From contig CAMEXM010000003.1 in the NCBI GenBank assembly GCA_945947155.1, positions 1 to 61,652 of the forward strand: a DNA stretch of 61,652 nt. Reading direction: 5' to 3'. A program made the position numbers and the translations under genes. How positions within the stretch are numbered: the first letter of the stretch is position 1; every line of letters begins with the position of its first letter. This document shows positions 1-61,652 of the stretch, one piece after another. The notes beneath the pieces are model-generated. The model had not been told where the DNA came from and did no database searches. It saw only the letters and a program-made list of their open reading frames with translations. Origin of the DNA: Polynucleobacter meluiroseus (GTDB lineage: Bacteria; Pseudomonadota; Gammaproteobacteria; Burkholderiales; Burkholderiaceae).

Positions 1-325
1 ATTTGGTGTGATGGGTGGCAACATGCAACCGCAAGGTCATTTGCAAATGCTCATGCATTTTGTTGACGATCAGCTCAATCCCCAAGCTTGCTCTGATTCG
101 CCGCGCTGGCGCATTGATGACTCGGGAAAACTCACCGTAGAGTCTTCCATGCCAGCCGATGTTGTCGACGGTTTACGCCAGCTCGGTCACGTTGTAACGG
201 TAATGCCACATGACAGCCTTGATTTTGGCAGTGCCCAGGCAATTGCCCTGATTGGCGCGGATGCATCTAGCGGCTACATTGCTGGCAGCGATCACCGTCG
301 CGATGGCATTGCTGCTGGGTTTTAA
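1..325 (+). CDS. ggt: gamma-glutamyltransferase, C-terminal part (5' truncated by window edge)
   Basis: Reading frame runs in from the window edge; FGVMGGNMQPQGHLQ...SGYIAGSDHRRDGIAAGF is typical of the gamma-glutamyltranspeptidase small-subunit C-terminus. Confidence 0.88.
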   Translation, partial: FGVMGGNMQPQGHLQMLMHFVDDQLNPQACSDSPRWRIDDSGKLTVESSMPADVVDGLRQLGHVVTVMPHDSLDFGSAQAIALIGADASSGYIAGSDHRRDGIAAGF

Positions 326-382
326 TTGCCCCAGCCTAATCCCCTCCCCAACTAGCCCTTTTTTTACAGTTCCACGGTGTAA

Positions 383-404
383 GGCGATTAATCGCCGTTT
401 TTTT
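383..404 (+). terminator. intrinsic terminator after ggt
   Basis: GGCGATTAATCGCC palindrome followed by G and a 7-nt T tract. Confidence 0.7.
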
Positions 405-421
405 GCACTTATTTGGTGCAA
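403..421. promoter_or_regulatory. NtrC-box-like palindrome upstream of amt
   Basis: TTGCACTTATTTGGTGCAA; contains GCACT-N5-GGTGC, one mismatch from GCACC-N5-GGTGC; 60 bp before the amt ATG. Confidence 0.4.
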
Positions 422-481
422 TTTTATGGATTGTTCCCTTACTTATTCCCCATAATGACGCATCAATTAAAGGGATAGGCC

Positions 482-1684
482 ATGGATTCGTTTAAGACCG
501 GTAGTGATGCGTTGTTTATTTTGATGGGCGCCATTATGGTGCTCGCCATGCATGCAGGCTTTGCATTTTTAGAGCTGGGCACCGTGCGTAAGAAAAACCA
601 AGTCAATGCACTCGTCAAAATCCTGGTTGATTTTGCGGTCTCTACGATTGCCTATTTCTTCATTGGCTACAGCATTGCCTACGGCGTCAACTTCTTTTCC
701 GGCGCTGAAGTGCTGGCCCAGAAAAATGGCTATGAACTGGTTAAATTCTTTTTCTTGCTGACTTTCGCTGCCGCTATTCCTGCCATTGTTTCTGGTGGCA
801 TTGCAGAGCGCGCGAAGTTTAATCCCCAACTGATTGCGACCTTTTTACTCGTCGGTTTTATCTATCCCTTCTTTGAAGGCATTACGTGGAATCAACAGTT
901 CGGCATCCAAGCGTGGATTAAAGAACTCACTGGCGAAGAGTTCCATGATTTTGCAGGCTCCATCGTAGTTCACGCCATGGGCGGTTGGATTGCCCTGCCC
1001 GCTATTCTGCTGCTTGGTGCGCGCCGTGGTCGCTACACCAAAGACGGCAACGTCTCAGCGCACCCACCTTCCAACATTCCATTTTTAGCATTGGGTGCTT
1101 GGATTTTGGCGGTGGGTTGGTTTGGCTTTAATGTAATGAGCGCGCAAACCATCGATAAGATCAGCGGCCTCGTTGCACTTAACTCTTTAATGGCCATGGT
1201 TGGCGGTACCTTGTCTGCGTGGCTGATTGGTAAAAACGATCCAGGCTTTTCCTATAACGGCCCCTTAGCTGGCTTAGTGGCAGTCTGCGCCGGCTCTGAC
1301 CTGATGCATCCCTTGGGCTCCTTAATCGTTGGCCTGGTTGCAGGCGCTTTATTTGTATACACCTTCACGCTCGCGCAAAACCGCTGGAAGATCGACGACG
1401 TCCTTGGAGTCTGGCCATTGCATGGCTTATGCGGTCTTTGGGGCGGCATCGCTGCCGGCATCTTTGGCTCTACAGCGCTGGGTGGACTGGGTGGCATTTC
1501 CATTGCTGGGCAGCTAATTGGAAGCTTCCTCGGGGTCAGCGTTGCGCTGGTTGGTGGCTTTGTGGTTTATGGCCTACTTAAAGTAGTGATGGGCCTACGC
1601 TTATCCCAGGAAGAAGAGTTCGATGGGGCAGACTTGAGCATTCACCGGATCTCCTCCACCCCTGATCGTGAATCAAGCTGGTAA
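482..1684 (+). CDS. amt: ammonium transporter (Amt family)
   Basis: Long hydrophobic ORF with Amt signatures (FAGSIVVHAMGGWIALPAI, HGLCGLWGGIAAGIFG). Confidence 0.95.
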   Translation: MDSFKTGSDALFILMGAIMVLAMHAGFAFLELGTVRKKNQVNALVKILVDFAVSTIAYFFIGYSIAYGVNFFSGAEVLAQKNGYELVKFFFLLTFAAAIPAIVSGGIAERAKFNPQLIATFLLVGFIYPFFEGITWNQQFGIQAWIKELTGEEFHDFAGSIVVHAMGGWIALPAILLLGARRGRYTKDGNVSAHPPSNIPFLALGAWILAVGWFGFNVMSAQTIDKISGLVALNSLMAMVGGTLSAWLIGKNDPGFSYNGPLAGLVAVCAGSDLMHPLGSLIVGLVAGALFVYTFTLAQNRWKIDDVLGVWPLHGLCGLWGGIAAGIFGSTALGGLGGISIAGQLIGSFLGVSVALVGGFVVYGLLKVVMGLRLSQEEEFDGADLSIHRISSTPDRESSW

Positions 1685-1727
1685 AACGCATCACAGTCCT
1701 GTCTAAATAGCCTATCTATAATGGGGT

Positions 1728-2252
1728 ATGGCTATTTATGAACTCGATGGTATTGCACCCCAATTAGAAGAAGGTGCTTTTGTGGCGGACAGCGCTGAGG
1801 TAATTGGGCATGTCCGCTTGGGCAAAAACGCCAGCGTCTGGTCAAAAACCGTGGTGCGTGGCGACAATGACCAAGTCACTATTGGCGACGAGAGCAATGT
1901 GCAAGACGCATCCGTACTCCACTCCGATCCTGGATTTCCACTCACCATTGGCAAGCGGGTCTCGATTGGCCACAAAGTCATGTTGCATGGTTGCACGATT
2001 GGTGATGGCACTCTAATCGGTATTGGAGCGATCGTGCTTAACGGCGCCAACATTGGTAAGCACTGTTTAGTCGGTGCTGGCGCCCTCGTCACCGAAGGAA
2101 AAGAATTTCCGGATGGCTCGATGATTCTGGGTTCACCTGCCAAAGCAGTCAAACAACTCAGCCCAGAACACATTCAGAATATCGAGCGTATTGCGGATCA
2201 CTACGTTGAGAACGCCGCGCGCTTTCGGACCGGCTTAAAAAAAATCGGCTAA
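1728..2252 (+). CDS. gamma carbonic anhydrase family protein (left-handed beta-helix, YrdA-like)
   Basis: Hexapeptide repeats; GDESNVQDASVLHSDPG, GHKVMLHGCTIGDGTLIGIGAIVLNGA. Confidence 0.93.
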   Translation: MAIYELDGIAPQLEEGAFVADSAEVIGHVRLGKNASVWSKTVVRGDNDQVTIGDESNVQDASVLHSDPGFPLTIGKRVSIGHKVMLHGCTIGDGTLIGIGAIVLNGANIGKHCLVGAGALVTEGKEFPDGSMILGSPAKAVKQLSPEHIQNIERIADHYVENAARFRTGLKKIG

Positions 2253-2258
2253 GTTACT

Positions 2259-3194
2259 TTGCTACCCGTACTCAGTGTTGTTGTCCCGGTTTTTGCGCTG
2301 ATTCTCGCGGGATTTATTGCGGGCAAAACCGGCAAGCTTGGTCCCAACGCCTCGACTGAAATCAATCGCTTTGTGGTCTGGTTGGCGCTGCCTGCACAGC
2401 TCTTTAATTTCACCGCCAATAGCAATTGGCAAACCCTATGGCAACCTGGCTTCATCATTGCGTTTAGTGCAGGGTGTTTTGCAGTCTTCATCGCGCTGCT
2501 TCTATACCGCTGGTATCACACACGCGATTGGGCAGCAGCAAGCTTTACTGGTCTCAGCGGCTCGTACTCAAACACCGGCTATATGGGCATTCCGCTTTGC
2601 CTCTTAGCGCTCGGCGATGCTGGCCTGGCGCCTGCGGTGATCGCCACCTTGGTGGTAGTCTGCGGGCTCTTTGCTCTCGCGATTGTCTTTATTGAGTTCG
2701 GTAAACAATCGCATAAGCCCTGGTATGAAATCATTGGCATTGTTCTGGGCTCATTAGTAAAAAATCCCTTATTGGTTTCGCCGGTTGCGGGCGTTGTATG
2801 GTCTGCCAGTGGCCTGCAGATGATTGAACCCGCTCAGCAGTTTTTATCCTTCCTGGCGGCGGCTGCCAGTCCCTGCGCGCTCGTATCGATTGGCCTTTTT
2901 CTGATGCAAAAGAGCGATGGAAAAGTGAGCGGAGTCTGGAGCTTAACGTTCATTAAGTTAATCGTACAACCCGGTGTGGCTTGGCTCGTTGCCGGGCCTA
3001 TTTTGGGTCTGCCACTATTCTGGGTTCAGGCTGCCGTACTCATGAGTGCTCTACCCACAGGAACCGGGCCCTTTATGCTGGCGCAGTATTATCAAGCCGA
3101 TGGGGCTGCAATCTCACGGGTCGTTTTACAAACCACGCTGGGCTCAGTCGTTACCCTATCAATGATCATCTGGTGGATCAATCAGACTACCTAA
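2259..3194 (+). CDS. AEC family (auxin efflux carrier-like) transporter
   Basis: About 10 TM segments; VVVPVFALILAGFIAGKTGKLG N-terminus typical of AEC family; TTG start. Confidence 0.85.
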   Translation: MLPVLSVVVPVFALILAGFIAGKTGKLGPNASTEINRFVVWLALPAQLFNFTANSNWQTLWQPGFIIAFSAGCFAVFIALLLYRWYHTRDWAAASFTGLSGSYSNTGYMGIPLCLLALGDAGLAPAVIATLVVVCGLFALAIVFIEFGKQSHKPWYEIIGIVLGSLVKNPLLVSPVAGVVWSASGLQMIEPAQQFLSFLAAAASPCALVSIGLFLMQKSDGKVSGVWSLTFIKLIVQPGVAWLVAGPILGLPLFWVQAAVLMSALPTGTGPFMLAQYYQADGAAISRVVLQTTLGSVVTLSMIIWWINQTT

Positions 3195-3203
3195 GCTGCA
3201 AAA

Positions 3204-3872
3204 CTAAAACGGTGGATTAGCGCCCTCGGCATCGATTTGTTTTTCCCACGAGGCATCGATAAATGCCGGCAGTGTCATGCACTCCTGAAAAATGGCCATC
3301 AAGCGCGGATAGAGTGCGACATCCATCTTGGCATCGAGTGCATTAAAGAGCTGTGGTACCAAACAGATATCCGCCAGCGTGATCTGATCACCATAACAAA
3401 AACGCCCTGAGCGCCCATCCCTGCTGATCTGGGCTTCAAGCCCAGCAAGGCCGGTAGCAACCCAATGCCGATACCAAATACTGCGGGCCTCTTCACTGAC
3501 TTCCAATTGACGAACGAGGTAGCGTGATACCCGTAAATTATTAATCGGGTGAATATCTGCAGCAATATCCAAGGCTAAGGCGCGCACCCAAGCGCGATCA
3601 ACTGGACTGCTGGGCAGCAGCGGTGGCTCGGGATAGACTTCATCTAGGTAGTCGACGATGGTAAGCGATTGGTGAATGCGCACATCACCCTCTTCATACA
3701 GCGGAATTAAGCGATTGGGATTTTTCTCGCCATACTCAGGCTGCAGCTGATCGCCACCTTTTTTAGTGAGGTGCGTGGCAATGGTGTCGTAATCAATGCC
3801 CTTGAGGTTTAGCGCAATGCGAACCCGAAAGGCTGCCGAGCTTCGCCAAAAACTATAGAGACGGGGTTTCAT
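3204..3872 (-). CDS. maiA: maleylacetoacetate isomerase (zeta-class glutathione S-transferase)
   Basis: MKPRLYSFWRSSAAFRVRIALNLKGIDYD motif (SS-R-R-R-I-A-L). Confidence 0.93.
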   Translation of the reverse strand: MKPRLYSFWRSSAAFRVRIALNLKGIDYDTIATHLTKKGGDQLQPEYGEKNPNRLIPLYEEGDVRIHQSLTIVDYLDEVYPEPPLLPSSPVDRAWVRALALDIAADIHPINNLRVSRYLVRQLEVSEEARSIWYRHWVATGLAGLEAQISRDGRSGRFCYGDQITLADICLVPQLFNALDAKMDVALYPRLMAIFQECMTLPAFIDASWEKQIDAEGANPPF

Positions 3873-3911
3873 AGAAAGTACTTCACAAAAAAGATGGAAA
3901 GAATGAAAGCA

Positions 3912-4541
3912 TTATCGTGAGCGCATAATAAAGCGCTTCGGTACCCGCAGATTCCAATGAATAGCGGCGGCTCTAAAACCAAAGATCAGCAGCATGCAGG
4001 CAATCGCACCTTGCGTTGTATAGCCAGGCGCGTATTCCAAAATCAAGACGTACAGAATGCAGCCCAGCGATACTGGAATGGCATAGAGCTCGTGCGACAT
4101 CAAGAGGTTTTTTCTACCCGCCACCATATCGCGAATCAGACCCCCGCCAATCGCGGTAATCACACCGAGAATTACTGGGGCGAGCGGTAAACCGAAATCC
4201 ATATTCCAGGCCTTATCAGCCCCCTGAATGCCAAACAAGGCCGCGCCGAATCCATCCAAGTAAAGCATCCAGCGGTAAATCTGTGGCTGTGTAAAAAAGG
4301 CTTCTAAGTAAAAGGCAATAGCGCTAGCAGCCAAGGCAACCCACAAATAAATCGGCAGGCTGGCCCAAAAAACCGGGGTTTCTAAAATCAGGTCGCGCAC
4401 GGTGCCGCCACCAATCGCGGTGATCAATCCCAATACCATCACACCAAATAAATCCACGCCCCGATCGGCAATAGCGAGCACGCCAGTCACCGCAAACGCT
4501 ACGGTAGCGATAATGCCGATCCAAAAACTGAGGTTTTCCAT
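3912..4541 (-). CDS. trimeric intracellular cation channel family protein (UPF0126/YicG-like)
   Basis: Duplicated ITAIGGGTVRDLI / ITAIGGGLIRDMV glycine-rich motifs with 7 TM segments. Confidence 0.9.
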   Translation of the reverse strand: MENLSFWIGIIATVAFAVTGVLAIADRGVDLFGVMVLGLITAIGGGTVRDLILETPVFWASLPIYLWVALAASAIAFYLEAFFTQPQIYRWMLYLDGFGAALFGIQGADKAWNMDFGLPLAPVILGVITAIGGGLIRDMVAGRKNLLMSHELYAIPVSLGCILYVLILEYAPGYTTQGAIACMLLIFGFRAAAIHWNLRVPKRFIMRSR

Positions 4542-4588
4542 AGGGTGCAGTCTAAAGCACTTCGCTAGCCCTACTGATTTTTAGGCAA

Positions 4589-4615
4589 TAAAAAACCCGC
4601 TCCGAGGAGCGGGTT
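4589..4615 (-). terminator. intrinsic terminator downstream of the symporter operon
   Basis: AACCCGCTCC-GAGGAGCGGGTT hairpin; T tract on the minus strand. Confidence 0.8.
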
Positions 4616-4656
4616 AGTTAAAGCCCAAGATTACTCTTGGTTATTCAATACGCAAT

Positions 4657-6798
4657 TTAACTTGATTCCGTATTCATTGTATCGCCGCGTAAGGTTGGGT
4701 AACGTACGTGATCGATCAGGTCTTGAATATCTTTACGTGGGGCTGGGGTTACCAAGCTCACCAAGATAATCGCGGCAAAACCGAGTGGCACGCCAAATAC
4801 ACCGGCTGAAATTGGCGCAATACCGTACCAAAGTTCAACAGGTGAGGTTACGCCGAATACACCGCGCATCCAAGGCTGAGTCGTGATCATGTAATACAAG
4901 GTAATACCCAAACCAAGCACCATACCAACGCAAGCACCCGCTTTGTTAGCACGCTTCCAGAAAATACCAAGGGTAAGTGCTGGGAAGAACGCTGCAGCAG
5001 CAAAGGAGAAGGCCGCGCCAACCAAGAACAAGATGTCCGCCGGTTTCTGAGCCGCAACATACGCTGCCGCTAGAGCCACAACTACCAACAATGCTTTGGA
5101 AATTGCAACACGACGGCTTGCAGGTGCATTTGGGTCGATCATCTTGTAGTACAGGTCATGTGACAGTGCGTTAGCAATGGTCAACAATAGTCCGTCAGCA
5201 GTCGACAGAGCTGCAGCCAAACCACCCGCTGCCACCATGCCGGAGATCACGTATGGTAAGCCACCGATTTCTGGGGTTGCCAGAACGATGATGTCACCAC
5301 CAATGGTCATTTCAGCCAACTGGAAAATACCGTCTTTATTGATGTCAGCAACAGACAATAAAGCAGGATCTACCTTGGACCATGATGAAATCCAGGCCGG
5401 CAATTGATCAAATGGCGTTCCGACGAGCACTGTAAAGACCTCGTACTTTACCAAGACTGCTAAAGCAGGCGCGGTGAAATACAGCAAGAAGATGAAGAAC
5501 AAGGACCATGTCACCGACTCACGCGCTTGCTTTACCGACGGGGTCGTGTAAAAACGCATCAGAATGTGTGGCAATGCCGCTGTACCCACCATCAAACAGA
5601 AGATCAAGGCTAAGAAGTTACGACGTGAGGTATCGAAAGCCGTACGGGCCTTTTCGTCACCGTCTGGGTTGCCCGCAAACTGCTGAGCATGACGAGGCAT
5701 GTTAGCAAGTTGGTTCGAGCGGTTGGTTGCGCCGGTTCGTTGTGTTGTCCACAATTTTTTCGCTGCTTCTGCATCTTTTGGAACTGCAGCCAAGGCTTTT
5801 TCAGCTGCTGCGATTTCAGGTGCAGGTGCATTTGCAGCCTTCAACTCAACAACTTTTTGCTCGGCAGCCGCTTTATCCGCAGCCAATGCAGCAGGAACGT
5901 CTTTCAACTTCTCGGTAAGAGCATCAGCACGTGCTTTGAAAATCGCACGAACTTCGAGCTCTTTTGGATCCTTGATCAGTTCGGCTTCTTTGGCAGTTAC
6001 TTTTTCAAGTTGTGGGCCGTAAGCAAACTGAGGGATCGGATTGCCAGTTTGCTTAACGGATAACCAAACTACTGGAACCATGTAAGCAATGATCAAGATG
6101 ATGTACTGCGCAACTTGTGTCCAAGTAACCGCACGCATACCACCCAAGAAGGAGCAAACCAAAATACCAGCCAAGCCCAAGAAGATACCGATCTCAAATG
6201 GGACGCCAGCTAAACGGGTTGTAATCAAACCAACGCCGTAAATCTGGGCAACCACATAGGTGAACGAGACCAAAATCGCAGCAAGGATTCCGAGGAAACG
6301 AGGTAGGTTGCCGTCATAGCGCGCGCCCAAGAAGTCAGGGATCGTGAACTGACCGAACTTACGCAAGTAAGGGGCCAAGAACAACGCTACTAAACAATAA
6401 CCACCGGTCCAGCCCATGATGAAGGCCAAACCGCCGTAACCGGTCAAGTACAAAGTACCTGCCATACCGATAAACGACGCGGCCGACATCCAGTCCGAAC
6501 CCGTTGCCATACCGTTGTACATCGCCGGAACGCGTCGACCAGCTACATAGTATTCCGCAGCGTCATTGGTACGACTCATTACGCCAATACCCGCGTAGAG
6601 CAATATCGTTGCGCCTAAGAATACGTAACCAATCATCGCTCGGCCTAAGCCCATTTGTTCTGCAATACCTAAAATTAGAACGAAGGATATAAAGCCGACG
6701 GTGTACCACGTGTAAATCTTGTTTAGGCCTTTTTTAAAGTCGGCATTACTTCCGCCGCCGCCAAACATACTGCCATCACTAGGTGTCATTCCAGCCAT
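4657..6798 (-). CDS. sodium:solute symporter family protein (VC_2705 / ActP-like subfamily)
   Basis: SSS family TM pattern (AAEYYVAGRRVPAMYNGMATGSDWMSAASFIGMAG), partner DUF4212 gene directly upstream; about 120-aa Ala/Lys/Glu-rich internal insertion. Confidence 0.92.
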   Translation of the reverse strand: MAGMTPSDGSMFGGGGSNADFKKGLNKIYTWYTVGFISFVLILGIAEQMGLGRAMIGYVFLGATILLYAGIGVMSRTNDAAEYYVAGRRVPAMYNGMATGSDWMSAASFIGMAGTLYLTGYGGLAFIMGWTGGYCLVALFLAPYLRKFGQFTIPDFLGARYDGNLPRFLGILAAILVSFTYVVAQIYGVGLITTRLAGVPFEIGIFLGLAGILVCSFLGGMRAVTWTQVAQYIILIIAYMVPVVWLSVKQTGNPIPQFAYGPQLEKVTAKEAELIKDPKELEVRAIFKARADALTEKLKDVPAALAADKAAAEQKVVELKAANAPAPEIAAAEKALAAVPKDAEAAKKLWTTQRTGATNRSNQLANMPRHAQQFAGNPDGDEKARTAFDTSRRNFLALIFCLMVGTAALPHILMRFYTTPSVKQARESVTWSLFFIFLLYFTAPALAVLVKYEVFTVLVGTPFDQLPAWISSWSKVDPALLSVADINKDGIFQLAEMTIGGDIIVLATPEIGGLPYVISGMVAAGGLAAALSTADGLLLTIANALSHDLYYKMIDPNAPASRRVAISKALLVVVALAAAYVAAQKPADILFLVGAAFSFAAAAFFPALTLGIFWKRANKAGACVGMVLGLGITLYYMITTQPWMRGVFGVTSPVELWYGIAPISAGVFGVPLGFAAIILVSLVTPAPRKDIQDLIDHVRYPTLRGDTMNTESS

Positions 6799-6800
6799 GA

Positions 6801-7064
6801 TTAGTCCTCCTCCACTTCAGCGCAATCGTATTCTTTGTCTAGGTTATTCATGTAGTGCGCGTAGTAGGCAATGATCAGAACATAAGTCACTAAAGCGCCT
6901 TGTGCACCGACCCAAAAACTAAACGGCCATCCAAAAAAATTAAAGCTTAAATCACGGGCGTAATAGCCCACAACAAAGGTCACGATGAACCAGATGGCTA
7001 ACAGAATTGCTGTCATCCGTAGGTTTTTGGACCAATATTGTTTATGCGATTCTGTTAATTGCAT
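6801..7064 (-). CDS. DUF4212 domain protein (small subunit-like membrane protein paired with the symporter)
   Basis: 87 aa, two TM segments, YWSKNLRMTAILLAIWFIVTFVVGYYARDL ... FWVGAQGALVTYVLIIAYYAHYMNNLDKEY. Confidence 0.93.
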   Translation of the reverse strand: MQLTESHKQYWSKNLRMTAILLAIWFIVTFVVGYYARDLSFNFFGWPFSFWVGAQGALVTYVLIIAYYAHYMNNLDKEYDCAEVEED

Positions 7065-7093
7065 AACAGTTTCTCCTTTAGTTAAAAAAATAC

Positions 7094-7128
7094 ATCTACT
7101 ACTAATGCACTACTTAATACACACTACT
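7094..7128. repeat. three short direct repeats with 14-bp period upstream of the DUF4212/symporter genes
   Basis: ATCTACT / CACTACT / CACTACT at 7094, 7108 and 7122 on the plus strand. Confidence 0.5.
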
Positions 7129-7136
7129 AAAAACCA

Positions 7137-7712
7137 CTAAACACCTAAACCGGTTTCCCGTTCTAGCTGCTTAGCAAATTTGGGTTCAAATTCTTTGAGG
7201 TGAAGAATGATTTTAGTGGCCTCTTCAGGCTGGTTGCGCTCGGCATACACCCGGGCCAGCTGGTACCAGGCGTATGGGCTCATCGGCTGCAATTTGGTGT
7301 TTTTCTTGAGGGCCTTGATGGCCTCGTCAAAGCGCTGGAGCTGTATTAATACCAATCCAAGCCCATACCAGGCTTGGTCTAAATTTTCATTGAGCTTAAT
7401 GGCTTGGCGAAAGCTGTGTTCCGCATCCTGAACCTGCCCCATCTCTTCCTGCAAGAAACCGAGGTTGTACCAAATGGCGGCGGATACATCGGGCTTTTGT
7501 GTTAAGCGTTTGTAGTCAGCAATCGCGCCTGCTTTATCGCCATGCTCGGTCTTCATAAACGCCAGGCTAGTAATGACATAGTCATCATGGGGGAAGCGGC
7601 GATTCATTTCTTCGAACACATCCATCGCTTGGTTTTTTAAACCAAAAGTGATTAATGCGTTCGCACGTAACTTCAACAGGTACCAATCGAGATTGCGTTT
7701 GTTTACTGGCAT
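7137..7712 (-). CDS. tetratricopeptide repeat protein
   Basis: Multiple TPR motifs (AAIWYNLGFLQEEMGQVQDAEHSFRQAIKLNENLDQAWYGLGLVLIQLQRFDEAIKALKK). Confidence 0.88.
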   Translation of the reverse strand: MPVNKRNLDWYLLKLRANALITFGLKNQAMDVFEEMNRRFPHDDYVITSLAFMKTEHGDKAGAIADYKRLTQKPDVSAAIWYNLGFLQEEMGQVQDAEHSFRQAIKLNENLDQAWYGLGLVLIQLQRFDEAIKALKKNTKLQPMSPYAWYQLARVYAERNQPEEATKIILHLKEFEPKFAKQLERETGLGV

Positions 7713-7999
7713 ATTTCAATCCCGATGGAGATGCAGTGCTCAATCTTAGCCAGGGTCACAGCGATATAGAGAACGCTCACAATACAAAATGCCACAAAAG
7801 GCACTTGCCTATCCAGAATTTGCTTGGGCGAAATGAAGCGCGCTAGAAGTGTCCATGGCTTATTAATAATGCCGATCAATTGATAAAACAAATTGGTGTC
7901 GCGCTTTTGTCCAGCCAATACATAAAGCAAGCCTTGGCCAATCAGACCTAAGGCGCCGATGTACAAAATCAACTGAGCGATATTCAAAAATAAAAGCAC
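7703..7999 (-). CDS. small integral membrane protein, unknown function
   Basis: 98 aa with hydrophobic segments; 10-bp overlap with the TPR gene suggests translational coupling. Confidence 0.7.
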   Translation of the reverse strand: MLLFLNIAQLILYIGALGLIGQGLLYVLAGQKRDTNLFYQLIGIINKPWTLLARFISPKQILDRQVPFVAFCIVSVLYIAVTLAKIEHCISIGIEICQ

Positions 8000-8095
8000 T
8001 AATAATCCTAAAAGTTACATTCCGACTCGGAAGGCTCGGAAGTACAAGGATTATGGTGCCTATGGCATGGTCACTAAATCAGTGCTTTCCCCTAT

Positions 8096-8120
8096 AAAAC
8101 CGTGAAAAAATGACGGTTTT
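8096..8120. terminator. bidirectional hairpin terminator-like element
   Basis: AAAACCGT-N9-ACGGTTTT. Confidence 0.5.
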
Positions 8121-8130
8121 AGAGGCTAGG

Positions 8131-8796
8131 CTAGCGCGTAATCCAGTTCGCCTGACGGGCAATGCCCCTTAATGATGACCATGAGCTGGCTTCCCGTTTT
8201 AAATAGGGCCAGAGGCGCATCAGGAGCTCAGCAGTGGCAAAAGTGTCTGCTGCTGCCTGATGGCGTACAGCGCACTCAATGCCAAAATGCGCCAGCCAAT
8301 CGTCTAGTGCACGCAAACTAGGGTTTACCCCAGTAATTTTCGCCAAGGGCTCTATATCGAGCCATTCATTTTGAAGTGGCTTTAGTCCCGCTAATGTATA
8401 CGCACGACCCAGCATTGCCTCATCAAATGCAGAATGAAAGGCGAGCAATGGGCAATCGCCAACCCAAGCTTGGAACTCCTTTAAGACCTCCAGCGGCGGC
8501 CTTCCTTCGGATTGCGCCTGAGCGCCAATGTGGTGAACCAAAATGTTGTCTTTGCTGCTCGGCAGATCTTGTTTGAGTACCGCCTCATAACTGTCGCCAA
8601 TCACAATCGCGATCCGCTCAAAATCCGGACTCACGTCCAGCGCCACCGCAGCAATTGCGAGCAGCCGATCAGAGTGGGGATCTAAACCACTCGTTTCCAC
8701 GTCGAGCACGATCCAGCGACGCCCTTCAGGCTGCTTCCCTTTAAATAGGGAACGTAAGCCATCAAAGAATGGCGCATCTTTTAGATTAGCGAACAT
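8131..8796 (-). CDS. 3'-5' exonuclease (DnaQ/DEDDh, DNA pol III epsilon-like)
   Basis: WIVLDVETSGLDPHSDRLLAIAAVAL (Exo I) and AFHSAFDEAML (Exo II) motifs. Confidence 0.9.
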   Translation of the reverse strand: MFANLKDAPFFDGLRSLFKGKQPEGRRWIVLDVETSGLDPHSDRLLAIAAVALDVSPDFERIAIVIGDSYEAVLKQDLPSSKDNILVHHIGAQAQSEGRPPLEVLKEFQAWVGDCPLLAFHSAFDEAMLGRAYTLAGLKPLQNEWLDIEPLAKITGVNPSLRALDDWLAHFGIECAVRHQAAADTFATAELLMRLWPYLKREASSWSSLRGIARQANWITR

Positions 8797-10690
8797 AGTC
8801 CAGCTGCAAATGCTGCTGCAAAGCGCGCACCTTGAGTAAGGATTCTTTAAGAATACTGCGATCGACCGAGTTCAGTTGCTTGATATCAATCGCATTGGGA
8901 TTGCCATTAATCATTACTTCATCAATCTGCACCGCCAGGCGCTGGGTTTGCAAAAACTCAAATGCCGTAATCCAAGCGGCGCTTTCTGCCTCAGGGACAT
9001 GTAGTGCGTGACCCACCGCCGCCAAACGTTCGCGCGTATTGATAGCCTCAATGCCATATGCCAAAGAAAAGATACGCGCCGCATCGACCATCAAAGCAGT
9101 ACCTTGGAGTTTTAAGTCGATGATGTCTTGGCCATTGATCTCAGTCGGCTCAATCGCGCCAAACCAATTGAGCGGTACGCGTAAATTCAGGGCATTCTCT
9201 GCGAGTAATTTTATAAAGCGCGGAATAGCAGTGGCCTTCACACGGACAAGCTCTTTTAGCGGAATCAATAAATCGGCATTGCCAGCAAGCGCGCGAAGAT
9301 CAAAAAAGATGCTAGCTTTTAACAAGTCCTCTGGATTGCCTTGCTCGATCCAGCGGTCAAAGCGACTGAGCCACTCTTGCTGCGATAAACAGAGTTCTGG
9401 ATTACTGGCCATGATGTTGCCCTTGCACAGCGGATAGCCGCACGCATCGAGGGCTTCATTCACTTCCCGAGCAAACTGCAGATAAATCAAACGCTGCGCC
9501 TCATCCTCCCCATCGGCATAGACCAAGGCATTGTCTTGATCGGTTGCAATGGTTTGTTCGCTACGGCCTTCAGAACCCAAGGCAATCCAGGCAAAGCGAC
9601 TGCGATTTAATTGATAGCGCTCGGCTGTCAAGGTAATTAACTGCTCGGTCAGCACATCATTCAAATGGCTTATTAGGGCCGTTAGTTGGCGGGCCTGTAC
9701 GCCTTGCCCCAAGAGATTGCGCGCAAATGTACGAATGTCATCAGCGCATTTCTTCAGAAGGGGAAGATCATCGGCGGCACGAATAGCGCTGCTGATATTA
9801 CTCAGCGATAAACGCTGCAAGGAAAATAAATCCCGCTCTGAAATAATTCCAACTAAGCGGCCCCGGTCAAAGATCGGTAAATGGCGAATATTAAAACGCG
9901 ACATCAATAGACCGGCCATCTCGGCGGTGTCGTCGACACTTAAGGTTTTGACTCCGGTCGACATCACACTTGAAATGGGTGTATCGAGATCTAAATTACT
10001 GAGGGTCACGCGCGATAAGACGTCGTAGCGGGTCAAGATACCCACAATAGTTTGTTCATCCTCGCAAATTAAGATCGACCCTACTTTCTTCTCATGGATT
10101 AGGGTCAGCGCTTCGCGCAGGGAGGTATTTGGGCTAGTCGTTAGCGGCTTTTTTAAACGCAAGTCACCCAGGCGACTTTCCAGCGATTGCTCCGCTAGGG
10201 CCTGCGATGCAAAGGAATTGCGTAAAGCGATGCGGGATTCTTGCAGCAAGCCCCAAATGCGATTACTTAAAAAATCACTAAAGGGTTTGGATTGGGCTTG
10301 CAACTGGCGCATCGCGGCGACCGGAAAGAGTAAGCAAAAGCAATCATCTACCGCACTGTAGGTGGTGGAAACCGGCCGATTTGCAAACGCCGAGCCAATC
10401 GAAAACAAGCTCCCTGCATCCAATAGAAAAGCGGTTTCTTCAATTCCGGGAATATCGCGGCGACCCGATACGCGCCCTTGCCGTATGAGATAGAGGCATT
10501 GAGGAGGGCCATCGGCCGGCGCGAGAATGCGTTCTTTGGGCGCAAAGTAGGCCTCGCGGGATTGCTTGAGAAAAAAATCAACATCAGCTTCGGCCATTTT
10601 CGAAAATGGCAAGCTTTGCATAATCTGTTGCCGTAAGTTTTGCACCAGACTATGGGAAGAGGAGGTAGGTTGAATGCCTTGCCCTGTCAT
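8786..10690 (-). CDS. cyclic-nucleotide-binding / CBS / DUF294 putative nucleotidyltransferase
   Basis: N-terminal cNMP-like domain, paired CBS domains (VGSILICEDEQTIVGILTRYDVL; IRHLPIFDRGRLVGIISERDL), GlnD-like GSEGRSEQTIATDQDNALVY. Confidence 0.92.
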   Translation of the reverse strand: MTGQGIQPTSSSHSLVQNLRQQIMQSLPFSKMAEADVDFFLKQSREAYFAPKERILAPADGPPQCLYLIRQGRVSGRRDIPGIEETAFLLDAGSLFSIGSAFANRPVSTTYSAVDDCFCLLFPVAAMRQLQAQSKPFSDFLSNRIWGLLQESRIALRNSFASQALAEQSLESRLGDLRLKKPLTTSPNTSLREALTLIHEKKVGSILICEDEQTIVGILTRYDVLSRVTLSNLDLDTPISSVMSTGVKTLSVDDTAEMAGLLMSRFNIRHLPIFDRGRLVGIISERDLFSLQRLSLSNISSAIRAADDLPLLKKCADDIRTFARNLLGQGVQARQLTALISHLNDVLTEQLITLTAERYQLNRSRFAWIALGSEGRSEQTIATDQDNALVYADGEDEAQRLIYLQFAREVNEALDACGYPLCKGNIMASNPELCLSQQEWLSRFDRWIEQGNPEDLLKASIFFDLRALAGNADLLIPLKELVRVKATAIPRFIKLLAENALNLRVPLNWFGAIEPTEINGQDIIDLKLQGTALMVDAARIFSLAYGIEAINTRERLAAVGHALHVPEAESAAWITAFEFLQTQRLAVQIDEVMINGNPNAIDIKQLNSVDRSILKESLLKVRALQQHLQLDYVR

Positions 10691-10838
10691 CGGTTAATTT
10701 GAAGGTAGATTAAGAATTTGTTTCATCGGAATAAGGTATGTGGGCGATCAGGTAATCAAACCCCTACAGTTCATCATATGTTCATTTGATTGACTTATCA
10801 ATACAATAGAAGCACTTCGATATAGTCAGGCAACCACC

Positions 10839-12098
10839 ATGAACCCCACTACCATCAACATCATCAGCAGTGTTATTTTTGCGTTAGCGATTATTCACAC
10901 CTTTTCCACTGCGTTTTTTGAAGGTCTGGCGCACAAGCAGCCCAACCACGCGGGGGTATGGCATTTGCTGGGTGAGGTGGAAGTGGTGTTTGGATTTTGG
11001 GCCATGGTCCTGGTTTCTTTCTTTTTTATTTACACCGGATCCGATGCGACGATTGCTTATTTAGAGAAACTTAACTTTACCGAGCCCCTCTTTGTATTCG
11101 TAATCATGATCATTGCAGCAAGCAAACCGGTTTTAGAGTTTTGCTTGTTCTTGGTATTACGCATCACGGCCATTCTGCCCGTTAAAAAGTCGGTGGGCTT
11201 TCTGTGGGTCACGCTGACCCTTGTCCCACTTTTGGGCTCGTTTATTACAGAGCCGGCTGCCATGACGGTTGCCGCATTGCTGCTGCGTGACTACTATTTT
11301 TCTAAACGCATTTCACCCCAGTTGATGTATGCGGGACTGGCGGTGCTCTTTGTCAATATCTCGATTGGCGGCGCACTAACCCCATACGCCGCGCCCCCCA
11401 TTTTGATGGTCGCAAGCACCTGGAATTGGGATCTGTGGTTCATGCTCGAAAACTTTGGCTGGCGCTCTGCTGCTGCGGTGAGTGCCAACTCTACTTTGCT
11501 GGTATTTTTGTTCTACAAAGAACTGCGTGGCTTCAACATCCAACCCAATGAAAAGAAAATTGATGCCATTCCGGTGAGCGTCATTTGCATTCACTTAGCC
11601 TTCTTAGTAGCAGTGGTCGTTTCAGTACACCACTCAGTTTTATTCATGGGCTTGTTTTTATTCTTTGTGGGCTACACCACGGCGTATGCACGCTATCAAA
11701 ATAAGCTCATCATTCGTGAGAGCTTGATGGTTGCATTTTTCTTGGCAGGGCTCGTTGTCTTAGGCAGTCAACAAAAATGGTGGCTGCAACCACTTCTAAT
11801 TAATCTAGACTCGACCTCAGTCTACTATGGGGCTACTGTCCTTACGGCCATCACGGATAACGCAGCATTGACCTACTTAGGCTCGCTGGTGGAAGGCTTG
11901 TCCGATGAATTCAAATACTCTTTGGTTGCCGGTGCCCTCACTGGCGGCGGTCTTACGGTCATCGCCAATGCGCCCAATCCAGCTGGTTACTCTATTTTGA
12001 AATCCAGCTTTAATGAAGGCGTCATTAGTCCGCTGTATTTATTTCTATACGCCGTTCCGCCCACAATCATTGCCATCATCGCCTTCCGCTTTATTTAG
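10839..12098 (+). CDS. putative Na+/H+ antiporter
   Basis: Polytopic membrane ORF; SFITEPAAMTVAALLLRDYYF, TAITDNAALTYLGSLV, VIANAPNPAGYSIL motifs of NhaD-like ion transporters. Confidence 0.82.
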   Translation: MNPTTINIISSVIFALAIIHTFSTAFFEGLAHKQPNHAGVWHLLGEVEVVFGFWAMVLVSFFFIYTGSDATIAYLEKLNFTEPLFVFVIMIIAASKPVLEFCLFLVLRITAILPVKKSVGFLWVTLTLVPLLGSFITEPAAMTVAALLLRDYYFSKRISPQLMYAGLAVLFVNISIGGALTPYAAPPILMVASTWNWDLWFMLENFGWRSAAAVSANSTLLVFLFYKELRGFNIQPNEKKIDAIPVSVICIHLAFLVAVVVSVHHSVLFMGLFLFFVGYTTAYARYQNKLIIRESLMVAFFLAGLVVLGSQQKWWLQPLLINLDSTSVYYGATVLTAITDNAALTYLGSLVEGLSDEFKYSLVAGALTGGGLTVIANAPNPAGYSILKSSFNEGVISPLYLFLYAVPPTIIAIIAFRFI

Positions 12099-12110
12099 GT
12101 CATTACCTAC

Positions 12111-12794
12111 ATGCCTAAACTGATTGCATTTGATGCTTACGGCACCCTCCTCGATGTCTATTCGATGGGGGTGTTGGCGGAAACGCTCTTTCCGGGTCAC
12201 GGGCAGTCTTTGTGTGTGCTCTGGCGTGATCGCCAAATTGAATACACCCGCCTGATTACGATGAGCGATCCTACGGGAGTGGTTCGCTATCAATCGTTTT
12301 GGGATCTGACCATTGCAGCCCTGCGTTTTTCCTGCAAACGCCTGGCAATCCCATTAAGCCAAGACCAGGAAGCGCAACTGATGGGGCAATATGCCAAGTT
12401 AAGCGCTTTCCCAGAATGCCAAGCAACACTGAGTCAGATTAAGAAAGCAGGGATCGCTACAGCAGTGCTCTCGAACGGCAATCAGACCATGCTTTCAGAG
12501 GCACTGCAAGCGAATCAACTCGGTAGCCTATTGGATAAAGTCATTTCCGTCGATGAGGTGCGCCAATTCAAAGTAAGCCCTGCCAGTTATGGTTTGTTAA
12601 CCAGTCATTTTGGTTGCGCTCCCAATGAGATCCTCTTCGTCTCCAGTAATGCCTGGGATGTAATTGGTGCGGGGTGGTTTGGGCTGACGACGTTTTGGGT
12701 TAATCGCCAAAATCTGCCTTTTGAAGAAATCGGTCCTAAGCCCACTTATACTGGGGCCAATTTAAACGACGTGCTGGCCAGCTTGCCCACGTAA
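12111..12794 (+). CDS. haloacid dehalogenase, type II
   Basis: FDAYGTLLDVYSM HAD motif I; SNGNQTML motif II; FVSSNAWDVIGA. Confidence 0.92.
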   Translation: MPKLIAFDAYGTLLDVYSMGVLAETLFPGHGQSLCVLWRDRQIEYTRLITMSDPTGVVRYQSFWDLTIAALRFSCKRLAIPLSQDQEAQLMGQYAKLSAFPECQATLSQIKKAGIATAVLSNGNQTMLSEALQANQLGSLLDKVISVDEVRQFKVSPASYGLLTSHFGCAPNEILFVSSNAWDVIGAGWFGLTTFWVNRQNLPFEEIGPKPTYTGANLNDVLASLPT

Positions 12795-12821
12795 CGGATA
12801 GTCTCCCGCCAAAGGATTGTC

Positions 12822-13481
12822 TTGGAATTTTCATCCCTCATCGATTTATTTCTTCACCTCGATAAAAACTTAGCGATCGTTGCCAATGAATGGGGCGTTT
12901 GGATTTACGTCCTGCTGTTTGCCATCATCTTTGTCGAGACTGGCTTTGTGGTGATGCCTTTTTTACCAGGCGACTCCTTGCTCTTTGTGGCTGGGGCCCT
13001 GTGCGCAGTCGGCGGCATGGATTTATATGTGCTGATGGCATTGCTCACCACGGCTGCCATCTTAGGTGATGCCCTCAATTATTCGATCGGGCGCTTCATC
13101 GGCAATAAGGTCTTCTCCTGGGAAAATTCGCGCTGGTTTAATCGCAAAGCATTTGATCAAGCGCATGCCTTTTATGAAAAGTATGGCCCCATCACGATTG
13201 TCTTGGGTCGCTTTATGCCCTTCATCCGCACCTTTGCTCCGTTTGTTGCTGGTGTTGCGCACATGCGTTACCCCATTTTTGCTTTTTACAACGTCATTGG
13301 CGGCATTCTGTGGGTCTGTAGCTTAACTGCATTGGGTTACTGGATTGGCGAGCACCCTTGGGTAAAAGCCAACTTCTCCCTCGTTGCTCTAGCCATGATC
13401 ATTATTCCTGGCCTGCCAGCGCTCTGGATCTTTAGTAAAGAAATGTTCAAAAAGATTCAGGCGCGGCACCGCTTGCACTAA
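12822..13481 (+). CDS. DedA family membrane protein
   Basis: ETGFVVMPFLPGDSLLFVAGAL and GRFMPFIRTFAPFVAGVAHM, DedA/VTT signatures; TTG start. Confidence 0.93.
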   Translation: MEFSSLIDLFLHLDKNLAIVANEWGVWIYVLLFAIIFVETGFVVMPFLPGDSLLFVAGALCAVGGMDLYVLMALLTTAAILGDALNYSIGRFIGNKVFSWENSRWFNRKAFDQAHAFYEKYGPITIVLGRFMPFIRTFAPFVAGVAHMRYPIFAFYNVIGGILWVCSLTALGYWIGEHPWVKANFSLVALAMIIIPGLPALWIFSKEMFKKIQARHRLH

Positions 13482-13592
13482 TGCATGCCCTGAAGGGCCA
13501 CAAAGCCCCATTTATATGCTTCAGCATAGTAAAAACAGCATTGGGAAGCCTGATGGGGAGAAATGAAACGAATTTGCTACAATTTAAGGCTT

Positions 13593-13669
13593 GGCGATTT
13601 AGCTCAGTTGGTTAGAGCGATGGAATCATAATCCACAGGTCCGGGGTTCGAATCCCTGAATCGCCACCA
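13593..13669 (+). tRNA. tRNA-Met (anticodon CAU), CCA encoded
   Basis: Cloverleaf: GGCGATT/AATCGCC acceptor, loop ATCATAA, CGGGG-TTCGAAT-CCCTG T arm, terminal CCA. Confidence 0.95.
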
Positions 13670-13676
13670 CATTTAG

Positions 13677-13706
13677 AAGCCACTGCAACCCTGCGGTGGC
13701 TTTTTT
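13677..13706 (+). terminator. intrinsic terminator after tRNA-Met
   Basis: AAGCCACTGCA..TGCGGTGGCTTTTTT hairpin plus T tract. Confidence 0.8.
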
Positions 13707-13716
13707 CTTAGGGGCA

Positions 13717-14337
13717 CTAGCCCCACAAATCCCCTTGCATGTCTCGCTTCGCAATTGCACGCACTTGATCAGCGATCGCGGTTTCTTGCCTTCCTGGTCG
13801 GTGGTTTATTGTGCTGCCAGCATTCAGTGTTCCGGGAGTGATGACCCGCATATACCAGCCGCAATACCCCGATTGCAACATTGCTTTTGCCGCGCCTTTA
13901 TAGCCCATGCGCGCATTAAATTTAAAACACGGCTCACGTAATTTGGTCACCACAAATTCCAGATCGCCAATCTGCAAGGTGTCGCCCACATACACCTCCG
14001 CTTCCAATAAGCCAGTGATGGTGAAGTTTTCGCCCATTGCCCCAGGCTGTAAATCCATTGGTTTTTTTAGTTCACGCGATAAAAGCGCATTCCAAAATGG
14101 GTAGTGCTCGTGTGGATAAGCGTAAATGGCTTTCTCAATTCCGCCATGCACGGTGGGGTCGGCCTGCTCGTCGCCAACCACACCCAAGGCATTGATGTCG
14201 ACTGGGTTTTGCTGGCTGATTTGGCTGATGTGACTGATGCTGTTCTTTTTAATACCGGACATCACCACGGTGCGGTCCAGGTGCTGGTTCGCAAATAAGG
14301 GATCTACTTTTCCACTATTGATTGAAATCAGTTTCAT
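13717..14337 (-). CDS. MOSC domain-containing protein (YiiM-like)
   Basis: MKLISINSGKV... GVVGDEQADPTVHGGIEKAIYAYPHEHYPFW; start set at the internal Met rather than the ORF-track Met. Confidence 0.93.
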   Translation of the reverse strand: MKLISINSGKVDPLFANQHLDRTVVMSGIKKNSISHISQISQQNPVDINALGVVGDEQADPTVHGGIEKAIYAYPHEHYPFWNALLSRELKKPMDLQPGAMGENFTITGLLEAEVYVGDTLQIGDLEFVVTKLREPCFKFNARMGYKGAAKAMLQSGYCGWYMRVITPGTLNAGSTINHRPGRQETAIADQVRAIAKRDMQGDLWG

Positions 14338-14339
14338 TG

Positions 14340-14654
14340 TTAGTAACGGCAACGCGCCTCGCTTTTGTACTTGGTGAAATACACCACTAAATCTGCCTCT
14401 GATTTGTATTGGGTGTAGTAAATGCGAGCCCGTGCATCGCTTTTGTATTTAGTGAAGAACCACACGCCCGGATCATTCTCACTTTGGTAGGGTGTTTCAT
14501 ACACAATGCAATTGGCCTCGGATTTGTATTGCGTCACAAATACCTTGGCATTGGCCTCGGACGGGTAACTTGTGATGTAAATCGGGGCTGCAATCGCCTG
14601 GATACCACCGGCAGCCAATAAAAGCAGTGCAAAAAGATGAAGGGGTCTTCTCAT
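14340..14654 (-). CDS. secreted short-repeat protein (DUF6150-like), six 13-14-aa units
   Basis: Signal peptide followed by repeated [IV]Y.T.Y[KPQ]SEA units. Confidence 0.75.
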   Translation of the reverse strand: MRRPLHLFALLLLAAGGIQAIAAPIYITSYPSEANAKVFVTQYKSEANCIVYETPYQSENDPGVWFFTKYKSDARARIYYTQYKSEADLVVYFTKYKSEARCRY

Positions 14655-14754
14655 GGTCCATCTATCTTACGGGCAGTCGCTGTCTTTTTGCTAGCTAGCG
14701 GCTGATTTCCCGTAAAATTGCAACTCGCCCCCAGTTATAAACCTGAAACGGCAT

Positions 14755-16101
14755 ATGAAAAAACTGTATATCAAAACCTTTGGCTGTCAAATGAACGAGT
14801 ACGACTCGGAAAAGATGGCCGATGTCTTGCATGCCAATGACGGCATGGAAGCTACCAACGATCCCACTGAAGCCGATGTCATTTTGCTCAATACTTGCTC
14901 GATTCGAGAAAAAGCCGAAGACAAGGTATTTTCTGACCTCGGCCGTCTGCGCGAACTAAAAAAACTCAAGCCCGAATTGCTGATTGGTGTGGGCGGCTGC
15001 GTTGCGAGCCAAGAGGGGCAGCAAATCATTAGCCGCGCGCCGTATGTGGATGTGGTCTTTGGTCCCCAAACCCTGCATCGCTTGCCCGACTTAATTGCGA
15101 AGCGATTGTCCAGTGGTATTTCTCAGGTGGATATCTCCTTTCCGGAGATTGAGAAATTCGATCATCTGCCCGCATCACGGCAGACCCGTGGCTCTGCCTT
15201 TGTGTCCATCATGGAAGGCTGCTCAAAATACTGTAGCTACTGCGTTGTGCCCTATACCCGTGGCGAGGAAGTATCGCGTCCCTTTGATGATGTCCTCACC
15301 GAAGTTGCAGGGCTTGCCGCACAAGGCGTTAAAGAAATCGTACTGCTGGGTCAAAACGTGAATGCCTACGTAGGCAAGATGGGTAGCAGTAATGAGCTTG
15401 CCGATTTTGCGCTTTTGATTGAATACATCGCCGAGATACCCGGAGTTGAGCGCATTCGCTTTACTACCAGCCACCCCAAAGAATTTACGCAACGCCTGAT
15501 TGATGTGTATGCAAAAGTACCCAAATTAGTTAGTCACCTGCATCTGCCGGTGCAGCACGCCTCTGATTCGGTTTTATCGGCGATGAAGCGCGGCTATACT
15601 GCCTTGGAATTCAAGAGCATCATCCGCCGCATGCGTGCGGTACGCCCCGACCTTTGCCTTTCCAGTGATTTTATTGTCGGTTTCCCCGGGGAAACGGAAG
15701 CTGATTTTGAAAAGCTTTTAGCCTTAGTCGCCGAATTGCAATTTGATAATAGTTATTGCTTTATCTTCAGCCCTCGCCCTGGCACCCCAGCAGCCAATCT
15801 GGCGGACGACACCCCATATGCGGTCAAACTCAAACGCCTGCAGACCTTATTGGCATTAATTGATACTCTGGCAGAGCGGATTAGCAAAGCAATGCTGGGC
15901 AAAGAAGAGCGCGTGCTGATTGAAGGCATCGCCAAAGACGGCATTAACTTACAAGGCCGTACTGAGAACAACCGCGTGATTCATATTCCAGCGGCTATTT
16001 CGGAGATGGATTCCTTAATCGGGACGATGATGGAGATTCGCATCACGGAAGTATTGGCGCATACCCTGCGTGGTGAGCGTGTCAACGCACTCGTACATTA
16101 A
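14755..16101 (+). CDS. miaB: tRNA-2-methylthio-N6-dimethylallyladenosine synthase
   Basis: [21 protein letters not shown]; radical-SAM [15 protein letters not shown] domain. Confidence 0.98.
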
Positions 16102-16106
16102 TTTTT

Positions 16107-16583
16107 ATGCCCACTAATAGCGCCCCATCTAAAGTGAAATCCTGCGCTGTCGAGATTCAATACGCCAGTCCTGCACTCGAGAAAAAAGTGAGCGCATTGG
16201 CCTCGAGCGCCCTCATAAAAAAATGGGTCCGTGCGAGCGTTAATCGCCCTGGCAATCTAACGGTGCGTTTTGTGAATCGCGCCGAAGGGCAAGCGCTCAA
16301 TAGCCAATTTAGAACGAAGCCCTACGCCACGAATGTGCTTACCTTCACGTATGAAATTAGTCAACATGAGCTGGCGGCCGATATCGTGCTGTGCATGCCG
16401 GTTGTCACCAGTGAAGCGCGCGACCAAGGTAAAGCAGTCAAGGCCCACTTAGCGCATCTCGTAGTACATGGTTGCCTGCATGCCGCTGGCCTTGACCACA
16501 TGACGCCGCGCGAAGCCAAGGCAATGGAAGCGCGTGAGGTAGCTATCCTGAAAACCCTAGGTTTTTCAGACCCTTACGCCTGA
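16107..16583 (+). CDS. ybeY: endoribonuclease / rRNA maturation factor YbeY
   Basis: HLVVHGCLHAAGLDH zinc motif. Confidence 0.96.
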   Translation: MPTNSAPSKVKSCAVEIQYASPALEKKVSALASSALIKKWVRASVNRPGNLTVRFVNRAEGQALNSQFRTKPYATNVLTFTYEISQHELAADIVLCMPVVTSEARDQGKAVKAHLAHLVVHGCLHAAGLDHMTPREAKAMEAREVAILKTLGFSDPYA

Positions 16584-16632
16584 TCTTGGGCCTACTTTTT
16601 TAGTTGACATTGTTCTACGCTATTCTGTTTGT

Positions 16633-17481
16633 ATGCCTGACCCCGATAAATCGCTGCTAGACCGCCTTGCTGAATTTCTAACGCCACAACCCACCAGCGC
16701 AACGGAGCGACGCCAGGAATTAATTGAAACCTTGCGTGCCGCCCAGACAGAGGGTTTCATTGATGCAGATGCCCTTTCGATGATTGAGGGGGTTTTTCAA
16801 GTCGGTGAATTATGTGCCCGGGATATCCTCGTTCCACGCGGGCAAATCGACTGGATTGATATCGACTCCTCGGTCGAAGAAGTGATTCAAACCGTTATAT
16901 CCGCAGCTCACTCGCGCTACCCTGTGTATGAAGGCAGCAAAGACACCGTCCTTGGCATCTTGCTTGCCAAAGACTTATTACGCCATGCCAGTGAAGCAAA
17001 CTTTCAATTGCGTGATTGGTTAAGGCCTGCCGTCTTTATTCCAGAATCAAAGCGCCTGAGTGTCTTGTTGCGGGATTTTCGCGATAACCGCAATCATTTG
17101 GCCGTAGTGGTGGATGAGTACAGCAATGTAGCTGGCATCATCACGATTGAAGACGTGCTCGAGCAAATTGTTGGTGATATTGAGGATGAGCACGACATTG
17201 ATGAGGATGCCGATAACGTTCTGCTACTGGCCAATGGTGATACCCGCCTCAAAGGCATTACCGAGCTCGAGCAACTGAATGCAGCCTTAGGCACGCAGTT
17301 TGATGACGATGAAGTGGAAACCGTAGCGGGTTTAATTACCCACCATTTAGGTCGCGTGCCTAAACTGGGTGAACGTGTGCGGATTGAGGGCATCGAGTTT
17401 GAAGTGCAGCGCGCCGATCCGCGGCAAATTCATGTATTGCTAGCAAGGCGCTTGGCATCTGACATGCCCGCATCAAGGTAA
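16633..17481 (+). CDS. corC: CorC/HlyC family protein (CBS plus transporter-associated domain)
   Basis: Two CBS domains, RDILVPRGQIDWID, C-terminal CorC_HlyC domain; ybeY-corC-lnt order. Confidence 0.93.
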   Translation: MPDPDKSLLDRLAEFLTPQPTSATERRQELIETLRAAQTEGFIDADALSMIEGVFQVGELCARDILVPRGQIDWIDIDSSVEEVIQTVISAAHSRYPVYEGSKDTVLGILLAKDLLRHASEANFQLRDWLRPAVFIPESKRLSVLLRDFRDNRNHLAVVVDEYSNVAGIITIEDVLEQIVGDIEDEHDIDEDADNVLLLANGDTRLKGITELEQLNAALGTQFDDDEVETVAGLITHHLGRVPKLGERVRIEGIEFEVQRADPRQIHVLLARRLASDMPASR

Positions 17482-17489
17482 GGTAAGCC

Positions 17490-19025
17490 TTGATTAGTCA
17501 GGGCGCGCTTGGCGTTACTCGCTTCACACACTGGCTCTACTGCATTGCCCTTGGCATTGGCGTTTCCATTGCGGGCGAGCTCCCTTGGGGCGGCTGGTTG
17601 CAAATACCGTTGCTTAGCCTCTTGTGGTGGCGGCTCTCTTTAATCAATACAGTTCAATTTCTGCCGCACTTTGCCGGTGGTTTTTTGTTTGGCCTTGCTT
17701 ACTTTATCGTTGGTCTGTGGTGGATTTTCATTAGCTTGCATGATATCGGCGGCATGAATGCTGCCTTATCGGTTGCTGCTGTGGTTTTACTTTCCGCCTA
17801 CATGGCCCTCTTTTTTGGCTTTGCCAGCGCCCTCGGTACAAAGCTACAGCATCAAAATATTCTCCTGAACAGCACCAACATGGCAGCGGCTTGGGTTTTC
17901 ATGGAGTACCTCCGCGGCCAACTCTTTACTGGCTTTCCGTGGGTCGGCTTTGCCGAGGCTCAAGTCAATGGCCCCTTTGCAGCGATTGCACCACTGCTAG
18001 GTGGCTTAGGGTCTACCTTTTTGGTGATATGGGCATCGATGCAGTTAAGCAAATGGCGTCAATCGCTAGTGCGCATCACTATTCCGATTGGATTGGCGTT
18101 GGTGTTGATGCTGGGCCTCAGTCAATTGCGGTTTACCGAGGCGATTGGCAGCCCCATCAGCATTCGTTTGATTCAAGGTAATTTTGAGCAGCGCTTAAGC
18201 TGGAATCCCAGTGCGATTCAACAACAAATTCGCTTTTACAGTACGGCAATTGAGCAGCAAGCGGCAGATCTGATCGTAACCCCAGAAACAGCGTTTCCAT
18301 GGCCCGGAAAAGACTTACCAAGCGAATCCCTACCTAAACTTAGGGCATTTGTTCAAGCAAGCCACAGCAATGTCTTACTCGGAATTATCGGCGTTGTAGC
18401 AAAGGCTAATGGGGATTTACGTTACTCCAACCGCGCGCTGGGCTTTTCGCCATCGCTTAGTGAGCTCTACTACTACGACAAATCCCATTTAGTTCCCTTT
18501 GGGGAATTTATTCCACCCGGTTTTCAGTGGTTTGTGGATGCATTTAAAGTACCCCTCAGTGATTTTGCTAGAGGCAGTATGTCGCAGCCGCCGTTTCAAA
18601 TTGAGCGACTTGGTCAAAATAGCATTGGCGCTGCCATCACTATTTGTTACGAAGATGTATTTGGTAATGAGTTGGCCAGTCGAATACGCCGTAGTGAAGC
18701 TCCCGTAAATCTCTTAATCAATATGACCAACTTGGCCTGGTTTGGTCGGTCCCAAGCGCCCAGCCAACAATTGCGTCTGTCGCAAATGCGTTCGATCGAA
18801 ACAGGGCTTCCCGGCATTCGCTCCACCAATACCGGCATTACTGCCGTCATTGCTTCAGATGGGCGTGTACTCCATCAGTTGCCACAATTTACGCAAGCGA
18901 CCTTAAGCGCTTCGGTGCAAGGCTTTACAGGTAAAACCCCGTTTGTGGTCTGGGGAAATTGGCCTATTTTGAGTTTTGTCAGTTTCCTCCTGGCATTTGC
19001 CTTGCTACAACGGCGCCGGTTTTAG
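17490..19025 (+). CDS. lnt: apolipoprotein N-acyltransferase
   Basis: CN-hydrolase domain (LIVTPETAFPW, YYDKSHLVPFGEFIP, GAAITICYEDVF); N-terminal TM helices; TTG start. Confidence 0.95.
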   Translation: MISQGALGVTRFTHWLYCIALGIGVSIAGELPWGGWLQIPLLSLLWWRLSLINTVQFLPHFAGGFLFGLAYFIVGLWWIFISLHDIGGMNAALSVAAVVLLSAYMALFFGFASALGTKLQHQNILLNSTNMAAAWVFMEYLRGQLFTGFPWVGFAEAQVNGPFAAIAPLLGGLGSTFLVIWASMQLSKWRQSLVRITIPIGLALVLMLGLSQLRFTEAIGSPISIRLIQGNFEQRLSWNPSAIQQQIRFYSTAIEQQAADLIVTPETAFPWPGKDLPSESLPKLRAFVQASHSNVLLGIIGVVAKANGDLRYSNRALGFSPSLSELYYYDKSHLVPFGEFIPPGFQWFVDAFKVPLSDFARGSMSQPPFQIERLGQNSIGAAITICYEDVFGNELASRIRRSEAPVNLLINMTNLAWFGRSQAPSQQLRLSQMRSIETGLPGIRSTNTGITAVIASDGRVLHQLPQFTQATLSASVQGFTGKTPFVVWGNWPILSFVSFLLAFALLQRRRF

Positions 19026-19085
19026 GAAAACTCCCGCAATTGGCAGGTAAAATCAATCACTTAGATCGATTGGTTCTGGCTCACT

Positions 19086-19970
19086 ATGCTTACATTTCAG
19101 CAAATTATTCTCACGCTTCAAAACTATTGGGATAAACAAGGTTGCGCCTTATTGCAGCCAATTGACTTAGAGGTGGGTGCAGGTACATCCCACACCGCTA
19201 CTTTTTTAAGGGCCATTGGTCCAGAGCCCTGGAAGGCAGCCTATGTGCAACCCTCCCGCAGACCAAAAGATGGGCGCTACGGCGAAAATCCAAACCGCCT
19301 CCAACACTATTACCAGTATCAGGTTGTGCTCAAGCCAGCCCCGGATGACATTCTCGAACTCTATTTGGGATCACTTAGCGCCTTAGGTTTAGACCTAAAA
19401 CAAAACGACATTCGTTTTGTCGAGGACGACTGGGAAAACCCAACCTTGGGTGCCTGGGGATTGGGCTGGGAAGTCTGGCTCAACGGTATGGAAGTGACGC
19501 AATTTACCTACTTCCAGCAAGTGGGTGGAATTGATTGCAAGCCCGTCTTGGGCGAGATTACCTACGGCATTGAGCGCCTTGCGATGTATTTGCAAAATTG
19601 CTCGAACGTCTACGATCTGGTGTGGACCGATGGCGTGACGTATGGCGACGTGTACCACCAGAATGAAGTGGAGCAGTCGCGTTACAACTTTGAATACTCG
19701 AATACTGAAATGCTCTTTACGAATTTCAGCAACTACGAGAGCGAAGCCAAACGCTTAATGGAAGTACCGCTTGCCCTGCCTGCCTATGAAATGGTGCTCA
19801 AAGCTGCCCATACGTTTAACTTGCTCGATGCCCGCGGTGCTATATCCGTCACCGAACGGGCTGCCTATATCGGCCGTATTCGTACCCTCTCTCGCTTGGT
19901 AGCACAGGCATACCTTGAATCCCGTGAGCAATTGGGTTTCCCAATGTGCCAACAGCATGTCACTGCGTAA
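19086..19970 (+). CDS. glyQ: glycine--tRNA ligase alpha subunit
   Basis: [49 protein letters not shown]. Confidence 0.98.
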
Positions 19971-19979
19971 GGTTTTATT

Positions 19980-22130
19980 GTGAGCACACCTTCCTCTCCA
20001 TCCTCCGCTGCAACGCTTTTAATTGAATTATTCACAGAAGAGCTGCCACCAAAGTCCCTTCGCAAACTCGGCGATGCCTTTGCTGCATCGCTATCAGACT
20101 CCGTAAAGGCAGCTGGCTTAAGCACTTCTGAATCCATCACGACCAGCTTTGCAAGCCCACGCCGTTTAGCAGTACAGATTACCCATGTGTTGAGTAAAGC
20201 AGCAGACTTTCCAGTACGCGAAAAAGTATTACCGGTCAGCGTTGCATTTGATGCAGATGGCAAACCAACGCCACCCTTGTTAAAAAAACTCAGCGCATTA
20301 GGCTATCCTGATATCGACATCGCTAGCTTGGAGCGATCGGGGCAAGACAAAAATGAAGCACTCTATTTAAATGTACAAGCCCGTGGTGCCGTTCTTCAAG
20401 ATACCGTGCAGACTGCCATCGTGCATGCCCTGCAAACGTTACCGATAGCAAAAATGATGCACTACCAAGTGAAGCAGGCAGACGGAACCTTGGAAGACGT
20501 TCAATTTGCCCGCCCAGCGCATCGCATCGTAGCATTGCATGGCAGCACTCCACTGCAGATTCATGCACTAGGCATTCATGCTGCAAATCAAACTGAAGGG
20601 CACCGTTTTTTAGCCCCTAACGTTTTAACGATTGCCCATGCCGATCAGTACGCTGCCGAGCTACTCCAAAACAAAGTCATGGCGAACTTCAATGAGCGCC
20701 GCGCCCATATAGAAACTGAGCTCCTCAAAGCAGCTAGTGGCGATACCGTTTTAATGCCCAGCAATTTACTGGATGAAGTAACGGCATTGGTTGAGTGGCC
20801 TACAGTCTATGCCTGCCATTTTGATGCGGAATTTTTAGAGGTTCCACAGGAGTGCTTAATTCTGACGATGCAAACCAATCAGAAGTACTTTGCTCTAACC
20901 GATAGCGCAGGAAAGCTTCGCAATCGCTTTTTGATCGTATCGAACATCGAAACGACCACCCCGCAATCCATCATTCAAGGCAATGAGCGCGTCGTGCGCC
21001 CCCGCTTATCGGATGCGCGGTTTTTCTTTCAGCAAGATCAAAAAAGGCCGCTGGCATCGCGCGTTCCTGATTTAGACAAGGTGGTTTACCACAATCAATT
21101 GGGAACGCAACTTGAGCGCACCAAGCGGGTTGGTGCAATCGCAACCGCCATCGCAAGTGAGTTGCAAAGTAAAGGCACTAAAGTTGATCCAAAACACGTA
21201 GCCCGCGCTGCCGAGTTAGCCAAAACGGATTTACTCACCGACATGGTGGGTGAGTTTCCTGAACTGCAAGGCATCATGGGTAGCTACTATGCCCAGCACG
21301 ATGGCGAGGACACCGACGTTGCTGCGGCATGCAGTGAACATTACCAGCCGCGCTTTGCTGGAGATGTGCTTCCGAGCAGTATGACGGGCACGGTATTGGC
21401 CATTGCTGACAAGCTCGAAACCTTAGTGGGTATCTGGGGTGTTGGCCTCGCTCCCACTGGGGATAAAGATCCCTACGCCTTACGCCGCCATGCATTGGGT
21501 GTTTGCAGACTGCTACTCGAGAAGAATTTACCGTGCAGTCTGCCTGAGCTCATCGAGCTGGCTCGCGGGCAATTTAAGCAGGCTGGCGTGCAAGAAAAAG
21601 CCGATGCGGCTGCAATGTATGCATTTGTAATCGACCGTTTGCGCGCCTATTTGCGCGATCAAACCGAGGCCGGTAAGCCATTTACTACTGCCGAAATCGA
21701 TGCGGTACTCAGTCAGCATCCTGCACAGCTCAATGATCTAATGGATCGGCTGCGTGCAGTGCGGGAATTTAATGCCTTGCCTGAATCAGCCCAATTGGCT
21801 GCAGCCAATAAACGCATCAGTAATATTCTGAAAAAAACCACGACGCCTATTCCTGCGCAGTGCTCGGCGGCGGCTTTACAACTTCCGGCAGAAATTACCT
21901 TGCATGGGGCTTTGCAAAAGGCCATTCCACTTCTGACTAGCGCCTATACCCAACGCCAGTTTGTTACCTTACTTCGCACGCTGGTTGATTTGAGTCAGCC
22001 AATTGATCAGTTTTTTGCCGATGTCATGGTGATGGATCCAGATCCGACTCTGCGCGATAACCGCTTGGCTTTGTTGCAACAACTCCACCACCAAATGAAT
22101 TTAGTTGCCGATCTTGGCACCTTGGCATGA
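19980..22130 (+). CDS. glyS: glycine--tRNA ligase beta subunit
   Basis: LLIELFTEELPPKSLRKL; downstream of glyQ; GTG start. Confidence 0.98.
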   Translation: MSTPSSPSSAATLLIELFTEELPPKSLRKLGDAFAASLSDSVKAAGLSTSESITTSFASPRRLAVQITHVLSKAADFPVREKVLPVSVAFDADGKPTPPLLKKLSALGYPDIDIASLERSGQDKNEALYLNVQARGAVLQDTVQTAIVHALQTLPIAKMMHYQVKQADGTLEDVQFARPAHRIVALHGSTPLQIHALGIHAANQTEGHRFLAPNVLTIAHADQYAAELLQNKVMANFNERRAHIETELLKAASGDTVLMPSNLLDEVTALVEWPTVYACHFDAEFLEVPQECLILTMQTNQKYFALTDSAGKLRNRFLIVSNIETTTPQSIIQGNERVVRPRLSDARFFFQQDQKRPLASRVPDLDKVVYHNQLGTQLERTKRVGAIATAIASELQSKGTKVDPKHVARAAELAKTDLLTDMVGEFPELQGIMGSYYAQHDGEDTDVAAACSEHYQPRFAGDVLPSSMTGTVLAIADKLETLVGIWGVGLAPTGDKDPYALRRHALGVCRLLLEKNLPCSLPELIELARGQFKQAGVQEKADAAAMYAFVIDRLRAYLRDQTEAGKPFTTAEIDAVLSQHPAQLNDLMDRLRAVREFNALPESAQLAAANKRISNILKKTTTPIPAQCSAAALQLPAEITLHGALQKAIPLLTSAYTQRQFVTLLRTLVDLSQPIDQFFADVMVMDPDPTLRDNRLALLQQLHHQMNLVADLGTLA

Positions 22131-22705
22131 GCTCCAGCGCCTCTAAATTAGTTATTCTTGACCGTGATGGCGTGATTAATATTGATAGTGATCAATACGT
22201 TAAATCGGCTGATGAATGGATTCCTCTTCCGGGGAGCTTAGAGGCAATTGCTGAACTTAATCAAGCCGGTTTTCAAGTAACGGTAGCGACCAACCAATCG
22301 GGTTTGGCCAGAGGCTTATTTACGATCAATGACCTGCATGCCATGCATCAAAAAATGATGGATCTATTGGCCCCCATGGGTGGTCGCGTGGATAGTATTT
22401 TCTTTTGCCCCCACGTCGATGCAGACCAGTGCGGTTGCCGCAAGCCATTACCGGGCCTAATGCGTGACATTGCATCCCGCTACCGTAAAACAGACTCCGC
22501 CATGCCCCTGACTGGCGTGCCGATTGTTGGCGACTCCTTGCGTGACTTAGAGGCCGCCACTGTTTTAGGTGCAAGCCCCCATTTGGTTCGCACGGGTAAA
22601 GGTCAAAAGACGGTGGACGCAGGCATATTGCCAGCTGGTACCGTAGTGCATGCCGATTTAATGGCATTTACTAAATCCCTGTTGGGGTCTGCCTCAAATA
22701 CATGA
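22127..22705 (+). CDS. gmhB: D-glycero-beta-D-manno-heptose 1,7-bisphosphate 7-phosphatase
   Basis: HAD motif LDRDGVIN; FFCPHVDADQCGCRKPLPG; 4-bp overlap with glyS. Confidence 0.95.
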   Translation: MSSSASKLVILDRDGVINIDSDQYVKSADEWIPLPGSLEAIAELNQAGFQVTVATNQSGLARGLFTINDLHAMHQKMMDLLAPMGGRVDSIFFCPHVDADQCGCRKPLPGLMRDIASRYRKTDSAMPLTGVPIVGDSLRDLEAATVLGASPHLVRTGKGQKTVDAGILPAGTVVHADLMAFTKSLLGSASNT

Positions 22706-23466
22706 TTTACCTTACCTCCACCCTCTTTGCCCTTTTTTTACTGGTGTTCACGCCGATCTGGGCAATCATTTGCCTGACGGTATTTCCGTTTATGCGCAGT
22801 GAAACCCGCTACCGTTTTGTAAGTGGCTGGAATAAAACTGTCCTCTGGGTTCTCAAATGGCTATGCGGTATTCGCTATGAAATTCGGGGCATGAAATATA
22901 TGTTGGGAGCGCTTGACCAACCCATCATCATTCTTAGCAAACACCAATCGGCCTGGGAAACCATTGCTTACATTGCTCTATTCCCTAAGCAGCTATGTTA
23001 TGTATTCAAGCGGGAGTTGCTGTGGATTCCGTTCTTTGGTTGGGTCATGGCTGCGCTCAAAATGATTCACATTAATCGCGATAACCGCGAGACCGCCGCC
23101 CTTTCAGTAGCAAGTCAGGGTCGAGCACGGCTGAAAGAAGGCAAATGGATCATGCTCTTTCCAGAAGGTACACGTACTGCAGTTGGATCCCATAAGCCCT
23201 ATTTAAAGGGAGGGGCACGATTAGCTACTGCTACTGGCGCTGCGGTCATTCCGGTGGCACACAATGCGGGCCGGGTTTGGCCACGCAATCGCTTTTTAAA
23301 GTATCCAGGATTGGTCATTATTTCCATTGGCCCCGTGATTGCGTCCGAAGGCAAAACAGGCGGGCAGCTCAATAGCGCCGTTGAGTCCTGGATCGAAACC
23401 GAAATGCGGGTCATTGATCCCAGCGCCTACGAGGACGCAGCCAAGACGGAAGCCCATTCCAAGTAG
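22702..23466 (+). CDS. plsC: 1-acyl-sn-glycerol-3-phosphate acyltransferase
   Basis: KHQSAWET (HX4D-variant) and LFPEGTRT motifs. Confidence 0.93.
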   Translation: MIYLTSTLFALFLLVFTPIWAIICLTVFPFMRSETRYRFVSGWNKTVLWVLKWLCGIRYEIRGMKYMLGALDQPIIILSKHQSAWETIAYIALFPKQLCYVFKRELLWIPFFGWVMAALKMIHINRDNRETAALSVASQGRARLKEGKWIMLFPEGTRTAVGSHKPYLKGGARLATATGAAVIPVAHNAGRVWPRNRFLKYPGLVIISIGPVIASEGKTGGQLNSAVESWIETEMRVIDPSAYEDAAKTEAHSK

Positions 23467-24212
23467 CGTGCAACCGAAATGTCTTGCGCTCGCTTAGTCA
23501 ACTCATCTTCCTGTAGCTGCAAACGCCCCAGGTAATCCTGCAGATTGGTGCGCAGCATCTTGCGCCTTTGTGCAAAAGCAGCTGCCACCACTTTTTCAAG
23601 TGCGCGCCACTCTGCAAGGGATGCATTGAAGTTACTCCGTGGAATCATGCGGACGATAGCAGAATTCACTTTAGGCTGTGGGTCAAATGCCTCTGGCGGC
23701 ACATCCAGTAGTTTTTCTAAGTGGTAACGGGCTTGCAACATTACTGATAAGCGGCTGTATTCCGACGAACCGGCATCGGCCACCATGCGCTCAACTACTT
23801 CATCTTGCAACATAAATACCTGCTCATTTATTTCGCTTGCAGCATCCACCAAATGAAACAGTAGTGGCGATGAAATGTTGTAGGGCAAATTACCAACGAC
23901 TTTGATCTGTTTTGCGCCACCGGCTTTTTTTGTACGCGCCCATCCCAGAAAATCAAAGTTCAGGGCATCACCCTCAGTAATGGTTAAACCCGGTAAATCC
24001 TGCTTGCGCCAATAAGCCACTAAATCACGATCAATCTCGAGTAAGTCCAAGCTCTCTAGGTTAGCCAATAAAGGCTTAGTTAGCGCACCAAGACCTGGGC
24101 CGATTTCTAAAATTGCAGCATCGCTAGCAGGCCCAATCAAATTTACAATCGCATGAATGATGCCCTCATCAATCAGAAAGTTTTGGCCAAAGCGTTTACG
24201 CGCCTGATGCAT
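23427..24212 (-). CDS. rsmA: 16S rRNA (adenine1518-N6/adenine1519-N6)-dimethyltransferase
   Basis: RKRFGQNFLIDEGII; VVGNLPYNISSPLLF. Confidence 0.97.
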   Translation of the reverse strand: MHQARKRFGQNFLIDEGIIHAIVNLIGPASDAAILEIGPGLGALTKPLLANLESLDLLEIDRDLVAYWRKQDLPGLTITEGDALNFDFLGWARTKKAGGAKQIKVVGNLPYNISSPLLFHLVDAASEINEQVFMLQDEVVERMVADAGSSEYSRLSVMLQARYHLEKLLDVPPEAFDPQPKVNSAIVRMIPRSNFNASLAEWRALEKVVAAAFAQRRKMLRTNLQDYLGRLQLQEDELTKRAQDISVARYLEWASVLAASS

Positions 24213-25194
24213 GGGCTAAGGTAGCCTTTCGATGCTGGGCAAGCTGAAATGCAAGGCGAATGGCCTCAAGCATGCTACCCGCGTCAGCCACTCCCTTACC
24301 CGCAATATCCAGTGCAGTGCCGTGATCTACCGATGTACGAATAATCGGCAACCCAAGGGTGACGTTTACGCCAGTATTAAAAGTAACAAATTTAAATGGA
24401 GCCAAGCCTTGATCATGGTACATCGCTAAATACGCATCCACTTGATCGAGCGATCGCAAATCAAATAGGGTGTCTCCCGGAAAAGGCCCCTCTACTCGAA
24501 TACCAGCCTGTTGTGCCTGTGAGATTGCTGGCTCTATTGTTGTACTTTCTTCTGAGCCCAAATAGCCACCCTCGCCTGCATGGGGGTTGAGGCCAGCCAC
24601 CAAAATTCGTGGCTGAGCAATACCAAATTGATTTTTCAAACCGGCGTGCAGAATTTGAATCGTCTCAAGCACTGACTTGACCGTGATCTGCGCTGAAACT
24701 AAAGCAAGCGGTACATGGATGGTTGTGAGAGCAACACGCAATGGCAAGCCGCGCTGCAGACCCATTAAACCAGCAGGCAAGTTGGCACACAACAGCATCA
24801 CTACGCGCTCTACTCCACATGCGGCTGCCAGATACTCTGTGTGCCCCGTAAAGGCAATGCCAGATTGGTTAACAATTCCCTTGTGCACAGGGGCAGTTAC
24901 CATGGCCTGAAAACGATTCGCCTGACAGCCAGCTATTGCGGCATCAAGTGTAGCCAGTACATAGGCTGCATTATTTACATCGAGCAGGCCTGAAACAGCT
25001 GGCTTGTTCAACTTCACTGACTCAATCTGCAAGCGCGGGTGCCTTACACCTTCGTCAAAAAGGGTCGGATCACCAATCAATGTAATGTGGGCATCTGCCT
25101 TCTCTTGCAAAAACATTTGAGCTGCTTGAGCTGATACCTCAGGACCAATACCAGCCGGCTCACCCGTTGTAAGGACTAAATCAACGCGTGACAT
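24196..25194 (-). CDS. pdxA: 4-hydroxythreonine-4-phosphate dehydrogenase
   Basis: TTGEPAGIGPE; GLNPHAGEGGYLGSEE; YHDQGLAPFK. Confidence 0.97.
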   Translation of the reverse strand: MSRVDLVLTTGEPAGIGPEVSAQAAQMFLQEKADAHITLIGDPTLFDEGVRHPRLQIESVKLNKPAVSGLLDVNNAAYVLATLDAAIAGCQANRFQAMVTAPVHKGIVNQSGIAFTGHTEYLAAACGVERVVMLLCANLPAGLMGLQRGLPLRVALTTIHVPLALVSAQITVKSVLETIQILHAGLKNQFGIAQPRILVAGLNPHAGEGGYLGSEESTTIEPAISQAQQAGIRVEGPFPGDTLFDLRSLDQVDAYLAMYHDQGLAPFKFVTFNTGVNVTLGLPIIRTSVDHGTALDIAGKGVADAGSMLEAIRLAFQLAQHRKATLAHASGA

Positions 25195-26614
25195 TGTCTA
25201 AGTTAAGAATACGCACCGTCGCTGTATCGCGTAATTGACGCAGCCAATCTTGATAGAGCTGCTCAAACTTACGTTCACGTATGGCAGCCCGTGCGAATTC
25301 GCGCTGCTTTTCTAATGTGAGCTGAGCCTCCCGGCGCTCAAGTACTTGAATTAAGTGCCAACCAAACTCGGTCTTCACTGGATTACTTACTTCCCCGATT
25401 TGCAATCGATTCATAGCGGATTCAAACTCGGGCACCAGTTGACCGGGTGACATCCAGCCCAGTACGCCGCCGTTGGCCGCAGAGCCATCCTCAGAATGCT
25501 TCTTTGCTAAATCCCCAAAATCAGCCGCCTTGGCACGAACTTGATCACGGTATCCAGACAAACGCCGCTCCGCATCGGCATCCGTTAGTCCGGCCCGATT
25601 ACGTAAGAGGATATGGCGCGCATTGGTTTCTGTGATCGTAATGTTTTTTGGTGTGGTGTCTACCACCGCATCGGGAATTGGGGCTTGGCTTGCTGCCATC
25701 ACTACTCGGCGATCTAAGACTTTAAGTACATGAAAACCGGCTGGGCTTTTTACAACCCCATTGGCCAGCTGTCCAGAACCAATGTTACGAACCGCCTCAA
25801 GAAAGAGCTGGGGTAATCGGTCTGGTGTGCGATAGCCTAAATTCTGGAATTTAATGCGGGGGTTTTCTTTTGCCGCCTTTGCGCCAAGCTGCAAGAAATC
25901 CACATCGCCGCGTGCTTCCCGTAACAAGGCTTCGGCTTGTTTACGCGCTTCCGCAATAGTGCCCGGTCCCGCATTCGTATCGACGGGAATAAAAATTTGG
26001 GCAACATCTAATTCCTCTTGGCCACCTGCTACCGACGCATTTGCTGCTGGGGCATTCATGGCCCGATTGCGATCGCTAATGTAATTATCGACTTCCGCAT
26101 CGGAGATTTTAATTTGCGAATCGACTTCACGCTCCCGAAAGCGCGTAACAATGACGTCCTCTCGCAGCATTTCACGATAGCGCTCAAAACTCGATCCCGA
26201 TTTCTTGATGGTTGCCCGAAATTCCGCCATACTTAACTTATTTCGGGCAGCAATGTCAGCAATGATTTTATCGAGCTCGGCATTGGTAACGCTGATGCCG
26301 TTTTGTTCAGCATCTTGCAATTGAATTTTTTCTACAATCAAGCGCTCTAATACTTGCTTGCGCAAGGTTTCTTTATCGGGCATCGCTGCACCGCCACCCT
26401 GTTTTGTAATTGTTGCCACGCGATCATCAATTTCTTTACGAGTGACGTAACCGGTATTGACTACAGCAGCGACACCATCAATATCCCGTATTTTGCTATC
26501 AGGCGCTTTTACAGGCGCCTTGGATTGGGCGTAACTTGGGGATGCCGCTGCAACACAGGCAAGCAAAAAAAGGGGGTAAATAAATTTAATGCTTCGGTTC
26601 ATGCAAGACGTCAT
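25181..26614 (-). CDS. surA: periplasmic chaperone / peptidylprolyl isomerase SurA
   Basis: Signal peptide, SurA_N, two PpiC domains (ARHILLRNRAGLTDADAERRL). Confidence 0.95.
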   Translation of the reverse strand: MTSCMNRSIKFIYPLFLLACVAAASPSYAQSKAPVKAPDSKIRDIDGVAAVVNTGYVTRKEIDDRVATITKQGGGAAMPDKETLRKQVLERLIVEKIQLQDAEQNGISVTNAELDKIIADIAARNKLSMAEFRATIKKSGSSFERYREMLREDVIVTRFREREVDSQIKISDAEVDNYISDRNRAMNAPAANASVAGGQEELDVAQIFIPVDTNAGPGTIAEARKQAEALLREARGDVDFLQLGAKAAKENPRIKFQNLGYRTPDRLPQLFLEAVRNIGSGQLANGVVKSPAGFHVLKVLDRRVVMAASQAPIPDAVVDTTPKNITITETNARHILLRNRAGLTDADAERRLSGYRDQVRAKAADFGDLAKKHSEDGSAANGGVLGWMSPGQLVPEFESAMNRLQIGEVSNPVKTEFGWHLIQVLERREAQLTLEKQREFARAAIRERKFEQLYQDWLRQLRDTATVRILNLDNVTR

Positions 26615-29088
26615 TGGTAGTTCTCATAAATTGAGGGCGGCAATGTTCTGGTAGTTGGCATGTATCCTGGAACATTTAACCTCATGATATCAACTGGATT
26701 GCTGCCGGCGGCACCAAATCCCCTAAATTCAATTTGAAAAAGTACCTGGGTTGTAGTGATTTGGGTGGTATTACGAACCTGAGAATAAGCAAATCGTCCG
26801 GTCCAGCAGTCTTCTTTGTATTCCAAAGCCGCCAGTAAATTAAGGGTATTCATGGTGAGGGCGTCGTATCCCCAGCGACCTAACGTGGAAATTTTGCGGG
26901 TTATTGGCCACTGCCCAGAAATATTGTATTGATCGGTGGTGGTGACACCTGGCGTTCCTGCTAAATTATTTTCAGGCGAAGCTAGTACGGGCGGACTCCA
27001 AACATTACGATAGCCAAAATTAAGGCTTCTGCCCATGGTGGGTCTCCAGCTACCCCCAACCGTGGTCTGAACAAGGCGATTGAGCTGAGTGTTGTACTGG
27101 CCGAATACATCCACATTAAAGTTTCCCATCAGTCGAACCGAGCCAGCGCCCAAGGTATCAGAGTATGTGGTGGGATTTTGTATCGTGTTCGTCAAACCTA
27201 CCCGCTGCCCACTGAAATCCTGGCGCTGCGCTAAGGTCACATTAGCTCGCTCTGCCCCAGTTCCAGCTTCAATCATACGGCTGGTCACGCCCATGGTTAG
27301 CTTATTGTTATCGGCTATACGGTCATTACCCACAAAGGTATTTTCACTGAAGATTTGGGTGATACCAAAACCGGCATTGGCAGTATCAAACAAGGGGGTA
27401 GACGATTGGTCTTGAAATGGGGTGTAGACGTAAAACGCGCGGGGCTCCATCGTCACTAGCATGTCCCGACCAAAAAAGCCTTTGAGCTCAGCGGCTTCGC
27501 GTTCAAATGCCAAACCCGAATCCAAACTTAAGGTGGGTATGGTAAAGCCCTGTGCCGGCGCATAACCAGGTACAAAAGCAGTGGCATTGTAATTATTCGA
27601 CTGCACACTCAGCTTAGGCTTGATGTAGTAACCGGGGGCTATGGTTGGCATACCAACTGCTGCCTTGACTACCGTTCGGTCGGCTTGACTAAAAACACCC
27701 GGTGCAGTAGCCGCTAAATTGCCGCCAATGTTATAAGCAAAACGGGTGAAATCACTCGAGAAACTCACCTGCGGGCCCGTGGGCAAACTAACAAATTGCT
27801 GACTTCGATCGGAATTCAGTAAGGCGTTTTGACTGTTGTATGCCGCAACAACTTGTGGCAATACGTTATACGGCGATTGCACTGTGACCGTAGGATCAGG
27901 CTGCAAGGTCTGGAAGGTCATTGCCCTTGCCGAAACATTCCAGCCATTTACTAAGGATGTAGTTCCCACCTCTTGTCTAAATTGATTGGTGATACCACCA
28001 GCCAAGCCCCTTGAAAAATCGATTGGGTATAAATTATCCGAGACCCGCGCAATATTTGCATACCCATTCCAATTAGGCGCAATGCTTTGGCGCTGCTGCC
28101 AATCGTACTTCCAACGATCGCGCCCGAGTATTTTGTCGTAAGGCAAAAATTCCGCCGCTACGGTACCGGAATATTTTGGATCAATGTAGCGATATGAGCC
28201 GCCCAATTGGGTGCCACGAAACGACATATAACGCGGCATTATTAACAGATCGCGATTGGGCGCAATATTAAAATAATAAGGCTGAGTTACATCAAAGCCA
28301 TTATTCGATCCATAGCCCGCGATCGGCGCAAGCAAACCCGAGCGCCGCTGATTGGAGACTGGCAAACTAAAGTAAGGTGTATATGCAATCGGTACATCAA
28401 AGAATCGCATCACCCCATTGGTACCCGTCATCTCTTTTTGTTCGTTATCAACTTCCATGCGGTCTGCTGTGAAATACCAATCCAAGTTATCGGGCGAACA
28501 GGTCGAATACGTTCCCTTATCAAACACAAAAACATCGGATGATTGAATCGTTAATTTTTTCGCTTTACCACTCGAGCGGTTGTCACGCATTTCGTAGCTC
28601 GGCTCTTGCATCTCCCCTTGCCGGGCATCGACTTTGAAGCTAGCCTTAGGGCCCCGAAAGGTGGAGTTGCCTTTAATCATCTCAACATTACCGATTAAAT
28701 CGGCAACATCTGTATCGGGGTGATACATAATTTCATCGGCCTTGATAACGGTATCGTTTCGTCGAATTTGAGCCCGGCCCTTTAATTTCATTTCACGATC
28801 AACAATGCCTTGAATCGAATCACTAAAGGTGAACGTTAACGCTTGGTTATCCGAAATGGGTTTTCCAACTCGCAATTGATCGTCCAACTTTAAAACACTG
28901 ACATTACCGCGGTCGGGAATCAAGACAAAATTGGCGTTATTGCGCGGTGAGGATGGGAGGCTTGAGGCCGGCGCCTGAGCGAATGCTGTCGTTGAAAAAT
29001 ACAGCCAAAAACACCCCATCGTTAGTCGTAAAAATGGGGTAAAAATAAGGGGGGCGCAAAGGCCAGCGCGACGGCGATAATGGCTCAT
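26611..29088 (-). CDS. lptD: LPS-assembly protein LptD
   Basis: OstA N-domain (LKGRAQIRRNDTVIKADEIMYHPDTD) plus beta-barrel; start set at MSHYRRRAG. Confidence 0.95.
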   Translation of the reverse strand: MSHYRRRAGLCAPLIFTPFLRLTMGCFWLYFSTTAFAQAPASSLPSSPRNNANFVLIPDRGNVSVLKLDDQLRVGKPISDNQALTFTFSDSIQGIVDREMKLKGRAQIRRNDTVIKADEIMYHPDTDVADLIGNVEMIKGNSTFRGPKASFKVDARQGEMQEPSYEMRDNRSSGKAKKLTIQSSDVFVFDKGTYSTCSPDNLDWYFTADRMEVDNEQKEMTGTNGVMRFFDVPIAYTPYFSLPVSNQRRSGLLAPIAGYGSNNGFDVTQPYYFNIAPNRDLLIMPRYMSFRGTQLGGSYRYIDPKYSGTVAAEFLPYDKILGRDRWKYDWQQRQSIAPNWNGYANIARVSDNLYPIDFSRGLAGGITNQFRQEVGTTSLVNGWNVSARAMTFQTLQPDPTVTVQSPYNVLPQVVAAYNSQNALLNSDRSQQFVSLPTGPQVSFSSDFTRFAYNIGGNLAATAPGVFSQADRTVVKAAVGMPTIAPGYYIKPKLSVQSNNYNATAFVPGYAPAQGFTIPTLSLDSGLAFEREAAELKGFFGRDMLVTMEPRAFYVYTPFQDQSSTPLFDTANAGFGITQIFSENTFVGNDRIADNNKLTMGVTSRMIEAGTGAERANVTLAQRQDFSGQRVGLTNTIQNPTTYSDTLGAGSVRLMGNFNVDVFGQYNTQLNRLVQTTVGGSWRPTMGRSLNFGYRNVWSPPVLASPENNLAGTPGVTTTDQYNISGQWPITRKISTLGRWGYDALTMNTLNLLAALEYKEDCWTGRFAYSQVRNTTQITTTQVLFQIEFRGFGAAGSNPVDIMRLNVPGYMPTTRTLPPSIYENYQ

Positions 29089-29119
29089 AAATGCAGACCC
29101 ACTTATTATACGAATCGAT

Positions 29120-30127
29120 ATGCCCATTAACCGCCTAGATACCCTTTGCCACTGGCTACAAGGCCTGCCTCCCAGCTGGAAGCTTGACCTGTCATCGCTT
29201 GTGCCCGCATCCGCCGATGCCAGCTTTCGGCGCTATTTTCGGCTCCATAGCCAAAATGCCTTGTATCCCACCCTCATTGTGATGGATGCGCCCCCGCAAT
29301 CGGAGCCGGTTGAGCCCTTTATTGCGATCGCCGAATTACTGCAGCATGCAGGACTGCATGTACCCCATGTTCTAGAAAAAAATACAGCCGATGGGTTTTT
29401 GCTGCTAAGCGATTTGGGGTCCACCACCTACCTGACAGCACTCACCAATTCCAAAGCAGATGCGCTGTATAGCGATGCAATCGATGCGCTAGTGGCAATG
29501 CAATTAGCAAGCCAGCCTGGCGTATTAGCGGATTATTCAGAAGCGTTATTGCAACGCGAATTAGATCTATTGCCCGAGTGGTATTTAAAAAAGCATTTGC
29601 AATTTGAACTTACTGCAGATGAAGAAAAATACATGCGCAATGCATTTGGTTTGATCCTAAAAAATAATCTTGCCCAGCCACAGGTTTATGTCCACCGGGA
29701 TTTTCATTCGCGTAACCTGATGTGCACTGAAACAAAAAATCCGGGAATCTTGGATTTTCAGGATGCGGTATATGGACCGATTACTTACGATGCTGCATCC
29801 CTGTGGCGCGATGCTTACATAGAGTGGTCTGAAGAACAGGTGATTGACTGGGTTGCGCGCTATTGGGAGTTAGGTCGTAAAAAAGGTTTGCCAGTGCACG
29901 CTGATTTTGGCGAGTTCTACCGTGACTTTGAGTGGATGGGTTTGCAACGCCACATCAAGGTATTAGGAATTTTTGCGCGCCTGTATCACCGCGATGGCAA
30001 AGATGGTTATCTCAAGGATATTCCACTGGTATTGAAATACACTCTTGCTACTGCTAATCGTTACATTGAATTAAAACCACTGGCCAGAATATTAGAGCGT
30101 GCTAATGGCATCAGCTCGATAAAGTAA
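29120..30127 (+). CDS. amgK: N-acetylmuramate/N-acetylglucosamine kinase-like phosphotransferase
   Basis: APH fold (VYVHRDFHSRNLM, GILDFQDAVYGPITYDAASL); divergent from lptD and followed by murU. Confidence 0.88.
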   Translation: MPINRLDTLCHWLQGLPPSWKLDLSSLVPASADASFRRYFRLHSQNALYPTLIVMDAPPQSEPVEPFIAIAELLQHAGLHVPHVLEKNTADGFLLLSDLGSTTYLTALTNSKADALYSDAIDALVAMQLASQPGVLADYSEALLQRELDLLPEWYLKKHLQFELTADEEKYMRNAFGLILKNNLAQPQVYVHRDFHSRNLMCTETKNPGILDFQDAVYGPITYDAASLWRDAYIEWSEEQVIDWVARYWELGRKKGLPVHADFGEFYRDFEWMGLQRHIKVLGIFARLYHRDGKDGYLKDIPLVLKYTLATANRYIELKPLARILERANGISSIK

Positions 30128-30876
30128 TGCAGCCTATTTACAAATCACCCACACCAAATCCATTGCCTTGTTTTTTGTTGGCCGCAGGGCGTGGGGAACG
30201 CATGCGCCCGCTGACGGATACCACACCAAAGCCGCTCCTGCAGATTCAGGGCAAGTCATTATTGCAATGGCACATTGAAGCATTGGTAGCCGCAAACATT
30301 AATCGGGCCGTCATTAACCATGCGTGGCTCGGCGAGCAAATCGAGTTGGCTTTGGGTGATGGCGCAAAGTGGGGAATGCAAATCCAGTACTCACCGGAGG
30401 AAACTGCACTTGAGACCGCCGGGGGCATCCGTCAGGCACTGCCGTTAATCAATCCCGAGCCCTACTTTTTGGTGATCAATGGCGATGTGTTTTGTCCTGG
30501 CTTCCCCATTGCTGCATTCACAAGCCGCTTTCAAGCGCATCTTAATAGTGGGACTAAGCCGCTTGCCTATTTAGCGCTGGTGCCCAACCCCCCACAGCAC
30601 CCGGAGGGCGATTTTTACCTGCAAGGGGATCGTGTCAGCGACAAGCCAATCACCCCCCAGTTGCAGGAAACAAAACTGACCTTTTCTGGCATTGGCATTT
30701 ATCACCAATCCCTGTTTAAAGACCTACAGCCGGGTAAGGCTGCAAAATTAGCCCCTTTGCTTCGCTCAGCTATGGCCGAAAATCACGTCTTCGGTGAAAA
30801 ATATACCGGTCCATGGCACGATGTAGGAACGCCACAGCGTTTACACGAGTTAAATCAATCTTATGACCTCAATTAA
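30127..30876 (+). CDS. murU: N-acetylmuramate alpha-1-phosphate uridylyltransferase
   Basis: Nucleotidyltransferase motif LAAGRGERMRPLTDTTPKPLL; coupled TAATG junction with amgK. Confidence 0.88.
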   Translation: MQPIYKSPTPNPLPCFLLAAGRGERMRPLTDTTPKPLLQIQGKSLLQWHIEALVAANINRAVINHAWLGEQIELALGDGAKWGMQIQYSPEETALETAGGIRQALPLINPEPYFLVINGDVFCPGFPIAAFTSRFQAHLNSGTKPLAYLALVPNPPQHPEGDFYLQGDRVSDKPITPQLQETKLTFSGIGIYHQSLFKDLQPGKAAKLAPLLRSAMAENHVFGEKYTGPWHDVGTPQRLHELNQSYDLN

Positions 30877-32233
30877 CCCCCCCGTTTTTCAGACGGAATT
30901 CTACCGCCAACGTCGCGCCCAGCTGGCTGGACGCATTCGTGAACAGTCTGGTGGTGGAGTCGCCATCCTCTCCACAGCACCAGAGCAACTGCGCAATCGC
31001 GATAGTGAATTCCCCTATCGGCATGACAGTGATTTCTTTTACCTGACTGGATTTGATGAGCCGGGTGCCACCCTGGTTTTGCAAGTTGACCGTAATACCG
31101 TTGTAGCGCACCTCTTTTGCCGCCCTAAAGATGCTGAACGTGAAATCTGGGATGGCTTGCGTTTAGGGCCAGAAGCCGCTCCAGATTATCTGGGGATAGA
31201 CCGTGCTTACCCCAATATTGAATTAGATCAGGAGTTACCCAAGCTGCTGGCCGATCAAATGACGCTGTACATTCGCTTAGCCAGCAGTGCTGAAACCGAT
31301 CGCCGCATACGCCATTGGATTGATCGCGTTCGCGGCCAAGCGCGCGCTGGAGTTAGTGCCCCATCGGAGTTTCGTGACATTGAAGCACTCGTTCATGAGA
31401 TGCGTCTCTTTAAAGATCCAAGCGAAATTGAAACCATGCGGCGTGCCGCAGCGATTTCTGCAGAAGCGCATTTGCGTGCGATGCGCACCTGCCGACCCGG
31501 CCAACGCGAATACCAAATTGAGGCTGAGTTATTGCACGCGTTTCGTCACAGCGGCGCACAAAGTGTGGCCTATAACAGCATCGTTGCTGCTGGCGCCAAT
31601 GCCTGCATCTTGCATTACCGTGCCAGCGCTGCCGAACTGCAATCCGGGGATTTATGCTTAATTGATGCTGGCTGTGAACTCGATGGCTATGCCTCTGATA
31701 TAACGCGCACTTTTCCAATTAATGGGCGCTACTCAGCGGCTCAGCGGGCACTGTATGACATCACCTTAGCTGCACAAGAAGCAGCCGTTGATGCCACCAA
31801 ACCTGGCAATACCTTTATGCAGCCCCACGATGCTGCGGTACGCGTCTTAACGCAGGGCATGTTGGATGAAAAACTCCTTTCATTGCATCAATTGGGCTCC
31901 GTCAACAATGCCATCGAAACGGGGGCTTACCGCCGTTTCTACATGCACCGGACAAGCCATTGGCTGGGTATGGACGTACACGATGTCGGATCCTATCGCG
32001 AAGCAAGTACCAGCAATACCCCTGAAAAGCCTTGGCGTATTCTTCAGGAAAATATGCTGTTAACCATCGAGCCCGGCTTGTATGTTCGCCCCGCAGACGA
32101 TGTGCCAGAGGCATTTTGGAATATCGGCATTCGGATTGAAGACGATGCCCTAGTAACCAAAAATGGATGCGACTTGATTTCCAGAGGCGTCCCCGTCAAG
32201 GCCACTGAAATCGAAGCAGTGATGCGCGGCTAA
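30863..32233 (+). CDS. pepP: Xaa-Pro aminopeptidase (aminopeptidase P)
   Basis: AMP_N RQRRAQLAGRI; M24 fold (HRTSHWLGMDVHDVGSY, TIEPGLYV). Confidence 0.95.
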   Translation: MTSINPPVFQTEFYRQRRAQLAGRIREQSGGGVAILSTAPEQLRNRDSEFPYRHDSDFFYLTGFDEPGATLVLQVDRNTVVAHLFCRPKDAEREIWDGLRLGPEAAPDYLGIDRAYPNIELDQELPKLLADQMTLYIRLASSAETDRRIRHWIDRVRGQARAGVSAPSEFRDIEALVHEMRLFKDPSEIETMRRAAAISAEAHLRAMRTCRPGQREYQIEAELLHAFRHSGAQSVAYNSIVAAGANACILHYRASAAELQSGDLCLIDAGCELDGYASDITRTFPINGRYSAAQRALYDITLAAQEAAVDATKPGNTFMQPHDAAVRVLTQGMLDEKLLSLHQLGSVNNAIETGAYRRFYMHRTSHWLGMDVHDVGSYREASTSNTPEKPWRILQENMLLTIEPGLYVRPADDVPEAFWNIGIRIEDDALVTKNGCDLISRGVPVKATEIEAVMRG

Positions 32234-32235
32234 GC

Positions 32236-33402
32236 ATGTCTTTATCGAATACCTCTGTAGATGTACAAATCATCGGTGGTGGCCCCGTGGGTTTGGCATG
32301 CGCCGCATGGTGCTTGCAAAAATTTCCAGAGCTCTCGCTCCATCTAGTTGATCGCAATCCACAAAACGATAGTGACATTGTTGCCAGCGATACCCGGGGC
32401 ATTGCCCTATCCCACGGCAGCAAGTTACTGCTGGATACGATTCAGGCATGGCCCACTGATTCGTGCGCAATCCATTCGGTGCACGTATCGCATGTCGGTC
32501 AGTTTGGTCGCGCACGGATGACCCGCGATGAATTGGATCAAGAGGCTCTCGGCCATATTGTGCGTTACCGCGGCATTCACCTTGCCCTCAGAGAGTCCCT
32601 ACGTCAATTGAAAAAAAGTGCGCCCCACTTTGTTTGGCAACATACCAGCCTCGATGGAGATCAGGATCATTCCACTGCCCGCTGTATTGTGCATGCCGAA
32701 GGTGGCCTCTTTACCCAGCAAAACTGGGTCGAGTCGGGTCGCGACTACCAGCAATCGGCCTTGGTTGGTCTGGTTGAAGTTGAACATGCTCAGCCTCACC
32801 ATGCATGGGAGCGCTTTACTAGTGAAGGTCCATTGGCCTTACTGCCTAGCCATCACGGCAATAATGTACTCAATATGGTGTGGTGCAGCTCACCAGCCAC
32901 CGCAGAAAGACTGAATGGAATTTCAGACGCCGACTTTTTACACGAAATCCAATCGACCTTTGGTTCGCGCGTAGGCCAATTTAAATCGATTCGTGATCGC
33001 CGACTCTACCCATTGGGCCTGAACTACCGCAAAGACATCGTGCAAGGCAATGAAGTGTGGATTGGTAATGCAGCGCAAGCTCTCCACCCCGTTGCTGGTC
33101 AAGGCTTAAATCTCGGCTTGCGTGATGCCTACCTCTTAGCAGAACAACTCAGCGGTTTGTTTTCAAAGCAATCGCACTCTACTAAATCACGTAACGCGAT
33201 TGATAATGCATTGCATGAATACAGCATCAGCAGGCATGCCGATCGAAAAGCAACGATTGGTATTACTGATTTTTTAGCGCGCGTATTTACCTCGCCGCTC
33301 ACCCCGGTGATCGCAGCCCGTGGTACGGCACTGTCACTGTTGCAGTGGTTACCGCCCCTGAAAACGGGACTGGCGCGCCAAATGATGTTTGGTCGTCGAT
33401 AG
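32236..33402 (+). CDS. UbiH/UbiF/VisC/COQ6-family FAD-dependent hydroxylase
   Basis: GGGPVGLACA; GNAAQALHPVAGQGLNLGLRDA. Confidence 0.92.
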   Translation: MSLSNTSVDVQIIGGGPVGLACAAWCLQKFPELSLHLVDRNPQNDSDIVASDTRGIALSHGSKLLLDTIQAWPTDSCAIHSVHVSHVGQFGRARMTRDELDQEALGHIVRYRGIHLALRESLRQLKKSAPHFVWQHTSLDGDQDHSTARCIVHAEGGLFTQQNWVESGRDYQQSALVGLVEVEHAQPHHAWERFTSEGPLALLPSHHGNNVLNMVWCSSPATAERLNGISDADFLHEIQSTFGSRVGQFKSIRDRRLYPLGLNYRKDIVQGNEVWIGNAAQALHPVAGQGLNLGLRDAYLLAEQLSGLFSKQSHSTKSRNAIDNALHEYSISRHADRKATIGITDFLARVFTSPLTPVIAARGTALSLLQWLPPLKTGLARQMMFGRR

Positions 33403-33557
33403 ATAACATCCCTCTTTTTTTAAGCGCGTCCTAGTCAACTACTTTTTGCTTAAAAATTAGGCAGACTAGACTTCGCCTACGCTACAATGGAGTGCTTATT
33501 TATTGCAATATTCGCACGCACACCCCCATTGATGTTTCCATTGACGCCACGGCATTT

Positions 33558-34574
33558 ATGAAAATCGGCCCGCACCAATTAGCCAATCGACTCTTCGTAG
33601 CCCCCATGGCTGGCGTGACCGATCGTCCATTTCGGCAGCTCTGCAAAAAACTAGGGGCAGGTTATGCAGTCTCTGAAATGGTCGCCTCCAACGCCCTGCT
33701 GTGGAATAGTGAAAAAACCCAGCGCCGCTCTAATCATCAAGGCGAATTCAAACCCATTGCAGTTCAAATTGCGGGCGCCGATCCGGCCATGATGGCTGCC
33801 GCCGCCAGGATCAATGTTGATCATGGTGCGCAAATCATTGACATCAATATGGGCTGCCCTGCCAAGAAAGTATGTAATGTAGCGGCAGGTTCTGCCTTAT
33901 TGCGCGATGAGCCCTTAGTGCAACAGATCTTGGAAGCCGTGGTGAATGCTGTTGGCACCGGGCCAGATGCGGTACCGGTGACATTAAAAATACGCACCGG
34001 CTGGGACCGGGAGCATAAAAATGCGTTAGCGATTGCGAGCCTTGCAGAGCAATCGGGTATTAGCATGCTAACGGTGCATGGCCGCACCCGTGCTGATCTG
34101 TATCACGGCGAAGCCGAATATGAAACCATCACTGCCGTAAAGTCTGCAGTACGCATTCCGGTAGTAGCCAATGGCGATATTCATTCGCCTGAAAAAGCGG
34201 CATTTGTTTTAGAGCAGACCGGTGCGGATGCCATCATGATTGGCCGCGCTGCTCAAGGTCGTCCTTGGATATTTCGGGAAATTGATTATTACCTGAAAAC
34301 CGGTAAAAAATTAGATGTTCCGGAAGTGGCTGAAATTCAGACCATCATGAATGCCCACTTAATTGACCACTACGCCTTTTATGGCGAATACATCGGGCTA
34401 CGAACCGCCCGCAAGCATATTGGCTGGTATTGCAAAGGCTTACGTGACTCGCATGCCTTTCGCCAGCGCATGAATACCGCAGATGACTGCAAAACCCAAT
34501 TGCAAATGGTGAATGATTTTTTTGATGAAATGAAATCCCATTCGGATCGCCTGTTGTTTTTAGAAGCTGCTTAA
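33558..34574 (+). CDS. dusB: tRNA-dihydrouridine synthase B
   Basis: MKIGPHQLANRLFVAPMAGVTDRPFRQL; NMGCPAKKV; followed by fis. ATG at 33558 preferred over the upstream GTG at 33492. Confidence 0.95.
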   Translation: MKIGPHQLANRLFVAPMAGVTDRPFRQLCKKLGAGYAVSEMVASNALLWNSEKTQRRSNHQGEFKPIAVQIAGADPAMMAAAARINVDHGAQIIDINMGCPAKKVCNVAAGSALLRDEPLVQQILEAVVNAVGTGPDAVPVTLKIRTGWDREHKNALAIASLAEQSGISMLTVHGRTRADLYHGEAEYETITAVKSAVRIPVVANGDIHSPEKAAFVLEQTGADAIMIGRAAQGRPWIFREIDYYLKTGKKLDVPEVAEIQTIMNAHLIDHYAFYGEYIGLRTARKHIGWYCKGLRDSHAFRQRMNTADDCKTQLQMVNDFFDEMKSHSDRLLFLEAA

Positions 34575-34591
34575 ATAGACTGAGTTACACG

Positions 34592-34828
34592 ATGCCTAAT
34601 AAACACCCCATTAGTGAATGCGTTCAAACCCAATTGCAGCGCTATTTTGCCGACCTTAATGGCAACCCCCCCAATGATGTCTACCACATGGTTTTGAGCG
34701 TGGTGGAAAAACCCATGCTCGAAGTAGTAATGCAGCACGCCAAGCAAAATCAATCGCTGGCTGCCCAATACCTCGGTATTAATCGTAATACGCTCCATAA
34801 AAAGTTAACCGAACATCAACTGATTTAA
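34592..34828 (+). CDS. fis: Fis family DNA-binding protein
   Basis: C-terminal [23 protein letters not shown]; dusB-fis order. Confidence 0.93.
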
Positions 34829-34871
34829 AGCGCTGCTCTCATACCCATACTTTGAACGCCTACATACCATC

Positions 34872-36449
34872 ATGATTCGCACCGCACTCTTATCTGTATC
34901 CGACAAAAAGGGTATTGTTCCTTTTGCCCAATCGCTACTTGCTTTGGGAGTCAAGTTAATTTCCACCGGCGGAACAGCCAAGCTCCTTGCGGAAAATGGC
35001 TTACCCGTTACCGAGGTAGCGTCCCTCACCCAGTTCCCAGAAATGCTTGATGGTCGAGTAAAGACCCTGCACCCAATGGTTCACGGAGGCCTACTTGCGC
35101 GCCGCGACTCCAAGGAGCATATGGATGCGATCGCGGCACAGGGCATTGCGCCGATTGATATGCTGGTTATCAATCTTTATCCCTTCAATCAAACCGTAGC
35201 AAAAGCCGATTGCTCTTTTGACGAAGCGGTTGAGAACATTGATATTGGCGGACCGGCGATGCTGCGTGCTGCAGCAAAAAACCATCAGGATGTGACGGTG
35301 CTGATTTCACCGGATGACTACGAGCCTATTTTGACCGAAATGAAGGCGCATCAGAATACGGTTTCGTATGAAAGCAATTTGCGCCTGGCCAAAAAAGTGT
35401 TTGCGCATACCGCTAAGTATGACGGCGCCATTGCAAACTACCTCTCCTCGCTGGGCGGCAATTTAGACCACGCTAGCCGCTCGCCCTTCCCAGAGACCCT
35501 GCACCTGGCCTTTACTAAAGTGCAGGAGATGCGCTACGGGGAGAACCCGCACCAATCGGCTGCGTTTTATCGTGATACGGCTAGCGTTGCAGGTGCTCTC
35601 GCCAATTACCATCAGATTCAGGGCAAAGAGCTGTCTTACAACAATATTGCCGATGCGGATGCCGCATGGGAATGCGTGAAGAGCTTTTCTGCCGATTCTG
35701 CTGCTGCAGCCTGCGTCATCATCAAACACGCCAATCCCTGTGGCGTCGCTACCGGTGTAAGCGGTCTTGAGGCCTATCAAAAAGCCTTTAAAACCGATCC
35801 GAGTTCTGCCTTTGGTGGGATCATTGCATTGAATGTGCCCTGCGATGGCACGATGGCCGAAGCGATCTCTAAGCAATTTGTTGAGGTGTTAATTGCACCC
35901 CACTTTACTGCCGAAGCAAAAGCCCTGTTTGCAAACAAGCAAAATGTGCGTTTACTCGAAATTCCACTCGGCTCGGAATTTAATGCATTCGATATGAAGC
36001 GTGTGGGTGGTGGTTTATTGGTGCAATCACCGGACTTTAAAAATGTCCTGCAATCCGAGCTACGTGTGGTCTCAAAACGCCAGCCGACCCCAACAGAGCT
36101 CACGGACATGATGTTCGCTTGGCGCGTTGCTAAGTTTGTCAAATCCAATGCCATTGTGTATTGCGCCAATGGTATGACTTTGGGTATTGGCGCTGGTCAA
36201 ATGAGCCGGGTTGATTCGGCACGTATGGCCAGTATCAAGGCTGAAAACGCAGGTCTTAGTCTAGCCTCTTCGGCGGTTGCTAGTGATGCGTTTTTCCCGT
36301 TTCGGGATGGCTTGGATGTGGTGGTTTCTGCAGGCGCAAGCTGTGCGATCCAGCCAGGCGGCAGCATGCGCGATGAGGAAATCATCGCCGCTGCAAATGA
36401 GCATGGCATTACGATGGTCTTCACCGGCACCCGCCATTTCCGCCACTAG
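34872..36449 (+). CDS. purH: bifunctional AICAR formyltransferase / IMP cyclohydrolase
   Basis: [40 protein letters not shown]. Confidence 0.98.
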
Positions 36450-36475
36450 AACCAAACGGGCATTGACAGAAACCC

Positions 36476-36985
36476 ATGCGCTGGATCGGAATTGACCCTG
36501 GACTTCGCACAACTGGCTTTGGCATCATTGATGTGGATGGCCAGAAAATGACCTACGTAGCCTCTGGAACAATCGAAAGCGGCGACCCCAAGAAAGGCCT
36601 TCCTGAGCGCCTAGGCACCTTGTATAACGGCGTTAAAGAAGTCTTAGACACTTACCATCCCGAATCGGCTGCGATTGAAGAGGTCTTTTTAAACGTCAAT
36701 CCACGCTCTACCCTGATGCTAGGGCAAGCCAGGGGGTCGGTCATTGCTGCCCTCGTATCTGCCAAGCTTAGCGTGGCCGAATACAGCGCCCTGCGTGTCA
36801 AGCAGTCGATTGTCGGTACGGGGCGGGCTACCAAGCCGCAAGTGCAAGAAATGGTGAAGCGCTTACTGCGCTTAAGCCGCGCGCCCGGTAAAGATGCATC
36901 CGATGCATTGGGTGTCGCCATCTGCGCTGCACACCACTATCGCTTACCTGCAGCCCTCAAACCCAAGCCCTCAAGCAAAGAGTAA
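36476..36985 (+). CDS. ruvC: Holliday junction endodeoxyribonuclease RuvC
   Basis: [32 protein letters not shown]. Confidence 0.97.
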
Positions 36986-36994
36986 GATCACCCC

Positions 36995-37576
36995 ATGATT
37001 GGACGCATTCAAGGTACTTTAATTGCTGTACATCCACCGCGCTTAGTGGTGGATTGCCATGGCGTTGGTTATGAAATTGATGTACCCATGAGCACCCTTT
37101 ATCTATTACCTGGCATCAACCACACCATTACCTTGCTGACGCATTTTCAAGTGCGTGAAGACGCACAACAACTCTTTGGTTTTGGCACAGAATCCGAGCG
37201 CGAGGCCTTTCGGGCGCTGATTAAAATTAGTGGTGTTGGCTCGCGTACGGCGCTTGCCGTTTTATCCGGCATGAGTGTGAATGAACTGGCCCAAGCAATT
37301 GCCCTGCAAGAACCGGGTCGCTTCACCCAAGTTCCGGGGATTGGCAAAAAAACTGCCGAGCGCCTCTTGCTTGAACTCAAAGGAAAACTGGGTCCTGATT
37401 TAGGTCAAGGCGTGGGGGCAGCAGTAATTGCGCAGCCCAGCAGCGAAGTGCTGCAAGCATTGCTTTCCTTGGGATACTCTGAAAAGGAAGCACTTTTGGC
37501 AATTAAACAAATCAGTCCCGATGCCTCGGTATCAGAAGGCATTCGTCAGGGCTTAAAGTATTTATCCAAAGTGTAG
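36995..37576 (+). CDS. ruvA: Holliday junction branch migration protein RuvA
   Basis: [40 protein letters not shown]. Confidence 0.97.
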
Positions 37577-37603
37577 ATTGCACGAAACGAATACACTCTC
37601 ATC

Positions 37604-38674
37604 ATGGCCATACACACCGACGATTTAAGCGCTCTACCGGATGATCTTCCGGTTGAAGGAGATCGACTGGTTAGTGGCTCGGCAGGCAATGCAGAAGCTG
37701 TCTTTGAGCGCGCCTTACGGCCGCGCCAGCTCGATGAATACGTTGGCCAAACCAAAGCCCGCTCGCAGCTAGAAATCTTTATTAGCGCGACGCGTGCGCG
37801 CAATGAAGCGCTCGATCACGTCTTACTCTTTGGACCGCCTGGTTTAGGTAAAACGACATTGGCACATATCATTGCCCGCGAACTCGGTGTGAACTTGCGC
37901 CAAACCAGCGGCCCCGTACTCGATCGCCCAGGCGATCTAGCAGCCCTACTCACTAATTTAGAAGCGAACGACGTTCTCTTTATCGATGAGATTCATCGCT
38001 TATCACCCGTTGTAGAAGAGATTCTGTACCCTGCTCTAGAGGACTATGCGCTTGACATCATGATCGGCGAAGGTCCTGCCGCGCGCAGTGTGAAGCTGGA
38101 TCTCAAACCCTTTACCTTAATTGGTGCTACGACACGTGCCGGCATGCTTACCAACCCATTGCGCGACCGTTTTGGTATTGTGGCGCGCCTGGAGTTTTAT
38201 ACAACCGATGAGCTCACCCTGATTGTGGAGCGTTCTGCCAATTTACTGAAAGCCAAGATTGATCCGAGTGGCGCTACTGAAATCGCCCGGCGTGCACGCG
38301 GCACGCCACGAATTGCCAATCGCTTGTTGCGACGGGTACGTGACTTTGCCGAAGTCAAGGGTACTGGTGTTATCACCAAAGCCATGGCCGACGCTGCTTT
38401 GGCGATGCTCGATGTTGATCCCAGTGGGTTTGATGTGATGGACCGTAAATTACTCGAAGCAATCCTGCATAAGTTTGATGGCGGCCCTGTTGGGATTGAT
38501 AACCTGGCTGCAGCAATTGGTGAAGAGCGCGATACGATTGAAGACGTTCTCGAACCGTATCTGATTCAGCAGGGCTATTTGCAGCGCACTTCGCGTGGCC
38601 GCATTGCTACGCGCTTAGCATATGCGCACTTTGGCTTAACACCGCCAAGCAATAACCTCGACCTACTTACATAG
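37604..38674 (+). CDS. ruvB: Holliday junction branch migration ATPase RuvB
   Basis: [36 protein letters not shown]. Confidence 0.98.
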
Positions 38675-38680
38675 ACTGAT

Positions 38681-39913
38681 TTAGCTCAGCGTCACTTTCA
38701 CAAAACGACGCTTACCCACCTGCAACACAAAAGATCCTGCAGCGACTTGTAATCCTTTATCGCTAATCACCGTTCCATCAATCCGCACCCCGCCTTGCTC
38801 AATATTGCGATTGGCTTCTGCATTCGAGGGCGCTAAGCCCGTCATCTTGATTAAAACAGTAATACCGAGCGGCGCGCCCGATAAGGTGACTTCGGGAACG
38901 TCGTCTGGAATACCGCCTTTGGCGCGATGATTAAAATCCTCAAGGGCTTTTTCTGCTGCCGCCTGCGAATGAAAGCGAGCCACGATTTCTTGAGCAAGGA
39001 GTACTTTGCAGTCACGCGGATTGCGGCCGGCCGCCACTTCTTGCTTCATTAAATCAATTTCAGCAAGCGGTCTAAATGACAGCAATGTGAAGTAGCTCCA
39101 CATCAATTCATCGGAAATACTCATGAGCTTGCCAAACATCTCGTTTGGCTGTTCACTGATGCCAACGTAATTGGCCTTGGATTTGCTCATCTTCTCAACA
39201 CCGTCAAGACCAACGAGCAATGGCATGGTCAAAATACACTGTGGCTCTTGACCATATTCCCGTTGCAACTCACGGCCGACGAGTAGATTGAATTTCTGGT
39301 CTGTGCCGCCCAGCTCCAAATCGCTCTTTAAAGCTACGGAGTCGTAGCCTTGCATTAGCGGATACAGAAATTCGTGTACCGAAATCGGTACACCCGAGCG
39401 ATAGCGCTTTGTAAAGTCATCGCGCTCGAGCATCCGTGCGACGGTATAGCGTGCCGCCAACTGAATCATGCCGCGCGCACACAGCGGATCACACCACTCG
39501 CTGTTGTAACGGACTTCGGTTTTAGTTGGATCAAGCACCAGGCTAGCTTGCTTGTAATAGGTTTGGGCATTTTCAGCAATGGCTTCTGCTGTTAGCGGTG
39601 GCCGCGTTGCGTTTCTGCCCGAAGGATCGCCGATCATGCTCGTGAAATCGCCAATCAAGAAAATCACGGTATGGCCCAAGTCTTGCAATTGTCGCAACTT
39701 ATTTAGAACGACCGTATGCCCCAAATGAATGTCCGGCGCGGTTGGATCGAGGCCCAGCTTAATTCGCAATGGTGTTTTCGTAGCCTGGCTACGGGCTAGC
39801 TTGGCTAGCCAATCGGCTTCGACCAAAAGTTCGTCACACCCCCGTTTTGTTACCTCTAGGGCAGCAAAAACGTCAGGGGTTAGTGGGTATTTCGATTCTG
39901 GGGTAGCCGCCAT
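38681..39913 (-). CDS. tyrS: tyrosine--tRNA ligase
   Basis: [30 protein letters not shown]-terminal S4 domain. Confidence 0.97.
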
Positions 39914-40001
39914 ACTGATTCAATTATCGAGTTCGGTTAAATTAGGGTTTCAGTTACGATAATCGTATTGTCGCATTCCTCAGAATAGAGTCAGCTACTG
40001 C

Positions 40002-41132
40002 ATGCATAAGTTCCACTCCCTTTATATCGGCATGATGTCTGGCACGAGCCTTGACGGGATTGATGCGGTGCTTGCCGAAATTGGTCCCGATGGCCAGGCC
40101 CAACTCCTCGGGGCTGTGAGTACCCCTTTTGCACCCCCGCTCCGACAAGCCTTATTTGCCCTCCAAACGCCTGGCGATAATGAAATCCACCGCGAGCATT
40201 TAGCTGCGAATGCCTTGGCAATGGCGTATGCGGACCTGGTCAAACGATTGCTAACCGATAGTAAACGGCAGTCATCCGAGATCAGCGCCATTGGCGCGCA
40301 TGGGCAAACCATTCGGCACCAAGCAGGCCCCAACACCGCACTGGCTTATACGCATCAAACTCTGAACCCCGCATTACTGGCGGAACTCACTGGCATTGAT
40401 GTGATTGCGGACTTTCGGAGCCGTGATCTCGCTGCGGGCGGCCATGGCGCCCCTTTGGTGCCAGCATTTCATGCGCAACAATTTGCAGGCGATAAAAACA
40501 CGGCTGTACTGAACCTCGGCGGTATCGCCAACCTAACGCTCCTTCCGCAGACTGGCGCTGTCACTGGCTTTGATTGTGGCCCCGGTAACATGCTGATGGA
40601 TGCATGGATTGCAAAACACCACGGGCATGCCTTTGATCAGGATGGTGCTTGGGCAGCCCAAGGTACGGTGATTGAGTCCCTACTGGAGAGTATGTTGGCA
40701 GATCCTTTTTTTGCTAAAGTGCCTCCCAAAAGCACCGGTCGGGATGACTTTCATCTACCGTGGTTAGAAAAGCAACTGGGCAGCAACGCCTTTAGGGCAG
40801 AGGATGTACAAGCCACGCTATTGCGCCTCACTGTGACTGCAGCGCTGCAATCCATTCACGTATATGCACCGCAAACCGAAGTCCTGATTGTGTGTGGCGG
40901 CGGAGTTCGCAACACCGCACTTCTAAATGGACTACGCGACCATGCGCAAACGGTTTTCAGCCATGCTCCTGAAGTCCGCAGCAGCGAAGCAAATGGAGTC
41001 GATCCACAACTGGTTGAGGCCCTCGCCTTTGCATGGCTAGCGTGGGCGCACAAAACAAAACGGCCAGCAAATCTGCCGGCCGTTACGGGAGCAAGTGGGC
41101 CTCGAATCTTAGGCGCTTGCTACCCTGCTTAA
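40002..41132 (+). CDS. anmK: anhydro-N-acetylmuramic acid kinase
   Basis: YIGMMSGTSLDGIDAVLAEI; GPGNMLMDAW; VCGGGVRN. Confidence 0.97.
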   Translation: MHKFHSLYIGMMSGTSLDGIDAVLAEIGPDGQAQLLGAVSTPFAPPLRQALFALQTPGDNEIHREHLAANALAMAYADLVKRLLTDSKRQSSEISAIGAHGQTIRHQAGPNTALAYTHQTLNPALLAELTGIDVIADFRSRDLAAGGHGAPLVPAFHAQQFAGDKNTAVLNLGGIANLTLLPQTGAVTGFDCGPGNMLMDAWIAKHHGHAFDQDGAWAAQGTVIESLLESMLADPFFAKVPPKSTGRDDFHLPWLEKQLGSNAFRAEDVQATLLRLTVTAALQSIHVYAPQTEVLIVCGGGVRNTALLNGLRDHAQTVFSHAPEVRSSEANGVDPQLVEALAFAWLAWAHKTKRPANLPAVTGASGPRILGACYPA

Positions 41133-41142
41133 AGGCAATAGC

Positions 41143-41517
41143 TTATGCGGAGAAAGATGATCCGCAACCACAGGTTGTGGTGGCATTGGGGTTCTTGATT
41201 ACAAATTGCGAACCATTGATATCTTCTTTGTAATCGATCTCGGCACCAACGAGGTACTGAAAGCTCATTGAATCGACCAATAGCGTTACGCCATTTTTAT
41301 CAAAAGCGGTGTCGTCTTCGTTCACAGCATCATCAAAAGTGAAGCCATACTGAAATCCAGAACATCCGCCGCCTTGAACAAATACGCGCAGCTTTAATTC
41401 AGGGTTACCTTCTTCGGCAATCAGATCAGCTACCTTTGCTGCTGCACTGTCGGTAAAGACCAATGGAATGGGCGGCTCAGCAAGATCGTTGGATTGGGTT
41501 GTAGCAACTTGTGTCAT
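41143..41517 (-). CDS. erpA: iron-sulfur cluster insertion protein ErpA
   Basis: A-type carrier cysteines: [13 protein letters not shown] ... TCGCGSSF. Confidence 0.95.
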
Positions 41518-41606
41518 AAATGACTCCTAGTTCAAAAGTGTTTCCTTATTTTAGGCTCTAAATGCCCGCAGTGGCATAAGGGCATCTAAAACGCACTAAT
41601 ACCACT

Positions 41607-42665
41607 TTAAGGCGTGAGGGCAATTTGGGTCAAGCCCATGGTCTCCGGCAGCCCAAACATCAAATTAAGGCACTGTACGCCTTGGCCTGAGGCCCCTTTA
41701 ACCAGATTGTCCTCCACCACCAAAATCACCAGGGTATCGCCATTTCCGGGACGATGGATCGCAATTCGCAGGCCATTGCTGCCGCGTACTGACCGGGTTT
41801 CGGGGTGGCTACCGGAAGGCATCACATCCACGAAAGGCTCGTCTTTATAAAATTGCTCAAAAACCGCCTGAAAGTCGACGTCTTTGCCGTCCTCGGTAAT
41901 GCGTGCATACAAGGTCGAGTGAATCCCCCGAATCATGGGTGTGAGGTGCGGAACAAAGGTCAGGCCAATTTGATCGGATTGGGCAATGGCTTTTAAGCCT
42001 TGGGTGATTTCAGGGCTATGGCGATGGCCTTTAACGGCATAGGCCTTAAAGTTATCGCTGGCCTCAGCCATTAAGGTGCCGACCTCGGCTTTGCGGCCAG
42101 CGCCGGAAGTGCCCGACTTGGAATCAGAAATCAAATGCAGTCCATCAATCCAGTGCTTACCGCCTGTCGACTTCGGCGACAAGAGCGGGGCAAAACCCAA
42201 CTGCACCGAGGTCGGATAGCAACCTGCCAAACCGACTACGCGCGCCTGTTTAATCGCCTCACGATTGATTTCAGGGAGGCCATAAACCGCTTCTGCCAAA
42301 ATCGCGGGGCAGGCATGCGGCATGCCATACCACTGGGCAAATTCAGCAGTGTCTTTTAAACGGAAGTCTGCCGCCAAATCGAGCACCTTCACACCGGCAG
42401 CCAGCAATGATTCTGCTTGCGACATTGCGACTCCATGCGGTGTTGCAAAAAACACGGCATCACACTGATCCAGCTTGGCATCGTCTGGTGTAGAAAATTT
42501 CAAGTCTATTCGGCCGCGCAACGAGTGAAATAGATCGGCAACCGGCATACCGGCCTCGGTACGCGATGTGATTGCCTGAATGGTGACCTGGGGATGCTGT
42601 GCGAGTAAACGCAAGAGCTCTACCCCGGTGTATCCCGTTCCGCCAACAATGCCTACTTTAATCAT
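41607..42665 (-). CDS. argC: N-acetyl-gamma-glutamyl-phosphate reductase
   Basis: [38 protein letters not shown]. Confidence 0.97.
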
Positions 42666-42748
42666 CCCATTCTCCCAAATGCGCTTAATCCAAATTATCG
42701 TACAGCGCTTGTTGCGCCATTCTTATTTGTACCCTGATTGTAGAAACA

Positions 42749-42774
42749 AAAAGGGCCGCTTGCGCGACCCTTTC
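42749..42774 (-). terminator. intrinsic terminator of rplM-rpsI
   Basis: Minus-strand AAAGGGTCGC-GCAA-GCGGCCCTTTTTG hairpin. Confidence 0.8.
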
Positions 42775-42799
42775 AGCAAAACAGAGCGACTGAAAGAAA

Positions 42800-43201
42800 T
42801 TAGCGCTTGCTGAACTGCTTACGACGACGCGCGCCGTGCAGACCAACCTTCTTACGCTCAACTTCACGAGCATCGCGTGTGACCAAGCCTGCTTTTGACA
42901 GGGCTGGTTTTAGTGCGTTGTCGTAGTCAATTAATGCGCGCGTCACACCGTGACGCACTGCGCCTGCTTGACCAGTTTCACCGCCACCGCTCACGTTCAC
43001 TTTGATGTCAAAGGTGGTGAGGTGGGCTGTCAGCGCCAAAGGCTGACGCGCAATCATGCGGGATGTCTCGCGGGCGAAATAAATGTCAATCGGCTTACCG
43101 TTAACCGTGATTTCACCTTTGCCTGATTTGATAAAGACGCGGGCAACAGAGCTCTTGCGACGACCTGTACCGTAGTTCCAATTTCCGTAATTAATAGCCA
43201 T
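42800..43201 (-). CDS. rpsI: 30S ribosomal protein S9
   Basis: [20 protein letters not shown] ... [17 protein letters not shown]. Confidence 0.98.
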
Positions 43202-43210
43202 ATGGTTTCC

Positions 43211-43639
43211 TTAGATCTCGAGCACTTTAGGCTGTTGAGCCGTATGCGGATGAGTAGCGTCGCCGTAGACTTTCAATTTCTTGATCATGGCGTAGCCGAG
43301 TGGGCCTTTAGGCAACATACCCTTCACAGCCTTCTCGAGTGCGCGACCAGGAAAGCGGTCTTGCATCTTATCGAAGTTGGTCGAGCTAATACCGCCAGGG
43401 TATCCGCTGTGACGGTAATAAATTTTGTTCAAGCCTTTGGTGCCAGTGACACGCAGCTTAGATGAATTGATAACGACAATGAAGTCGCCCGTATCAACGT
43501 GGGGGGTGAATTCAGGTTTGTGCTTGCCGCGTAAACGGTGTGCCACTTCACTGGCGACACGACCGAGGACTTTGTCCGTAGCGTCAATCACGAACCAATC
43601 ACGCTTCACCTCATGGGATTTTGCGGAAAAAGTTTTCAT
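43211..43639 (-). CDS. rplM: 50S ribosomal protein L13
   Basis: [48 protein letters not shown]. Confidence 0.98.
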
Positions 43640-43788
43640 GATTTTCTCAAATTGTTATAGTCAAAAAATTACCTTCAATTCAATCATTCGCCCTTTGGCC
43701 CTGCTTATGGTTGCAGGCTCGCAGATTGATCAATTAAACTGACACAACAACTACCGCTGACTAGATCGGTAATTTAGTAAAGCCTTAA

Positions 43789-43794
43789 ATTGTA
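43789..43794 (-). promoter_or_regulatory. candidate -10 element of rplM-rpsI promoter
   Basis: TACAAT on the minus strand, about 150 bp before the rplM start; no strong -35. Confidence 0.45.
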
Positions 43795-43798
43795 ACCC

Positions 43799-43824
43799 AA
43801 AAAAACCCAGGAACGAGTCCTGGG
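43799..43824 (-). terminator. intrinsic terminator of the candidate sRNA
   Basis: Minus strand CCCAGGA-CTCGT-TCCTGGG followed by seven T. Confidence 0.75.
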
Positions 43825-43868
43825 CTGGAATCCACCGATGTTTGGGTGGAGGAGACAATTGCAGGCAA
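43799..43868 (-). ncRNA. candidate small RNA with CUCCUCC (anti-SD-like) segment and intrinsic terminator
   Basis: Minus strand: ...GCAATTGTCTCCTCCACCCAAACATCGGTGGATTCCAGCCCAGGACTCGTTCCTGGGTTTTTTT; CCACC/GGTGG hairpin; 7-bp terminator stem plus T7; upstream TTGACG. The 5' end is approximate. Confidence 0.55.
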
Positions 43869-44023
43869 CTGATCAATGTATGTTACATAACCTGCCGTCA
43901 ATAGGGTTATTTTATTCATAATTATGTTGCAATGCAAGAAATCTTTTTAGTAGCGTAGTTATCATAATTTTAATCGTAAATAATTGTTTATATTAACTAA
44001 TTTTGAAGTAAGGATTCACTAAT

Positions 44024-44446
44024 ATGGAATGCAAAGTCACTTGGCAAGGCGCTGGAACCATGGCCTTTACTGCCGAAACCGGCAGTGGCCACCAGCTTCA
44101 AATGGATGGCCCACCCGATGCAGGAGGCAAAAATGGGGCTGCGCGGCCCATGGAATTACTCCTCGCCGGTACTGGCGGGTGCTCGGCGTTTGACGTAGTT
44201 TTAATCCTCCAGCGGGCCAGACAGGCAGTAAGCGGGTGCGAAGTAGCTTTAACGGCAGAGCGAGCTGAAGTCGAGCCCAAGGTCTTTACCAAAATTAATC
44301 TGCACTTCACCGTCAAAGGGAAGGACTTGGATCCGGGCAAAGTCTCTCGAGCCGTGCAGCTTTCCCATGAAAAATACTGCTCTGCCACCACCATGCTCGC
44401 CAAAATGGCTGAAATTACTTACAGCATTGATGTTGTAGCGGAGTAA
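44024..44446 (+). CDS. OsmC family protein (YhfA-like)
   Basis: GAARPMELLLAGTGGCSAFDVVLILQ; KYCSATTMLAK. Confidence 0.92.
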   Translation: MECKVTWQGAGTMAFTAETGSGHQLQMDGPPDAGGKNGAARPMELLLAGTGGCSAFDVVLILQRARQAVSGCEVALTAERAEVEPKVFTKINLHFTVKGKDLDPGKVSRAVQLSHEKYCSATTMLAKMAEITYSIDVVAE

Positions 44447-44463
44447 GCAGCAAAAGCGAAAGT

Positions 44464-44770
44464 GCAGAGTCAATCGATAAGCCGGATTCTGTCGCCCAAA
44501 CTCGCGTTTGGGGGCAACCATTCCTCTAGGCCGACAGTTACCTGGCGGCTCAAGCTCCCTACCCGCAGACTCAGCGGGCCGCCTCATCGTCTGCTTACTT
44601 GGGATTGCTCCGGGTGGAGGTTACCGCGTTTCACCGTAACTAAATACGCTCGTCTCTGTGGCCCTATTCCGCACGTCACCGTGGATGGCTGTTAGCCAAC
44701 ACCCTGCCCTATGGAGTCCGGACTTTCCTCCCCTTTCTTGCGAAAGCGGCGATTGCCTAATTGACTCTGC
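44464..44770 (-). ncRNA. rnpB: RNase P RNA, bacterial class A
   Basis: Minus strand GCAGAGTCAATTAGGCAATCGCCGC...GGGGAGGAAAGTCCGGACTCC...ACAGAATCCGGCTTATCGATTGACTCTGC; matching P1 ends. Confidence 0.95.
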
Positions 44771-44810
44771 GCGGACAGTCTAACCGAGACTGCATGCCTC
44801 TGCCGATAAA

Positions 44811-45869
44811 TTATTTAGCCAAGGACCATGCAATTGTTTCGCCAGCACGCAGTGGTACGACGACAGTTTCTGCCAGAGGCAATTCCTCAGGAACTTTCTC
44901 CGCCACTTTATGCAAGGTAATGGTATTCGTATTGCGCGGCATTGCATAAAAATCCGGGCCATAAAAACTTGCAAAGGCCTCAAAGCGACTTAACTGATTG
45001 GCCGCTTCAAATACCTCCGCATACAAACCAAGGGCATTGAAAGTGGTATAGCAGCCCGCACAACCGCAACTGTTTTCTTTTAGGCCTTTGGCATGGGGCG
45101 CACTGTCCGTACCCAAGAAGAATCGAGGGTTACCGCTGGTAGCCGCTTCAACCAAAGCCAAACGATGCTCTTCGCGTTTCAGAACAGGCAAGCAATAATT
45201 GTGTGGTCGAATACCGCCCGCAAAAATCGCATTGCGGTTCATCAGCAAATGCTGCGGCGTAATTGTCGCGGCTAAGGTATTTCGATTGTTCGTGTGTGCA
45301 TCGCGAACATAATGTGCTGCTTGCCGCGTCGTGATGTGCTCAAACACAATCTTGAGTTCGGGGAAATCGCGTCGCAAGGGCTCTAGGATGGTATCGATAA
45401 AGACGGCTTCGCGATCAAACACATCAATCTCAGCATGCGTCACCTCGCCATGCATTAATAAAGGTACGCCATCTTTTTGCATGGCTTCCAGCGCGCTATA
45501 ACAGTGTTTGATATTGGTTACGCCTGCATCACTATTGGTCGTTGCGCCGGCAGGGTAGAGTTTAAATCCAGCAACTCCTGCCTCGCGTACCTTACGCACC
45601 TCATCTGCTGGAGTATTGTCCGTTAGGTATAAGGTCATGAGTGGGGTGAAGCCACTAATTCCACTGGCTTTGAGTTGCGCCTCAATGCGGCCGCGGTACG
45701 CAGCGGCCAAGGCAACCGTTGTGACGGGTGGGCGTAAATTGGGCATGATGATGGCCCGGGCAAACTGCTTGGCAGTATGGGGCAAAACATATTTCAATAC
45801 ATCGCCATCACGCACATGCAAATGCCAATCGTCAGGCTGAGTTAAGGTGATACTTTTTACTGAAGTCAT
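44811..45869 (-). CDS. pyrC: dihydroorotase
   Basis: LTQPDDWHLHVRDGDVLKYVLPHTAKQFARAIIMPNLRPPVT; FLGTDSAPH. Confidence 0.97.
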   Translation of the reverse strand: MTSVKSITLTQPDDWHLHVRDGDVLKYVLPHTAKQFARAIIMPNLRPPVTTVALAAAYRGRIEAQLKASGISGFTPLMTLYLTDNTPADEVRKVREAGVAGFKLYPAGATTNSDAGVTNIKHCYSALEAMQKDGVPLLMHGEVTHAEIDVFDREAVFIDTILEPLRRDFPELKIVFEHITTRQAAHYVRDAHTNNRNTLAATITPQHLLMNRNAIFAGGIRPHNYCLPVLKREEHRLALVEAATSGNPRFFLGTDSAPHAKGLKENSCGCAGCYTTFNALGLYAEVFEAANQLSRFEAFASFYGPDFYAMPRNTNTITLHKVAEKVPEELPLAETVVVPLRAGETIAWSLAK

Positions 45870-47215
45870 GATTTTGCTCCCAATCCAGCGGGCAATAAAA
45901 TAATGCGGAAATCATTCACGTTGGTTAATGTTGGGCCTGTTTCAAGCAAAGCGTCCAGTTCACTAAAAAATCCATAGCAATCGTGCGCTGCTAAATAATG
46001 TCCAGCCCGTTTATGTTCATCACGCGCCCGTTTGCGAGTAGCCGGGGTGAACCAAGCGCCTGCATTTTTCTCACTGCCATCGATGCCATCGGTATCGGCA
46101 GCCAGTGCGGCAATGCTGTCGAGATCAGGCGTAGCTGCAAACAGCGATAACAAGAATTCACTGCAACGTCCGCCGCGGCCTTTTACACCAACCGGTAAGG
46201 TCACCGTGCACTCACCGCCTGAAATCAAGGCCATTGGTAAGGTGCCCCATTGGCCATGGGTGATGGCCTCTCGGGCTAATCCAGCATGCACCAAGGCAAC
46301 GTCTTTTGCTTCGCCTGTAATGGTGTCGCCCAAAATAAATGGGGTGTAACCAAACTGCCGCACACACTCCGCGGCAGCCTCTAGGCTGCGGTGGGCTGTT
46401 GCGATCACGTGATTGCGAACCGGCTGGTTTACTAAATCGACCTCTTTTAAAGTTTCTGGAATAAGTCCGCTGCGCCCTTTTTCTAGGTGCGCCAATACAC
46501 TGGCCGGAATGACATCGGGTCCGAGACTGTATTTCGATAAAATCGCGCAGGCATCTTCATAGGTGGAATAGTCTGCGGCGCAGGGACCGCTCGCGATATC
46601 GGCTGGCGAGTCACCAGTGACATCCGAAATCAACAATGCTTCGACTCGAGCACCGCGCGCAATCGCAAGGCGAGCTACATTGCCGCCCAAAATAGCAGAC
46701 AGATGCTTGCGTACGATATTCATTTCTTCGATTGGTGCGCCGCTACGCAACAACGCTTCGGTGGTCTGGCGCATATCGTCAATCGTGATTCCAGCCTGCG
46801 GGAGGGTCAGTAAACTCGATCCACCACCCGAGACGAGCGCAATCAAGATATCCCCCGCTTTGAGCTCGCCCACGCGGAGCATCATCTGGGCTGCCCCATC
46901 CATTCCAGCCTGATCGGGAACAGGGTGGCCTGCCTCAACGATCGTAATGTGTTGTGTGGGGGAGGCGTGGCCGTAGCGTGTCAGAACAATACCCTCGAGC
47001 TGCGCATGAGGCCAATGGCTCGCAGCATGGGACTCTAGCGCAGTAGCCATAGCTGCGCTGGCCTTACCTGCGCCAATAACCAAGCAGCGCCCCCTTGGCT
47101 CGCTGCCCGCCGGGAAAATACGCGCCAAGCACTCCGGAACGATGTGCTTAGGCTCTGCAACGGCAAGTGCAGCCGCAAAGGTGTCTTTCAGTATTTTTTC
47201 TTCTGGGTGGGCCAT
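45866..47215 (-). CDS. glycerate 2-kinase (DUF4147 / TtuD-type)
   Basis: GAGKASAAMATALE; ALVSGGGSSLLTLP; ISGGECTVTL. Confidence 0.92.
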   Translation of the reverse strand: MAHPEEKILKDTFAAALAVAEPKHIVPECLARIFPAGSEPRGRCLVIGAGKASAAMATALESHAASHWPHAQLEGIVLTRYGHASPTQHITIVEAGHPVPDQAGMDGAAQMMLRVGELKAGDILIALVSGGGSSLLTLPQAGITIDDMRQTTEALLRSGAPIEEMNIVRKHLSAILGGNVARLAIARGARVEALLISDVTGDSPADIASGPCAADYSTYEDACAILSKYSLGPDVIPASVLAHLEKGRSGLIPETLKEVDLVNQPVRNHVIATAHRSLEAAAECVRQFGYTPFILGDTITGEAKDVALVHAGLAREAITHGQWGTLPMALISGGECTVTLPVGVKGRGGRCSEFLLSLFAATPDLDSIAALAADTDGIDGSEKNAGAWFTPATRKRARDEHKRAGHYLAAHDCYGFFSELDALLETGPTLTNVNDFRIILLPAGLGAKS

Positions 47216-47236
47216 GAATATGCTTTCAATACCATT

Positions 47237-49075
47237 CTAATCAACTGCAGTGCGCTCTTGCATTTGCCACATTTCCGCATACCGGCCACGGGCTTCAAGC
47301 AACTGGACATGGGTACCACGCTCAATAATCTCACCCTGCTCCATCACCAAAATTTGATCGGCATGGGTAATGGTAGAGAGTCGGTGGGCAATAATCAAGG
47401 TAGTTCGGTTACGCGCTAAATTCAGCAACTCCTCCTGAATTGCCCGTTCCGTCTTGGAATCAAGGGCCGAGGTGGCCTCATCAAAGATCAGCATGGCCGG
47501 TTTTTTAAGCAATGTCCTGGCAATGGCTACGCGCTGCTTCTCGCCACCCGATAACTTCAATCCACGCTCACCCACTTGGGTGTTGTACCCATCAGGCAAG
47601 CGCTGAATAAAGCCATCAATTTGGGCTGCTCTTGCCGCCGCTTGCACTTCTTCCATCGATGAGCCTGGTTTACCGTAGGCAATGTTGTATCCGATGGTGT
47701 CATTAAACAAAACTGTATCTTGTGGCACGATGCCAATTGCGCTGCGTAAACTAGCTTGTTGAACCGCATCAATGCCCTGACTATCCATTTCAATGCGGCC
47801 GCTTTGAATATCGTAAAACCGAAACAGTAAGCGGGCTAAGGTGCTTTTTCCAGCCCCACTTTGACCAACCACTGCTGTAATGGTCCCCGCCGGAATCGTA
47901 AAGCTAATGTCATGCAAAATGGGTCGCTTTTTTTCATAATAAAACGACACATGCTCGAAGCAAACCTGAGGTCCAGTGTCGTAATTCGTAATGTGCAGTG
48001 CCGGAGCATTGGGTTTGTCGGCAATCTCCCGATCGGTGCTCAATAGGGTAAACATGCGATCCATGTCGGTAATGGCTTGCTTGATTTCCCGGTAAATCAC
48101 GCCCAAGAAATTTAAAGGGATATACAACTGAATCATCAGCGTATTGACGAGTACGAGGTCGCCCAAGGTCATGGTGCCATTACTGACACCAATCGTAGCG
48201 CGCCACAGAATTAATACGAGGCCAATGGCAATGATGATCTGCTGGCCTAAGTTCAAAACCGCCAATGACTTTTGCGACTGGATGGCTGCGGTTTGATAGC
48301 GAACTAGATTATCGTCATAGCGACGCGATTCAAACTGCTCATTGCCAAAATACTTAACTGTCTCAAAATTCAATAAGGAATCGATGGCCTTTTGATTTGC
48401 CTTCGAGTCCATGTCATTCATGGTCTTTCTAAAATGCGTACGCCACTCAGTCACCATGACGGTAAAAATAATATAGAGGACTAAGGCTACAAAAGTAATA
48501 ACAGCAAACCAAATATCATAGGCATACGCCAAGTAGCCAAGGACCAAACAAAACTCAATTAGGGTCGGGAGGATGCTGTAAAGCGAATACGAGATCAGCG
48601 ACTGGATGCCGCGGGTGCCGCGCTCAATATCACGACTGACTCCACCCGTTTGGCGTGCCAAATGAAAACTCAGCGCCAAGGAATGCAAATGATTAAATAC
48701 CTGTAAGGCCACCTTACGTACCGCATTTTGGGTCACTCGCGCAAACAAGGCTTCGCGCAACTCATTAAACAAAGAAGCAGATACACGCAGCGCCCCATAT
48801 GCCAGAATCAAACCCACAGGAATCAACATCAATGCTTGCGCTGTATCTACTTTGACATTCAGCGTGTCAATCAAATCCTTTAAAAGGATTGGAATACCCA
48901 AGTTCGCAAATTTAGCCGCAATCAAACACGACAGCGCCAAAGCCACACGCACCTTATGCTCTAGCAAATAAGGCAGTAAATCTCGAATGACGCGCCAATC
49001 CCCCCGGGTAAATGCATTTGCTTTTGGAGGGCTAGCAGAATCAGCTGCTGCGGAGTGGGAACTCGGTCTCATCAA
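47237..49075 (-). CDS. ABC transporter, fused permease/ATP-binding protein (Atm1-like exporter)
   Basis: ABC_membrane domain; Walker A GQSGAGKSTLARLL; LSGGEKQRVAIART; Atm1-like FNVFNHLH/ALSFHLARQTGGVSRDIERGTRG region. Confidence 0.93.
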   Translation of the reverse strand: MMRPSSHSAAADSASPPKANAFTRGDWRVIRDLLPYLLEHKVRVALALSCLIAAKFANLGIPILLKDLIDTLNVKVDTAQALMLIPVGLILAYGALRVSASLFNELREALFARVTQNAVRKVALQVFNHLHSLALSFHLARQTGGVSRDIERGTRGIQSLISYSLYSILPTLIEFCLVLGYLAYAYDIWFAVITFVALVLYIIFTVMVTEWRTHFRKTMNDMDSKANQKAIDSLLNFETVKYFGNEQFESRRYDDNLVRYQTAAIQSQKSLAVLNLGQQIIIAIGLVLILWRATIGVSNGTMTLGDLVLVNTLMIQLYIPLNFLGVIYREIKQAITDMDRMFTLLSTDREIADKPNAPALHITNYDTGPQVCFEHVSFYYEKKRPILHDISFTIPAGTITAVVGQSGAGKSTLARLLFRFYDIQSGRIEMDSQGIDAVQQASLRSAIGIVPQDTVLFNDTIGYNIAYGKPGSSMEEVQAAARAAQIDGFIQRLPDGYNTQVGERGLKLSGGEKQRVAIARTLLKKPAMLIFDEATSALDSKTERAIQEELLNLARNRTTLIIAHRLSTITHADQILVMEQGEIIERGTHVQLLEARGRYAEMWQMQERTAVD

Positions 49076-49094
49076 GCTATCTTAGTGAAATGGT

Positions 49095-49547
49095 CTACTT
49101 TGCTGCATGGATGGCTTGCAAACGCAGGATGGCTGCGCTATTGCTTTCCGAAAAACACCGTTTTGCAGCCTCAGTAAAGGGCAACCACTCAAAAGCAGTG
49201 TGCTCTCGCGGCGCTAAGCGCACCGCGGTATTGTTAGGGACAAAGAGCGAGAACCAGTGCTCGCGGTTACTGGTAACACCGGGCGCATAGCGGTAACGCC
49301 AATCCGGATAGATCACATAATCAATGGCGTGCTGCATGTCCTGCAGTGCATCAGACGGCAATGCAGTGACATCAATGCCCGTCTCTTCAAACACCTCGCG
49401 TATTGCGGCTTCACGCGTAGGCTCGTTCAGAAAATCAAGGCTGCCTGTCACCGACTGCCAAAATCCGGGGCGATCAGCACGCTCAATCAGTAAAACCTCG
49501 CCATCCGCATTGTGAATCACAACCAATACTGAAATGGGGATTTTCAA
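49095..49547 (-). CDS. nudB: dihydroneopterin triphosphate diphosphatase (Nudix)
   Basis: Nudix box REAAIREVFEETGID; WQSVTGSLDF; adjacent to aspS. Confidence 0.92.
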   Translation of the reverse strand: MKIPISVLVVIHNADGEVLLIERADRPGFWQSVTGSLDFLNEPTREAAIREVFEETGIDVTALPSDALQDMQHAIDYVIYPDWRYRYAPGVTSNREHWFSLFVPNNTAVRLAPREHTAFEWLPFTEAAKRCFSESNSAAILRLQAIHAAK

Positions 49548-49562
49548 GAGAGGGTATCGATC

Positions 49563-51365
49563 CTATTGCGCTGCTGGCGTTGCTTGACGCAAACGTATGT
49601 GCAATTCTCGTAACTGGCGTTCGTCCACTGGACTTGGGGCCTGGGTTAAGAGGCATTGCGCACGCTGGGTTTTGGGGAAGGCAATGACATCGCGAATTGA
49701 TTCGGACCCCGTCATCATCGTGACAATCCGATCTAAACCGAAGGCGATACCGCCGTGGGGAGGCGCACCATACTGCAGCGCGTCCAATAAGAAACCAAAC
49801 TTGGCTTGTGCCTCTTCGGGACCAATGTTCAAGGCGCGGAATACCTGACTCTGCACTACCTCCTGGTGAATTCGCACCGAGCCGCCACCGATTTCACTGC
49901 CGTTGAGGACCATGTCATAGGCTTTTGCTAAACACTTACCCGGATCCGTTTCCAGAAACTGCAAGTGCTCATCTTTGGGGCTAGTGAATGGGTGATGGCA
50001 AGCAACCCAGCGCCCCTCACCGTCATCGTAATCAAACATCGGGAAGTCAACCACCCACAGCGGCTTCCATGCATCAGTAAAGAGGCCATGGGCTTTACCC
50101 CAGGTTGATAAGCCAATGCGCAAACGCAAGTTACCGATGGCATCATTGACCACCTTGACCTTATCAGCACCAAAGAAAATGATGTCGCCATCTTGGGCAT
50201 TGGTGCGCTTCAAAATACCGTCAATTGCAGCATCGTGAAGATTCTTGACAATGGGTGATTGCAAGCCATTACGGCCTTCGCTTACTGAGTTCACCTTAAT
50301 CCAAGCCAATCCTTTAGCGCCATAGATTGCAACAAACTGGGTGTAGTCATCAATTTCACTACGGCTAATCTCAGCGCCACCCGGTATGCGTAAGGCTACA
50401 ACGCGTCCATCGGCTTGATTAGCCGGACCAGAGAAGACTTTAAAGTCGACATCCTTCATCAAATCGGTTAACTCGGTAAATTCCAGGTTCACGCGCAAAT
50501 CGGGCTTATCTGAACCAAAGCGCGCCATGCCTTCCGAGTAGGGCATCACTGGAAATGGGTTCGGTAAATCCACATTCATCACGGTCTTGAAAATATGGCG
50601 CGTCATGTTTTCAAAAAGATCGCGTATCTCGAGTTCATTTAAGAAGGAGGTTTCGCAATCGATCTGGGTAAATTCAGGCTGGCGATCTGCCCGTAAATCC
50701 TCGTCACGGAAACATTTAGTAATTTGGTAGTAACGCTCAAAACCAGCAACCATTAATAACTGCTTAAACAACTGGGGCGACTGGGGCAAAGCAAAAAATT
50801 GACCGTCATGCACTCGGGATGGCACCAAATAGTCGCGCGCACCCTCTGGCGTACTTTTGGTCAACATCGGTGTTTCGATATCGATAAATCCAGCAGCGTC
50901 CAAGTAGCGGCGGGTTTCCATTGCGACGTTGTAACGCAGGCGCAAATTCTTTTGCATTTGGGGCCGCCGCAAGTCCAATACGCGGTGGGTGAGGCGTGTA
51001 GTCTCAGACAGGTTCTCATCATCGAGTTGAAATGGTGGCGTAACCGATGCATTCAAGATCACGAGCTCATGGCACAAAATCTCAATCTTGCCGCTCACCA
51101 GATCCGCATTTTCAGTGCCTGCTGGGCGCGCACGCACGAGGCCTTTAATCTGAATGCAAAATTCATTACGTATCTGCTCAGCGAGCGCAAACATGGCGGC
51201 ACGATCGGGATCGCAAACCACCTGCACAAAACCCTCGCGGTCGCGCAAGTCAATAAAGATTACCCCACCATGATCACGGCGGCGATTAACCCAGCCAGCC
51301 AACGTGACTTCTGTACCAATAAGTGTTTCCGTTACCTGACCGCAGGCATGGCTTCGCATCGACAT
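49563..51365 (-). CDS. aspS: aspartate--tRNA(Asp/Asn) ligase
   Basis: [54 protein letters not shown]. Confidence 0.98.
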
Positions 51366-51372
51366 AACTTTC

Positions 51373-52026
51373 CTATGAATCTATATTTTTTGTAAGTGTG
51401 GGAGTATTCGTACGAACACCTGGTGGCACAGAGCCCATTGAAACAATATGCTTCAAGGCCTCTTCTACCGTCATATCCAACTCGATGACAGAAGACCGGG
51501 GGACAATCATGAAAAACCCAGATGTGGGGTTTGGGGTGGTAGGCAAAAATACATTGACATAATCCTCGCCGACTTTGGAGCTGATTTCTGCAGCGGGTGT
51601 ACCCGTCTGAAACGCAATTGCCCACGAGTTCGGATGAGGATAGCGAATTAACAAGGCTTTTCGAAAAGCCTGACCGCTTCCAGAAAACAAGGTGGAGGAA
51701 ACTTGTTTTACGCTCGAATAGATGGAGCGCACTACCGGAATGCGATTTACCTGCTTGTCCCAAACACGTAACCACCACTGGCCTGCAAAACTAATCGCAA
51801 CAAGACCGGTGACCATGATGACGCCCACCACAATTAGCACGCCAATTGCTGGAATATCACGAAAATGCTTTAAGTCGGGGGAGAATTCCCCAGGGGAAAC
51901 GGTAATGATGGCCATCATGACCGATCCAAAAATGCTATCGAGTAGACCCAGGCCCCATGAGATCACCCAAACCGTGATCGCCACCGGAGCCCAAACCAGA
52001 ATGCCTGCAATAAAGTATTTTTTCAT
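51373..52026 (-). CDS. DUF502 domain-containing membrane protein
   Basis: [46 protein letters not shown]. Confidence 0.95.
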
Positions 52027-52081
52027 AATTAATCAGCCTAGCCGGCATTTTAACGGCTAGAGGGACCCAATGGGGTCTGGT

Positions 52082-53659
52082 CTAGAAAATACTAAGGGAA
52101 ATCAATACCGCGCCCGTAATAAAGCCGCCCGCAAACAGCAAAGCCCCGCTAATTAGGCGCCGCGTCTGACGCTGCTCCTGAATCAGGGTTTTCAGTAAAA
52201 CTAACTCGGCACCTTGCTCGGCTTTTGTAGACAGGGCTAGGCTATCAGCCAAGAGACGGGGCAAGGTGGGCAGGATTTTAGCCCAATTGGGCGCCTCTGT
52301 TTTGAGGCCCTCAACGAAGCCCCTCCAACCCAATTGCTCGCTTATCCACTTTTCGAGGATTGGCTTGGCGGTTTTCCACAAATCCAGATCGGGATCCAGT
52401 TGCCGCGCCAAACCCTCAACATTTAATAGCGTCTTTTGCAATAAAGTCAGTTGGGGCTGGATTTCCACATTAAAGCGCCGCGAAGTCTGAAACAAACGCA
52501 TCAGCACAATACCTAAAGAGATTTCTTTAAGGGGGCGATCAAAGTAGGGCTCACACACAGAACGTACCGCACCCTCTAATTCTTCTACGCGCGTATCCGC
52601 AGGTACCCAGCCAGACTCAATGTGTAATTCGGCAACGCGGCGGTAATTGCGATTAAAGAAAGCCAAGAAATTTTGCGCTAGGTAATTTTTATCGGACTCA
52701 CTGAGCGCGCCCACAATTCCAAAATCCAAAGAAATAAATCGCCCAAATCGCTCCGGCTCTAGACTGATCAGAATATTGCCTGGGTGCATGTCCGCATGAA
52801 AGAAGCCATACTGAAACACTTGGGTAAAAAAGATTTCAACACCGTCCGCTGCCAATTTTTTAAAATCAACCCCAGCTGCGCGCAATTCTTCGGTACGACC
52901 AATCGAGATCCCATTCATGCGCTCCATCACAATCACGCTGGTATGGCACAGATCCCAATACATTTCCGGAATCATCAACTTATCTGAATTGATAAAGTAG
53001 CGCCGCAACTGGCTAGCATTGGCTGCCTCGCGCATCAAATCCAATTCGTCATGTAAATAGACATCAAACTCGGCGACTACTTCGCGGGGCTTTAAGCGCC
53101 GGCCATCGGCCGATACCTTTTCAACGATCTTGGCCAAGTCGTGCATCAATGCCAAATCATCTTCAATCACCGGCAAGATGCCTGGGCGTAAGACCTTGAT
53201 TGCTACCTCGCGCCCTTCCCATTCAGGACGCTGCAAGCTGCCACGCAAAACCCCAAAGTGGACCTGCGCCACGGAAGCGCTGGCAACTGGAGTGGCATCG
53301 AACTGAAGAAAAACCTCTTCAATTGGTCTGCCCAAAGCAGATTCAATTAACGCGCGTGACTCGGCGTTTGAAAACGGTGGCACTTGATCTTGCAACTTAG
53401 CCAATTCATCCGAAATATCGTCCGGTAATAAGTCACGGCGGGTGGACAGGACTTGGCCAAACTTAACAAAGATTGGACCAAGCGCCTCTAGTGTTAGTCG
53501 TATCCGTACACCCCGCGGTAATGAATTCGGAGACGCAAAGCAAGCGATCGAAAGTAAGATCCGTTTTATACCGGGCTTGAGGTTGTCGCGCAACAAGGGC
53601 AACAAACCAAAACGCCATGCCGTAAAAAAGATAAAGCAAAGTCGTGCAAAGCGAGCCAT
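52082..53659 (-). CDS. ubiB: ubiquinone biosynthesis ATPase/kinase-like protein UbiB
   Basis: [23 protein letters not shown]; KxGQ motif; C-terminal TM pair. Confidence 0.97.
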
Positions 53660-53661
53660 AC

Positions 53662-54324
53662 TTATTTACTCCTTTGCTGCAGTATTGCAATACGCTTATC
53701 CAAACGCTCGACGCTATCGCGTAATTCCATGAGTTGATTTTTATGCATTGCAAAGTCACGCTGGTTCAATAAAACCTTCTTTTCTTCACTAAGGTACTCA
53801 ACGGCATTTTCAAGCAGATCGCGACTGGCTGCCTTACCCGCACTTACTATTTTTTTGCCTTGTGCCACAGCAAAATGGGCTGGTGCATCCCCAATGAGTT
53901 TCGAGAGATCCTCTTCGTATTCCCAGCGCAACTGCCCCGCTAAGCGGCCCAATAACTGAGCCAAATCGGCATCGCCCGCAATCGTCACTGATTTAAATGC
54001 ATTTTCCAGAATGGGGCCGCTGCTGGTCAGTAAGGTAGAAAGTGCTTGGCTTGAAATCGTGAGTACCAGGGCTGTTCTAACTGGTGATAGCACTTCCCCG
54101 TCAGAGTTTTGAGCAGACGCATCTGAATGGTGCACAGCATCCAAAAGGCCGTTATTGTTAATTTGCACGGCAAATCGACCAAAAGGCATTTCTAGGGCAA
54201 TGGCTTTGCCGGAGTGCTTTGCTAGCTCCGCGCTAGCCCACGGCTCCCCCGTCAAGACATGATTAATCCCGTGGCAGATAGCTGCGCTGGTAATAGGCCG
54301 AGCGGATGTTGATACCGAATTCAT
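53662..54324 (-). CDS. ubiJ: ubiquinone biosynthesis accessory factor UbiJ (SCP2 domain)
   Basis: SCP2-like domain; position between ubiE and ubiB. Confidence 0.85.
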
Positions 54325-54330
54325 GGGTGC

Positions 54331-54357
54331 AAAAAACCCGCACGAATGCGGGTTTTT
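54331..54357 (-). terminator. intrinsic terminator after the Tim44-like gene
   Basis: AACCCGCA-CGAA-TGCGGGTT with flanking A/T runs. Confidence 0.8.
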
Positions 54358-54376
54358 CCGTGGGGAAAGCCTAAGC

Positions 54377-55297
54377 TTAAACCAACTGCTGAATCCCGGC
54401 TAGAACCCAACCGCCAGCGCCATGAATTGGCTTGCTCAGGTTCCAAATTTCGGTAAATGACTCCGCTTGAGCATCTGCCTGCTCGCGAATCATGCCAGTG
54501 AATTGAATACTGGCTAAATAATTGTCTTGGCCCGTTTCAACACCCAACAGCTCGGCGTTTAAGCTCACCACGTCAGTTTGATTACTTGCTTCTGCGCGTG
54601 CTTTCAAATCTTGCGTTAAGTTACTAAACATCTCGGGGGTAGCAAATTCACGCAAGGAATTCAAATCGCCGTCATCCCATGCTTTTTGCAATTTAACGAA
54701 ATAGTGCTTTGCATTGTCCAAAAATGCGTATTCGTCAAATCCCTCTGGTACGGATTTCGCCACCTCAGGAACGACTGCTGCTGCGCCACCAAAAGAGGCG
54801 GCTACAGGTACAAAGCCTGGCTCGTTGCGGGCGTTTCCTTGCTCATGTGCCGTGCGCTGCATGCCATTACTACCCGCAGCGGCTGGGCTTGCGCGCCCTG
54901 CACCCGACATCGATGGGATAAAGCGCTTCACGATAAAGAAAAGGAGTAAGCCAACTGCCAAGGCAATCAAAATTCCGGTAAACATCGAAGCCGCGGCTTC
55001 ACCCAAACCAAAATGGGAGAGAAGGTAAGCAATACCAAGGCCGGCCGCTAAACCACCCAACATGCCGCCAATTCCAGGGCGCTTGGGTGCTGCCGCTGCT
55101 GCATTACCAGCGGCGGGTGCCGCAGGCTGTGCTTGCTGTGCAGGCTTTTGAGCTTGTGCAGGCTGCGCCTGCTTTTGTACTGGGGCCGATTGGCCAACAT
55201 TTTTTCCGTTGCCGAGGCGCTTAGCGTCGACGTAGCCAACCGAAGAAAAGGTCAGTGCGACAGTTAATACGATAGCTTTAATAGCATTTTTATTCAT
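54377..55297 (-). CDS. Tim44-like domain protein
   Basis: Signal/TM segment, Ala/Gln/Pro-rich linker, Tim44-like C-terminus (FDEYAFLDNAKHYFVKLQKAWDDGDLNSLREFATPEMFSNL); start set at MNKNAIKAIV. Confidence 0.92.
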   Translation of the reverse strand: MNKNAIKAIVLTVALTFSSVGYVDAKRLGNGKNVGQSAPVQKQAQPAQAQKPAQQAQPAAPAAGNAAAAAPKRPGIGGMLGGLAAGLGIAYLLSHFGLGEAAASMFTGILIALAVGLLLFFIVKRFIPSMSGAGRASPAAAGSNGMQRTAHEQGNARNEPGFVPVAASFGGAAAVVPEVAKSVPEGFDEYAFLDNAKHYFVKLQKAWDDGDLNSLREFATPEMFSNLTQDLKARAEASNQTDVVSLNAELLGVETGQDNYLASIQFTGMIREQADAQAESFTEIWNLSKPIHGAGGWVLAGIQQLV

Positions 55298-55338
55298 TTT
55301 TTTAAGTCTCCAGGAATGCATAACGACAAAACTAACAA

Positions 55339-56082
55339 TTAGTATTTAATACCAATATGGAGCGCAACGATACCCCCAGTTAATCTATGGGTATAAACAG
55401 CATCAAAACCGGCCTCTAGCATCATTTTTTTTAAGGTTTCGGCATCGGGGTGCATCCGAATCGATTCCGCCAAATACCGATAACTTTCAGCATCTTGGGC
55501 AATTTTTTCACCCAACCACGGCAGCACCTTGAAAGAATACACATCGTACGCCGGCTGCAACATGGCATCGGGCTTCGAAAACTCGAGCACCAACACCCGC
55601 CCACCCGGTTTGATCACGCGCAGCATTTCACTTAAGGCGCGCTCTTTGTGCGTCATATTACGAAGCCCAAACGCAACCGTCACCACATCAAAGTGATTTG
55701 CTGAGAAGGGAATGGACTCAGCATCGAATTGCACGCAGGGTAAAACCATGCCTCGGTCGATTAGGCGATCGCGCCCCACTCCCAACATCGACGCGTTGAT
55801 ATCGCTAAGCCAAACCTCGGCATCGGGATGCTTACCCCACTCTGCTGCAGTTGCAAATGCGGCAGCGAGGTCGCCCGTACCTCCAGCAATATCAAGAATG
55901 CGCTGCCCAGGACGAACCTGTGCCTTAGCAATCGTGAGTTTTTTCCAAATGCGGTGCAAGCCAAATGACATCAAGTCATTCATCACGTCGTATTTATTGG
56001 CTACGGAGTGAAAGACATCGGCGACCTTACCTGCTTTCTCTCCCTCGTCTACCGTTTGGTAACCAAAATGGGTTTTATTCAT
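55339..56082 (-). CDS. ubiE: ubiquinone/menaquinone C-methyltransferase
   Basis: [53 protein letters not shown]. Confidence 0.98.
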
Positions 56083-56101
56083 ATTGCGGCATCTGGGGTG
56101 T

Positions 56102-56497
56102 TTATTTATTTCCGCAGGAATGGCCTTCGTGGCCAGTTTGCGCCATCGCGACGTCGCGGCTTGCGCCTGCTTGCTTTAACTTATCGAGGTAATCATTCCA
56201 CAACGCATCTTGGTTTTCGCAGAGAAAATACAAGTACTCCCAGGAAAACAATCCAGAATCATGTCCATCAGAGAACATGGGGCGAATCGCATAGTGGCCT
56301 ACTGGCTCAAGATCATTAATCCCAACATCGCGTTTGCCGGTTTGCAAAGTCTCTTGACCAGGACCGTGGCCCCGGACCTCTGCTGAGGGCGATAACACGC
56401 GTAAGAATTCGAATGGCAAACGGTATGAATTGCCGCTCTCGTAACTCAGCTCCAATACCTTGGATTGCTGGTGCATCACTACATTTGTTGGAATCAT
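56102..56497 (-). CDS. DUF971 domain-containing protein
   Basis: [50 protein letters not shown]. Confidence 0.93.
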
Positions 56498-59400
56498 TAA
56501 ACCAATACCCTCTCAATGCCACCCTGATTGGCTTGGGTGACGTAATCTTGCATCCAATTGTCGCCCAAGATACGCTGCGCCATTTCAACGACGATGTAAT
56601 CTGCGGTAGTTGCACTATCGGCATCAAAGCGCGATAAGCCTTGCAAGCAAGATGGGCAGCTGGTTAACACTTTGACTTCGCCAGTGAAATCCGCTTTTAA
56701 GTTGGCGGCCGCCTTTTCCATTTCAATCTGCTTACGAAAGCGGATCTGCGTCGAAATATCAGGGCGTGTCACCGCCAAAGTACCTGACTCACCACAGCAG
56801 CGCTCATTCTTCAAGATGGCTTGTTTGTCTTCCGTCTGAATCAGTTCATTCACCGTCTTCAGTGGGTCTTGCAACTTCATCGGCGAATGGCAGGGGTCAT
56901 GGTACATGTAACGTACGCCCGTCACGCCCTCTAACTTGACACCCTTCTCCAATAAGTATTCATGAATATCAATGATGCGGCATCCAGGGAAGATCTGCTC
57001 AAACTGATAACCCGCCAATTGGTCGTAGCAAGTACCGCACGACACTACGACCGTTTTGATATCCAAATAGTTCAGCGTATTCGCTACCCGATGGAACAGC
57101 ACGCGATTGTCTGTAATCATCTTCTCTGCTTTGTCGAACTCACCATTACCGCGCTGGGGATAGCCGCAACACAGGTAACCCGGTGGTAATACGGTTTGCA
57201 CACCGACATTCCAAAGCATCGCTTGAGTGGCAAGGCCTACTTGCGAAAACAAACGCTCAGAGCCGCAACCTGGGAAATAAAATACTGCCTCGGTATCTGC
57301 AGTCGTTATCTTTGGATCACGAATGATCGGGACGTAATTGGCATCTTCAATATCCAAGAGGGCTCGGGCGGTTTTCTTGGGCAAGTTCCCCGGCATCTTC
57401 TTGTTAATGAAATGAATGACCTGTTCTTTCATCGGCGGCTTACCTACCGTCGCAGGTGGCGTAGCTGTTTGTTTTTTGGCAAAGCCGCGTAGCAAATTAT
57501 TTGCAATGCGCTGCGCCTTATAACCCCACTCAATCACTACCTTACGCGTCAAGCGAATCGTGTCGGGGTTGCTGGCATTCAAAAAGAACATCGATGTAGC
57601 TGTACCAATATTGAAGCGCTGCTGACCCATCTTGCGCAGTAAGTTGCGCATATTCATCGTCACATCACCAAAGTCGATCTTGACTGGACAAGGTGTAGCG
57701 CACTTATGGCAGACCGTGCAGTGGGCCGCTACGTCATCAAACATTTCCCAGTGGCGGATTGAAATACCGCGCCGGGTCTGTTCCTCATATAAAAACGCTT
57801 CGATCAGCAGGGATGTCGCCAAGATCTTATCGCGTGGGCTGTAAAGCATGTTTGCCCTGGGCACATGAGTGGCGCAAACGGGCTTACATTTACCGCAACG
57901 CAAACAATCTTTCACGCTATCGGCGATCGCGCCAATATCGCTTTGCTGCATGATCAAGGACTCGTGGCCCATCAATCCAAAGCTGGGCGTATACGCCATG
58001 CTCAAATCCGCATAGGGCATCAACTTACCCTTATTGAATCTGCCTTCCGGATCAACGCGATTTTTATACGCCCTGAAGTCTTTTAACTCTTCTTCGGTAA
58101 GGTACTCGAGCTTCGTAATACCAATGCCGTGCTCACCTGAGATCACACCATCGAGCGAGCGCGCTAAAGCCATAATTTGATCAACCGAGCGATGTGCATC
58201 TTGCAACATGCCGTAGTCATCGGAGTTCACTGGAATATTCGTATGCACGTTGCCATCACCGGCATGCATGTGTAGCGCCACAAATACACGCTTACGCAAA
58301 ATAGCCTGGTGGGTTTTTTCTAGCTCAGCCAAAATCTGTTCAAACGCAGCGCCGCCAAAAATGATGCGCAGCTCCGCACGCACATCGGTCTTCCACGATG
58401 CGCGTAGGGTGTAGTTCTGTAGCTCAGGAAAGAAACGATCGAGGTCAGTCAACCAACTAGCCCAACGCGCCCGCACCTGGTGTAACAGTGCAATAGCGCC
58501 ATCGACACGATCACCCAGGATTTCGGTGGGAGAAATGTCATCGTCTTCATCGGCCTTGCCCAGCGGTAAATTGCTTTTGCGCAAAAATGCTTCAAGCGCA
58601 TCCAATAACTGCAGTTTATTTTTAAGGGAGAGTTCAATATTGATGCGCTCAATGCCATCGGTGTATTCACCCATGCGATCGAGTGGAATCACTACGTCTT
58701 CGTTAATTTTGAAGGCATTGGTGTGGCGTGCAATCGCAGCAGTACGCGCCCGATCTAACCAAAATTTCTTACGCGCTTCGGGACTAACTGCAACAAAGCC
58801 TTCGCCCACGCGCAAATTAGCCATGCGCACCACTTCACTTGTCGCAGCAGCGACAGCAGACTCATCATCGCCGGCGATGTCGCCGATCAATACCATCTTA
58901 GGCAGGGTATTGCGCTTGGACTTCGTGGAATAACCCACTGCTTTTAAATAGCGATCATCCAAATGCTCAAGACCAGCGAGAATAGGACCGCCCTCACGAC
59001 TTAAACCATCGAGATAGGCTTTGATCTCCACAATACTCGGGATGGCTTCACGGGCTTGTCCAAAGAATTCTAGGCAAACGGTGCGCATGTATTGCGGCAT
59101 ACGATGGAGAATCCAGGTGGCACTCGTAATAAGGCCATCACATCCCTCTTTTTGTACACCTGGCAGTCCCGATAAAAACTTATCAGTGACGTCTTTACCT
59201 AAACCCGCTTTCCGAAAGCGACGACCTTCGATATGAAGGGTCTCGCGACGCAATACCTTCTCGCCCGGCGCCTGCAATCCATCGGACCACACCAGATCAA
59301 ATTGCGCAGCCTCGGCCTCATGAATCTTGCCCAGGTTATGGTTTACACGAATCACATCGAGCCAATTACCCTCGGGATCAACCATGCGCCAACTGGCCAG

Positions 59401-60333
59401 ATTATCCAAAGCAGTGCCCCATAAAACTGCTTTCTTACCACCTGCATTCATTGCCACGTTGCCGCCAATACAGCTAGCATCCGCCGAAGTGGGGTCTACC
59501 GCAAACACCAAGCCTGCGCGCTCTGCCGCCTCGGCAACGCGACGCGTTACAACACCGGCACCCGTGAAAATGGTTGGTACTGCCTCGCTTAAACCAGGTA
59601 GCGTTACCTTAACTACAGGGTCAATTTGTTCCAGTTTTTCCGTATTGATGACTGCCGACATAGCAACTAAGGGGATGGCGCCACCGGTATAGCCAGTGCC
59701 ACCCCCGCGTGGAATGATGGTGAGCCCGAGCTCAATACAGGCCGTAACTAAGCCTGGTATTTCTGCTTCGGTATCTGGCTTCAATACAACGAACGGGTAT
59801 TCAACGCGCCAATCCGTTGCATCGGTCACGTGGGCAACACGCGACATGCCGTCAAAGGCGACATTGTCGAGAGCAGTGTGGCGACCTAATACCTTGTGCG
59901 CGCGTTTACGTAACTGGGCAACAGTTTCAAAATTCTGCTCAAACAACTCGACCGCAGAACGCGCTGCTTTAATCAAGATTTCAACTTGGTCGGCCGAATC
60001 GCCCGTCATTCTTTTTTCAACTTCACTCAAGCGATGCCAGAGCGCGCTAATCAGCATGCTGCGGCGTTTGGTGTTATCCAATAAATCGTCTTGCAGATAG
60101 GGATTGCGCTGAACCACCCAAATATCACCCAATACCTCGAAGAGCATGCGAGCCGAGCGACCTGTCTTGCGGACACCCCGGAGTGAATCCAGTACGCGCC
60201 AGGACTCTGGCCCTAAAAGGCGAATAACGATTTCACGGTCTGAGAAAGAGGTGTAGTTGTACGGAATTTCCCGTAAACGGGGCTCCCCAGCCTCAGCAGT
60301 GAGCAATTGATTTAATCCGAGTGGGGCGTTCAT
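56497..60333 (-). CDS. large fused FAD-linked oxidase / 4Fe-4S / CCG-domain oxidoreductase (DUF3683; GlcD-like plus GlpC-like)
   Basis: FAD_binding_4 ([16 protein letters not shown]), FAD-oxidase_[12 protein letters not shown] and [12 protein letters not shown] clusters, two CCG domains ([27 protein letters not shown]); start set at [10 protein letters not shown]. Confidence 0.93.
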
Positions 60334-60466
60334 GGAGTGAGGTTCGTTAAATAGGCATTTTAAAGGAGTAATCCAATCCTGACAGGAATTCCCTAATTTG
60401 GCTGACGACCCCAATAAAACCTTGCAAAACTAAGGGCTTAGGGGCCATCCGTGGTACGCTCATTGC

Positions 60467-61652
60467 ATGGCAATCAACTATTTAAAGAAAATATTAACGG
60501 CTCGCGTTTACGACGTCGCACGCGAAACGGAATTGGAGCTAGCGCCCGCTTTAACGCAGCGTCTTGGTAATCAAATTCTGCTCAAGAGGGAGGATAACCA
60601 GCCGGTTTTCTCTTTTAAGCTGCGCGGCGCTTACAACAAAATGGCACAACTGAGCCCTGCCGCTCTCAAGCGCGGCGTCATCGCCGCCTCGGCCGGAAAC
60701 CATGCCCAGGGCGTAGCCCTTGCAGCCGCCAAAATGGAATGCAAGGCAGTAATTGTGATGCCAGTAACGACCCCTGCAGTCAAAATCGACGCGGTCAAGG
60801 CACGTGGCGGATCATGGACGGAGCTCGTCTTGTTTGGCGAATCGTATAGCGATGCCTTTGATCATGCCAAGATATTAGAAAAAAAACGGGGATTAAGCTT
60901 CGTTCACCCCTTTGATGATCCCGACGTCATCGCCGGTCAAGGAACAATCGCACAGGAAATTTTGCAACAACACCAAGCTCCGATTGATGCCATTTTTGTA
61001 GCCATTGGCGGTGGTGGCCTGATTGCCGGCATTGGCGAGTACGTCAAAGCGGTTCGCCCAGAAACCAAAATTATTGGTGTACAAGCGGCTGATTCCGATG
61101 CCATGCGCCAGTCACTCAAAGCCGGTCGGCGCGTCGAATTAAAAGAGGTGGGTTTATTTTCCGATGGCACTGCCGTCAAGTTAGTCGGTAAAGAAACCTT
61201 CCGCATTTGCAAACGCGTGGTGGATGACATCATCACCGTCGACACCGATGAAATTTGTGCTGCCATTAATGATGTATTTACCGATACGCGCAGTATTTTG
61301 GAGCCCGCTGGTGCACTTGCGATTGCCGGTCTCAAGAAATACGTTGAAAAGAAAAAAGTAAAAGATAAAACCTTAATTGCCATTGCATGCGGCGCCAATA
61401 TGAACTTCAGTCGCCTGCGTTTTGTAGCCGAGCGCGCCGATGTCGGTGAATTTCGGGAGGCCGTCTTTGCAGTTACCATTCCCGAGGAGCGAGGCTCCTT
61501 CAAACGCTTCTGCCAATTACTCGGCAAGCGCAATGTAACGGAGTTTAGTTACCGCATTGCTGATCAAGCCAAAGCGCATATTTTTGTTGGTATTGGCACG
61601 CAGAAGTCAAGCGACAGCATCGAGATCGCCAAGCATTTTGCCAAAGCGGGAT
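60467..61652 (+). CDS. ilvA: threonine ammonia-lyase, biosynthetic (3' truncated by window end)
   Basis: Own translation from ATG 60467: MAINYLKKILTARVYDVARETELE...LLKREDNQPVFSFKLRGAYNKM...ASAGNHAQGVA; missing from the ORF track because no stop codon in window. Confidence 0.95.
   Translation, partial: MAINYLKKILTARVYDVARETELELAPALTQRLGNQILLKREDNQPVFSFKLRGAYNKMAQLSPAALKRGVIAASAGNHAQGVALAAAKMECKAVIVMPVTTPAVKIDAVKARGGSWTELVLFGESYSDAFDHAKILEKKRGLSFVHPFDDPDVIAGQGTIAQEILQQHQAPIDAIFVAIGGGGLIAGIGEYVKAVRPETKIIGVQAADSDAMRQSLKAGRRVELKEVGLFSDGTAVKLVGKETFRICKRVVDDIITVDTDEICAAINDVFTDTRSILEPAGALAIAGLKKYVEKKKVKDKTLIAIACGANMNFSRLRFVAERADVGEFREAVFAVTIPEERGSFKRFCQLLGKRNVTEFSYRIADQAKAHIFVGIGTQKSSDSIEIAKHFAKAG

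Follow-up and report, generated by a model that had tools for sequence, protein, structure and literature searches.

The gap between rplM and an osmC-family gene in Polynucleobacter meluiroseus very probably encodes a single-copy, trans-acting small RNA (sRNA) of the family RF02278 (Betaproteobacteria toxic sRNA, or double-hairpin RNA), which would be the counterpart of B. cenocepacia ncS27, be processed from a longer precursor and block the Shine-Dalgarno (SD) sequences of uptake and catabolic genes. All coordinates below refer to the window, that is, the whole 61,652-nt stretch of DNA that we analysed. Family membership, the seed and hairpins, the position beside osmC and the complementarity to ribosome-binding sites (RBSs) were obtained by sequence comparison; transcription, processing, Hfq assistance and pairing we infer.

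The gene rplM (ribosomal protein L13; ORF at 43211–43639, minus strand) is the downstream neighbour and lies outside the sRNA. The divergent neighbour, at 44024–44446 on the plus strand, belongs to the osmC family (NCBIfam NF008009, OsmC family protein), and its linkage to the sRNA is conserved. The start codons of the two genes are separated by 384 bp (43640–44023), in agreement with a sequence-only reading of this DNA. Just beyond osmC, the RNase P RNA was detected at 44462–44768 on the minus strand (RF00010, 240 bits). On the minus strand of the gap, TGTCTCCTCC is followed by a CCACC/GGTGG hairpin, CCCAGGA-N5-TCCTGGG and T7. The sequence TGTCTCCTCCACC begins at 43857, and its plus-strand counterpart GGAGGAGACA occupies 43848–43857. 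The same reading had described an anti-SD-like CUCCUCC segment, this hairpin and a strong terminator with T7 on the minus strand, and we found all of them. The anti-SD-like seed UGUCUCCUCC spans 43848–43857 (minus), and its final two C also fall within stem 1. Folds and loop comparison placed hairpin 1, with the loop CAAACATC, at 43830–43849 (minus). The intrinsic terminator hairpin and its T run occupy 43799–43826 (minus); a terminator scan called it at 43826–43804, and its stem covaries. Folding z-scores were −2.7 for a 91-nt form, with 1 of 200 shuffles equally stable, and −3.5 for the predicted 104-nt form, with none of 200. Predicted folds left most of the seed unpaired as far as the stem in the majority of relatives; when the window copy was folded as 104 nt, UGUC was partly paired.

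When the 384-bp gap was scanned at Rfam's own cut-offs, no family matched. RF02278 aligned with 43857–43797 (minus) over its full length (model positions 1–64 of 64) at 45.6 bits, the Rfam gathering score being 50, with E = 3.5e-8 when the gap was searched and 5.7e-6 when the whole window was searched. This match defines the mature sRNA body (43797–43857, minus), which is conserved in genus relatives, and no other copy was found in this genome. Orthologs at the same locus exceeded the cut-off of 50, with 50.9 bits in G010, a close relative, and 52.8 bits in G024. The sequence-only reading had suggested that the RNA could belong to a toxic sRNA family described in Rfam for betaproteobacteria; the full-length match and the orthologs above the cut-off bear this out. 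Within the genus, 38 of 41 genomes carried a match, above the cut-off in 28, and all 36 good-quality genomes did so, G329 only weakly and at a different locus. Order-wide, a match was found in 188 of 300 genomes. The window copy combines an unpaired 5' UGUCUCCUCC with hairpin 1 and the terminator hairpin. A second CU-rich stretch is absent from its hairpin 1 loop; this stretch is not defining for RF02278, because many accepted members lack it. Two other families, anti-hemB (RF02837) and SorX (RF02784), likewise have two hairpins and unpaired CU-rich stretches, but we rejected them on scores far below their cut-offs (17.8 versus 49.5 bits and 17.1 versus 46.6 bits, respectively). The control genome of the alphaproteobacterium Caulobacter vibrioides gave an RF02278 match below the family cut-off (E ≤ 0.01), which is either a chance match or a similarly designed CU-rich sRNA.

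A second, weak RF02278-like element (27–30 bits) with the 5' sequence UUGUCUCCUCGGUACC was observed in five Polynucleobacter genomes (G006, G326, G324, G329 and G005; L223–L227, around positions 1476–1597). It follows a phasin-like gene, shares its strand and faces lpdA; in G329 it was the sole match found. It may be an sRNA derived from a 3' UTR, with an almost identical seed.

The TTGACG noted by the sequence-only reading is present at 43901–43896 (minus), but it is probably not the promoter, as most relatives read TTGG there. We set it aside as a −35 element because it is not conserved and the pair TTGCAT (43937–43932) and TAAAAT (43914–43909), separated by 17 nt on the minus strand, is better conserved. 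This pair is the more likely promoter (predicted at 43909–43937); its type and its distance to the seed are conserved in the genus, but only 8 of its 12 positions agree with the consensus. From a predicted start near 43902, an RNA of about 104 nt would be made, including a 5' leader (43858–43902, minus) with an additional hairpin. Folds placed a hairpin just 5' of the seed in most genus leaders despite their differing sequences. The form of about 60–70 nt is probably a processing product of this precursor. In B. pertussis, the S17 precursor also has a TTGCAT −35 element with a 17-bp spacer, and an RNase E cut yields a 67-nt form starting near the seed (PMC11722255). The separate minus-strand sRNA of about 70 nt that had been proposed for this gap looks independent, but its primary transcript is probably the longer one.

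We propose that transcription from TTGCAT-N17-TAAAAT would give the precursor of about 104 nt, from which cleavage, probably due to RNase E, would release a form of about 60 nt with the seed UGUCUCCUCC at its 5' end. Hfq would assist through the U-rich tail. The upstream promoter, the leader hairpin and the U tail form an anatomy consistent with both Hfq and RNase E. The seed would then pair with GGAGGAGAC-type SD sequences and prevent periplasmic substrate-binding proteins and enzymes for secondary carbon sources from being translated. By covering these RBSs, the sRNA would probably make the cell take up and degrade less of its secondary food sources. For S17, which shares the seed region, repression by SD pairing is documented by compensatory mutations (PMC11722255), and among the genes raised in the S17 mutant were 32 transporter-related genes or operons.

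To find candidate targets, we searched for exact complements of the seed. This genome contains three copies of GGAGGAGAC: one within the sRNA gene, one at a place with no suitable nearby start codon, and one in the RBS of gcl, GGAGGAGACatcATG. The full GGAGGAGACA site was found at only one gene start, that of gcl (glyoxylate carboligase). The duplex between this site and the sRNA was predicted at −18.5 kcal/mol; random 36-mers from the window reached −13.8 kcal/mol at the 0.1% level. The gcl site was exact in only one other (G010) of ten genus genomes with gcl, and varied in the rest. The 15 TctC genes of this genome have weak sites at best. The clearest candidate target in this genome is gcl.

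Across the 41 genus genomes, we examined 61 distinct GGAGGAGAC-N2-10-ATG sites, and 55 of them are followed by an ORF of 100 aa or more. These ORFs comprise 25 TctC-type receptors, 10 FAD-binding subunits of molybdopterin dehydrogenases and 9 Peripla_BP_6 receptors; an amino acid permease, molybdopterin oxidoreductases, gcl and a gluconolactonase-like gene are among the remainder. Genus genomes carry from 3 to at least 56 TctC genes, so the TctC share of perfect sites is well above the frequency of TctC genes. A rearranged control motif, GGAGGACAG, gave 18 sites in the genus genomes and none at a credible gene start; the enrichment rests on this one control motif and on orthologs that are not independent. 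By sequence, most perfect GGAGGAGAC RBSs in the genus belong to genes for substrate-binding proteins and catabolic enzymes, and this candidate target set agrees with those of S17 and ncS27. Of the GGAG(G)AGACAA-type SD regions suggested earlier as targets, ones that match the seed perfectly occur at RBSs of genes in the genus, but in this genome gcl alone has one.

The sRNA could be a functional family member whose main action is to inhibit growth globally, through a general anti-SD effect on ribosomes rather than on a defined set of mRNAs. The family owes its name to the toxicity of its members as clones in E. coli (PMC4603805), overexpression of ncS27 slows growth (PMC5688073), and CUCCUCC resembles the anti-SD sequence of 16S rRNA. 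We consider this improbable, however. The invariant seed is longer than the anti-SD, with UGU 5' of CUCCUCC, and perfect sites cluster ahead of uptake genes. Moreover, overexpression of S17 barely affects the growth of E. coli and S17 targets defined genes (PMC11722255).

The chromosomal position of the sRNA supports its identity. Among the matches listed for Burkholderiales, a divergent osmC lay directly upstream in 133 of the 168 copies examined, 64 copies were followed by rplM in the same orientation, and no copy had osmC in any other arrangement; these 168 copies are a sample obtained partly by an exact-pattern search, and not all of them are independent. In four large genomes of the same family, one examined copy each sits between osmC and rplM, and so does a Caballeronia copy. 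In B. cenocepacia, ncS27 is recorded opposite both of its neighbours, BCAL3348a and BCAL3349 (PMC4603805), and BCAL3348 is a ribosomal protein gene (PMC5688073). Because the osmC–rplM position is shared and the recorded neighbours and orientation of ncS27 fit it, the window RNA is most likely the ortholog, or positional counterpart, of ncS27; the position in B. cenocepacia is deduced from the gene numbers and orientation in these papers, with BCAL3349 as the presumed osmC.

The element also precedes rplM on its strand and has a terminator at its end, as would a cis-acting leader or attenuator of the rplM-rpsI operon whose terminator decides rplM transcription. We rejected this reading on synteny, most copies keeping osmC and not rplM, and regard it as very improbable. 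Among the matches listed, osmC was present without a nearby rplM in 73 copies, and for 32 of 95 copies the next downstream ORF, crudely assigned, had the opposite orientation. The large same-family genomes carry several copies elsewhere. A conserved TACAAT-like box directly after the terminator (43785–43800, minus) is expected of rplM's own promoter; it is probably the −10 element, and the sRNA terminator would abut that promoter. In B. cenocepacia, ncS27 forms a distinct RNA that stops at its terminator, and BCAL3348 has a short 5' UTR of its own (PMC5688073). Within the 5' UTR of rplM itself, we observed a block, GCGAGCYTGCAANCATAAGCNGRGCCAA (43690–43730, minus), with a CCTGC/GCAGG-type hairpin. 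This block is nearly invariant in the genus, lies about 55 nt ahead of the rplM start and matched no family in an Rfam search; it may be an L13-binding leader.

Conservation distinguished the sRNA from its surroundings. Named Polynucleobacter records share the locus, and in a P. meluiroseus record rplM is identical and osmC has 96% identity. Both TGTCTCCTCCAC and the seed were unchanged in 32 of 32 genus sequences, 10 of which were retrieved with a seed-containing pattern, leaving an independent count of 22 from BLAST of the whole gap. Mean identity of genus relatives to the window copy was 92% in the RNA body, 96% in the seed and 48% in the leader immediately upstream. The conservation check proposed with the sequence-only reading thus came out in its favour: the seed and both hairpins are kept in close relatives, and the flanks are not. 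Together, the folding z-scores, the RF02278 E-value and the conservation of the body over the leader indicate that the sRNA signal exceeds chance. Among 139 distinct Burkholderiales copies, the terminator arms were diverse yet complementary, with 94 distinct 5' arms among 135 stems, and in paralogs of the large same-family genomes a C-G pair of stem 1 was changed to T-A on both sides. We tallied covariation per stem because the alignment shifts one terminator arm by one base in some rows. Another DNA match common to many relatives (query 200–237; L023, L025–L031) was discarded as a look-alike terminator by a cold-shock-type gene. CUCC or UCCUC was found in the hairpin 1 loop of 107 of the 139 distinct copies and, within the genus, of 4 of 16; most copies outside crown Polynucleobacter carry this second CU-rich stretch. 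Sequence comparison indicates that it was lost in crown Polynucleobacter, the window included, with CUCC kept by some genus members. The score below the cut-off, this loss of the second loop seed and the very few exact target sites in the genome might suggest a decaying relic whose expression or regulation is gone, but this is the least probable of the alternatives, since the seed and both hairpins are intact and conserved above the flanks, nearly all good genus genomes have matches, and the promoter type and leader hairpin persist.

We then compared the sRNA with known systems. It shares with ncS27 of B. cenocepacia J2315 the family RF02278, the seed type and the two hairpins (PMC4603805, PMC5688073). 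The longer form of ncS27 is processed (PMC4603805, PMC5688073), whereas that of the window sRNA is only predicted, and B. cenocepacia has four copies, compared with one in this genome. The osmC–rplM copies of the large same-family genomes carry the second CU-rich loop stretch, unlike the window copy. S17/S17S of B. pertussis resembles the window sRNA in its seed region, its similarly short length and its TTGCAT −35 element with a 17-bp spacer, as well as in its hairpin leader, the CU-rich seed between stems and a transporter-rich target set (PMC11722255). In contrast, S17 is flanked by a glycosyltransferase gene and coq7, its precursor measures 190 nt rather than the predicted 104 nt or so, and its processing, Hfq dependence and targets have been shown, whereas those of the window sRNA are predicted. 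In Herbaspirillum seropedicae, the same family is represented by Hsnc059, Hsnc063, Hsnc086 and Hsnc107, which are expressed there according to RNA-seq (PMC7011215); that genome thus has four RF02278 copies, unlike this one.

The family itself has already been described, and the Polynucleobacter copy is apparently unreported. In the accessible parts of the RF02278 literature, no mention was found of the linkage to osmC, of the lost second seed or of the targets listed for the genus; Kimelman et al. (2012) or Sass et al. (2019) may have mentioned them earlier. The literature searched contained nothing on Polynucleobacter in combination with sRNA and Hfq.

Polynucleobacter is a common freshwater genus, and to our knowledge small RNA regulation in freshwater bacterioplankton seems little studied. 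The present analysis adds to this genus a testable sRNA tied to a conserved chromosomal position, and it names a few candidate targets with perfect seed matches: receptors of the TctC and LivK types, molybdenum-flavoprotein dehydrogenases and gcl. It suggests that the label 'toxic' hides an ordinary regulator of nutrient uptake. More tentatively, as a possibility that we raise rather than favour, the osmC-linked copy may be the ancestral Burkholderiales member, which in small-genome Polynucleobacter became a single-seed variant that mainly sets the levels of TctC/LivK-type receptors. If this is true, the sRNA would be a means of carbon-uptake control in freshwater bacterioplankton.
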